Shown here: piece by piece, positions 1 to 34,538 of the stretch | Position numbering within the stretch: position 1 is the stretch's first letter | Layout of the letters: each line of letters begins with the position of its first letter | From: a virus | Direction: 5' to 3' (one strand) | IMG/VR virus record: IMGVR_UViG_3300030012_004560 | Location: 1,899 to 36,436 of that record | Length of the DNA: 34,538 nucleotides | The notes under the pieces: model-generated | What the model was told of the DNA's origin: nothing | Database searches by the model: none | The model's input: the letters and a program-made list of their open reading frames with translations, nothing else | Translations under genes and position numbers: made by a program

Positions 1-3000
1 GTAAATTTAACAGTTCCATTAGCTGTAAGATCATTGAAGGTAACATTATCAGTTGTTTCTAATCCTAAGTCAACTATTGTTGTTACGCCATTTATAGAAG
101 CTGATAATGTACCTTGTGCAGTTGAGCTAAAGGCAGATGATGATAACGCACCGTTTAAGTTAGTTAGGTAAGAACTAGTAGCAGCATTAAGTGAAGCGAT
201 ACTTGAGCTATTAGTGCTTATGTTACTAACATTTGTTGAAATGTTGTTTGTGTTAGTGTTAATTGAAGTAGTGTTACTATCTACTGAACTACTTAATGTA
301 TTATAACCAGTAGTACCGGTTATATCAACTTGTGCTGATGAAGATACTATGTTTTCAGGAGTATATAAGTTAACTTGTACTCCATCTCCAGTATCTGTAA
401 CTTCTATGTCGAATACAGTTCCTTGAGTTGTTTGTATGAAGGAAGCTGTTTCTGATGGCAATAAAGTAGCGGTATCATTATCACCGTTTCTAAAGGCGAT
501 TGTTCCACTTACTAATCCTGCTGGAACTCCTGTTATTGAATTAAAGTCAACTTGAGACGAACCACTAAAGAATGTAAAGTTAGATAATAATGAACCAGTA
601 GCTGCATCAACTACACCGCTGATATCTGTGGCGATTTGAGCTGAGCTACTTAATATACCGTTACCAACTGTAAGGGTTATTGTATTTGTATCTGAACTAA
701 CATCTAATCCACCAGCGCCTGAAATTATTAATGTTTCAGCATTTGTGATTGTAATATTACCACTATCACCACTGGTTGCTATATCTAAATCGTATGGGTC
801 AATTGCATCTGCAGTTGTATATGCTGCACCTGTCATGATAACATTACCAGGACCAAGTACAAGTGGTGTAACACTACTATCACCACTAAGAGATGTTAAT
901 GATAAGCCATTAAATGTTGGTGATCCACCTGTTCCTAAACCTGTTACTGTTAAGTTATCTGTTAAAGTTTGTACGGAGCCATCATTATCTAGTACAAGAT
1001 CTACCTGACCCTGCCCATTACCAGCAACTAAACCTAAAGTACCTTCAACTACATCACTAATACCTGTAATATTATCAAATGTGATTTGTGTTGAGCTGCT
1101 AATTATTTGGCTACCTACTAAGTGATTATGAATGGAACTTGAAGCACCTAAAGCAATAGAAGCTGAACCTAAATATACTGTATTATTTGTTATACCAGTA
1201 CCATCAACGTCTGAATCTGCAGTGTAATATGATGCTGTAGATGAATTAATAACAGCTATACTAGCGCTGTTAGTGCTGATATTAGTAACATTAGTTGCTA
1301 TGTTTGCTGCGAGTGAAGCAGAAGCCGCATTAAATGAACCACTAATTGCATCCGCAAGTTGGGCTGAGCTTGATACTACACCATCTGAAAGTGTAAAATC
1401 AATTCCTGTTGAGCCATTAGCACTTAATGTTAAACCATTTCCTACAGCATTAAGTAATAATTTAGATGAAGAGTCAAATATTTCAAAAGTGCTAACTGCC
1501 GCTCCATCATTAGAAGCAGAAACACTTAAAACAAATGAGCCTGAAGATGCTAATATTCCATTAACTTGGTCTACTGTAGCGTAATCAGCACTAGCAGACA
1601 TAATTTCGTTGTTTACTATTACTAATGGTCTTCTTTCGTTTGTAGTATCTCCTGCTATGCCTGTTAAGTTTAATTTTACAAATGATGGTGTTTGGTCTGT
1701 TCCTAAAGTAGGAACATTTATAGTTGAAACTGTTTCACCATTTGTTTTTAGGCTAATTTCGCCTTGACTAGTTCCTGCTACTAAAGATGAACCACTTAAT
1801 ACTCCGTCACCTACTACTTGTAAGAATCCTAATTCGTCTATTTGTGAAGAACCTGAAACAGTTCCTGCTGGAAGGTCACTTACAGTAAAGTGATTTAAAT
1901 CAAAAATTTGTGAAGATGAAATAGTTAAGCCACCTACTAGGTCTCCTAATGCAGCTTTTTGAACATCGTTTTGGCTATTTTGCATTAGGATCATGGATCC
2001 CGATGTATCACCCGCAGTTGATCCTATTTGTGCAAATAATCTTACTATATCTGCGTTAGTGTCACCTAATTGTATTTTTTGACCTGGTGACTCAGTACCA
2101 ATACCAATATTACCCTGAGTTAAAAGATGGATTTGTTTTTCATCTACAAAGTTTTGTAAAACAAGGTTAGCAGATGGATTATGTTGTAATTTAGATCCAG
2201 CAGTTTCGTTAGCATTTGCTACTCCTAAGTAAATAGCTTGACTTCCATTAGTAGCATTATTAAAGAATAAGTTAGCATCATCTATTTTAACATTACCACT
2301 AAATAAAGAAGTATCACCAACTGTTAAAGTATTGCTGGTTTGCATAGGACCATTAATGTTAAATCCATTAGATGATGGATCTTCGTTACCATTAGCTAAA
2401 ACTTGTGCTAATGTTAATGGGACTGTAAAGTTTGAACCTGTTGTTATTGTAACAGTTTGGTTAACTTGGTCTACACTGTATATTATTCCTCCAGCGGCTT
2501 CAAAGTTTATATTGCTGCTGTTTGAATCGGCGAATATGTTTGCGGCTCCTATAAATGAAGCTGTTGCAAAAGCAGGTACGTTTGGCTCACCTGCTCCGTC
2601 GCCTCCTAAGTCACTGATTAATTTACCAGGCTTAATAGCTGTGAAGTTTCCACTTCCATCATCGTCTAAAACTAATACACGGAGGTTAGTAGCGTCATTT
2701 GCAGCAGGAACTCCTGAATAAAGGATAGGTTGGTTAAATCTTAAATTATCTGTAGTGAATGTAGCTAATTCTACATCGCCTTGTAGGAATTTGATTTGAT
2801 TTGTTTGGGCTCCTGATTGGTTATCACCATTACCTACAGAGTTTATTGAGTCATATGTGCTACCTACAGCACCTAAAAGAATACGGGATGTACCTATATT
2901 AGAACTACCATTGTATATACCAGTACTATTAATTTGGCTTCCTTCAAGCCCATCCGTACTTGTAATTAATGAAGTTTTTATATATGAAGTATTAGTACCA

Positions 3001-3551
3001 GCAATTGTAACACTATTATCACCTACTTTTAAGCTATTAACGGCGGTATTACCAAAACTAGCACTTGCATTTAAGGCTTGAATTTCTGAGCCAACTCTAT
3101 CTAATACTAAATTACCACTAACAAATAAATCACATCTAATTTGAGTCTTATAAATACAATCTCTACCTAAAGTAATAGTACCATCTTTTCCTGTTGGAGT
3201 AGTAGGTTTAGTTATGCTGAATGCCGTTTCAGAATCAGCTCTAAAGTCTATAACACCACTTTCTGATAAGTCAAGAAATGTAGTATTATCATTAGCGTTA
3301 TAAAGAACATCATACTGAGCATAGTTTGTACTAACTCCTGTCCCTTTAGCGCGAGAGTCTGTTGTAGAGACTATTGATTTACCTGCTCTTAATTCTTGTA
3401 TGTCTGTAGCTGATAATGTATGAGATACTCCACCTTCAGTCAAAGTAATAGATCCCGAAATTTCGTGGGATCCTGTAAAATGTCTAAAGTTATTATCTAA
3501 TTCATTAATACTTAGGGCGGCGCCTTTATCTGATCTAAATGTTAATGCCAT
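1..3551 (-). CDS. Large phage tail fibre-like protein, C-terminus cut by window edge
   Basis: The minus frame stays open from an ATG at 3551 to the left edge, giving at least 1183 residues with no stop. The N-terminus (MALTFRSDKGAALSINELD) resembles the attachment end of marine phage tail fibres. The body is rich in Ser, Thr, Asn and Gly, with long stretches of short beta repeats. A seven-member family of SSSAQV/I-like motifs recurs, with plus-strand positions near 333, 557, 640, 1092, 1362, 1845 and 1910. Two stretches with regularly spaced Asn-Ile-Ser-Thr (about 165-290 and 1220-1330) look like trimeric coiled coil. A GIGTESPG element (near 2095) resembles the NVGIGT-type repeats of phage fibres. 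Role inferred: a trimeric receptor-binding or long fibre. No enzyme domain was seen in the visible part. Family-level confidence is good; the exact fibre (long, short or side) is not decidable. Confidence 0.75.
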   Translation of the reverse strand, partial: MALTFRSDKGAALSINELDNNFRHFTGSHEISGSITLTEGGVSHTLSATDIQELRAGKSIVSTTDSRAKGTGVSTNYAQYDVLYNANDNTTFLDLSESGVIDFRADSETAFSITKPTTPTGKDGTITLGRDCIYKTQIRCDLFVSGNLVLDRVGSEIQALNASASFGNTAVNSLKVGDNSVTIAGTNTSYIKTSLITSTDGLEGSQINSTGIYNGSSNIGTSRILLGAVGSTYDSINSVGNGDNQSGAQTNQIKFLQGDVELATFTTDNLRFNQPILYSGVPAANDATNLRVLVLDDDGSGNFTAIKPGKLISDLGGDGAGEPNVPAFATASFIGAANIFADSNSSNINFEAAGGIIYSVDQVNQTVTITTGSNFTVPLTLAQVLANGNEDPSSNGFNINGPMQTSNTLTVGDTSLFSGNVKIDDANLFFNNATNGSQAIYLGVANANETAGSKLQHNPSANLVLQNFVDEKQIHLLTQGNIGIGTESPGQKIQLGDTNADIVRLFAQIGSTAGDTSGSMILMQNSQNDVQKAALGDLVGGLTISSSQIFDLNHFTVSDLPAGTVSGSSQIDELGFLQVVGDGVLSGSSLVAGTSQGEISLKTNGETVSTINVPTLGTDQTPSFVKLNLTGIAGDTTNERRPLVIVNNEIMSASADYATVDQVNGILASSGSFVLSVSASNDGAAVSTFEIFDSSSKLLLNAVGNGLTLSANGSTGIDFTLSDGVVSSSAQLADAISGSFNAASASLAANIATNVTNISTNSASIAVINSSTASYYTADSDVDGTGITNNTVYLGSASIALGASSSIHNHLVGSQIISSSTQITFDNITGISDVVEGTLGLVAGNGQGQVDLVLDNDGSVQTLTDNLTVTGLGTGGSPTFNGLSLTSLSGDSSVTPLVLGPGNVIMTGAAYTTADAIDPYDLDIATSGDSGNITITNAETLIISGAGGLDVSSDTNTITLTVGNGILSSSAQIATDISGVVDAATGSLLSNFTFFSGSSQVDFNSITGVPAGLVSGTIAFRNGDNDTATLLPSETASFIQTTQGTVFDIEVTDTGDGVQVNLYTPENIVSSSAQVDITGTTGYNTLSSSVDSNTTSINTNTNNISTNVSNISTNSSSIASLNAATSSYLTNLNGALSSSAFSSTAQGTLSASINGVTTIVDLGLETTDNVTFNDLTANGTVKF

Positions 3552-3590
3552 GGCTTATGTGTATTGTGTTGTAGTGTTGTGATATATCAA

Positions 3591-3600
3591 GTATAAATAT
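3591..3600 (-). promoter_or_regulatory. Candidate phage promoter box before the fibre gene
   Basis: The coding strand reads ATATTTATAC about 40-50 nt before the fibre ATG. It belongs to a set of TATATTTATA-like boxes placed before minus-strand genes in this window. No -35 element is evident. The box also overlaps the last base of the stop codon of the upstream gene. Confidence 0.35.
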
Positions 3601-4085
3601 TAAGTAGATGCTACAAAATACTCTACTTGTGAGGGAGCATTCATAGCTTTTGCTTTAATTGAAAGAAGCTCAGTAATATTGACAAAGAATGTGTTTTCTA
3701 CATAATCATTATCAACATAATCTGAGAAATCGTCTACGCGACTTGTAGCTGAAGCGAGTATTAAGGTGCGTTTAGGACCGACAGTATATATAATATTATT
3801 GTCTAAATCTGGGACTATATAAACGTCAACATCATTGGTTTCATCTAAGTTAGTGATTCTAATGTATTTTACATCAGTTCTAACAAATGATCCTGCAGTT
3901 TGTGAGTTCTCATCTGCTGAAAAAGTTATAATTTCTATAGCATCTTCGTCATCACTAACGTTGCTTATAGTATCTACTCGACGAGTAACTTGATTGATAT
4001 CGGGAATTACAGTAGTAATGTTAGTTCTTTCACGTCCATTACCAAGGTCAATTGATTCACGAATGCTAATTGTAAGATTTGCCAC
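3600..4085 (-). CDS. Small putative virion protein of unknown function (161 aa)
   Basis: The start must be GTG at 4085, because an in-frame stop sits two codons upstream and no ATG is available nearby. The product is acidic and predicted to be largely beta-structured (alternating hydrophobic stretches such as KYIRITNLD and VDVYIVPDLD). It has no signal peptide, membrane segment or recognisable catalytic motif. It lies between phoH and a large fibre gene and has its own candidate promoter box 16 nt upstream. That position suggests a structural or fibre-associated protein, but this is inference from neighbours only. I do not recognise the family. Confidence 0.6.
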   Translation of the reverse strand: MANLTISIRESIDLGNGRERTNITTVIPDINQVTRRVDTISNVSDDEDAIEIITFSADENSQTAGSFVRTDVKYIRITNLDETNDVDVYIVPDLDNNIIYTVGPKRTLILASATSRVDDFSDYVDNDYVENTFFVNITELLSIKAKAMNAPSQVEYFVAST

Positions 4086-4100
4086 GTATCAGGGTTTGTT

Positions 4101-4110
4101 TATAAATATA
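4101..4110 (-). promoter_or_regulatory. Candidate phage promoter box (TATATTTATA)
   Basis: This is an exact TATATTTATA on the coding strand, 16 nt before the GTG at 4085. It lies in the short gap after the phoH stop and is one of the best matches to the recurring box. Confidence 0.4.
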
Positions 4111-4133
4111 GAAAACCCCAATAAGACTTTAAA

Positions 4134-4799
4134 TTAGCTGTAATCTTTCAATAACTCAAATATTTCGTCTAATGCTTCGTGGCGGTGATTTTCTTTAAGT
4201 ACGATTTTATTTACAAATTGCGAACCTTGTATTTTAGCTACTTCATGGATAGCTGAATCGTTTTTAAATTTTAAATCGATCTGTTGACTATCACCTGTAA
4301 ATATCATCGTTGAATTTTTGCCTAAACGAGACAGACACATAGTTAGTTGCTGTTTGGATAAATTTTGGAATTCATCGATTATACACACAGCATTTTCAAA
4401 TGTTCTACCACGGAAATGGGTTAAAGATACCAACTCAATATTTTCTTCGCTTTCTAATTTTTGGAGAATATCAGGTTTATTATATACCTTTCGCATATTA
4501 GAACGAATAGGTACTAACCATGGTTCTAATTTTTCTTCTAAAGAACCAGGTAAAAATCCATTATCTTCATTTGATACAGTAGGTCGCGTAATAACAATTT
4601 TATTAGTCATGCGTTTAAAGTACATGTCTAAAGCTATTTGAACTGCTAATAGTGTTTTACCACTACCTGCTTTACCAATTATAAAATTAAAGGGGCGATG
4701 GAGGATTTGTTCTTTCGCAGCTTTCTGCTCCTCTGAGAGTGAGATAGAAAACTTAATAGGGCCTTTAGGAGGCACCTTATCAATATTTTGTTTAGCCAT
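4134..4799 (-). CDS. phoH: PhoH-like P-loop ATPase
   Basis: This is a 221-residue PhoH-family protein. Walker A GKAGSGKT lies at about residues 42-49, followed by the family block RPTVSNEDNGFLPGSLEEK. Walker B CIIDEFQN is at about 139-146, and the GDSQQID sensor-like motif at about 169-175. PhoH proteins are cytoplasmic ATPases or helicase-like proteins that are frequent in marine phages, often linked to phosphate stress or RNA metabolism. Their precise phage role is unsettled. I chose the ATG at 4799 (MAKQNIDK). A longer frame from a TTG at 4841 would begin inside the terminator hairpin of the capsid gene and is unlikely; an ATG at 4820 is also possible. The gene lies immediately downstream of gp23. 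Confidence 0.92.
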   Translation of the reverse strand: MAKQNIDKVPPKGPIKFSISLSEEQKAAKEQILHRPFNFIIGKAGSGKTLLAVQIALDMYFKRMTNKIVITRPTVSNEDNGFLPGSLEEKLEPWLVPIRSNMRKVYNKPDILQKLESEENIELVSLTHFRGRTFENAVCIIDEFQNLSKQQLTMCLSRLGKNSTMIFTGDSQQIDLKFKNDSAIHEVAKIQGSQFVNKIVLKENHRHEALDEIFELLKDYS

Positions 4800-4824
4800 T
4801 GAAACAATTTTTACAATCATACAT

Positions 4825-4854
4825 ATAAAAAAGGGCCGCAAATTGCGGCCCTTT
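4825..4854 (-). terminator. Rho-independent terminator after the major capsid gene
   Basis: A GC-rich hairpin has arms GGGCCGC and GCGGCCC (plus strand 4832-4850), extended by A/T pairs. On the minus strand it is followed by a run of six T. It lies 20-50 nt after the gp23 stop and separates the head operon from phoH. Confidence 0.85.
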
Positions 4855-4877
4855 CCTAATTTATATCTCTTAGTCTA

Positions 4878-6569
4878 TTACACCAAGTTGAGGTCGTGGA
4901 TGAATACCTTACCGTAGAAGTCTGGGCGAACCATCTTCTTCGCGTAACGTGTCATGATACCTTTTCTTGGAGTGAACGATACTGGATCGTATACAAGAGG
5001 AGTCATAATTAATGGGATGTATGGGGCAAATACAGCACCTGTTTCGAGGAACTGGTTACCTTTGTAACCCATTAAGATTACGTTTTCAGTCATGTATGGG
5101 TTCTTGTAAACAGTGTATCTAGAGTTAATAGCACCGATCTTCTGAACACCCATCGCGTACTTGTTAGAATCACCAGGTGAGTCAGCAGCGAATCCAGGAA
5201 TTGATTCGAGGATTGTGCTTACCTTTGGAGAAACTACCATGAAGTTAGCGCCACCGCGAAGAGTCTTCTGGTGGATAGTGTTGCTAACAGACTGGAGCTT
5301 AACACCTAAAGTCTGGAACCAAGACATCTTAGTGTAGTACTCGTTGTTAGTAGCAGCAGTTACAACACCAGTGTCAGAAGCTTCATCACCTACTTTTGCA
5401 CTCCAGTGATTTACAGTATCTGCGTTTCTAATCAACATATCGAGTAATTCGAGGTCGATTTCCATTGAAATATACTCAGAAAGAATAGACGTCAATTCCG
5501 CTTCAGCGTCAATGCTGTGGTAAGCATTAAGATCCTGAGCGAATTCTGGTGTCCACTGAGCCTTTAACTTACGAGTTTTCGCTGTAACAGTATCACTGTT
5601 TAGCTTAACGTCGATAGTTGGGATTTCAAGACCAGAAACTGCACCACCTGTGGTAGTATCAGTTGAATCTTCAAAATCACCTCTGTCGTCAAGGTTATCT
5701 GGGTTTTTCAAGTAACGAATTACCATAGCATCTTCATTAGCTAGGTCACCTGCTTTAGCATACATTTTAACAAAACCGTCACCAGCTGTAAAGGTGTTGA
5801 ATTGGCTAAAGTTAGTAACAGCATCACCACCAGCAGTTACAATTTCAAATGCTCTAACAGAATCTAAGTCAAGATCAGTCATTGAAGCTGTGTTGACTCT
5901 AACCTCAGCAACAGTTGTAATGTCACCAGCAGCACCCGCAGCTGAAGCAATGAATTCATCATCAAAATTTAAAGATGCAGAAGCACCAGCCTCTAAAGCT
6001 ACGAAAGAAGCTGAAACGTCAGTTAGTTCAGCGTGAGATGAAGTTAATAAATTTGAAGTTGATGTAGCTTCGTTAATAGAGTAACCAAAACGACCAGCAC
6101 CATAAAGACCGCTACCGGCACCATTTGCAGGAAGCACAGTTTTAGTTTTATCAGCTGATGCAGCGTATAAAGAATCACCTTTATCAAATTGGTTAAAGTT
6201 ATTACCATATTGGAAGTCTAGGTAAAAGATAAGGCCTGAAGGGAGGTTCATTGGCTGAACAGACACGAGGTCTTTAGCAACGATCTCACCAAATACTCTT
6301 CTAACGAGTGGAAGAGCAACACCTGCCCATGCTTCACTTTGGCCTGTAGTTACAGAAGTACCAGCACCAGAAGCACCTAACGAGTTAGCCTCGTTTACTA
6401 ATTGTCTAGCTTGGTTCTCAAGGAGAACAGCCATGTTTGCTTTTTCGCTCTCGTGGCCATTAAGACCTTCCAAGAGACCGGACTTTTCCCACTTACCCGC
6501 CAACTTAGCTGATTCAGCTTGTTGGTGTTGAAGTGGTGAAGCGCCCTCTAATAATGAGTTAACATTCAT
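4878..6569 (-). CDS. 23: Major capsid protein, T4 gp23-like
   Basis: This 563-residue protein builds the hexamers of the head shell. Clear gp23 hallmarks are VRRVFGEIVAKDLVSVQPMN at about 89-108, followed by the LPSGLIFYLDFQYG segment. The core block runs from KLKAQWTPEFAQDLNAYHS to LTSILSEYISMEID. A Ser/Ala/Asp-rich segment at roughly 130-310 sits where T4 gp23 carries its insertion domain. The first 60 residues look like the cleaved delta region: VNE|A at 58-61 is a good prohead-protease site and lies close to the known T4 cleavage point (after residue 65). The ATG is 11 nt after the gp22 stop, so the two are probably co-transcribed. A strong terminator follows. Residues 60-72 are identical to part of the 55-residue protein encoded at 8943-9110. 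Confidence 0.97.
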   Translation of the reverse strand: MNVNSLLEGASPLQHQQAESAKLAGKWEKSGLLEGLNGHESEKANMAVLLENQARQLVNEANSLGASGAGTSVTTGQSEAWAGVALPLVRRVFGEIVAKDLVSVQPMNLPSGLIFYLDFQYGNNFNQFDKGDSLYAASADKTKTVLPANGAGSGLYGAGRFGYSINEATSTSNLLTSSHAELTDVSASFVALEAGASASLNFDDEFIASAAGAAGDITTVAEVRVNTASMTDLDLDSVRAFEIVTAGGDAVTNFSQFNTFTAGDGFVKMYAKAGDLANEDAMVIRYLKNPDNLDDRGDFEDSTDTTTGGAVSGLEIPTIDVKLNSDTVTAKTRKLKAQWTPEFAQDLNAYHSIDAEAELTSILSEYISMEIDLELLDMLIRNADTVNHWSAKVGDEASDTGVVTAATNNEYYTKMSWFQTLGVKLQSVSNTIHQKTLRGGANFMVVSPKVSTILESIPGFAADSPGDSNKYAMGVQKIGAINSRYTVYKNPYMTENVILMGYKGNQFLETGAVFAPYIPLIMTPLVYDPVSFTPRKGIMTRYAKKMVRPDFYGKVFIHDLNLV

Positions 6570-6580
6570 GTTTTCTAAAA

Positions 6581-7795
6581 TTATTTGTTAATGTTTGCGA
6601 GTTTTTGGAATCTTGACACTGTTTCGTCAACGGATTCCGATAAAACCTTTTTAGGAGCAGTTCCGACGGGCTTTGAAGCGCGTGCTAAACCTTCCTTAAT
6701 TGCTCTCTTTTCTACACCTGTAAAGTTGAATGATTCTTGAAGTGTTTCAAATACCAATTTAGCTTCACTAGTTGTAGTAGCTTTGTCTAAGGCGTCAACC
6801 ACCTTAACTTTCTGTGCTTCGTTTAAAGCATTAGCTCTGAAGAGTTTGTTGCAGTAGAGAAGTTTGCTGTTTAAAAGGTTCATTTCAGAAATGGTTTCTT
6901 TAAGGGTAGAAACAGTTGCGAGTGCTTCATCACGCTCCTCTTTGAGTTGCTTGACGGCGCCATCGTATCCTGTGCTACCTTTTCCAGACTTACCATCGCC
7001 AAATGGAGCGCCAGGCTTACCTTTAGCAGGACCAGTGCCCTTGCCAGGTGAATCACCGTATGCTTCTTTGACTTCTTCTTCTTTACCATCGTCCTTTTTC
7101 TTCTTTTTACCTTCTTCGATTTCAGATTCGATTTCAGCAACAAGAGCATCGATGTCAAATGTTTCTTCAATACCTTCTTTTGGTAAATCAACGGCACCAG
7201 CAAAATCTTTCGCAAAGAAATCTTTTAAACCTTTACCTATACTACCACCGGCATCTTTGATTCTTTTTTGAACCTGGCTTTTACCACCAGCAGCCATAAA
7301 TTGACCACCTAATAGAGTACCAAATAGCCCTAATAAGACAGAAATAGATTCATTAAGGGGTTCTTCACCTTCCTTTTTCATGTCATCGTCTTCATCATAT
7401 GTCATACCTTCAGACTTTTCGTCTTCCTCATATGACATTTCTTCAAGCTCAGCCATGAGTTCATCAAGGTTGATTTCTTCATCGAGGTCTTCTTCAAGAC
7501 TAAATTCTTCCTTCATGTCCTCATCTTTTTCATCTTCGTCATAGGAACCTTCTTTCATGTCTTCGTCTTTTTCATCCTTCATGTAAGACATTTCTTTCAT
7601 GTCTTCGTCTTTTTCGTCTTCCATGTAGGTTTCTTCGAGTTCAACATCCTCTTCAATTTCTTCTGCTAATCTAGCAGAAAGCATTGATTTTAATTTAGAG
7701 TCAAACGCTTCTTCTAACGCCATTTTAGCGTTTTGCAAAGCGACTTCTCTAACAGCTTTCGCATCAGCGATTGCTTCTTTTAATAATTCAGCCAT
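6581..7795 (-). CDS. 22: Prohead core scaffold protein, gp22-like
   Basis: This 404-residue, highly charged protein is placed directly before gp23. The C-terminal third carries the block typical of T4-like scaffolds (LLNSKLLYCNKLFRANALNE at about 307-326, then KLVFETLQESF at 346-356). The N-terminal half is very acidic and contains three tandem 14-residue units with the core EKDEDMKE. A short hydrophobic stretch at about 150-169 and a Gly/Lys-rich linker at 250-275 follow. Candidate prohead-protease sites are LNE|S (147-150), IEE|G (226-229) and LSE|S (385-388), as expected for a core protein digested during maturation. It ends in SRFQKLANINK. It is longer than T4 gp22 (269 aa), mainly because of the acidic N-terminal region. 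The leader of about 120 nt is unusually long and folded. Confidence 0.88.
   Translation of the reverse strand: MAELLKEAIADAKAVREVALQNAKMALEEAFDSKLKSMLSARLAEEIEEDVELEETYMEDEKDEDMKEMSYMKDEKDEDMKEGSYDEDEKDEDMKEEFSLEEDLDEEINLDELMAELEEMSYEEDEKSEGMTYDEDDDMKKEGEEPLNESISVLLGLFGTLLGGQFMAAGGKSQVQKRIKDAGGSIGKGLKDFFAKDFAGAVDLPKEGIEETFDIDALVAEIESEIEEGKKKKKDDGKEEEVKEAYGDSPGKGTGPAKGKPGAPFGDGKSGKGSTGYDGAVKQLKEERDEALATVSTLKETISEMNLLNSKLLYCNKLFRANALNEAQKVKVVDALDKATTTSEAKLVFETLQESFNFTGVEKRAIKEGLARASKPVGTAPKKVLSESVDETVSRFQKLANINK
7502..7627 (-). repeat. Three 42-bp tandem repeats in the scaffold gene
   Basis: Residues 57-98 of the scaffold are three consecutive 14-residue units, each holding the core EKDEDMKE. 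This corresponds to three 42-bp units in the DNA. The first two units are almost identical, which suggests recent duplication. They add negative charge to the disordered N-terminal region. Confidence 0.8.
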
Positions 7796-7840
7796 TTTAC
7801 TTAATTTTTTTAGGCCTCCAGTAAATAAAATACGGGAAAT

Positions 7841-7858
7841 AGAGATTTTAGTATCTCT
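7841..7858. promoter_or_regulatory. Small hairpin in the scaffold gene leader
   Basis: Inverted repeat AGAGAT/ATCTCT with a 6-nt loop, about 50 nt before the scaffold ATG. It would form in the leader RNA if transcription starts at the box near 7919-7927. A function in translation control is only inferred. Confidence 0.3.
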
Positions 7859-7880
7859 AATAGGGATTTGTTTTTAAAAT

Positions 7881-7916
7881 CCAGGGACGTCATTTTAAGA
7901 TGACGTATGCTTCTGG
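7881..7916. promoter_or_regulatory. Extended hairpin between scaffold gene and divergent small gene
   Basis: A 7-bp perfect stem ACGTCAT/ATGACGT (7887-7893 with 7900-7906, loop TTTAAG) is enclosed by outer arms CCAG/CTGG (7881-7884 with 7913-7916). It has no T-tract on either strand that would make it a typical terminator. It lies in the divergent intergenic region and could be a leader RNA structure or a protein-binding site. Confidence 0.35.
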
Positions 7917-7918
7917 AA

Positions 7919-7927
7919 ATAAATATA
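7919..7927 (-). promoter_or_regulatory. Candidate phage promoter box before the scaffold gene
   Basis: The coding strand reads TATATTTAT after a T-rich run, about 125 nt before the scaffold ATG. It matches the recurring box at 9 positions, but the leader it implies is much longer than elsewhere. Confidence 0.3.
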
Positions 7928-7934
7928 AAAAAGG

Positions 7935-7965
7935 TTTGGAAACCAAAAATTTAATCGTATATTGA
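7935..7965 (+). promoter_or_regulatory. Possible Bacteroidota-type promoter for the plus-strand gene
   Basis: TTTG at 7935-7938 and TATATTGA from 7958 are separated by 19 nt. This resembles the known Bacteroidota -33 TTTG and -7 TAnnTTTG elements with one mismatch. It lies about 20 nt before the ATG at 7982, on the strand of the only plus-strand gene. It is a suggestion from pattern only. Confidence 0.3.
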
Positions 7966-7981
7966 TAACAAATTAAATATT

Positions 7982-8194
7982 ATGATGGATTTTATAAACG
8001 AAACATTTACATTAAACTTTTACCTAGGTTATCTATTAATAGGTACAGCTACATCATTTTTAATAGAAGCTGTAATTAGATGGTCTGGTCAAGAAGTTAA
8101 TGGAAGAGAAAGATTGTCTATGATTTGTGCGTGGCCAATAATGGCTACGGTTTTTATATACAATTTTGTAAAAGGATTACTAAATAATGATTAA
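7982..8194 (+). CDS. Small two-helix membrane protein (70 aa), opposite strand
   Basis: This is the only convincing plus-strand gene. The product has two hydrophobic segments, about residues 12-31 (FYLGYLLIGTATSFLIEAVI) and 45-66 (LSMICAWPIMATVFIYNFVK). A polar loop with RWSGQEVNGRER joins them. The start is ATG at 7982 or the next codon, ATG at 7985. Its end overlaps the end of the gp21 gene by 4 nt, tail to tail. It is inserted between gp21 and gp22 of an otherwise minus-strand operon and has its own possible promoter. Amphipathic and well-formed helices make a chance frame unlikely. Function is unknown; an inner-membrane role during infection is inferred. Confidence 0.65.
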   Translation: MMDFINETFTLNFYLGYLLIGTATSFLIEAVIRWSGQEVNGRERLSMICAWPIMATVFIYNFVKGLLNND

Positions 8195-8802
8195 CACTTA
8201 CACATACCTGTGTTATCACAAATAATATCACGGATAATATTGTGTACTTTAGTGTAATTAGCCATTGGGCGCTCTATACCCTCTTTTAACTGCTGTGGTG
8301 TTAATGTAGCACCAGGAGTAGATGGGGTAGACACTAAATCGAAGCATAGCAAATCAAAATCCTCTTGTACCATAAGTACACCGTCTGAATTTTCTTCTAC
8401 GGAACCCATTCCACGAGACGAAATGCCAACTGGTACACCTGCTTGGAATAATGATTTTGCTATGTTTCCTGCTGGGGTAGGTAGTATTTCGATCTGACCA
8501 TGTACGTCATTTCCATTCCACCAGCACTTATTAATTTTATGAGATACGTTATTTAAGTTAATAACAGATGAATCGGGGTGGTCTAGTTCGCCTAGTGCGT
8601 TATTTTCTTTAACTGGACCATCAATATATTTTGTCATTTCTCTTTCGAGAATTTGTCTTTCGTAGATACGGCCATTAGCGTTTTTAACACCTGCTCTTTG
8701 GATAATACCCTCTACAATAAGCGGGCCACCAGATTTCATTGACGATTCAACTAATAAACGGTCAACTTTTAATGGGATAATATCTACGATTAAGTTATTC
8801 AT
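8191..8802 (-). CDS. 21: Prohead core protease, gp21-like
   Basis: This 203-residue serine protease of the herpesvirus/T4 prohead protease type cuts scaffold, capsid precursor and internal proteins during head maturation. The family hallmarks are visible: GELDHP at 71-76 with the presumed catalytic His75, and GISSRG at 126-131 with the nucleophile Ser. The N-terminal block KNANGRIYERQIL (40-52) is typical of phage prohead proteases. A possible self-cleavage site LKE|G (172-175) precedes a C-terminal tail ending in the short Cys motif GMCKC. The start ATG overlaps the stop of the upstream 46-residue gene (ATGA), and AAGGA-like bases just before it could act as a weak ribosome site. The order gp20, gp21, gp22, gp23 is as in T4. 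Confidence 0.93.
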   Translation of the reverse strand: MNNLIVDIIPLKVDRLLVESSMKSGGPLIVEGIIQRAGVKNANGRIYERQILEREMTKYIDGPVKENNALGELDHPDSSVINLNNVSHKINKCWWNGNDVHGQIEILPTPAGNIAKSLFQAGVPVGISSRGMGSVEENSDGVLMVQEDFDLLCFDLVSTPSTPGATLTPQQLKEGIERPMANYTKVHNIIRDIICDNTGMCKC

Positions 8803-8939
8803 CTTCCTTGTCCTCTATATGATTTTTTATAGTTTTTTGAATTTTTGTGGTTGCTAGTTTTTGTTTTAGCATGTACACCGGGACGAGTTACTTTATGCCC
8901 GTCGTTATTAAATTCAAATGCGCTAATTCTTTTTGCCAT
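8799..8939 (-). CDS. Small basic head-module protein (46 aa)
   Basis: ATG at 8939, stop TGA overlapping the gp21 ATG by 4 nt (ATGA). It encodes a very basic peptide beginning MAKRISAFEFNNDGHKV. The second half, RPGVHAKTKTSNHKN followed by SKNYKKSYRGQGR, is rich in Lys, Asn and Ser. No cysteine, membrane segment or enzyme motif is present. The frame starts 3 nt after the previous gene, so three genes in a row (55 aa, 46 aa, gp21) are tightly coupled. Short basic proteins at this site take the place of T4 genes 67 and 68 (prohead core proteins), but no homology is claimed. DNA or scaffold binding is inferred from charge alone. Confidence 0.75.
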   Translation of the reverse strand: MAKRISAFEFNNDGHKVTRPGVHAKTKTSNHKNSKNYKKSYRGQGR

Positions 8940-8942
8940 AAC

Positions 8943-9110
8943 TTATTTTCTTTTTTTACGTTTCTTTTTAAATGCGAATGGGGTCATGTACCCTATTCCT
9001 TCACCAGGTGTATATGAAGTACCTGCTCCAGAGGCACCTAGTGAATTAGCTTCTTCTAATTCAGTTTTAATTAGTTCGCGAACTAACTGTCTTAATTGAT
9101 CTGAATTCAT
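8943..9110 (-). CDS. Small head protein sharing the mature capsid N-terminus (55 aa)
   Basis: ATG at 9110 overlaps the stop of the 281-residue gene (ATGA). The product has an N-terminal amphipathic helix (MNSDQLRQLVRELIKTELEE). The segment ANSLGASGAGTS at 21-32 follows, then YTPGEGIGYMTPFAF, and the tail KKKRKKRK is extremely basic. E20 plus ANSLGASGAGTS equals residues 60-72 of the capsid protein exactly. LEE|A at 18-21 fits the T4 prohead-protease rule, so the helix may be removed and the basic remainder left in the head. The position corresponds to T4 genes 67/68. The DNA for the shared stretch differs at 7 of 38 positions, mostly silent, which argues for selection on the peptide. Confidence 0.8.
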   Translation of the reverse strand: MNSDQLRQLVRELIKTELEEANSLGASGAGTSYTPGEGIGYMTPFAFKKKRKKRK

Positions 9111-9952
9111 TTTTGTGTTGCCTTAAGCTCATTAACCAAATTATAATAGTTAAGAAGGTTAATTACGTTATCGTCGTGAACTGAAGATTTTTTACACAAT
9201 GGTTTAATCAAGTTTTTAACTTCTGTAAGTTTAATTTGAGTAACTTGATCTGTGTTTTTAGCTAATGTTTCGATTTCTGCTTTTACCGCTATAATTTCTT
9301 CGTTAATAAAACGCTTCAATTTAGGGCTGTTTGAAACATTGTATACATACTCTTTAAGGAGTGTTCTTTGATTATCTGCTAAACCAGAGTATTTTTCATT
9401 AAATTTTTCCATTAACATTTTATGTGTTAATGCTCTGGTTTCTTTATCAAACTTTTCATATTCTTCCATTACAATTTCCTTTTTAGGTTTGTTTGGAAGA
9501 CCTTTTTCTGTAACGTGTTCTAAAATTGCAACTTTAGAATTCACTACAGACATGGGGTTAGCGTCTTTATTCTCTAATAGATTATAGACGCTAGCATATA
9601 TTTTATAATTAGGCACTTTAGCCTTAAAAAAATCTTCTATATTGTATGTATCCTTTATTTCTCTAACAAGGTTATATCTTTCTCTTCTTAAAATTGATTT
9701 ATTCAATTTATTATGAGCATTCATTAATGTCTCAATAAGAACAGTAGCGCTTGATTCTTTTTCAAATTTCTTGTTAAGTAAAGCATGGTAAATTTGATAC
9801 TCTTTTAAAAGAGTTGAATTTTTGCCAAAAAACTTTCTTAAGATACCTACAGCCTTTGGTTCAGAATTTGAAATAGTCTCCGAAGTAATTTGTCTCGTTA
9901 ACAATTCAAATAGTATCCCAGTATTTTTGTACTTGGAGTGCTTAGGTTTCAT
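9107..9952 (-). CDS. Conserved head-module protein between portal and protease (281 aa)
   Basis: This is a Lys/Glu-rich, probably all-helical soluble protein that starts MKPKHSKYKNTGILFELLTR. Long amphipathic helices follow, with no Cys pairs except a single Cys near the C-terminus, no signal peptide and no nucleotide-binding motif. The ILFELLTRQIT segment is reminiscent of conserved proteins at this site in marine T4-like phages (from memory, not verified). It sits directly after the portal gene and is translationally coupled to the 55-residue gene. T4 places prohead-core genes 67/68 here, so a role in prohead initiation or core assembly is plausible. Function is not established. Confidence 0.75.
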   Translation of the reverse strand: MKPKHSKYKNTGILFELLTRQITSETISNSEPKAVGILRKFFGKNSTLLKEYQIYHALLNKKFEKESSATVLIETLMNAHNKLNKSILRRERYNLVREIKDTYNIEDFFKAKVPNYKIYASVYNLLENKDANPMSVVNSKVAILEHVTEKGLPNKPKKEIVMEEYEKFDKETRALTHKMLMEKFNEKYSGLADNQRTLLKEYVYNVSNSPKLKRFINEEIIAVKAEIETLAKNTDQVTQIKLTEVKNLIKPLCKKSSVHDDNVINLLNYYNLVNELKATQK

Positions 9953-9972
9953 GCATGAATGGGTTTATTCCT

Positions 9973-9982
9973 ATATAAATAT
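9973..9982 (-). promoter_or_regulatory. Candidate phage promoter box before the 281-residue gene
   Basis: The coding strand reads ATATTTATAT, 21-30 nt before the ATG at 9952, in the 48-nt gap after the portal gene. Confidence 0.38.
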
Positions 9983-10000
9983 GTAGAGTCTTCTGAAACT

Positions 10001-11848
10001 TTACTCTTTTATGATGTTTTCTTCGTCTAACATAGACGACTTATCTTCTTCAGATAATAGTTGTTTTCCCTTTAAACGATTTAATGATAGTTTCTTAAGT
10101 ATTCTTGAATTTTCTTCAAGTGCAAATGGAGAGACATCATTAGTTCTATTAGGACTATCGTCAGCTGTTAAGCCACCTTTACCAAGTGGGTCGCGGCTAA
10201 AGTTACTTTTATCCGTACCAAAATCGCTTAATTTAGATTTAGGACGACCTGGTTCGTTTTCATCATACCCATCAGGGATATCTTTAAGTCCTTTATCTCT
10301 TTTAGTAGCATATAGATTAGCTAAATCATGTGGGGTACCATATGATTCGCCTGATTCTATAGGATCGTTACCTTCATTTTCTATTTGGTTAGTGCGGAAG
10401 ATATGAGCAGCATCATCTAGGGATCTGTTTCTTTCATGATCCATTTCTTCTTGAGAAAGATTAAATACGTTTTTATAAACAAAATCAGTTGAAAGAACTT
10501 TTTTATCTAAAATAGAGTTTGCAAGTTCAACTTTAGACTTATATAATTCAGTCTTTTCTTGTTCAAATACAATTGAAGGGCCTGTGAGTGATAATTCAAA
10601 ATCTACTAAATCTGAATCTGTAAATCCCTGAGTATATAAGTGAACTAATGCTATTTTCTGTAATTCAGAAACGATTGTTCTTTGTAGGCGCTCAATTGTA
10701 CGAGCGAAACGAATATCCATAGCAGCTAGCGTTGATTTGCCTTCAAGGTTTTCATCGTATCCTAAGAACGCTTTTGGAATTTTAAGAGCGGCTAACATTC
10801 GATTCTTTAAGTATTCAATATCCGTTGTACCATCGTAATCAAGACCTTTTGTAGTTTCAATCTTAGTTGACGCATCATTACCTCTAACTGGGATATAAAA
10901 ATCCTCAGTCATGTTTTGGATATTAAATTTTAAATTATAGTCACCAGTATTTTGATCCACATATGGAGTCTTTTTCATCTGGTTAACAGTTTTTTGCATA
11001 AACGTATCAATTTCGTTTGGTGGAATACCACCTACGTTCATGTAGAAAATTCTTTTTTCTGGTGCGCGCATAATTCTGTGAATAAGCATTGCATCCTCCA
11101 TCAAGATTAACTGCTTAAATACTTTACGAGCTGGTTCAAGATATGAACGGCCATATGGGAGATAGTTAGCATCTGATAATAGTCTAAAGTGTGCTACCTC
11201 ATAATTCTCAAGCTTCATTTGATCTGTTCTTCTAGCACTATAAGTGTTAGATTGTGACAAACCGTTAGGATCTAGTACGAACTGTACATAACTTGGGTTT
11301 TCGGGGTCTAATCCTTCTTCTCTTACTACCTGATATACAGAAAGTGGTAAAGCATTATAAACACCAAATTTTTCAGATATTTGAAGGTGAAGATAAAAAT
11401 CACCGTATTTACACATTTGACGAACCCAAGATGGTAAGTTAAATTCTACATTAAGTACATCATAAAATAAGTTATGAAGCACGCGTTTTACATTATCATT
11501 TGATGATTTAATAGTTAATACATCACCATATTCATTTTTAAGGGTTGCTTCTTCTGAGATAATATCAAGTGCAGGAGCAATTAATGAATCATAATCCATC
11601 GCCTCATAATCGCTATAAAGCTGAAGGCGCATAGATGAGTAGTTAAGTGTAGGGTTGTATTGAAGTGACGAACCTACTGGCTTGTGTAATCTTGTAAATC
11701 TATCGTAAAGTGAGTTAGACTCTAGGTTACCATATTTTTGGATACGGTCAGTATCCATTATCTTGAGTTGATTACCTCCAACGTTTCTTATGATAACGTC
11801 GTTTGAAAATAATCGTCTTAATCGTGTAAATAAGCTAGTATCTGCCAT
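10001..11848 (-). CDS. 20: Portal vertex protein, gp20-like
   Basis: This 615-residue protein forms the dodecameric ring at one head vertex through which DNA is packaged and to which the neck attaches. The central region carries the T4-like portal signature (YLEPARKVFKQLILMEDAML, then HRIMRAPEKRIFYMNVGGIP, roughly residues 240-275). Downstream, GLDYDGTTDIEYLKNRMLAA and a segment ending in IPKAFLGYDENLEGKSTLA match the gp20 stem or clip region. The length is somewhat above T4 gp20 (524 aa), with a charged, disordered C-terminal tail. It follows the terminase gene after only 30 nt and has a candidate promoter box in that gap. In T4, genes 18 and 19 would lie between these two. Confidence 0.95.
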   Translation of the reverse strand: MADTSLFTRLRRLFSNDVIIRNVGGNQLKIMDTDRIQKYGNLESNSLYDRFTRLHKPVGSSLQYNPTLNYSSMRLQLYSDYEAMDYDSLIAPALDIISEEATLKNEYGDVLTIKSSNDNVKRVLHNLFYDVLNVEFNLPSWVRQMCKYGDFYLHLQISEKFGVYNALPLSVYQVVREEGLDPENPSYVQFVLDPNGLSQSNTYSARRTDQMKLENYEVAHFRLLSDANYLPYGRSYLEPARKVFKQLILMEDAMLIHRIMRAPEKRIFYMNVGGIPPNEIDTFMQKTVNQMKKTPYVDQNTGDYNLKFNIQNMTEDFYIPVRGNDASTKIETTKGLDYDGTTDIEYLKNRMLAALKIPKAFLGYDENLEGKSTLAAMDIRFARTIERLQRTIVSELQKIALVHLYTQGFTDSDLVDFELSLTGPSIVFEQEKTELYKSKVELANSILDKKVLSTDFVYKNVFNLSQEEMDHERNRSLDDAAHIFRTNQIENEGNDPIESGESYGTPHDLANLYATKRDKGLKDIPDGYDENEPGRPKSKLSDFGTDKSNFSRDPLGKGGLTADDSPNRTNDVSPFALEENSRILKKLSLNRLKGKQLLSEEDKSSMLDEENIIKE

Positions 11849-11869
11849 ATTTATGGTTTATAATGTGTG

Positions 11870-11878
11870 TATAAATAT
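11870..11878 (-). promoter_or_regulatory. Candidate phage promoter box before the portal gene
   Basis: The coding strand reads ATATTTATA, 22-30 nt before the portal ATG. It overlaps the start of the 30-nt gap after the terminase stop. Confidence 0.38.
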
Positions 11879-13471
11879 TTAACCTAGGAGCCAAGACAAA
11901 TCTTCATCTTTTCCTCCTACTTTCATTTTATACGCTTGTTTAGGGTCGTTTATTTTAGCAGTGCTAAAAAATGGATTGTAAGTTGCTTTAGTTGTATTTT
12001 CAAGCATAGCTCTAGTTAAATCAACTCCGTGTTGAGCGAATTTTAATGCAGTATCTCGCACGTAACATGCTGTAGCTATAGACATTATTAAGTCGTCATT
12101 ATAACCTGTTTGGGCTTCTGGTCGTCCATTTTTCCAAACGAATGTTCTTAATTCATCTAATGTACGTCTTGATTGAATTTGTATACTTTGTTCTTTAACA
12201 TACGCATCTAATTTTGCAATAGTTAATGGTCTAGTTTTAAGCGACATTGTAAAGCCGGGTACCATTTTTGATTTATCTATTAAATCGTATCCTTTAGCAA
12301 TATACGCCTCGGCATCACGAGTAAATTTTTCATCTTTAGGGCTGTAATATAGGTTTTCATAACCCATATCAATTACTTCTTGTATAGCAGCCCAACCAAT
12401 GTTTGCGTTTTCAATAACAAGTAATGCTTTATTATATTCAGTTGCTATGTTATATAATATTCGCCCAAAATCTTTAGTTGGTACTTGGTCTTTAAATTCA
12501 GCTACTTGTGTACAATTTTCAATGTCTATAATATGAAATGCTGAGTAATCTTTTGAGTCACCCCTTGCTACGTCAGCTACAACCATATATTGTCTTGTAT
12601 AGTCTGGGTATTCCCAAACCCATAAACTACTATTTATACCCCTTTTTTCTAGTGGGTCTTTTAACATTGTAGCTTCAATATGGTTTAATACTTCAGGTGG
12701 GAATACTGTATCACCAGAGGTTGTAAAATCGCAGTCACATTCCTGTGCCGCCATTCTTTCACCTAATTCATCATCTTGCCTATCTCTCCATTCTTGATTT
12801 CTTTCTGGGTGTACAGTCCATGGTAATCTAATAGGTGTAAAACCGCTTGTGCCGTCTTGTGCTTTAATCCATTGTCTATGGAACCAGTTACCAGTACCAT
12901 TTGGTGTAGATAATATTATTGCCCTACCACCAGTAGCAAGTGTTTGTTGTGCTGAACCCCAAATCTCTTCAATTCTATTTTCTTCAATAAATGCAGCCTC
13001 ATCAATTACTAGAAGTGAAATTGCTTCTGATCTACCAGCATCGCCTGCTGCGGATACTGCTTTAATTTGAGATCCATTTTTAAGTCGTAGTGACAGTCGG
13101 TTATTTTCTACTGTAGGTAATTTTAACCAACTAGGTAACTGATCGTACATAAATCGTACTTTAGTTACTAGGTTTTTAGCTGTTTCTTGTTTTGTTGCAA
13201 TTACAAGGATATTTTTATCCTTTTGGAATAGCATCATGTGTAAAGCTATACCTGCTGAAAGTGTTGAAATACCAAGCTGTCTTGATTTTAGGATTACTGA
13301 TTTATCGTGTTTATTTAGTAGTCCTAATACTTTTTCTTGGAATGGGTATAGGTTAAACTGTGTTCTACCTCTTGTTGGGTGTTGAATCCAACAATATTTT
13401 TTCATAAAGTAAACAGGATCGCTTGCTGATTTGACAAATTCCTGCTTTATAATTGCTTTAATGTCTGCCAT
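11879..13471 (-). CDS. 17: Terminase large subunit, gp17-like
   Basis: This 530-residue ATP-driven DNA-packaging motor and headful nuclease has its ATPase half first. The deviant Walker A is K62 followed by SRQLGIST (63-70). Walker B is LLVIDEAAFIEE from 153, with D157 and E158, and the coupling motif LSTPNGTGNWFHRQW begins at 188. The nuclease half has VVADVARGDSKDYSAFHIID (D300 and D308), LLVIENANIGWAAIQEV (E354) and YNDDLIMS (457-464), as expected for the RNase H-like fold with acidic metal ligands. It is shorter than T4 gp17 (610 aa) mainly at the ends. The position of T4 gp17 K166 is occupied by Ile, and the lysine stands at the start of the motif, as in several other phage terminases. 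A terminator lies just upstream, so it starts a unit. Confidence 0.96.
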   Translation of the reverse strand: MADIKAIIKQEFVKSASDPVYFMKKYCWIQHPTRGRTQFNLYPFQEKVLGLLNKHDKSVILKSRQLGISTLSAGIALHMMLFQKDKNILVIATKQETAKNLVTKVRFMYDQLPSWLKLPTVENNRLSLRLKNGSQIKAVSAAGDAGRSEAISLLVIDEAAFIEENRIEEIWGSAQQTLATGGRAIILSTPNGTGNWFHRQWIKAQDGTSGFTPIRLPWTVHPERNQEWRDRQDDELGERMAAQECDCDFTTSGDTVFPPEVLNHIEATMLKDPLEKRGINSSLWVWEYPDYTRQYMVVADVARGDSKDYSAFHIIDIENCTQVAEFKDQVPTKDFGRILYNIATEYNKALLVIENANIGWAAIQEVIDMGYENLYYSPKDEKFTRDAEAYIAKGYDLIDKSKMVPGFTMSLKTRPLTIAKLDAYVKEQSIQIQSRRTLDELRTFVWKNGRPEAQTGYNDDLIMSIATACYVRDTALKFAQHGVDLTRAMLENTTKATYNPFFSTAKINDPKQAYKMKVGGKDEDLSWLLG

Positions 13472-13486
13472 CGTATATACGTAGCT

Positions 13487-13511
13487 AAAAAGAAAGGGGA
13501 CCGAAGTCCCC
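13487..13511 (-). terminator. Rho-independent terminator with a UUCG loop
   Basis: On the minus strand, GGGGAC-TTCG-GTCCCC is followed by TTTCTTTTT, which is a 6-bp stem with the extra-stable UUCG tetraloop and a T-rich tail. It lies just after the stop of the 641-residue gene and before the terminase ATG. Confidence 0.88.
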
Positions 13512-13533
13512 TTAATTTTAATATTTGGTTAAA

Positions 13534-15459
13534 TTATATAAGGTAGTACTTTTCATCTTTCATTAATCTCCTCATTTCATCTTTACTGAATTGAGGGATT
13601 GCCCTTCCACTAGCATCCATTTTAAAAGCAGGGAGGAATTGTGTACCATCTAAATCAGATAATTGTGGCATAGCAAAAATTTCAACATCACCATTATCAT
13701 GAATTTGTACATATCCATCATTTCCAACAGCGTAAATGCCTTTACCTAATTGTGGTTGGGATCTTCCGAGATCTTCAAGATCCTTACTAGTATAGTAATT
13801 AGAACTGAATTCAAAATTATCATATAATCTTGTAAATTCTTCTTCGTTCCAAGGGCCTCTCATGTTAAAACCATAGATTTTGTCATTTGCCAAATCATAA
13901 TATCCGGCACCCCCAGAACCTACACCACCTAAAATACCATCAGCAAAGTTGAATCCAGCTTTTACTAGTATATCTTCAACGTCTCTAAGTTGTTCGTTAA
14001 GACTTAGTTTTTTTTTGATATCACTTTCAGTGATTAAACCAGCTAATTTTTGCATACGAAGTGTAGATTCGTTAAGTTCAAATGCTTCTTCATCAATAGC
14101 ATCTTCTTCAACTGGAATATCTTCATCCATTACTTTGCCTTTTTCGTCTTCATCATAGTTTTTAGGTAAAGCCATTTTTTTCATTTTACCATATTCTTTC
14201 TGAAGTTTAGCTTTAGCTCTTTCAAGTTCTTTAAGTTGCTTGCGAACTTCTTTAACAGCATTCTTATCCATCATGTCTCTAAACTCATTATCTTCGTCAA
14301 TACGAGTTAAACGACCTTCAGTTTCCTCGATCATTTCATCGATTGCTGCAAGTTTAGTTTCAAGGGCGGCTCTGCGTCCTTGATTTTCAATTTCTTTCAT
14401 CTTTTTAGCTAATGGGTTTTTAGCTTCTTTGATTTGCTGTTTAATGTATTTTTCTAAATTTGTCATAGTGTTTGTGTTTTCTTCCATTCCGAATCCACCA
14501 AAAGCCATAAGTTCCTCACGGTAAATATCGTTTTCAGCTTTTTTATATGCGTTATTAGCTACTTCTATAGCATTTGCTAATTTTTCAGGAGTAAGACCAT
14601 ATTTTGCAAGTTGGAGATTATTTTCTTTTACTTCTTTTTTTACAGCATTAAGAAAATCTTCTAAAGAACCTTTATCAAACTGCATGTCAGCTAACATTTT
14701 CTTTGCGCCACCATCAAGGTAATTTGTTTCAGGTACTTTTCTATTAAAATCAGCAACAGTCATCATTTCTTCTAATGCGTCAATTGAACCTAAATCTAAA
14801 TCTTCAAAATCACCAAAATCCATTGCTGTGGGATCATCAGCCACATCGAATTCAGCATCTCTGCGCTTTCTGCCTCTGGTTTCAGGAGCATCAGGGTCGC
14901 GAGTTGGTTCTTGTGCTTTTTTAAGTTGTGAGGTTAATGTAATTAAGCCCTTCATTTCAAGCGCTTTTAAAAATTTATTCGCTTGAGCGGGGCTACTATA
15001 TGAAGTAGCAGCAATTACGTCTTTAGAGGTAAATCCTCCATCTTGAACCATTGTTACTGCTAATGCTTTTATTTCTTCAGGTGTAAAACGCTTTTTAGGG
15101 CGTTTTTGTCCTGGCGACTTATATGTTTTAAGAATATTGTTTACACGTTGCATGAATTGAAGAACTTGTTTCATGTCAGCGTTTTGACTAAGTTTAAAGA
15201 TGTTCGATGTACGAGGCATCTCAGATAATTCTTCTTCAACATATGAAGGATCAGCACCAAATATAGGATCTGGTGACATATCTTCAATACCCGGAGGTGT
15301 TATATCGTCTTCTCCTTCAGCATCTGCTGCTCTTTTATCATCTAATTCTTCATCGTCTATAAAAGATTGAGCCGCCATTTTTTCTGGCGCATCACCCATT
15401 TCTTTTAGGGCTGCTTCGATTTCTTCGAAGATAATTTGTTTAATATCGTTTTTATTCAT
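13534..15459 (-). CDS. Multi-module phage protein upstream of terminase (641 aa), unknown role
   Basis: The ATG at 15459 (MNKNDIKQIIFEEIEAALKE) is preferred over an upstream frame from 15504, which would read through a promoter-like box. Modules in order: N-terminal helix; acidic linker (31-80); winged-helix-like segment (about 124-178, with SKDVIAATSYSSPAQANKFL) ending in an AT-hook-like TRGRKRR (194-200); an acidic stretch; a second start-like helix MTNLEKYIKQQIKEA (332-346); a coiled coil (about 350-428); LNESTLRMQKLAGLITES (462-479); and a Gly/Asp-rich C-terminal domain (500-641). Candidate prohead-protease sites are IKE|A (343-345), LNE|S (462-464) and ITE|S (476-478). It occupies the place of the small terminase (T4 gp16) but is far larger. 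It may be a packaged polyprotein, a DNA-recognition factor, or both. Function is unknown. Confidence 0.75.
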   Translation of the reverse strand: MNKNDIKQIIFEEIEAALKEMGDAPEKMAAQSFIDDEELDDKRAADAEGEDDITPPGIEDMSPDPIFGADPSYVEEELSEMPRTSNIFKLSQNADMKQVLQFMQRVNNILKTYKSPGQKRPKKRFTPEEIKALAVTMVQDGGFTSKDVIAATSYSSPAQANKFLKALEMKGLITLTSQLKKAQEPTRDPDAPETRGRKRRDAEFDVADDPTAMDFGDFEDLDLGSIDALEEMMTVADFNRKVPETNYLDGGAKKMLADMQFDKGSLEDFLNAVKKEVKENNLQLAKYGLTPEKLANAIEVANNAYKKAENDIYREELMAFGGFGMEENTNTMTNLEKYIKQQIKEAKNPLAKKMKEIENQGRRAALETKLAAIDEMIEETEGRLTRIDEDNEFRDMMDKNAVKEVRKQLKELERAKAKLQKEYGKMKKMALPKNYDEDEKGKVMDEDIPVEEDAIDEEAFELNESTLRMQKLAGLITESDIKKKLSLNEQLRDVEDILVKAGFNFADGILGGVGSGGAGYYDLANDKIYGFNMRGPWNEEEFTRLYDNFEFSSNYYTSKDLEDLGRSQPQLGKGIYAVGNDGYVQIHDNGDVEIFAMPQLSDLDGTQFLPAFKMDASGRAIPQFSKDEMRRLMKDEKYYLI

Positions 15460-15484
15460 TTTGCGCAAAATGTGTGTTAACAAC

Positions 15485-15496
15485 AATAAATATATA
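15485..15496 (-). promoter_or_regulatory. Candidate phage promoter box before the 641-residue gene
   Basis: The coding strand reads TATATATTTATT, 26-37 nt before the ATG at 15459. It lies partly beyond the end of the upstream gene and supports the shorter start. Confidence 0.38.
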
Positions 15497-15500
15497 AAGA

Positions 15501-15881
15501 TCAATCAGGCAGTGTATAACCTATAGTATTTATCAAGAATACTGTACCTAGAAAACCACCTGCGACACCTACCCACGGTCTGTTATACCATTTATCAACT
15601 TTATCTAAACGATAAACGTATAAATCTATTTCCTCATTTAGTAATCTTATTTCTTGATCCTTGTATAGGATTATAAGACTATCTTGTTTAGCTAACTGTT
15701 CGTGCAGTTTAATTTCAAATTCTAATTCTTGGATTAAAACTGTTTTAACCGAATCCTGAGTACGTAGTGTATCTAAAGCCAGGAAAAACTCTTCAAGTTC
15801 CGTTTGAGGAATCTGAAGAGTATCCTGTGAATAAACAATACTAGATACTCCTAATAGTAGAGCGACTAGTAATTGCTTCAT
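15501..15881 (-). CDS. Exported coiled-coil protein with signal peptide (126 aa), possible spanin
   Basis: It starts with a clear signal peptide (MKQLLVALLLGVSSIVYSQ, likely cut after Ser18 or nearby). The type ending in Ser-Gln-Asp is common in Flavobacteriia. A helical, heptad-like region follows (about 28-95, many Leu, Glu, Gln), then a hydrophobic segment WVGVAGGFLGTVFLINTIGY (about 103-122) near the C-terminus. The start overlaps the stop of the upstream 103-residue gene (ATGA). An N-terminal export signal, a coiled coil and a C-terminal membrane helix would fit a periplasm-spanning lysis protein, but no Cys lipobox is present. The role is inferred. Confidence 0.65.
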   Translation of the reverse strand: MKQLLVALLLGVSSIVYSQDTLQIPQTELEEFFLALDTLRTQDSVKTVLIQELEFEIKLHEQLAKQDSLIILYKDQEIRLLNEEIDLYVYRLDKVDKWYNRPWVGVAGGFLGTVFLINTIGYTLPD

Positions 15882-16189
15882 GACTTAGCTTTTGGCTTAC
15901 GACCTTTACCTCTGTACTTGTTTTCAAAGTTTTTGGTAGTTTGTTTAGCATTAGAAGTGTTTTTAACTTGCTTCTTAGTGTTACTTACTTTTTTCTTTTG
16001 AGCAGTGATTGCTTTTTTAGTCTGAGTTTTTTGTTGCTGAACTTGCTTGGTTTTAGCTTGTGTCTGCTTGACTTTTTTCTTAGTTTCATTAACCTTTTTA
16101 GTATGTTGTTTTTTACTTGTGGCTGCAACTACTGTAGCTGTCCCACCGATTGCGGCAAATAAGCCTAAAATCCATTTCCAAAGTTTCAT
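15878..16189 (-). CDS. Lys-rich protein with N-terminal membrane helix (103 aa)
   Basis: A single hydrophobic segment (WKWILGLFAAIGGTATVVAA, about residues 4-23) is followed by about 80 residues made mostly of Lys, Gln, Thr and Asn. The latter is arranged as a long amphipathic or coiled-coil helix (repeats of KKKV, KQ and TK). It is strongly basic to the end (GKGRKPKAKS). It is coupled to the following exported protein through ATGA. The two may work together in the envelope, for example as a lysis pair; this rests on topology only. I do not recognise the family. Confidence 0.65.
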   Translation of the reverse strand: MKLWKWILGLFAAIGGTATVVAATSKKQHTKKVNETKKKVKQTQAKTKQVQQQKTQTKKAITAQKKKVSNTKKQVKNTSNAKQTTKNFENKYRGKGRKPKAKS

Positions 16190-16200
16190 ATTAGTTTTTT

Positions 16201-16725
16201 TTAAAATTGTATATATTTCATCATTTGATTAATTCGTTCTTCTGTTGAACCTTTCAATTCATAGTGAACAGGACGATATTTTGTTAAAAGTTTTTTAATT
16301 TCTTTATCTATTTCTTTTCGATACATAGTATCAGTTTCACGAACCCCGTTATCTTCCATTTTCATTCCTTCAGGAGAAATATAAAAAATATAATCATAAT
16401 CTTTAACAAACCGTGAAGCATATTCAGCAAATGCATCTCCATCAAGATAACTTACTTTTCTAGCACAATTTGTAAACGCCATAACATCAATAATTGTACG
16501 ATCAGTAATTAAACGATCTTGCATAAGTTCAGTTACACGTTCAGCTAAAAATATTGTTTGACCTTCAATAGTAGTTTCATGATTCAATGGAATACCCAAT
16601 GAATTAAGATACTTACTACGCTCAGTTGTAAATGTATAACCCTTAAATTGCTCTACTCGTTCAGAAAGAGCTTTAACTAGTGTTGTTTTACCAACACTCA
16701 TTGTTCCACAAAGTCCTATTTTCAT
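16201..16725 (-). CDS. NadR-type P-loop kinase (AAA_28-like), 174 aa
   Basis: This is a small P-loop NTPase with Walker A GTMSVGKT at 7-14. The segment DRLITDRTIIDVMAFT (about 70-85) is the second acidic block typical of the NadR kinase and AAA_28 group. A lid-like region with Arg (about 130-140, VRETDTMYRKE) follows. Members phosphorylate nicotinamide riboside or other small substrates; the substrate here cannot be read from sequence. It is coupled by TAATG to the upstream 98-residue gene and lies in a run with the FAD dehydrogenase. The separate 1121-residue protein carries an NMN adenylyltransferase-like domain, so a joint NAD salvage role is possible. Alternatives are a deoxynucleoside or polynucleotide kinase. 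Confidence 0.8.
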   Translation of the reverse strand: MKIGLCGTMSVGKTTLVKALSERVEQFKGYTFTTERSKYLNSLGIPLNHETTIEGQTIFLAERVTELMQDRLITDRTIIDVMAFTNCARKVSYLDGDAFAEYASRFVKDYDYIFYISPEGMKMEDNGVRETDTMYRKEIDKEIKKLLTKYRPVHYELKGSTEERINQMMKYIQF

Positions 16726-17021
16726 TATCCTGCTGTTCTTGATTTAAATCGTGGGTCTTTATACCATGGAATGCCTTTACCATCGCGTTTAGCTTCTTTC
16801 CACTCTTCTTCTGTTTTTTGTATACCATAAATATAATACTCTCTTCTGCGGTTATCACCCTCTGGTATAAGAGCTGGTCCATCCCAATTATGAAGCTTAC
16901 TATCCCAAATATATGCTATAGTGCCATCTGGTGATTTCATTTTTCTAGACTTAGGGAAGTCTTCTCTTCCCATAAGTTTATTTTGTTTTCGAATATGGTC
17001 GTTTATTTCTTCTTGTTTCAT
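16725..17021 (-). CDS. Conserved phage protein with WD-GPA motif (98 aa), unknown role
   Basis: A small soluble protein with the core DGTIAYIWDSKLHNWDGPAL at about 32-51, then EYYIYGIQKTEEEWKEAK. The LHxxDGPA pattern is like short MORN-type repeat proteins found in many phages. It ends with a basic segment (KDPRFKSRTAG). It sits 3 nt after the FAD dehydrogenase gene and overlaps the kinase start by 1 nt (TAATG), so all three are likely translated from one message. No catalytic motif is visible. The function is unknown. Confidence 0.7.
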   Translation of the reverse strand: MKQEEINDHIRKQNKLMGREDFPKSRKMKSPDGTIAYIWDSKLHNWDGPALIPEGDNRRREYYIYGIQKTEEEWKEAKRDGKGIPWYKDPRFKSRTAG

Positions 17022-17023
17022 TT

Positions 17024-18400
17024 TTAAACTGTTAAACCACCAATATAATTTGCATCAGTAAGGTGGAAATATTTTGGGTTCATATCGTTTTTAGTTAAAA
17101 TTGTATCTGCAACATATGTTCCTTGTGCACCACTTACTGTAATACCTCTAGCTGAGAGAGCATCACCTACAAAGTGGACATTTGGAATTTCTTGAAGAGA
17201 TAAATCACCGTAATGTACGAGTGGTTCTGGTGCAAGATACTTAACTTCTGGCATATAAATACCCCAATCGTTACCTAATGTTGGGAATATTTTTTGCATA
17301 TCTTCAATAAAGTCAATAATATATGTTGCATTATCTCCAATAGCATCGTATAGAACATCTAAGCTATCTACGATTTCTGTTTTGACATAATCGCCTTCAC
17401 TTGTTTTAGATGGTACTCGCTTGCTAGGTGAGTAATAGGTTCCAGTACCATTAATTTGAAGTTTTTTAACAGCTTCACGTGACCAATCAAACGGCTTATT
17501 AATACCTCTAATTTCCATTAGAATACCAAAGTTAGTCATATCATTACGATATGCTTCGTCTTTTTTAGCGTGACCGTTATAGCTGTGATCGCCATATGTT
17601 TCTTCAACAGCAACAAATGCTGCATTATTATTTGTACAGAACGACCTAAGTGAAACACCTTTATCTTCAAATTTGCGATATAGTTTAAAATCATAGCTAA
17701 TATCGATTAACTTTTGGAAGTGTTTTTGTGGTGCCTCAAAACGTACACCAATTTGTACTGGTTTTGGTTCAGTAGGTTGATTATTAGTTTCAATTAAGTA
17801 TTTACCAAAATCAATACCTGATTTACCAACAGCAAAAATTAAGCGGTCGTATGATTCAATACCGTTAGCAGGACGAGGATTTTCTATATTGTTAAAAAAT
17901 GCTAAATTTCTTTCAAAGTCAATTTTATTAACTTTATGATTCCAAATAAACTTAACACCTTTAGAACGAAGATATTCGTACCAATTTTTACCAATCTCGT
18001 GCAAATAATCTGTTCCAATGTGCCATACAGGGAATAATCGTAAACCAAAATATGGTTTGATAAATTCTGGTTCTTCTACAGGATGAGAACACTGTATAAC
18101 TTCTGGTTTAGGATGGAATCGTCTAAAATTAGAAATTACTTCATCCATTAATTCCATTGCGCGTTCATCGCCACAATACTTTGACATATGACCACCGATA
18201 GATGTATGGTAAGTAAGTTTACCATCTGACCAACCACCAGCGCCCATAAAGCCTGTCATGACTTCTTCTGGCTTACGTTTATATGGGTCATTACCCATAT
18301 CAATAATGGTGATTTTTTCGCCAATATAACCATTATCAACTAATTTAGTTGCAGCGTTTACGCCCGCTACACCGGCTCCTATGATTAATATTTTTTCCAT
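17024..18400 (-). CDS. FAD-dependent dehydrogenase (COG2509-like), 458 aa
   Basis: The N-terminal Rossmann FAD site is clear: ILIIGAGVAGVNAA at 4-17. GAGGWSDGKLTYHTSIGGH at about 53-71 resembles the GGxxxxSDGKL motif of a family of uncharacterised FAD-dependent dehydrogenases. FAVGKSG near 190 and VHFVGDALSARGITVSGAQG near the C-terminus are the second nucleotide-binding and flavin-contact regions. The product is therefore a complete soluble flavoprotein oxidoreductase of normal size. The substrate is unknown. In a phage it would be an auxiliary metabolic gene. A strong terminator immediately upstream and an AT-rich box (GTATATTTAA, near 18417) suggest it begins an operon with the 98-residue protein and the kinase. 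Confidence 0.85.
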   Translation of the reverse strand: MEKILIIGAGVAGVNAATKLVDNGYIGEKITIIDMGNDPYKRKPEEVMTGFMGAGGWSDGKLTYHTSIGGHMSKYCGDERAMELMDEVISNFRRFHPKPEVIQCSHPVEEPEFIKPYFGLRLFPVWHIGTDYLHEIGKNWYEYLRSKGVKFIWNHKVNKIDFERNLAFFNNIENPRPANGIESYDRLIFAVGKSGIDFGKYLIETNNQPTEPKPVQIGVRFEAPQKHFQKLIDISYDFKLYRKFEDKGVSLRSFCTNNNAAFVAVEETYGDHSYNGHAKKDEAYRNDMTNFGILMEIRGINKPFDWSREAVKKLQINGTGTYYSPSKRVPSKTSEGDYVKTEIVDSLDVLYDAIGDNATYIIDFIEDMQKIFPTLGNDWGIYMPEVKYLAPEPLVHYGDLSLQEIPNVHFVGDALSARGITVSGAQGTYVADTILTKNDMNPKYFHLTDANYIGGLTV

Positions 18401-18425
18401 GATTTAATCTTAACTTTTAAATATA

Positions 18426-18462
18426 CAAAAAAAAAGCTGTAACCCCAAATGAGGTCACAGCT
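18426..18462 (-). terminator. Strong rho-independent terminator
   Basis: A 12-bp stem (AGCTGTGACCTC with GGGGTTACAGCT, two G-U pairs, loop ATTT) is followed on the minus strand by nine T. It lies about 60 nt after the stop of the metallopeptidase gene and before the FAD dehydrogenase. Confidence 0.9.
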
Positions 18463-18519
18463 CTCTAAAATTTTATTTGATCGACTGGCTATGAATCAGT
18501 CTATACGTTATTACATATA

Positions 18520-18915
18520 TTATTCTTGTTGGTACTTAAAATTATCTTCAAAATCTCTCATAAGCATATTACCTTCTAAATATGCTTCCATTTCCATTTT
18601 TCTTAAGTGGTCATCTTTTTGGGCATATTGGGGATCACTAGAATCGCCTAATTGTAAATCACCGCGTTCATTTTGTACATGGTGAATTAATTCATGAGCA
18701 AATGATCTAAGTATATCTTTAGGATGACGCCCTGTAATATATAGTACTATTTTTAGTTCAGAAGGATCATAAAATGCAGTTCTGCCTAAAGTCATAGCTC
18801 CATTCTCCCGATCTTGTCTAAGAACTAAGCTAGGGGTATTACGGATATTAAATTTTTTAACTGCATCTCTATAGATACCTGCCGCAGCTTGTTGGAATTT
18901 AGGATTATTATTCAT
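18520..18915 (-). CDS. Small zinc metallopeptidase-like protein (HELIHH), 131 aa
   Basis: The sequence has SFAHELIHHVQNERGDLQLG at 71-90, with the zinc-binding HExxH at 74-78. A Glu in MEMEAYLEGNML at 107-118 is a plausible third ligand. The fold is the minimal zincin type seen in many phage and bacterial proteins. It has no signal peptide, so it acts in the cytoplasm or inside the virion. The start overlaps the stop of the acidic 145-residue gene by one base (TAATG). It is the last gene before a strong terminator. The substrate is unknown; processing of head or host proteins is possible. The peptidase motif is solid, the activity is inferred. Confidence 0.82.
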   Translation of the reverse strand: MNNNPKFQQAAAGIYRDAVKKFNIRNTPSLVLRQDRENGAMTLGRTAFYDPSELKIVLYITGRHPKDILRSFAHELIHHVQNERGDLQLGDSSDPQYAQKDDHLRKMEMEAYLEGNMLMRDFEDNFKYQQE

Positions 18916-19352
18916 TATAATTCAGTATCGTCTGCTGGTTCTTCAGCGGGTTCATCTGCGGTGGGTTCTTCACCTCCTAAGTCATCAGAAGCAGTTTCTT
19001 CATCGTCAGAAGCTATTTTACCCTTTTGCATTAATTTTTCGAGCTCGTACTTTGCACCTCTAATATCGTCTTCTCTATCTAAGTCAAATAAAATACGATT
19101 AATATCAGCTTGCATATAACGGCCATTATCTATTAAATTAAATGATTGTCCATTTTCAAGGAAACATTTAAATATAGGCTTAGGTGCTTTAATAATTTTA
19201 ACGTCAACTACAGCTGAGGGGGGAATACCTAAAGTATCTGGTCCTAAAGCACTAAATGCTCCCGGGGATAATTGACGCAAATCATATTCGCGTTCCTCCC
19301 TTATCATTTGACGTATTTTACGTCTTAATTTTTGTTCAGTTAAATTATTCAT
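18915..19352 (-). CDS. Acidic-tailed phage protein with N-terminal IRxxIREE helix (145 aa)
   Basis: It begins MNNLTEQKLRRKIRQMIREE, one of several similar short N-terminal helices in this window. A small mixed alpha/beta domain follows (about 25-110, with PKPIFKCFLENGQSFNLID). The tail is disordered and strongly acidic, rich in Asp, Glu, Ala and Pro. IRE|E at 17-20 could be a prohead-protease site, though the P1' Glu is atypical. It is coupled by ATGA to the upstream basic 83-residue gene. No enzyme motif is seen and the role is unknown; prohead cargo is an inference. Confidence 0.7.
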   Translation of the reverse strand: MNNLTEQKLRRKIRQMIREEREYDLRQLSPGAFSALGPDTLGIPPSAVVDVKIIKAPKPIFKCFLENGQSFNLIDNGRYMQADINRILFDLDREDDIRGAKYELEKLMQKGKIASDDEETASDDLGGEEPTADEPAEEPADDTEL

Positions 19353-19600
19353 TTATTAGATACTATATCTGGTTTTCTACCTTGTGCTGATCGTTTTTTT
19401 CCTTTACCTGGTCTAAAATCTTTTTTCTGTTTGCCTCCTGTTCCTTTTATTTGTCCCTTACATACCTTAACTGCTCTAGCCATTAAAAACGGGTTATGTT
19501 TTTCACCTTGTCGTTTTCTTTTAGCTATATAAGCATATCCTCTTTTACATAATGCTTCGTCTAAATATTGTCTAATATATTCTCTTAATATATTATTCAT
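19349..19600 (-). CDS. Small basic phage protein with N-terminal targeting-like helix (83 aa)
   Basis: The N-terminus MNNILREYIRQYLDEALC holds the recurring helix and a good LDE|A site (13-16) for prohead protease. The rest is very basic, with a CKRGYAYIAKRKRQGEKHNP segment and a Lys/Gly-rich tail (GTGGKQKKDFRPGKGKKRS). Such peptides could bind packaged DNA. Its ATG overlaps the end of the 391-residue gene by 4 nt (ATGA), and its own end overlaps the next start the same way. No known enzyme motif is present. Confidence 0.7.
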   Translation of the reverse strand: MNNILREYIRQYLDEALCKRGYAYIAKRKRQGEKHNPFLMARAVKVCKGQIKGTGGKQKKDFRPGKGKKRSAQGRKPDIVSNK

Positions 19601-20772
19601 TCTTCTCTCATTTTAGATCTTTGATAATCTAAGTAATGGTATACAGCAGACATGTAATCAGATGCTTTAGTTAATTTAGCTTGAACCCATGCTTCTAATT
19701 GAGTTTCATCTTCAATCATATCGCATAATGCTTTAGCATAATTTTTCATTTTAAGCATTTGAGATTTAGCCATACCTCCTTCATAATCAAAATCATCATT
19801 ACCTAAATAGTCAGGAGCATCTGTATCAAATGTAACTAATCTAGGGGCTCCTTTTCTATGGGGCTCTTTTGGTTCAGGTAAAGCCATTTGCATATCTTGT
19901 GGTGCATCCAATTCATCCATACCCCCTAAATCTATATTTTTAAAATCTGAAAATTTTTCTAAATCTTTTAAATATTCTTTTCTTTCTTCAGGACTTAAAT
20001 TAGCTAATTTTTCTTTATTAGTTAAAGATCCTCCAGGGGGACGAGCAATTTCTTTAAATATAATTTTAGTACCATCAACAGTAACTTCACCTTTATTGTG
20101 AAGTTTTGCCATTAACGCTTTAGTGAATTTAATTGTATCTTCTTTAGATTTACCCTCTTTCATATGTTTTTGGATAAGATGTTTTAGATCAACTGTAAAT
20201 TTAGTATCAGGATCTATTTTAATATCATCCTTATCTGTATCTTTAGGGGCTTTATAATCAAATTCTTCTTTATCTTCTCTCATTTTACCATATGTTTTAC
20301 AAGGTGTTTGACCACAACCACAGCTTTTTTCTGCAAGTTCTTTCAATACATCTCCTACATCAGATGCTTTAATGTCGCCACCTGGACCTTTACCTGTATC
20401 TAACCATATTAAGCGTTGGTTAGCTAATTTTTTAAGTGCAGCTTTTTCAGCTGGGTTATCAGCTTGTTCAATTTTAGCGTCAATTGCTTTTAAGACTGAA
20501 TCGCTCTTATTCATTTGACCAACGGCTAATAAAGAAGCAGCAACACCAAGGGCACCTAAAAATTTACTAGCTTTACCTTCTTCTACTTTTTTACCCATAG
20601 CTTTTTTAATGGCTTTATCTCTAGCTATTAGGTAATCGTCAGAATCAATGTCGCCATCACCATCGTGATCTTTTTTCTTTTCACCAATGTTTACAACATC
20701 GTCGTCTTTAACTGTGTCAGGTACTTTTTGTCCTGGTTTAACATTATAAGTTACTTCGTCTAAAAAGCTCAT
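19597..20772 (-). CDS. Phage protein with EF-hand-like loop and Cys cluster (391 aa)
   Basis: The ATG at 20772 (MSFLDEVTYNVKPGQKVPD) lies 1 nt after the previous stop. The frame extends upstream to 20967 but there it only shadows the 288-residue gene. Features in order: an Asp-rich calcium-binding-like loop DHDGDGDIDSDD at 35-46; a small hydrophobic helix (70-85); a Cys cluster CGCGQTPC at 151-158; charged linkers; and a C-terminal helical block (TQLEAWVQAKLTKASDYMSA, then VYHYLDYQ). That block is reminiscent of T4-like marine phage proteins of unknown role. Candidate protease sites include VEE|G (63-66). Function is unknown; a structural or packaged protein is inferred. Confidence 0.75.
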   Translation of the reverse strand: MSFLDEVTYNVKPGQKVPDTVKDDDVVNIGEKKKDHDGDGDIDSDDYLIARDKAIKKAMGKKVEEGKASKFLGALGVAASLLAVGQMNKSDSVLKAIDAKIEQADNPAEKAALKKLANQRLIWLDTGKGPGGDIKASDVGDVLKELAEKSCGCGQTPCKTYGKMREDKEEFDYKAPKDTDKDDIKIDPDTKFTVDLKHLIQKHMKEGKSKEDTIKFTKALMAKLHNKGEVTVDGTKIIFKEIARPPGGSLTNKEKLANLSPEERKEYLKDLEKFSDFKNIDLGGMDELDAPQDMQMALPEPKEPHRKGAPRLVTFDTDAPDYLGNDDFDYEGGMAKSQMLKMKNYAKALCDMIEDETQLEAWVQAKLTKASDYMSAVYHYLDYQRSKMREE

Positions 20773-20773
20773 A

Positions 20774-21640
20774 TTATTTAGTTTTGCCCCAAGTTTTTCC
20801 TTTACCTTTATCTTTACATTTTCCAGGTGTAGGTCGGCATGAGGGGTATTTTGCTCGTTTTTCACCTTTTTTTCTGCCACATGGCTTATATTCCATTCTA
20901 CCAGTTTTACGGTTTTTTCTACCTGTATTGCAGTCAACCCAACCGCCTGTTTTACCAGGAGCACCACGGCGTTTAAACCAAGTGCGTAATGTTTTTTTTT
21001 CTTTTTCGTCTAATTGTTCGTATGCTTCTTTAACACCTTTCCAAATATTACCTTTGCGGCATCTTACAACCGCTCCACTTTTATAGGCAGATGGTTTTTT
21101 AAATTTGCGGTCAGCAATACGAAGACATCTATCACGTTTCTTTTTTTTTCTATTTTGCGATGTTTTACCTCTTCTTTCTTCTAATTCAGATTGGCAAGCA
21201 TCACACCCACAACCCCCTTCATCTAAACTACTAACATTAAGTAATTCTATTACTTTATCTTTAAGTTCTTCTTTTCCTTGAGTATAAGCAGAATATAAGG
21301 TTTTTAAATGCTTTCTTGTAAATTCTGCACCAGCACCTACTTTACCATAAAACCTATCAATAGCAGGAGCTACATATTTGTCTGTTAGTTTGATTAATTG
21401 GTCAAATCCAACTTTTATCCCAACAGCCCCAAAAATTAATATTAAAGCTGATACAATAGGTTCTACTGTACCTAAATCGGCTTCAGCTATTTTTTTAGCT
21501 CTTTTAGTTGCAGTAGCATACATAACGGCTTCAGCATCTTTACCATAGCGTTTTTTAAAGTCAGCTTTAGCTCCCTTTAAATCTTTTACTATACGCTCTT
21601 TAGCTTTAGCTTCGGGTTTTGTTAGTTTGCGTTCTTGCAT
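20774..21640 (-). CDS. Basic Cys-containing phage protein with one membrane-like helix (288 aa)
   Basis: The N-terminal module (LTKPEAKAKERIVKDLKGAK, then AEAVMYATATKRAKKIAEAD) resembles a module I associate with marine phage proteins. It ends in IAE|A (51-54), the same tripeptide as the T4 gp23 cleavage site. A hydrophobic helix at about 61-79 follows, then a Cys cluster GGCGCDACQ (142-150) preceded by LDE|G. A basic block (RGKTSQNRKKKKRDRC) is next, and the C-terminal domain (about 215-275) holds RTWFKRRGAPGKTGGWVDCN with Cys at 237, 254, 268 and 275, likely zinc-binding. The start overlaps the end of the cupin-like gene by 35 nt. The function is unknown; a packaged or DNA-associated protein is inferred. 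Confidence 0.72.
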   Translation of the reverse strand: MQERKLTKPEAKAKERIVKDLKGAKADFKKRYGKDAEAVMYATATKRAKKIAEADLGTVEPIVSALILIFGAVGIKVGFDQLIKLTDKYVAPAIDRFYGKVGAGAEFTRKHLKTLYSAYTQGKEELKDKVIELLNVSSLDEGGCGCDACQSELEERRGKTSQNRKKKKRDRCLRIADRKFKKPSAYKSGAVVRCRKGNIWKGVKEAYEQLDEKEKKTLRTWFKRRGAPGKTGGWVDCNTGRKNRKTGRMEYKPCGRKKGEKRAKYPSCRPTPGKCKDKGKGKTWGKTK

Positions 21641-22001
21641 GTTTATATATACTGATCATTAAAGGACCGTCACCTTTTATAAGGCGATGCCATTGATGTC
21701 TCTCAATAAATATAGGCTTGTTTAAAGGAACGGGCAACTGATCTTCAAACTGAAATTGCCAATTTGTTTCGCCAAGAACTGTAATAACTCTATCCTCATC
21801 ATCCATATGCCACTTTAAATCTTTTGGTTTAGTCGAAGCAGAAAACAGACGACTTGTTGTGCCGTCTGATTCTATTATATCAGTATATGGTTTACCAGAA
21901 AGTTGAGGCAGGTGTTGCAAGACCCAATTGTTTATGGTATCTAGGAAGGTTGCAACTCCAGTAACTAGCTTTAGTCCTGTCTTTTTTATTCTTACAATCA
22001 T
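21606..22001 (-). CDS. Cupin-like small protein, start uncertain
   Basis: The core WHMDDEDRVITVLGETNWQF, then PIFIERHQWHRLIKGDG, has the alternating beta pattern and His/Glu residues of a single cupin barrel. Similar short proteins occur in T4-like phages, from memory. ATG at 22001 gives 131 residues but overlaps the end of the upstream gene by 110 nt in another frame. A TTG at 21920 would start at QHLPQLSGKPYTDIIES and overlap by only 29 nt. The C-terminus overlaps the start of the 288-residue gene. A metal-binding or sugar-binding role is possible. The ligand is unknown. Confidence 0.6.
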   Translation of the reverse strand: MIVRIKKTGLKLVTGVATFLDTINNWVLQHLPQLSGKPYTDIIESDGTTSRLFSASTKPKDLKWHMDDEDRVITVLGETNWQFQFEDQLPVPLNKPIFIERHQWHRLIKGDGPLMISIYKHARTQTNKTRS

Positions 22002-22512
22002 GTCTTTTTGCAAATGCTTGTGATGCTTTTTTATTTCCTAATTTTGCCTTTAATCCACCCGAACCAAATGTAACTTTTTTAATTTTTTTAGTTTTAGGGT
22101 TTCTTACATAAACATAGTAAGCTTTAGGACCCCCACGTTTTGGTTTATTCAATGGAGGATTTTTTTTCTTTTTCTTTTTATTTTCTTCAATATATGGTAA
22201 ATCTAATGGCACTAAGTTACCTTCATACATTCCTTGACGACCAGCATCTGTGTGCATAAAGTACTCGTCAGCTTCAGATAAAGTTATTTTACCAGTTTCC
22301 CAAAGTTCTCTAACTTCTTTAAATAATTTAACGTGAGCATTAGAGCTAATTCTAAATACTGATTCATTTAGGGGGATTTTGTTGTCTAGATGGTATTGTA
22401 GGTTTTCAGATACTTTAACCCCTTCATTAAGTTTAGTATCTTCACAATTACCACAACCACAATCGCACCCCCCGGGTTTTTTACCAAATAAAAGTTCTTT
22501 AAGCTTGATCAT
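21892..22512 (-). CDS. Phage protein with CDCGCGNC motif and basic C-terminal domain (206 aa)
   Basis: The ATG at 22512 (MIKLKELLFGKKPGGCDCGC) is preferred over a TTG at 22539 that lies inside the upstream gene. The Cys cluster CDCGCGNC sits at 16-23. Prohead-protease-like sites are LNE|G (28-31), LNE|S (48-51) and LSE|A further on. The middle has a Lys-rich stretch (ENKKKKKKNPPLNKPKRGGP). The C-terminal domain is conserved-looking: KAYYVYVRNPKTKKIKKVTF, then AFAKRHDCKNKKDRTKASYW and SCNLPRY, with two Cys that may bind metal. It overlaps the previous gene by 14 nt. I cannot assign a function. Cys-rich and basic features suggest a DNA- or metal-binding virion protein. Confidence 0.72.
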   Translation of the reverse strand: MIKLKELLFGKKPGGCDCGCGNCEDTKLNEGVKVSENLQYHLDNKIPLNESVFRISSNAHVKLFKEVRELWETGKITLSEADEYFMHTDAGRQGMYEGNLVPLDLPYIEENKKKKKKNPPLNKPKRGGPKAYYVYVRNPKTKKIKKVTFGSGGLKAKLGNKKASQAFAKRHDCKNKKDRTKASYWSCNLPRYHKQLGLATPASTFW

Positions 22513-23092
22513 CTGTTTTGTTTTGTTTGTAATCGTCAACTTGTTTTCTAAACTCAGCGAAATTAGTTGTCATTTGTTCAAGAAATTCTTCTTTATCAAT
22601 TCCTCCTTTCCAACGTTCAACTTCACCCCTTTCAGAAACATATTGAGTATTAGATTCATTAATTGCTTCTAATAAATATTGTTCAAGGTCATCTAAATAA
22701 GAACTAGCGTTATTTGCTATCATATTACGTTCATATTCTTCATATTTACCTTCAAGCTTTAATTTAGCTTCCATATCAATAACACAATTAAAACACATTT
22801 TATGTATTTTATACATTTGGGGATCATGTTGGTTTTTCATTAATGACCCACAGTTAGGGCAAAATAATGGTAAGATTGCTTCTTTTTTAACTTTATCAAG
22901 TTTAGTAGCAGTTTGTTTTATACCATTTTTGACAGTCCATTGTTTACCATTTTCTTCCCAAATGTCACCTTCTTTATGATCTTCTTTTTTAGAAGTAAAA
23001 CCAACTTGTGTTTCAGCGGACTCACCTGATTTACCTTTTACCAGATTTCTTATACGCTCAACATCTTTTCTTTTAAATTCTTTATTTAACAT
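22499..23092 (-). CDS. Zinc-ribbon phage protein (197 aa)
   Basis: ATG at 23092 (MLNKEFKRKDVERIRNLVKG); a GTG one codon earlier is possible. The zinc ribbon is CPNCGSLM (Cys78, Cys81) with CFNC (Cys100, Cys103), separated by a loop containing HDPQMYKIHKM. Helical regions before and after are highly charged (KLKLEGKYEEYERNMIANNA). An INE|S site (LLEAINESNTQY) lies in the C-terminal half. The pattern is like conserved proteins of T4-like marine phages (recalled, not checked). A role in DNA or RNA binding, or as a virion component, is plausible but unproven. A terminator stands directly upstream, so it probably begins a new transcription unit. Confidence 0.75.
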   Translation of the reverse strand: MLNKEFKRKDVERIRNLVKGKSGESAETQVGFTSKKEDHKEGDIWEENGKQWTVKNGIKQTATKLDKVKKEAILPLFCPNCGSLMKNQHDPQMYKIHKMCFNCVIDMEAKLKLEGKYEEYERNMIANNASSYLDDLEQYLLEAINESNTQYVSERGEVERWKGGIDKEEFLEQMTTNFAEFRKQVDDYKQNKTDDQA

Positions 23093-23103
23093 CACTTATA
23101 TAT

Positions 23104-23139
23104 ACAAAAAGACCCCTTCCAGTGTAGGAAGAGGTCTTT
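23104..23139 (-). terminator. Rho-independent terminator
   Basis: A 13-bp stem (AAAGACCTCTTCC with GGAAGGGGTCTTT, one G-U pair, loop TACACT) runs directly into TTTTT then GTATA on the minus strand. It follows the 73-residue gene and precedes the zinc-ribbon gene. Confidence 0.85.
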
Positions 23140-23158
23140 AGAAAGCAAAATAATTTAA

Positions 23159-23380
23159 TTATCCTCCTTGTCCTGCTATTACTTCATTAGAAATAGTAGC
23201 ACCATTACCACCGTAATATGGAAGTGGTTCAGACAGATTTAGGTGCGCTTGTTGCGCTGCTATGTCTTGAAAATCTATAGCAGTAAAGAAAGCACCATTA
23301 TTTGAAGAAAATTCTCCATTTTGAGCTTGTCTACTGTGAATAGATCCTTCGAATAAGAATTTGTCTTTTAAGCCAGGCAT
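23159..23380 (-). CDS. Small hypothetical phage protein (73 aa)
   Basis: It begins MPGLKDKFLFEGSIHSRQAQ, is rich in Asn, Gly and Gln, and has no charged tail, membrane helix, or Cys. A well-placed promoter-like box (TATATATTTATA) is about 30 nt upstream and a clear terminator lies 20-55 nt downstream. Together these suggest a single-gene transcription unit expressed by phage. The clean unit argues for a real gene although I recognise no family. A minor virion or structural role is possible. Confidence 0.65.
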   Translation of the reverse strand: MPGLKDKFLFEGSIHSRQAQNGEFSSNNGAFFTAIDFQDIAAQQAHLNLSEPLPYYGGNGATISNEVIAGQGG

Positions 23381-23408
23381 GATTAATTGTTTTTAATTTG
23401 TTTGCAGT

Positions 23409-23420
23409 TATAAATATATA
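23409..23420 (-). promoter_or_regulatory. Candidate phage promoter box (TATATATTTATA)
   Basis: This is an exact long form of the recurring box, preceded by a T-rich run and 29-40 nt before the ATG at 23380. It is the best example, because it is paired with a terminator after the same small gene. Confidence 0.45.
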
Positions 23421-23434
23421 AAAATAAAAGAAAA

Positions 23435-23734
23435 TTAACTTACGTCAAATTCACTGTATCTTAGATTAACTCCATATTTACTTAAAAATTCTTTAAGATT
23501 ACCACTGCTATACCCTATGGCTTTTAAAAATTCATCTAAACCGCTTTGCCCACCTGATAGATTAATTTGTCTATCTTCAGTAAATAAATATCCTCTATAA
23601 ACTCTATCGCTCATTCCTCTGGTAGCAATGTTAAGTTCTTTTAATGGTGAGCCATTTACTATAATCTGGTCGCCTACTTCAATAGAAATTCCACGACTAA
23701 TTTCAATTTCATTTAATAAATCTTTTAGTTTCAT
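23435..23734 (-). CDS. Small hypothetical protein coupled to the 1121-residue gene (99 aa)
   Basis: The start overlaps the stop of the large fusion gene by 4 nt (ATGA). It begins with an amphipathic helix MKLKDLLNEIEISRG that includes LNE|I, similar to the short helices at the start of other proteins here. The rest is a small soluble domain of mixed structure (VGDQIIVNGSPLKELN, then LDEFLKAIGYSSGNLKEFLS). No catalytic residues can be proposed. It ends a transcription unit before the promoter box at 23409. The role is unknown. Confidence 0.65.
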   Translation of the reverse strand: MKLKDLLNEIEISRGISIEVGDQIIVNGSPLKELNIATRGMSDRVYRGYLFTEDRQINLSGGQSGLDEFLKAIGYSSGNLKEFLSKYGVNLRYSEFDVS

Positions 23735-26700
23735 TTTTTCTGGAAATCTGAGGATACACCTCCGGTTATAAATTTACCTGTAATTTTAAATGGACGAGGG
23801 GAAATTTTATCGTCACGTATAACTACACCTTCATGGTCATTTACTGAACCCATTGGTGAATCAAGTACGTCTAATATAGCGTCACCTAATTTTTCTGTTG
23901 CAAGGTATGTTGTAGCACCTTGAATAGCTTTTTGGACTTCTTGCTCATCACTAAATAATGAATCTACATTTTCGCCACCAAATACAGCAAAATACACTTG
24001 TTTACTTAATGCACCTACGTCTTTTATTGAATCAGTTTCTTCAATATTCATTTTTAAACGATCTGTTTTGGGGATATTAGTAACGTCGTTTAACCAAGAG
24101 GCAAGTGATTTGGTTTTACTACCCTCAGCAAAATCAATAGTGTAGGTTTGACCTAAAGCAGCTTTAAAGTCTGGGTCTTTTGTAAATGTTGTTGGAACTG
24201 AACCATAAATTTCAAATCCTTTCTTTTTAGCGAATGGCTCTAATTTTTTAAGTAACTCATCCATATCACTTTGTGCAAATTGCTTTTCAGATGTAATACG
24301 TTTTGTAAGCATCTTACGAGCTCCTTGCACTTCTTTAGTTTCTACACTTAATAAACCGTGAATTGCTAAGAAATTTTTACCATAGTCTTGAACATTTGAT
24401 TTACCACTAACATATTCCATATTAAACATAATGTTAGGGTCGTCATATAAACCAAGTGCCGTTAATTCTTCCTGAATCGTAGGTAAGGCGGCGTTAAATA
24501 TATCTAATACATCGCCACCAGCTTTAATCATACCGTGACCAGCGCCAAATCTATCTTCTAGGTCAGCTTTAGTAACGCCACGTAAATCGAGTGCCTTTTT
24601 TGATCCGCGATCCATGGCGAACTCGCGTTTTCCTGCGTTATTTATTAATCTAATTGACGCATTTACGCCGTCTATCTTAACACTACCTGGTGCTTTTTTT
24701 AAACTATCCGCAGCTTGTTCAAATGATTTAATTAGGTCTTTACCTGTTTTAACATTTTCTAAATCAAATGGGTGTGCCATGTGTCCAGCGGCTCCACCTT
24801 CATTTAGTATTTCTTCAGTGATTATATCTAACCACCATTCTTGTGAGAACAATCCTTCTTTTCTCATTCTTTGTGTTTTTCTTTTTGATGCTTCTTTACG
24901 TTTTTTAATATACTCAAAAGCAGAACGTAATCGTTTTTTTACAGCAGGGTCTTTAGCCCTAGATAATGCTGCTCTAACTCGTTGGTGAATTAAATTAATA
25001 ATTTGTGATTGACGAGCATGAGATTTAGCTTTAAATGATTTTTTAGATAAAGTATCTACTATATCTTGTCTGGTACTAAATTTAACTTTTACAGTATCTC
25101 TAGGATTTTCGTCAGTGTATAAACGCCTGCCAGATCCTTTAGGTTTTTTACCTGTACCTACTTTAGGGTCACCTTCATTTACGTTAGTAGTAGTTTTTAG
25201 AGTTTTAGCTAGTGTAAGTGCTTTATAATATTTTTGGTTTTTAGCACTTCGCTTTTCCATCTTTTTAAGACGCGCAATCTCTTTATTAATTAATGATAAA
25301 GGTATTTTTTCGCCTTTAGGAATACGAAGCCTTTTTCTAACTGTGCCCTGTTTTAAATTGCCTGCTTTTTTACCTTTAGCGGCCATTTTTTCATAAGTGT
25401 CACCTTCGTCTACATTTTTCTTTGATTTACGGATAAGACTAAATTTAGGTAATTTTTTACCTTTATATTCACCATCCATTTCAAAGTTACGTACTGTATA
25501 TCGTTTACCGTCTTGGTCTTCTACAGATAATTTATAACGATTAACACCCTCTCTAGAGTTTTTAATTACTTTTACTATTTTAGATTTATCTAATTTTTTA
25601 CCTCCTAATGGGAATCCCTTAGGAGCTCGTAAAACATCACCAGGAAGTATTTGTCCACTATAATTAGATAAATCAATACTAATTTCTTCTATTTTATCAT
25701 CTTCTAAATAGCCTAACTTTTTAGCTCTTTTAGGATCATTTGTAAATGTATCACTTGCTCTATATCTGGTTTGTTGAACTTGATTCGCCTTATAAGGTGG
25801 ATAATTTTCATCTAATTGAGCATCTGGAAGATTCAATCTAGCCCAATTAAGCCACACATTTCTTACTTGATTTATTTCTTCTGGGTTATTAAAACTTTCT
25901 TCATACTCTTCAAAGAATTCATCAAATGTATCTACAAGAGACATTTTTTTTACTTTAGCGCGCTTATATAAACCCCTAACAAATGCCGGAATTTCGTGTG
26001 TTAGTTGAAGGTATTTATAAAAATCTATTTTACCTTTATATTGTTCAAAACCACCTTTAAGCTCAAACCCAAATTGGGTTATATGCTCTATTTCGTGGCG
26101 CAATGTTTCTTTTAATTCTGCGTTAAAGTTATTAAATTCTGTAGGGAATGAACCGGGATTATAAGTTATTTCGATTTCGATATCTTCATCATCTGCTGAA
26201 GCATCGAAACTAAATCCGGGAATATCTGTGTTTGGAATAAATTCTACTGTGACTTCATATTCTAATACAACTTCGCCCCCTTCAATATATCCTTCTATTT
26301 CTCCTGCTTCAAACGGCTTTCCGAGATTTTGCTTAAAAAGTTCAAATATTTCCCTAGATAGAAATTGGACTTCACTTTCAATTGTTCCTCTTTGGATTCC
26401 AAATTTTTCATATAATTTTCTTCTTAATCCCTTAGTGTATTTACGAGGGATTTGTGTCCATTGGTTGCCTTGTTTATCTAAAAACTTTCTAAGGCGTTTC
26501 ATATTTTTATTATGTTTTTCCATTTCCTGTTTATTCATAGTACCACCCATAAATTCTTGCACAGGCATAGTAGTATCAACTAATTTAGTCCAAATTTCTT
26601 CTTTAATTTCTTCAGGAAGATAATCGGGAATATATTTAAAAAACGTAGCTTTATCGTTTGATTTAATTATTTCACGCATGCGAGTACCTGAAATACCCCC

Positions 26701-27096
26701 CGCTTGTGGTGGGACTAGTTCAATTTCTGCTTTAATATTGCGTGGTTCTGCAAATTTGGGGATACTGTTGTAACGACCATCAGATGCATCTTTTTCGCCT
26801 AACCCTAAAATAACTGTTGATCCTTCAGGAGCGACTTCTTCTACAAAATCGTATACATCTTTAACAGGAGACGGCGATTGTGCAACACTAATTGTTAGTT
26901 TTTTAGCACGAGAATCTGAATCAAATTCTTTATAAAAATTCCAAACTTCAAGAGCTAACGGAGCTCCTATACCCTCTCTTTCTTTTTGCCCAATTCGAAC
27001 TATAACATTATCTGCGAAATCTGCAAGGTATTTCGCCATATTATAATGTCCTAGGTGAGGTGGTTTAAATCCACCAGGTAAAAGGGCTATTTTCAT
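23731..27096 (-). CDS. Fusion: NMN adenylyltransferase-like, HExxH peptidase-like and ligase-like domains (1121 aa)
   Basis: Domain 1 (about 1-170) is a cytidylyltransferase-fold enzyme with GGFKPPHLGH at 8-17 and ISGTRMR at 135-141, the pattern of NMN adenylyltransferases such as NadM and NadR. Domain 2 (about 190-420) has LRHEIEHITQ with HExxH at 334-338 and HEIPAF at 367-372, a likely zincin. Residues 450-760 are very basic and low in complexity. Domain 3 (767-1121) begins GGAAGHMAHPFD and has KIDG at 807-810 (nucleotidyl-lysine motif I of ATP- or NAD-dependent ligases), EGVVIR at 1089-1094 (motif IV) and FKITGKF at 1103-1109 (motif V). Cleavage-like sites VDE|G (562-565), VNE|G (639-642) and LNE|G (764-767) fall at the linker borders, so a polyprotein is possible. 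Activities are inferred from motifs. Confidence 0.85.
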   Translation of the reverse strand: MKIALLPGGFKPPHLGHYNMAKYLADFADNVIVRIGQKEREGIGAPLALEVWNFYKEFDSDSRAKKLTISVAQSPSPVKDVYDFVEEVAPEGSTVILGLGEKDASDGRYNSIPKFAEPRNIKAEIELVPPQAGGISGTRMREIIKSNDKATFFKYIPDYLPEEIKEEIWTKLVDTTMPVQEFMGGTMNKQEMEKHNKNMKRLRKFLDKQGNQWTQIPRKYTKGLRRKLYEKFGIQRGTIESEVQFLSREIFELFKQNLGKPFEAGEIEGYIEGGEVVLEYEVTVEFIPNTDIPGFSFDASADDEDIEIEITYNPGSFPTEFNNFNAELKETLRHEIEHITQFGFELKGGFEQYKGKIDFYKYLQLTHEIPAFVRGLYKRAKVKKMSLVDTFDEFFEEYEESFNNPEEINQVRNVWLNWARLNLPDAQLDENYPPYKANQVQQTRYRASDTFTNDPKRAKKLGYLEDDKIEEISIDLSNYSGQILPGDVLRAPKGFPLGGKKLDKSKIVKVIKNSREGVNRYKLSVEDQDGKRYTVRNFEMDGEYKGKKLPKFSLIRKSKKNVDEGDTYEKMAAKGKKAGNLKQGTVRKRLRIPKGEKIPLSLINKEIARLKKMEKRSAKNQKYYKALTLAKTLKTTTNVNEGDPKVGTGKKPKGSGRRLYTDENPRDTVKVKFSTRQDIVDTLSKKSFKAKSHARQSQIINLIHQRVRAALSRAKDPAVKKRLRSAFEYIKKRKEASKRKTQRMRKEGLFSQEWWLDIITEEILNEGGAAGHMAHPFDLENVKTGKDLIKSFEQAADSLKKAPGSVKIDGVNASIRLINNAGKREFAMDRGSKKALDLRGVTKADLEDRFGAGHGMIKAGGDVLDIFNAALPTIQEELTALGLYDDPNIMFNMEYVSGKSNVQDYGKNFLAIHGLLSVETKEVQGARKMLTKRITSEKQFAQSDMDELLKKLEPFAKKKGFEIYGSVPTTFTKDPDFKAALGQTYTIDFAEGSKTKSLASWLNDVTNIPKTDRLKMNIEETDSIKDVGALSKQVYFAVFGGENVDSLFSDEQEVQKAIQGATTYLATEKLGDAILDVLDSPMGSVNDHEGVVIRDDKISPRPFKITGKFITGGVSSDFQKK

Positions 27097-27125
27097 ATAA
27101 ACTGCAGTTTGTCAATACATATAAA

Positions 27126-28046
27126 TTACTGATACAGGATTTTCTTTTCTACTAATCCTTGGAAAGTTAATGGTTTTGCGTTCTGTAGTATGCGAGTCAT
27201 ATCTTCAAAACCTATTTCACCAGGGTCTTTACCTTCAAGTTCTAGCAGAAATATTTCTTTTCCATACGCCATAAGTTCTTTAGCGTATTTAAGTGAGTCA
27301 TTTATAGCGTCTTGATCAAGTGCAAGATATATTTGTTTTACGCGTCCTCTTACAAGTTCTTTGTAGAGTGACTTGCTGATTCGCTTTCCAAACAAGGGCA
27401 CGGCGTTTCGCTTGATTGCGATCGCATCAAAGGCACCTTCACAAATGATAACAGGAATGTTAAAATTACAAAGCATATCGAAGCCAATAATATCTTTTGA
27501 TACCGGCGGAAGTTTGTGTTTGTGGTAAGCTTGTGGATCGAACGAGCGACCCACCCAGTAGTTGAGGGTTCCATGTCTGTCATAACTTGGTATGATTATA
27601 AAGTTAGCTAATTTGCCTTCTTCAATATATCCAATGTTGTATTTTACTACGTCTTGTGCAGTAACTCCACGAGATTGTAAGTAATGCCACGCTTTATCTC
27701 TGGTTAATCCTTTTCCTTTAAGTAGCGAAACAAATCCTTCAGGTAACTGAAGTTGGTCTTTTATTTTTTCTACGTGCGCTGTTTTAAAGTTATATTGGGC
27801 GTCAATATCTCGCAGCTCTTGAAAAGCATTGTAAGGAGCTTTAATAAATTTAAGGAGTTGTATCGCTCTAGCGCCTTTAAAACCACACACCCAACATTGG
27901 AATTTTTGTGTGTATTTATTAAATGTTAATTTTTTCTTGTGGTGATTACAATTTGGGCAACTAAATACAGCTTCATCGCCTCCGCGTGCGTTTTTGCTTT
28001 TTCCTAGAAGACTTTCGAGTAAATAAATAAGGCGATCTTCCTTCAT
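27126..28046 (-). CDS. 61: DNA primase, T4 gp61-like
   Basis: This 306-residue primase has a zinc ribbon with Cys30, Cys33, Cys51 and Cys54 (CPNC, then CWVCGFKG). The TOPRIM domain (about 198-275) shows IICEGAFDAIAI with Glu203 and IYLALDQDA with Asp244 and Asp246, the metal ligands for RNA primer synthesis. The middle (HYLQSRGVTAQDVVKYNIGY) is typical for this group. It makes primers for lagging-strand synthesis, normally with a replicative helicase that is not in this window. The gene lies just after the GIY-YIG-like gene (23-nt gap) and before the 1121-residue fusion. An AT-rich box (TATATATTTA, 28051-28060) is only 5 nt before the ATG, so it may not be a promoter. Confidence 0.9.
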   Translation of the reverse strand: MKEDRLIYLLESLLGKSKNARGGDEAVFSCPNCNHHKKKLTFNKYTQKFQCWVCGFKGARAIQLLKFIKAPYNAFQELRDIDAQYNFKTAHVEKIKDQLQLPEGFVSLLKGKGLTRDKAWHYLQSRGVTAQDVVKYNIGYIEEGKLANFIIIPSYDRHGTLNYWVGRSFDPQAYHKHKLPPVSKDIIGFDMLCNFNIPVIICEGAFDAIAIKRNAVPLFGKRISKSLYKELVRGRVKQIYLALDQDAINDSLKYAKELMAYGKEIFLLELEGKDPGEIGFEDMTRILQNAKPLTFQGLVEKKILYQ

Positions 28047-28069
28047 ACCTTAAATATATAAAAGAAAGG

Positions 28070-28495
28070 TTAAAAGCCAAAATCTTTTTTGAAATATCTT
28101 CCTTCAATATTATCGTTTAAGTAATCTTCGGTTTCTAACACACCCATGCTAAAAAGTGCTTTATTTTCTAAATAAGTTAATTCTTTTTTAGAATATGCTA
28201 GTTGCAAAATTATACGCTCAAAATCAGCTTGGTTGCCATTTTTAATTTCATCCTTAATAAATTGATGAGAACCATAATAGGTTTTCCAATCGCTTTCTTT
28301 TTGAATTTGCTTGTAAACTGGTGGTCTTCCTTTACCTTCCCACAGTGCTAATTCACGTTTACCAATTTTTTTCTTTTGGTTGTATATTAACGATTTTTTG
28401 CCAATATATTTTTTTCCAGTAGGTAAGTGGGTTGTTTGGTAAACATATCCATATGTGCCTTCTGGGAATTGTTCATAACTTTCTGGTATTATCAT
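28070..28495 (-). CDS. GIY-YIG-like nuclease (141 aa)
   Basis: The N-terminus has GYVYQTTHLPTGKKYIGKKS at 16-35, the GIY-YIG signature with the first tyrosine replaced in part (GYVY) and the second KYIG intact. A Glu at 110 in KKELTYLENKAL is a likely catalytic metal ligand. The middle contains DWKTYYGSHQFIKDEIKNG. No DNA-binding zinc finger or other extension is seen, so it is a stand-alone catalytic domain. Such genes in T4-like phages are often free-standing homing endonucleases (Seg-like), but small GIY-YIG proteins also act in repair or exclusion. Its ATG overlaps the stop of the 1890-residue gene by 4 nt, so it is coupled to a structural gene, which is unusual for a recent mobile insertion. 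Confidence 0.78.
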   Translation of the reverse strand: MIIPESYEQFPEGTYGYVYQTTHLPTGKKYIGKKSLIYNQKKKIGKRELALWEGKGRPPVYKQIQKESDWKTYYGSHQFIKDEIKNGNQADFERIILQLAYSKKELTYLENKALFSMGVLETEDYLNDNIEGRYFKKDFGF

Positions 28496-31400
28496 GTATC
28501 ATATCTTACAACAAACGTTGTGTCTGTTTCATTACTCATTTTTACAGGTTGGGCTAATTTACCTACTACTAATAATTCACCTTCGTCATTATATAATCCG
28601 ACAGTTGTTACATATGGTCTAAAATTTGAACCAGTTGCAAAATTAGCTAATTCTCCCCTTTGAATAGTTTTATATTTTCTAGCTGTTGGGTTGAGAGTAA
28701 AATTATATTCATCTTCATCTACAGTACAATGGAATTCATTTTCAAAGATAAGTTGGTTGTTTTTAAATACTAATGAGAAATTTTCATTATCTGTAGGTTG
28801 GTTATAAGTAAGTGTTATATTAGTATCCTGTGGGGCTACTAATATTTGGTTATCAAATCCTTCCGCTGGAATAGTTTGGCTGTCTAAAGTTATAGTACCA
28901 TTAACTGTGTCAACAGCAGTGATAATATAAATAATAGTATTACCTGTTATATCAGTAAAGGTAAAGGTACCTCCAACCATATCGTCTGATAAATCTCCAC
29001 TGTTTATAACTACAGGGGTTTGTGTATAGTCAAAACCGCTTGCTTCGTCTACTGAGGCAGTAGCAGGTGAAGATGCTGTGATGAATAATGTTTGATTGAT
29101 TGTTATAGGGTTACCATTACCCCCAGCTTGACCAACAACATCGTATATGGCACTACCTGTGGTAAAAAAGCCGTGTGAGCCTTGATCAACGTGTGAAGAG
29201 GTTACTTGTAGATTATCAGGGGTTACAGTTCCTGTAAAGGTAACATTTTCATTAGATGTATTAGATCCTTGTATTGCTAAAATATCTATTGATAGCTCAT
29301 CAATCTCAATAGTAAAAGATGCTGAAACATTACCATCTAAATAATCTCCAGCATGTGTACCACTACTAAATAATACTACATGTCCTGTTCCGGCTTCAGT
29401 AAAAGTAGCATCAAAATCATCATTGGTATTATCAAATATAGTAGTTGCACCCGCGCTTTGGATGAATTTTTGGGGTGATCCTGGGATTATATCACCAGAT
29501 GCGTCTGTAATTTTAAAACCAAATCCTGCATCCGCTGGTAAAGCGGGAGGATCTAAATAACTAACTAACGCCTGACAAGATCCAGACTTAAAATCAAATC
29601 TATATATTTTACCAGGTTCATAATTAAATGGTATTTTAGCTTCAATAGGTGAGAATGGATTATCAAATTGTAATTCACATAACATATTACTAGACTCAGT
29701 AGTAAAATAATCTAAACCTAGGTGCATAATTTGTCTATTCTGACTGCCACCCGAGAATGACACTATATGAATTGATGGCTGTACTCCTACATCAAATGGT
29801 ATATCGGGATCCCCAGCATTTGTATGGGGGCTATTAACACTACATGAAACTGCTTGAGCTTCTTCTGAAGTAAATGAACTACCATCAAGTTTAGTTACTT
29901 GGAATGAACTAGTCAAGGCTACAATTTCTACATCTTTAATAGCTATACCTTGGTGTGGGTATACTAAGGCGTCATCACCATTAGATCCAGTAACTAAAGT
30001 AACTTCTATAGACATAGATGTGTTAGCAGCAGCATGTCCTAAATGCCCAATTATTTGAGCATTATCATTATATATAGTTTGAAGTCTATTAGGAGCAAAG
30101 CTTGATGTTTGAGAAAAATCTGTTTGTTCAACACCTTCTATAAATACTTTATACTGTAGTTGAGGAGCGTTTTCAGGATTATTTACCCAATCACTATAAA
30201 TAGGAATATCATTATTTAATGGATCTTGGGGGTTATGGAAATAAAGTGACCTTAATTGGTGGAATTCATATAATCCCTTTTCACTAGTTACAAAACTAGC
30301 TGATACTTTTACAGGTAAAGCGGGTTGATAAGATGCTGTTACTACCCAATGACTTTCAGTAATTAAGAATTCTTGATTAAAATGTATGTCTACTAAACTT
30401 GGGTTAAGACCATTAGATAAATCGAGATCAGAAACTATCGTAGGAAGGGTTCCATCCATTAATAATGCAGAACCCGCTATACTTAAATCGTCTTTTTTAT
30501 GGATATTACTCACAATAGTACCACCATTTAATGAGTGTGTTGAAGTAGATATTGCCCTAAGGTGGTCGTTTGTTAAAGGGTTTGGATTACTTGGGTTAGG
30601 AGCTAAACTATAAGTAGCCGTTGGGCGGAAAGTTGCTATGTGAACACCACTAAATCCAAATCCTTCTGCTGTGTTAACAGGTATTAATGGAAAATCATCT
30701 ACAGATGTTAAATCACCAGGATTATCAGCACTTACAACACCCATTCTCCACGCAATGGCAGTTTCGTCTGTTGATTTTGTAATTTCAAATTGGAAATCTA
30801 AATCTCGGGCTAAACCTGATGCACCTTGGTCACCAGTAACTAGGGGGTTAGCATTCGTAAAAGTTCCTCCTATATTTGTTTCTGCTGGGAATAAAGAAGA
30901 TGTTAATATGCGACCTCCCTGGAAAAAATCCGGTACTATAGCACTAGGGTTAGATTGATCGATGTCAAATTCTACTAATTCAACTCTAAGGGCAAGTGGG
31001 GTAGTTACAAATGAATGTGATACAGCAATGCCCCCAAAACCATCATCTCCAAGAGATTCACTTATATAAAAAGACGATGATATATTATCTACTATACCTC
31101 GAGTATAGTGAAATACATCTGGCAGTGGGTGCGGGGGATTATAAGCAAATGTATTAGCCCCATTTATTAATGATGCTGAATCAGTAGTAATACCATTAAT
31201 AGAAAAGAAGTGGGAAAATTCTTGGTTTCCACTTATAGGATATATGTAATCTGATTCTAAGTATAAAACATCTCTTGGGCCAAATGAAGGTGATTGATTA
31301 CCTATTGTTATAACAGAAGGAGATTCTATTAAAATACCATTTTCAGTTCCTGTAAGGTCGGAATCCCCACTAGGGTTGAGTTCGGTTTTAAATAAAAGTA

Positions 31401-34164
31401 ATATTTTATCATTATCGTCTTCAAAAGCATTCCAATTAGGTGGATTAATTGATGAATCATTTATATCAGTTAAGATAGTATTAGACGGATTTAAATTAAA
31501 ATTTGAAGTTAAAGTAGAAAACCCACTATCAGGTACTGCGGGCATTGCTGTTTGAGGACTTTCACATAATATACTATTTATATCATATATATCCCAATAA
31601 CTATTATCATCTGCATGATAATAGACTAATTTATATTGAAATAACTGACCACCAGCGGACCCAGAGGGGGCTACTCTTATTGTAGGTGATATTCTAATGT
31701 TAGTTAATCCTTGATAAACTGCTTTTTTGTGTTGTCCTCCTAATAGTTGAGCAGATCTAAATTGAATACCACCACTATCTATGGTTTTTATTCCACTATA
31801 TATGTTTGGGTGGGAGTTATTATTATTCCATTCAGAACCCGTTAGAGTAGTATCAATTCCCCCATTTTCAAACCCACCAGGAAAATAATAATTAGTATTA
31901 TAAGAAGTATTAGAAGCAGTAATAAAATTTGCATTAGTATCGTGACTACTAGTGAATTTTAATTGGGCTCCGTTAAATGATGCTACGTTACCTCTAGAAC
32001 CTGTAACGCTAAAGAAATGCTTAGAACCTGTAGTTTTAAAATTTCTAAAAGTAGTAGCATTAGTAATATTTTCAGACGCATTAGTTGATTGTGGAATGCC
32101 TCCAACAACTGTATTTTTATTGGCTTCAAATTTAAGTATTCCCTCTAAGTCAGAAGGAGAATTAATTATAGGATGAGGTCCAGTTTGCGCGACACCCGTT
32201 TTAGCTAAACGCCTTAACATAGAATTAAATTCGCCTGTACCTGCGCTTTCTTCTTCTAAGATGCTATCAAACCAACTTGAAAGGTGGGTTTTAGAAGCAT
32301 CATTGTCACTGCTTTTATAACCACGAGATGTACTAAGGCCCGCTCCTTTTACAACAAAAGAAGCACTTTCTATAACTTGTGGAGGATGGTAAAAACCATA
32401 TTCCCCTTCAGAAGCAGGATATCCAATAGCACTTAATAAAGAACCATTTATATTTAATGTTTCACCAACAGCAACATGATCATAATCGTCATGTGCAATT
32501 CCTTCAAAACTATTTGATACTTCAACTGCGGCATCTAGTAATACAAAATCAAATTCCTCAAAAATAGGACTAACAAATACTGTAGTAGTTAATGAAGAAC
32601 CTGAGGTTGATAGTATAAAATCACCCCCACTTTCAGGATTTTCTGTAAATGTAGGGCTTGTTAAAATTAGTCCAGAGATTGAATCAAATGTGGGTTTATC
32701 ACGGGGGTTTATTTTTTTTAATATAGATGAGGTAAAAAATGTTAATTCACCTGTAAATACATCATTGGCTACAACTTCAAAAATATAGTCAGGATCAATA
32801 TTATTAGGTATTGTACCTAATGTAAGGGTTTCTGTAACTGTTTCGGCACTAACTAAAGTATTAGCTGCTACATTAGGTTTAGTTATAAGGGCTAAACCGT
32901 TTTCATAAAAGATATTACCTACAAAAGGTGAACCATTTATGGATTCAGATAAATTCAGTACTTCACTACCAGTAATTGCTTTATTTAAAATTATTATTTG
33001 AGAAATTTCACCACCAGCTGGATTAATTTCATATGAATCTACACTTCTAGATCCTCCTTTATTTCCTATAAATAAATCTGCTTCGTTGCCACAGTTTGTA
33101 GTAGTATCAGTAGCGGTTGTTTCAGCAATACCACTAGTATAACTTCTTAAAGTATTTCCTTCCTTTACAAAAATATAATTAAGTAATGCAGTTCCATATA
33201 TAGGTGCTTGGACTCTACATGTTGAGTTTTCATCAGATCTTTCAAAATAAAGATTACTACCTTCAGAGTATATTGCAAAAGGGTAACTATTACCTGCGTC
33301 TACTTCTTGGCGACCCGTTAAGCTTCCTGATTCTTTAAGGTTAGGATTTATGGGGGTTCCCGCAATAGTTTTAGTAAATCCTTTAGATATTATATATTTT
33401 GTACCTATAGTATCATTTGGTTTATACCAAAAACTAATAGTGAAATCTTCATCACTAAAATTAAAATTATTACTATGTGCTACCTTAACATATCCTTCGT
33501 CTAAATTAATACCAGTGTATTCTGATAATCCACCCTCCATATATTTAATAGAACAACTTACATATTCTACTGAATTAAGATAAGTAGAATCATCAGTAAA
33601 ATAGTTATTTAATGTTCCTGGGGCGTTTACTATTAATTTTCCAGTTCTAATTTCATGGTTTAAATCAGTATATTTGTAACCATAAGTAGGACCTAGATAA
33701 AAACATTTTTCTTTTTCTTTAGGATAATTTTGAGCGTGCCCATCAACTAAAGTAACATTTGTACTATCAAAAATATTTCCCTTAGAATCATCTTTATAAG
33801 CTCCATTTAGGTTAAAAGTACCTTTTTGTATACCGTTACCCGTATTTTTTTGAGATATTTCTAGAACGTTGGCACGGCCATATAGGCGCTTTTCTTGATC
33901 TATATATTCAAGACCACCTAATAAATTTGCATAATTTTGTACTCCTCCTTTATATAAGAGAAATTCTATTTGTCTATACCTTTTAGCATTAAGTATGTCT
34001 CCTAATTCGGTAGAGTAAGTATCTAAACTAGCTGAACTATATTGTGTATTAACAAAACTAATATCTAATGAAGCCGTGTTTGCTGAGCTTACATTATATT
34101 CTTTATGGGCCTCAAATGCTAATATTCCAGCATCTGAAGCCTTGAACTTTTTGTATACAAACAT
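28492..34164 (-). CDS. Giant virion fibre or baseplate protein with LamG domain (1890 aa)
   Basis: Residues about 215-405 form a LamG / concanavalin-like sugar-binding domain (YVKVAHSNNFNFSDEDFTIS, then FWYKPNDT, ending EISQIIILNKAITGSEVLNL). The N-terminus (MFVYKKFKASDAGILAFEAH) and the low-Cys, Ser/Thr/Asn/Gly-rich remainder indicate a large extracellular beta-rich adhesin. The C-terminal 60 residues (YVTTVGLYNDEGELLVVGKL) are clearly related to the end of the protein encoded just upstream. The ATG at 34164 overlaps the stop of that gene by one base (TAATG). Expected role: host-surface binding or baseplate-associated fibre. Assignment to a specific T4 fibre is not possible. It lacks an obvious chaperone domain. 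Confidence 0.78.
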   Translation of the reverse strand: MFVYKKFKASDAGILAFEAHKEYNVSSANTASLDISFVNTQYSSASLDTYSTELGDILNAKRYRQIEFLLYKGGVQNYANLLGGLEYIDQEKRLYGRANVLEISQKNTGNGIQKGTFNLNGAYKDDSKGNIFDSTNVTLVDGHAQNYPKEKEKCFYLGPTYGYKYTDLNHEIRTGKLIVNAPGTLNNYFTDDSTYLNSVEYVSCSIKYMEGGLSEYTGINLDEGYVKVAHSNNFNFSDEDFTISFWYKPNDTIGTKYIISKGFTKTIAGTPINPNLKESGSLTGRQEVDAGNSYPFAIYSEGSNLYFERSDENSTCRVQAPIYGTALLNYIFVKEGNTLRSYTSGIAETTATDTTTNCGNEADLFIGNKGGSRSVDSYEINPAGGEISQIIILNKAITGSEVLNLSESINGSPFVGNIFYENGLALITKPNVAANTLVSAETVTETLTLGTIPNNIDPDYIFEVVANDVFTGELTFFTSSILKKINPRDKPTFDSISGLILTSPTFTENPESGGDFILSTSGSSLTTTVFVSPIFEEFDFVLLDAAVEVSNSFEGIAHDDYDHVAVGETLNINGSLLSAIGYPASEGEYGFYHPPQVIESASFVVKGAGLSTSRGYKSSDNDASKTHLSSWFDSILEEESAGTGEFNSMLRRLAKTGVAQTGPHPIINSPSDLEGILKFEANKNTVVGGIPQSTNASENITNATTFRNFKTTGSKHFFSVTGSRGNVASFNGAQLKFTSSHDTNANFITASNTSYNTNYYFPGGFENGGIDTTLTGSEWNNNNSHPNIYSGIKTIDSGGIQFRSAQLLGGQHKKAVYQGLTNIRISPTIRVAPSGSAGGQLFQYKLVYYHADDNSYWDIYDINSILCESPQTAMPAVPDSGFSTLTSNFNLNPSNTILTDINDSSINPPNWNAFEDDNDKILLLFKTELNPSGDSDLTGTENGILIESPSVITIGNQSPSFGPRDVLYLESDYIYPISGNQEFSHFFSINGITTDSASLINGANTFAYNPPHPLPDVFHYTRGIVDNISSSFYISESLGDDGFGGIAVSHSFVTTPLALRVELVEFDIDQSNPSAIVPDFFQGGRILTSSLFPAETNIGGTFTNANPLVTGDQGASGLARDLDFQFEITKSTDETAIAWRMGVVSADNPGDLTSVDDFPLIPVNTAEGFGFSGVHIATFRPTATYSLAPNPSNPNPLTNDHLRAISTSTHSLNGGTIVSNIHKKDDLSIAGSALLMDGTLPTIVSDLDLSNGLNPSLVDIHFNQEFLITESHWVVTASYQPALPVKVSASFVTSEKGLYEFHQLRSLYFHNPQDPLNNDIPIYSDWVNNPENAPQLQYKVFIEGVEQTDFSQTSSFAPNRLQTIYNDNAQIIGHLGHAAANTSMSIEVTLVTGSNGDDALVYPHQGIAIKDVEIVALTSSFQVTKLDGSSFTSEEAQAVSCSVNSPHTNAGDPDIPFDVGVQPSIHIVSFSGGSQNRQIMHLGLDYFTTESSNMLCELQFDNPFSPIEAKIPFNYEPGKIYRFDFKSGSCQALVSYLDPPALPADAGFGFKITDASGDIIPGSPQKFIQSAGATTIFDNTNDDFDATFTEAGTGHVVLFSSGTHAGDYLDGNVSASFTIEIDELSIDILAIQGSNTSNENVTFTGTVTPDNLQVTSSHVDQGSHGFFTTGSAIYDVVGQAGGNGNPITINQTLFITASSPATASVDEASGFDYTQTPVVINSGDLSDDMVGGTFTFTDITGNTIIYIITAVDTVNGTITLDSQTIPAEGFDNQILVAPQDTNITLTYNQPTDNENFSLVFKNNQLIFENEFHCTVDEDEYNFTLNPTARKYKTIQRGELANFATGSNFRPYVTTVGLYNDEGELLVVGKLAQPVKMSNETDTTFVVRYDT

Positions 34165-34538
34165 TAATAGTCAAGTTTAACTTTGATTAGTGCTTCTTTT
34201 GTGAAATCTTTTGTTAGTGGTTGGCTTAGTTTAGCTACTGCTAATAATTCGTTAGCGTCGTTATATAATCCTACGGTTGTAATATAAGTAGTGGGGTTAT
34301 CCACCATAGATGTAAGGTTTATGTTACCTTTATCATCTATAAAAGATGGGTTAGTTGTATAGTTAAAATCTTTGTTTTTAGCTCTTACAAAATAAAATTG
34401 AGAAGAGATTTTTTCTTCAGAATCTAATCCAAATTCACCTGTGTTAAGTTGTGCTGTTAAAAGGGCTCTATTATTACCTACAGCTGCACTAGAATCACGT
34501 GTAGGGAGGGAGGTTATAAATGAATTTTCGTGTAAGGC
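34164..34538 (-). CDS. C-terminal part of a virion protein, 5' end cut by window edge
   Basis: An open frame enters from the right edge and ends at a TAA that overlaps the next ATG by one base. The visible 124 residues contain ISSQFYFVRAKNKDFNYTTN (about 47-66) and YITTVGLYNDANELLAVAKL (about 86-105), ending in LTKDFTKEALIKVKLDY. The last part is homologous to the end of the 1890-residue protein, with the TTVGLYND and KL-QP spacing conserved. This suggests two paralogous structural proteins in tandem that attach to the same virion component through this end. I recall similar C-termini in marine T4-like phages. The function is not known beyond structural. Confidence 0.75.
   Translation of the reverse strand, partial: ALHENSFITSLPTRDSSAAVGNNRALLTAQLNTGEFGLDSEEKISSQFYFVRAKNKDFNYTTNPSFIDDKGNINLTSMVDNPTTYITTVGLYNDANELLAVAKLSQPLTKDFTKEALIKVKLDY

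Follow-up and report, generated by a model that had tools for sequence, protein, structure and literature searches.

A small basic protein of T4-like phages carries a segment that resembles, and co-varies with, the predicted N-fist segment of its own capsid protein

The closest described systems are head proteins of phage T4 that are processed by the prohead protease gp21, whose cleavage motif is L/I-X-E (PMC9026906). The T4 internal proteins IPI to IPIII and Alt resemble the protein described here in being small and basic and in having a leader that ends in a gp21-type site, so that leader-based packaging would be expected. However, the part shared among the T4 internal proteins is the leader that is removed (the propeptides of IPII and IPIII are identical; PMC9026906), whereas in the present family it is the N-terminus predicted to be retained, and this is common to the capsid protein. 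T4 gp67 and gp68, also gp21 substrates, are encoded in the same position, flanked by the portal and protease genes (gene order in T4, 20-67-68-21-22-23), but homology to them is unsupported: BLASTP gave no match between the small protein and gp67, the family profile matched neither gp67 nor gp68, and the only similarity to gp68 was in a basic stretch (E 0.038). The net charge of gp67 is -25, compared with +5 for the 55-aa protein. In SPN3US, the head proteins gp53 and gp54 likewise match each other perfectly over a short stretch where processing is predicted, although these are paralogs whose 15 identical residues lie at the very start of the chain and are expected to be cleaved away (PMC5694885). 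The T4 capsid protein gp23 has an N-fist spanning residues 66 to 91, and the N-fists that face the portal are disordered for want of a capsomer partner (PMC7136217). The T4 sources consulted describe no second protein with an N-fist segment, and the attachment of the core proteins to the shell has been called unresolved (PMC9958956).

We analyzed a stretch of 34,538 nucleotides (the window) from IMG/VR record IMGVR_UViG_3300030012_004560, which contains the following features.

10001..11848, minus strand: portal, gp20 type (Portal_T4 PF07230, E 2.7e-66)
9107..9952, minus strand: conserved 281-aa protein between portal and small protein (112 of 115 loci; no significant family match)
8943..9110, minus strand: small basic protein, 55 aa, with leader, N-fist-like segment, TP.AF and KKKRKKRK tail (open reading frame; same slot in 115 of 115 loci)
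9051..9110, minus strand: leader of the small protein, residues 1-20, MNSDQLRQLVRELIKTELEE, a predicted propeptide ending in L-E-E (T4 gp21 motif L/I-X-E, PMC9026906)
9015..9053, minus strand: shared peptide EANSLGASGAGTS, small-protein copy, residues 20-32 (sequence comparison)
8988..9050, minus strand: N-fist-like segment A21-Y41 of the small protein (likeness to and co-variation with its own capsid segment)
8946..8969, minus strand: Lys/Arg-rich C-terminal tail KKKRKKRK of the small protein (sequence)
8799..8939, minus strand: basic open reading frame, 46 aa, between small protein and protease (phrog_516, unknown function, E 0.0018; 24 of 115 loci)
8191..8802, minus strand: prohead protease, gp21/S77 type (Peptidase_S77 PF03420, E 4e-33)
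6581..7795, minus strand: presumed scaffold/core protein in the gp22 position (position and acidic repeats; no family match)
4878..6569, minus strand: major capsid protein, gp23 type, 563 aa (PF07068, E 5.5e-79; sequence match to T4 gp23 structures)
6390..6569, minus strand: predicted capsid propeptide, residues 1-60 (E60/A61 aligned with T4 E65/A66; E60 invariant in 26 capsids)
6354..6392, minus strand: shared peptide EANSLGASGAGTS, capsid copy, residues 60-72 (sequence comparison)
6327..6389, minus strand: capsid segment A61-W81, equivalent of the T4 N-fist 66-91 (alignment and the N-fist limits of PMC7136217)
5610..5618, minus strand: capsid residues 318-320 (T-I-D), co-varying with P2' of the mature N-terminus (Pagel LR)

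When the open reading frames and coordinates were read again, the 13-residue identity between the two proteins given in the preliminary description was confirmed. Of 39 bases, 8 are different between the two DNA copies (7 of 38 in the first count); every difference is synonymous, and 5 of the 13 codons are identical. No further reading frame in the window contains the peptide, nor does the remainder of the 81,487-bp record, and in 3,000 composition-preserving shuffles of the two 40-residue neighborhoods the longest common run never exceeded 5 residues. The likeness itself stood, although not as a single 13-mer: across the group the element covers about 20 residues and reaches Y41 in the small protein and W81 in the capsid protein.

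The capsid protein scored 266.7 bits against the Pfam family Gp23 (gathering threshold, 24.4), and its Glu60/Ala61 pair aligned exactly with Glu65/Ala66 of T4 gp23, which agrees with the earlier placement of the predicted cut near the T4 site. Glu60 is unchanged across the 26 capsids while the flanking residues vary, and P3 of the predicted cut is Val (V-N-E), unlike the Leu/Ile of the T4 motif. Since the likeness to the small protein ends at Trp81, which aligns with T4 Ile91, it spans the region of the T4 N-fist, and the capsid segment aligns with that element at either limit, the predicted cut and the far boundary. The capsid was modeled with AlphaFold2 at a confidence too low for reading contacts (mean pLDDT, 53; pTM, 0.35). 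A second gp23-family gene of the gp24 type was not present in the 81 kb of the record, which may be a fragment.

In the small protein, the short leader ends in L-E-E at residues 18 to 20, in keeping with L/I-X-E, and among 76 genomes P3 was Leu in 42, Ile in 10, Met in 8, and another residue in 16. Both predicted sites resemble prohead-protease sites, as had been proposed. The predicted mature protein is also basic, as described before: over the 45 residues after the Glu, 74 of 76 genomes gave a positive net charge. In different relatives this module is preceded, up to the Glu, by unrelated sequences, either a 20-aa helix or N-terminal parts of 62 to 191 aa. One relative is Flavobacterium phage vB_FspM_immuto_2-6A, in which the slot gene is immuto26A_199 and the capsid protein reads VSE/ANVTG at its Glu-Ala. 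The small protein had no significant match in Pfam, PHROG, or PDB; the best PHROG match among its relatives (E 0.012) came from one 312-aa version and lay outside the segment. A tblastn search of the phage collection returned nothing significant, and a scan of bacterial and archaeal genomes returned no match.

We surveyed 115 IMG/VR loci in which both the small-protein and the capsid genes were readable. All 115 had the order portal, 281-aa protein, small protein, protease, and capsid on one strand, and in all of them the slot protein had the layout leader, Glu, segment, Y.TP.AF, and basic tail. The segment resembled the mature capsid start across these loci, with exceptions, and in most genomes it could be aligned as far as the aromatic residue. 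The motif E.[NS].T[GN] occurred in 62 of 73 small open reading frames and 61 of 76 capsid open reading frames, compared with 0 of 310 others in the same intervals, those of the scaffold and protease included. The module is thus a feature of a large group of T4-like aquatic phages, beyond chance or local oddity. Some relatives lacked the segment in the small protein alone, which is in part the outcome that the preliminary description named as telling against it: SLGASGAG was kept in the capsid and missing from the small protein in L010, L160, L163, and L158, while in L149 to L152, L154, L156, and L157 the slot protein was reduced to E/GEGIGYMTP.AF or EE/EGIGYMTPKAF beside an intact capsid segment. 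Exact identity is therefore not obligatory.

The co-variation in related phages that had been suggested as a check was found between genomes. Small-protein segments were more like the capsid segment of their own genome (0.532) than like those of other capsids (0.360), and this held when the comparison was confined to clusters sharing 75% or more capsid identity (0.558 versus 0.496, p 0.0002); in a contest with the nearest relative, the own capsid won only 39 times, lost 24, and tied 13. Among 641 capsid and protease columns, the best partner of small-protein P2' was capsid P2', which in turn had small-protein P2' as its best partner of 245 columns. The Pagel LR for this pair was 24.1 (maximum of 107 controls, 15.5), and P5' and P6' gave 19.4 and 17.9, with none of 90 controls as high in either case. 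The far end of the segment was weaker (13.6, with 2 of 90 controls as high), and same-branch co-changes at P2' were few (2.8 versus 1.0 expected). The two segments thus co-vary beyond phylogeny at P2', P5', and P6', and less strongly at the far end.

Capsid P2' was also coupled to capsid residues D320 (LR 27.9, the highest of 284 columns) and T318 (23.3, the second highest). In a set of 117 capsids with 185 columns, D320 again ranked first (29.0) and T318 third (23.2). Such coupling would be expected if P2' contacts the shell. Small-protein P2' was only moderately associated with capsid residue 320 (LR 15.5), below protease columns Q120 (21.6) and N2 (19.3); Q120 showed no same-branch changes with it (0.04). 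Protease S79 had a strong contingency with P2' yet changed only once on the tree, so that this association is phylogenetic.

As one rival explanation, a convergent, flexible Gly/Ala/Ser/Thr linker without shared function would fit the low-complexity composition of both segments, but it was already disfavored by the length of the shared run relative to the shuffles and by the own-versus-other capsid tests, and we regard it as highly improbable. It is scarcely more probable that one of the two genes, capsid or small, received its segment as a fragment of the other and that the residual likeness is neutral. That the segments of most genomes can be aligned as far as the aromatic residue would suit such an origin, whereas the persistence of the likeness across deep divergence and the position-specific coupling would not. 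Codon identity at identical residues (0.471) was below the 0.525 expected from codon usage and near the 44% of other-genome pairs; gene conversion was therefore rejected, and the codon comparison supports the earlier view that the peptide is conserved at the protein level and is no recent duplication.

In T4, the scaffold and the protease are gp21 substrates too. This bears on the possibility that both segments are read on the prime side by the protease cleft and simply track the protease, with no special tie of the small protein to the shell. The coupling does include P1' and P2', and small-protein P2' has high scores with protease columns 120 and 2. In 23 genomes, moreover, a Pro stands four residues past the presumed catalytic His, and each of these genomes has Asn at P2' of both substrates. 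However, the tree shows a single origin of this Pro, T4 gp21 requires little more than its motif (PMC9026906), and the coupled positions P5', P6', and the far end lie 5 to 20 residues from the cut. Because E.[NS].T[GN] is absent from the scaffold and protease open reading frames and the far-end coupling lies 15 to 20 residues from the cut, the protease-recognition element raised in the preliminary description is now less likely, and we consider it unlikely overall; of the options listed there, a common partner in the shell is favored. Slightly less likely still is a third head protein (decoration, scaffold, or portal associated) bound by both mature N-termini, with the small protein competing with or regulating the capsid in assembly. 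Coupling along the whole segment and strict synteny with head genes would agree with this, but capsid P2' is coupled to capsid residues 318-320, which makes the shell itself the simplest partner.

The reading that we prefer, with about even confidence, is that the small protein belongs to the prohead, is processed there by the protease, and thereby gains a mature N-terminus that imitates the capsid N-fist and docks where N-fists bind the shell. Processing by the phage gp21-type protease is likely and docking is plausible, judging from the sequences. The leader (residues 1-20) would carry the protein into the prohead and would be removed by cleavage after E20, simultaneously with the loss of residues 1-60 from the capsid protein. 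The freed N-terminus, A21-Y41, would then mimic the mature capsid N-fist and occupy N-fist-type shell sites, perhaps ones without a capsid N-fist, facing the portal or at a vertex, or only transiently before expansion. The Lys/Arg tail may then face DNA or other internal components, which is not assured, since the T4 N-fist shifts to the outer surface during expansion (PMC9958956). No virion proteomics of immuto-like phages was found in the literature searched.

More tentatively, these proteins may form a new family of phage head proteins, in which a protease-exposed N-fist mimic plugs N-fist pockets that lack a capsid N-fist, at the portal vertex or in pentamers, so that a single proteolytic event would mature both shell and plug. 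If true, a capsid-matched copy of the N-fist would provide, for this large and mostly uncultured group of T4-like phages, a testable link of internal proteins to the maturation of the shell and the sealing of its vertices, and a gene slot left unannotated by databases would gain a testable function.

The minus strand of the window, which corresponds to positions 1899-36436 of an 81,487-bp IMG/VR virus record, carries a T4-type head module:

11879-13471 (-), terminase
10001-11848 (-), portal (Portal_T4 match, 2.7e-66)
between portal and small protein (-), 281-aa protein
8943-9110 (-), small protein, 55 aa
8799-8939 (-), 46-aa basic protein
8191-8802 (-), S77 prohead protease (family match, 4e-33)
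6581-7795 (-), presumed scaffold, acidic
4878-6569 (-), gp23 capsid protein (family match, 5.5e-79)

The scaffold contains three near-identical copies of a DEKDEDMKE-type repeat (7528-7620 (-)). Its C terminus, SRFQKLANINK, carries a motif, [RK].QKLA[GN], that recurs as LRMQKLAGLITES in a 641-aa ORF (13534-15459 (-)); similar stretches (NRLKKIAGLLKE / KRMQRIAGILKE) occur in slot ORFs, between portal and protease, of three relatives (IMG/VR loci L023, L030, and L036), and the motif is a candidate scaffold-binding element. The 46-aa protein and a 103-aa basic ORF (15878-16189 (-)) have in common a C-terminal (K)xYRG[QK]GR motif, also present in 43- to 44-aa ORFs of the same three loci. An 83-aa basic ORF (19349-19600 (-)) begins with MNNILREYIRQYLDEALCKRGY and has a leader like that of the small protein, ending L-D-E↓A (the arrow marks a predicted cut); it is possibly a second protease-processed head protein.

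The 13 residues that the preliminary description had reported as common to capsid and small protein at predicted gp21 cleavage sites were confirmed (EANSLGASGAGTS, capsid residues 60 to 72 and small-protein residues 20 to 32), with the count of base differences slightly amended to 8 of 39, every one silent. In shuffled neighborhoods of the two copies, the longest common run never exceeded 5 residues. In an alignment with T4 gp23, capsid Glu60-Ala61 coincided exactly with the known maturation cut of T4, Glu65-Ala66, while Trp81 fell on Ile91. The T4 N-fist consists of residues 66 to 91 of mature gp23; inter-capsomer contacts hold it in place, and portal-facing N-fists are disordered (PMC7136217; PMC9958956).

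The peptide is not isolated. IMG/VR scans with the capsid and several small proteins as queries yielded 115 loci at which both genes were readable, and group-wide the two proteins resemble each other after the Glu, so the 13-mer is one case of a shared segment of about 20 residues. The small protein lay on the same strand, ahead of protease and capsid, in all 115 loci, with the portal upstream wherever the sequence included it. Its layout was constant: leader, Glu, segment, TPxAF or a sequence like it, and a part rich in Lys and Arg. One example segment is ANVTNVGGASFTPGxGAQYA, with ANSTNVGGGSFSAGAGEQWA after the Glu of the same phage's capsid. The leader was mostly a 20-residue helix-like stretch, replaced in some clades by an unrelated N-terminal part of 62 to 191 residues; such exchangeability is expected if the whole part before the Glu is removed. 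Glu60 was invariant in 26 aligned capsids, with no invariant residue between it and Ala85; this alignment was free of the requirement for a preceding Glu used in segment extraction, which makes the invariance of the small-protein Glu partly a product of construction. In L054 and its relatives, the predicted cut is ambiguous by one residue.

The sharing had real exceptions. An SLGASG insert was present in both proteins also in L104 and L137, but L010, L160, L163, and L158 had the insert in the capsid only. Slot proteins of L149 to L152, L154, L156, and L157 retained just a shortened E↓GEGIGYMTPxAF or EE↓EGIGYMTPKAF, whereas the capsids read among these (L151, L152, L154, and L157) kept a T.QGGATFTAGQGAQWA-like segment. 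Small proteins of the group with capsids ending EEWS/EEWA had E↓ANVTGNxDGGEGPPKTP or similar.

Co-variation of the two segments was supported. Among 76 genomes (capsid identity <95%), small segments were more similar to their own capsid (0.532) than to other capsids (0.360), and the excess persisted with partner swaps restricted to clusters sharing at least 75% or at least 80% capsid identity (P = 0.0002, the test's limit). Against the single nearest relative's capsid, however, the own capsid won only 39 times, lost 24, and tied 13. Compared position by position, matches exceeded expectation most at P2' (Asn or Ser; second residue after the predicted cut) and P5', and not at P3'. Small P2' had capsid P2' as its best partner among 641 capsid and protease columns, and capsid P2' had small P2' as its best among 245. 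On a capsid-plus-protease tree, Pagel likelihood ratios (LRs), which may exaggerate support if based on few changes, were 24.1 for P2', against a median of 5.8 and a maximum of 15.5 in 107 control columns; 19.4 for P5' and 17.9 for P6', values that none of 90 controls each reached; and 13.6, reached by 2 of 90 controls, for the residue preceding the aromatic one that ends the segment. Same-branch co-changes numbered 2.8 versus 1.0 expected at P2', 4.7 versus 2.0 at P5', and 4.9 versus 0.7 at the far end. DNA exchange as the source of similarity was rejected: codons agreed at 47.1% of identical residues, less than the 52.5% that capsid codon usage predicts. The similarity is maintained at the protein level.

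The segment's partner could be the protease or the shell. Small P2' coupled more strongly to two protease columns (LRs, 21.6 and 19.3) than, moderately, to capsid residue 320 (15.5), so a protease partner keeps some probability. However, the motif E-x-[NS]-x-T-[GN] occurred in 62 of 73 small ORFs and 61 of 76 capsid ORFs, whereas the 310 remaining ORFs of those intervals, among them scaffold and protease, all lacked it; the coupling between the segments extends to the far end; and capsid P2' couples best with residue 320 of the capsid itself, where Asp goes with Asn and Asn with Ser. Residue 320 ranked first of 284 columns, with an LR of 27.9, and first of 185 (29.0) in the larger set of 117 capsids, where residues 318, 315, 326, and 311 were also in the top twelve. 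On these three observations, we favor the shell over the protease as partner. The capsid structure model was of too low quality for reading contacts. Protease residue 79, which lies four positions beyond the presumed catalytic His, is Pro throughout one clade, all members of which have P2' Asn in both proteins, a single change on the tree.

No family in Pfam, PHROG, or PDB covers the small protein. T4 gp67 and gp68 are encoded in the same slot, with no relation detectable by sequence. T4 internal proteins share their removed leaders (PMC9026906), whereas the small protein shares a retained N terminus, and with the capsid protein. We filed it as a prohead protein, putatively processed by the protease, whose mature end matches the capsid. 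In the best-supported reading, the leader would bring the small protein into the prohead, and cleavage behind Glu20 would coincide with that of the capsid behind Glu60. The freed N terminus, a copy of the capsid N-fist, would dock on the shell, and the basic tail may then hold DNA or other material of the core.

Follow-up and report, generated by a model that had tools for sequence, protein, structure and literature searches.

The window, a 34,538 nucleotide stretch of DNA from a marine, T4-like virus, carries on its minus strand, on which the modules, sites and head genes described below also lie, an open ATG frame for a polyprotein of 1121 amino acids (P0001; 23731..27096), relatives of which are present in 79 IMG/VR loci. 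The original prediction had given the frame without a strand and had placed NMNAT-like, zincin-like and ligase-like modules in a single chain; the frame and the modules were both confirmed, the modules by conserved motifs of each. The chain runs from an NMNAT-type nucleotidyltransferase through an HExxH zincin-like module and then basic modules to a KxDG RNA-ligase-like module. P0001-type chains, like polyvalent proteins, combine several domains of disparate activities in one viral polypeptide. The gene lies in the head-gene block of the virus, and its immediate upstream neighbour encodes a DnaG-like primase. Neither a PADLOC search nor a direct PDB search with P0001 as the query gave a match.

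Module 1 (aa 1-181; 26554..27096) is a nucleotidyltransferase of the NMNAT/PPAT superfamily. It contains the conserved (H/T)xGH and SxTxxR motifs of that superfamily, as GGFKPPH14-L-G16-H17 and S136-G-T138-x-x-R141 (SGTRMR), with G16, H17, G137 and R141 invariant in a 27-sequence alignment. A PDB profile search matched PPAT, NaMNAT and NMNAT, and the module matched phrog_395 (4e-8). In one divergent clade HxGH is replaced by TxGH, only the first His being changed, to Thr. The proposal of an NMN adenylyltransferase-like enzyme is supported for the superfamily motifs but not for NMN specificity, as every NCBIfam NMNAT equivalog cut-off (NadM/NadR) was missed, the best NMNAT model reaching 22.9 bits against a cut-off of 127, and the PPAT model scored about as high as the NMNAT model. 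An AAA_28 gene at 16201-16725 was considered as a NadR kinase partner; it scored only 13.9 bits with TIGR01526 and is not claimed as such. Module 1 ends at the predicted cleavage site VQE181|F (26551..26562), where the Glu column is at least 90% conserved and relatives have hydrophobic-x-E, and is followed by module 2 (aa 182-230; 26407..26553), a short basic peptide (pI 10.6) that is a separate recurrent segment and ends in LYE230. Module 3 (aa 231-430; 25807..26406), ending in LDE430, carries the expected HExxH zincin motif as H334-E-I-E-H338; RHExEH and the downstream Glu of the next helix, which together typify zincins, are invariant in all 19 aligned sequences. Its AF2 model has a pLDDT of 83. 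A match to a solved zincin fold was sought in the PDB and none was convincing, the best rows being unrelated and HtpX domain reaching only Z 3.5.

The basic middle region that had been described was indeed found between the zincin and the ligase. Module 4 (aa 431-471; 25684..25806) is a NYPPYKANQVQQTRYRASDTFTNDPKKAKKLGYLE peptide that ends in IEE471 and recurs in differing contexts, and it is followed by module 5 (aa 472-564; 25405..25683), which is basic, of unassigned fold and ends at VDE564|G, with hydrophobic-x-E (hxE) in 5/5 distinct upstream contexts. Basic module A (module 6, GDTYEKMAAKG, aa 565-641; 25174..25404) ends at VNE641|G, also occurs in separate genes, and in its distinct upstream contexts shows hxE in 17/19 and E in 19/19. 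Basic module B (module 7, GDPKxGTGKKPKG, aa 642-747; 24856..25173) has hxE in 14 of 17 distinct contexts and is 54% identical to a protein of Pelagibacter phage HTVC033P. A leader-like peptide, GLFSQEWWLDIITEEILNE (aa 748-766; 24799..24855), with the predicted cut site E766|G, completes the region; a like peptide precedes the ligase in marine relatives, some of which still have the initial Met (MKLFSKEWW..). The FSKxWW leader was also sought at the N-termini of separate genes, where it could have acted as a targeting peptide, and was not found there. The net charges of residues 472-564, 565-641 and 642-766 are +10, +16 and +18, with pI values of 9.9-10.6.

Module 8 (aa 767-1121; 23734..24798) has the features of the RNA ligase/covalent nucleotidyltransferase superfamily (the KxDG Lys, motif IV and a motif V-like FKITGKF), in agreement with the prediction of a KxDG-type module with motifs I, IV and V, motif V being only 'V-like'. 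KxDG is kept in 111/112 and motif IV in 103/104 ligase-module sequences. The putative nucleotidylated Lys807 (codon at 24676..24678; context SVKIDGVN) falls in column 41 of the ligase alignment and is invariant in 28 sequences. Loss of this residue or of the HxGH residues in relatives, which the original prediction had named as evidence against itself, was looked for and not found, with TxGH in the divergent clade. Among solved structures, T4 RNA ligase 1, together with KxDG ligases related to it, gave the best fold matches: in the VIA comparison T4 Rnl1 scored Z 8.4 over 176 residues (rmsd 4.0) and the top rows were mostly ligases, with weak Foldseek E-values. Module 8 shares KxDG, motif IV and the motif V-like segment with T4 RNA ligase 1 but is only about 15% identical to it and remains below the Pfam RNA_ligase (PF09414) gathering cut-off (16.7 bits against 27), the family match being sub-threshold in 15/28 sequences. 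When the ligase alignment was run as a profile against the PDB, only unrelated matches at chance level came back. Another candidate homologue, DUF6267, a KWDG-bearing C-terminal module of five relatives (L042, L046, L049, L052 and L073), is not claimed, since BLASTP (E 0.12) and hhalign (probability 0.7 out of 100) leave no more than a suggestive motif likeness.

E564, E641 and E766 had been put forward as xxE|G sites at linker edges. Gly follows all three and the module borders are real, but enrichment within P0001 alone was not seen: hxE[GAS] occurs four times against 4.8 expected (p=0.70, not above chance) and [LIV][ND]E four times against 2.0 (p=0.13). The E|G count in P0001 is at chance and was therefore not used as evidence; the significance of the sites comes only from comparison among relatives. 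Across 54 related polyproteins, hxE was present at 88 of 181 non-redundant junctions, compared with 25.3 +/- 4.7 at random (0/500 draws as high), and there was no enrichment when D, K, N, Q, S or G was taken as P1 or when P3 was non-hydrophobic. About half of the junction peaks, chiefly weakly supported ones, are without hxE. For five module families in 65 unrelated upstream contexts, P1 was E in 61 and hxE was present in 56, and the sites at E564, E641 and E766 recurred ahead of the same modules in 46/52 unrelated upstream contexts. E181, E230, E430 and E471 are further likely sites that had not been listed before. These comparisons support placing the xxE|G sites at real module boundaries, with a motif of the T4 prohead-protease type.

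The same gene block encodes the presumed processing enzyme, a prohead protease of the S77/T4 gp21 family (8191..8802; Pfam Peptidase_S77 4e-33, phrog_207 4e-53), which was also found in 6/21 relatives' records, these being mostly fragments. The major capsid protein gp23 (4878..6569; Pfam Gp23 5.5e-79) contains LVNE60|A, with E60-A61 aligned to E65|A66, the cleaved site of T4 gp23, so the junction motif of the polyproteins matches the virus's own gp23 site. A protein in scaffold position (6581..7795), with no family match in Pfam or PHROG, is rich in hxE[GAS] (10 against 3.5 expected, p=0.004). As in T4 internal head proteins, then, a gp21-type motif lies at the predicted mature ends, as judged from the junction tests and the like motif at gp23, and a gp21-family protease is supplied by the same virus. 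The 10-20 residue N-terminal leader ending in hydrophobic-x-E that characterizes those proteins is absent from P0001, which begins directly with the NMNAT module, and from 42 others of the 54. Short leaders do occur in divergent polyproteins (e.g. MNHLTRSLLE|G), the leaders of two stand-alone ligase genes (L037 and L159) end in INE|GG and LAE|GG, and cyanophage NMNAT proteins have N-termini (MKSFLQFLKE|A, MRFRQFIIE|A, MKRYTNFLSE|A) like those of T4 ipII/ipIII (MKTYQEFIAE|A).

We propose that P0001 is probably a cargo polyprotein of a T4-like virus that is packaged in the capsid, processed by the prohead protease and combinatorial in make-up. The chain would enter the prohead and be cleaved by the gp21/S77-type protease after hydrophobic-x-Glu at the module borders, which would free several small basic proteins as well as the NMNAT-type nucleotidyltransferase, the zincin and the RNA-ligase-like enzyme. 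The basic fragments would remain with the packaged genome, and we infer that the cargo set would be injected into the host cell along with the DNA, and therefore that the enzymes could act ahead of viral gene expression. Most likely the NMNAT module would feed NAD or a related dinucleotide, and the ligase module would rejoin broken RNA or close nicks in nucleic acid. Among the roles suggested earlier, repair of cleaved host tRNA and a counter to NAD-depleting defences gained no support here, nor did the sequence favour DNA over RNA as substrate or ATP over NAD, or the reverse. In a pattern that the original prediction had not noted, the modules are permuted, lost or replaced across the 54 polyproteins, with superoxide dismutase, cupredoxin, SET or HAD modules as replacements; this suggests a mix-and-match head cargo delivered with the DNA, the gene being a cargo-exchange cassette in which modules are swapped between cut sites. 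The ligase co-occurs with NMNAT in >90% of cases. A further reading is that the two are delivered as a functional pair, the ligase using or releasing nicotinamide nucleotides (e.g. NAD-fuelled) and NMNAT recycling NMN and ATP to NAD, giving a self-sufficient genome end-repair unit within a chain that is also a general exchangeable cassette (SOD, cupredoxin, SET and other enzymes in sister viruses), but we regard this as unlikely. Packaging of P0001 finds indirect support in its homologues, as NMNAT-like proteins were detected by mass spectrometry in virions of S-SCSM1 (PMC9602691), S-SZBM1 (PMC9146016) and S-CREM2 (PMC10665884); the authors of two of these proteomes considered NMNAT a possible carry-over (S-CREM2, PMC10665884; S-SCSM1, PMC9602691).

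Another possibility is that the chain is autoproteolysed by its own zincin module, the prohead protease not being involved. Most relatives have an HExxH module, and zincin processing has been proposed for polyvalent proteins and P1 DdrB (PMC5512222). However, the 15/54 polyproteins that lack HExxH keep hxE at 24/55 junctions, against 7.5 expected, and the motif is of the gp21 type and recurs in two other proteins of this virus, gp23 and the one in the scaffold position, which makes autoproteolysis improbable. P0001 might instead be an uncleaved, multidomain early enzyme with an auxiliary metabolic or repair role after infection, hxE reflecting a linker preference or a recombination hot spot. 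The missing capsid-targeting peptide and the neighbouring primase gene would suit such an enzyme, yet a linker preference poorly explains a strict P1 Glu with a variable P2 in unrelated contexts, the gene sits within the head block, and homologues occur in virions and carry T4-like leaders; we therefore consider it unlikely. Perhaps least plausible is a structural or core (scaffold-like) protein, with enzyme-like modules that survive as dead relics and serve only head assembly or DNA condensation. It would account for the dominance of basic modules in the middle of the chain and has a parallel in the assembly role of T4 IPIII (PMC9026906), but the retention of catalytic residues throughout (KxDG 111/112, motif IV 103/104, HxGH/TxGH, SGTxxR, HExxH plus Glu) makes it very improbable.

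As a packaged cargo polyprotein, P0001 is best placed between the internal proteins of T4 and the polyvalent proteins. With the former (Alt, IPI, IPII and IPIII, which have a capsid targeting sequence and are cleaved by gp21) it shares the type of border motif, the protease family, a T4-like head block and, by inference, a role as DNA-delivered cargo, but T4 has a single cargo per gene behind a short N-terminal leader, whereas P0001 is leaderless and has many cargoes and internal sites. Polyvalent proteins, known from phages and conjugative elements (Iyer et al. 2017, PMC5512222), are likewise large chains that bring together enzymatic domains of unrelated kinds, a zincin often among them, and are predicted to be delivered alongside DNA. 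Their processing was attributed to zincins or to C-terminal assemblin-like domains, while the P0001 borders fit a separate gp21-type protease, and the P0001-type module set (NMNAT head and KxDG ligase, SOD, cupredoxin) is unlike the domains noted from that work. If our proposal is correct, T4-like marine and freshwater viruses have a combinatorial protein payload, with enzymes swapped between the protease sites of one gene, and each virus brings its own ready-made enzyme set at DNA entry. The role of gp21 would shift from a maturation protease to a cargo-releasing protease, and hydrophobic-x-E at module borders would offer a simple sequence rule for finding packaged effectors of unculturable viruses. 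The proposal also predicts enzymes that one would not expect in virions, for example superoxide dismutase and a plastocyanin-like cupredoxin.

The repeated appearance of NMNAT in cyanophage virions would also be explained. The cyanophage NMNAT/cytidylyltransferase virion protein (phrog_395; S-SCSM1 ORF91, S-SZBM1_140, S-CREM2 ORF154) has a related head domain, an hxE|A leader and virion detection of its own, but at ~360-410 aa (two sequences) it consists of NMNAT and a short C-terminal part, with no long shuffled chain. A cultured relative with the same plan is the 907-aa, NadR-annotated protein of Flavobacterium phage immuto, a phage group for which a literature search found no published proteomics. 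It differs in having an N-terminal Pol-beta-type nucleotidyltransferase and no ligase, and in its annotation as a single enzyme; its gene lies, like that of P0001, between primase and terminase, and it combines NMNAT with two zincin-like modules that have hxE|G or hxE|A sites between them.

P0001 is a modular gene with a border motif, a co-encoded protease and conserved catalytic residues, and packaging of its product is well supported by indirect evidence. The 1121-residue reading frame of the original prediction was present as a single gene (27096 to 23731), and the observation made on it is real. The 34.5 kb window belongs to an 81.5-kb IMG/VR virus record, and its main genes form a T4-like head block on the minus strand, with a T4-type terminase, the T4 portal gp20 (2.7e-66), an S77 prohead protease (4e-33), a scaffold-position protein and gp23 (5.5e-79). 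An FAD/NAD(P)-dependent oxidoreductase-like protein (17024-18400) also lies within this block, and a SegE-like GIY-YIG endonuclease (28070-28495; 3e-23) lies close to the primase.

Within P0001 alone the count of the motif hydrophobic-x-Glu (hxE, with Glu at P1 of a putative prohead protease site) followed by G, A or S was uninformative (4 versus 4.8 expected) and proves nothing; borders were therefore located independently by comparing chains, as the ends of pairwise BLAST matches, reduced to 181 dissimilar junctions. hxE lay at most four residues from 88 of these, against 25.3 ± 4.7 expected from random positions within the same proteins, a count reached in none of 500 draws, although the junctions have common ancestry and de-replication reduces rather than abolishes their non-independence. 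Replacing the P1 residue by D, K, N, Q, S or G in this test gave no enrichment, nor did E at P1 combined with a non-hydrophobic P3. The motif was found at 72% of the best-supported junctions, and hxE junctions were present also in chains without HExxH. Upstream of five module families, unrelated sequences were alike solely in their last residues: of 65 such contexts, 61 had E at P1 and 56 the hxE motif. The three sites predicted from the sequence, E564, E641 and E766, held up in that equivalent contexts carry hxE in 17/19, 14/17 and 15/16 cases respectively. The border consensus looks to be maintained by selection rather than by copying, because P2 and P3 vary (LNE, LTE, INE, LKE, LSE, LME, LAE and LRE ahead of the ligase).

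T4-type prohead proteases cleave on the C-terminal side of a Glu that ends a short motif (PMC9026906), and gp23 of this virus has LVNE60↓A (arrow, presumed cut) at the place of FLTE65↓A in T4 gp23, whose propeptide is 65 residues long (PMC5694885). The scaffold-position protein is enriched in the border motif, as expected of a degraded core protein. The S77 protease was found in the records of 6 of 21 relatives, most of these records being fragments. We propose that the polyprotein chain would be incorporated into the prohead core and cleaved by gp21, that its basic fragments would remain with the DNA and that its enzymes would enter the host together with the genome. P0001 would then work like the T4 internal proteins but does not have their leader; it shares the architecture of polyvalent proteins (PMC5512222) but differs in its predicted processing enzyme. 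The idea is testable, since the 907-aa protein of the immuto phage is a cultured representative with the same plan.

T4 ipII and ipIII begin with MKTYQEFIAE↓A, and cyanophage NMNAT homologues with MKSFLQFLKE↓A, MRFRQFIIE↓A or MKRYTNFLSE↓A. NMNAT-like proteins were detected in virions of S-SCSM1, S-SZBM1 and S-CREM2 (PMC9602691; PMC9146016; PMC10665884), with a caveat of carry-over raised by the proteome authors (PMC9602691; PMC10665884); in S-SCSM1 the genes flanking NMNAT on either side likewise encode proteins annotated as virion proteins. Because P0001 and most relatives have no N-terminal leader (absent in all from 43 of 54 sequences), there are only candidates for the targeting signal, namely the NMNAT itself or an internal leader-like peptide ahead of the ligase. 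The peptide (F/L)(S/T)KxWW recurs ahead of the ligase in marine polyproteins, and ahead of other modules at L120 and L125; with 57 distinct internal occurrences and none at a gene start among the loci examined, it is possibly an internal targeting signal.

Residues 1-181 of P0001 form a domain of the NMNAT/PPAT/cytidylyltransferase superfamily, with the motifs GGFKPPHLGH and SGTRMR, a match to phrog_395 (4e-8) and a profile that matches solved PPAT, NaMNAT and NMNAT structures. Every cut-off of the NCBIfam equivalog models was missed, so that sequence does not point to a single substrate. A zincin fold is weakly suggested for residues 231-430, which hold RHEIEH and a downstream invariant Glu, and whose predicted order of helix, strands, HExxH helix and further helix resembles that described for polyvalent-protein zincins; comparison with solved structures gave no good fold match. 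A separate small HELIHH zincin-like gene (18520-18915) is of a type that recurs as a module inside related polyproteins. Residues 472-564, 565-641 and 642-747 are all basic. A ligase fold has moderate support for residues 767-1121, which contain K807 in KIDG, EGVVIR and FKITGKF: among solved structures the AlphaFold2 model (pLDDT 88) matched mostly RNA and DNA ligases, with T4 RNA ligase 1 at the top (Z 8.4, 176 residues), and 15 of 28 family members matched Pfam RNA_ligase, all below cut-off. KxDG is retained in 111 of 112 ligase-module sequences. The family is almost missing from the cellular genome collection, where two fragmentary matches came from metagenome-assembled bins (one Flavobacteriales, one Halieaceae bacterium).

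At loci found with a ligase-only query, 60 of 66 five-prime-complete ligase genes also carry NMNAT, and two of the six scored without it (L131, L158) have NMNAT-like sequences overlooked by the pattern; this co-occurrence hints at a functional pair. At L119, L134, L140 and L148, fusions of ~560 aa join a GRFQPFGxHH NMNAT-like domain to the same ligase, with hxE↓GG between, and are perhaps the minimal form. Specific enzymatic roles are not yet supported. Restoration of NAD against NAD-depleting defences and sealing of cleaved tRNA are plausible putative roles, with precedents in phage NAD reconstitution pathways and T4 Pnkp/Rnl1. A NadR-kinase-like role was considered for an AAA_28 P-loop protein (16201-16725; 8.5e-13) and was unsupported.

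Among P0001 and 53 relatives, NMNAT is the first enzyme module and the remaining modules are permuted, lost or substituted. A good number of the virus records are incomplete fragments. Basic module B (642-747) precedes basic module A (565-641) in many relatives, L032 has ligase, then GNAT, then zincin, and ligase precedes NMNAT in L169 and in the Flavobacteriales-bin contig. Among the substitutes are Fe/Mn superoxide dismutase (1.5e-29), cupredoxin of the plastocyanin type (3.8e-17), SET (6.5e-9), GNAT, HAD-like, DUF192, DUF6973 and DUF6267 (2e-94) modules, and some polyprotein modules are found also as separate genes nearby. The dismutase occupies aa 338-550 of the L021 polyprotein (Sod_Fe_N 7e-20, Sod_Fe_C 1.5e-29), and a segment of the L062 polyprotein grouped with it in one cluster. 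The plastocyanin/azurin-type module occurs in L023 (PF00127, 3.8e-17), L021, L028, L052, L064 and L073, and the SET domain in L018 (6.5e-9) and L030. DUF6267 occupies the C-terminal place of the ligase in some marine polyproteins, and Pelagibacter phage HTVC008M (L087, 3547-4779) encodes a stand-alone DUF6267-like KWDG protein with the leader MYNDLLVE↓D near its NMNAT gene. Cyanophage S-CREM1 (L083, 4930-7281) encodes, next to its NMNAT, a 784-aa basic protein in which hxE↓G/A/S sites are numerous and AEGSYGxTPKA segments recur; this protein, too, may be a polyprotein that is processed and packaged. Two highly basic proteins of the window, at 20774-21640 (DUF5872-like) and 21892-22539 (phrog_7595), carry IAE↓A and LNE↓G sites and are possibly further packaged proteins.
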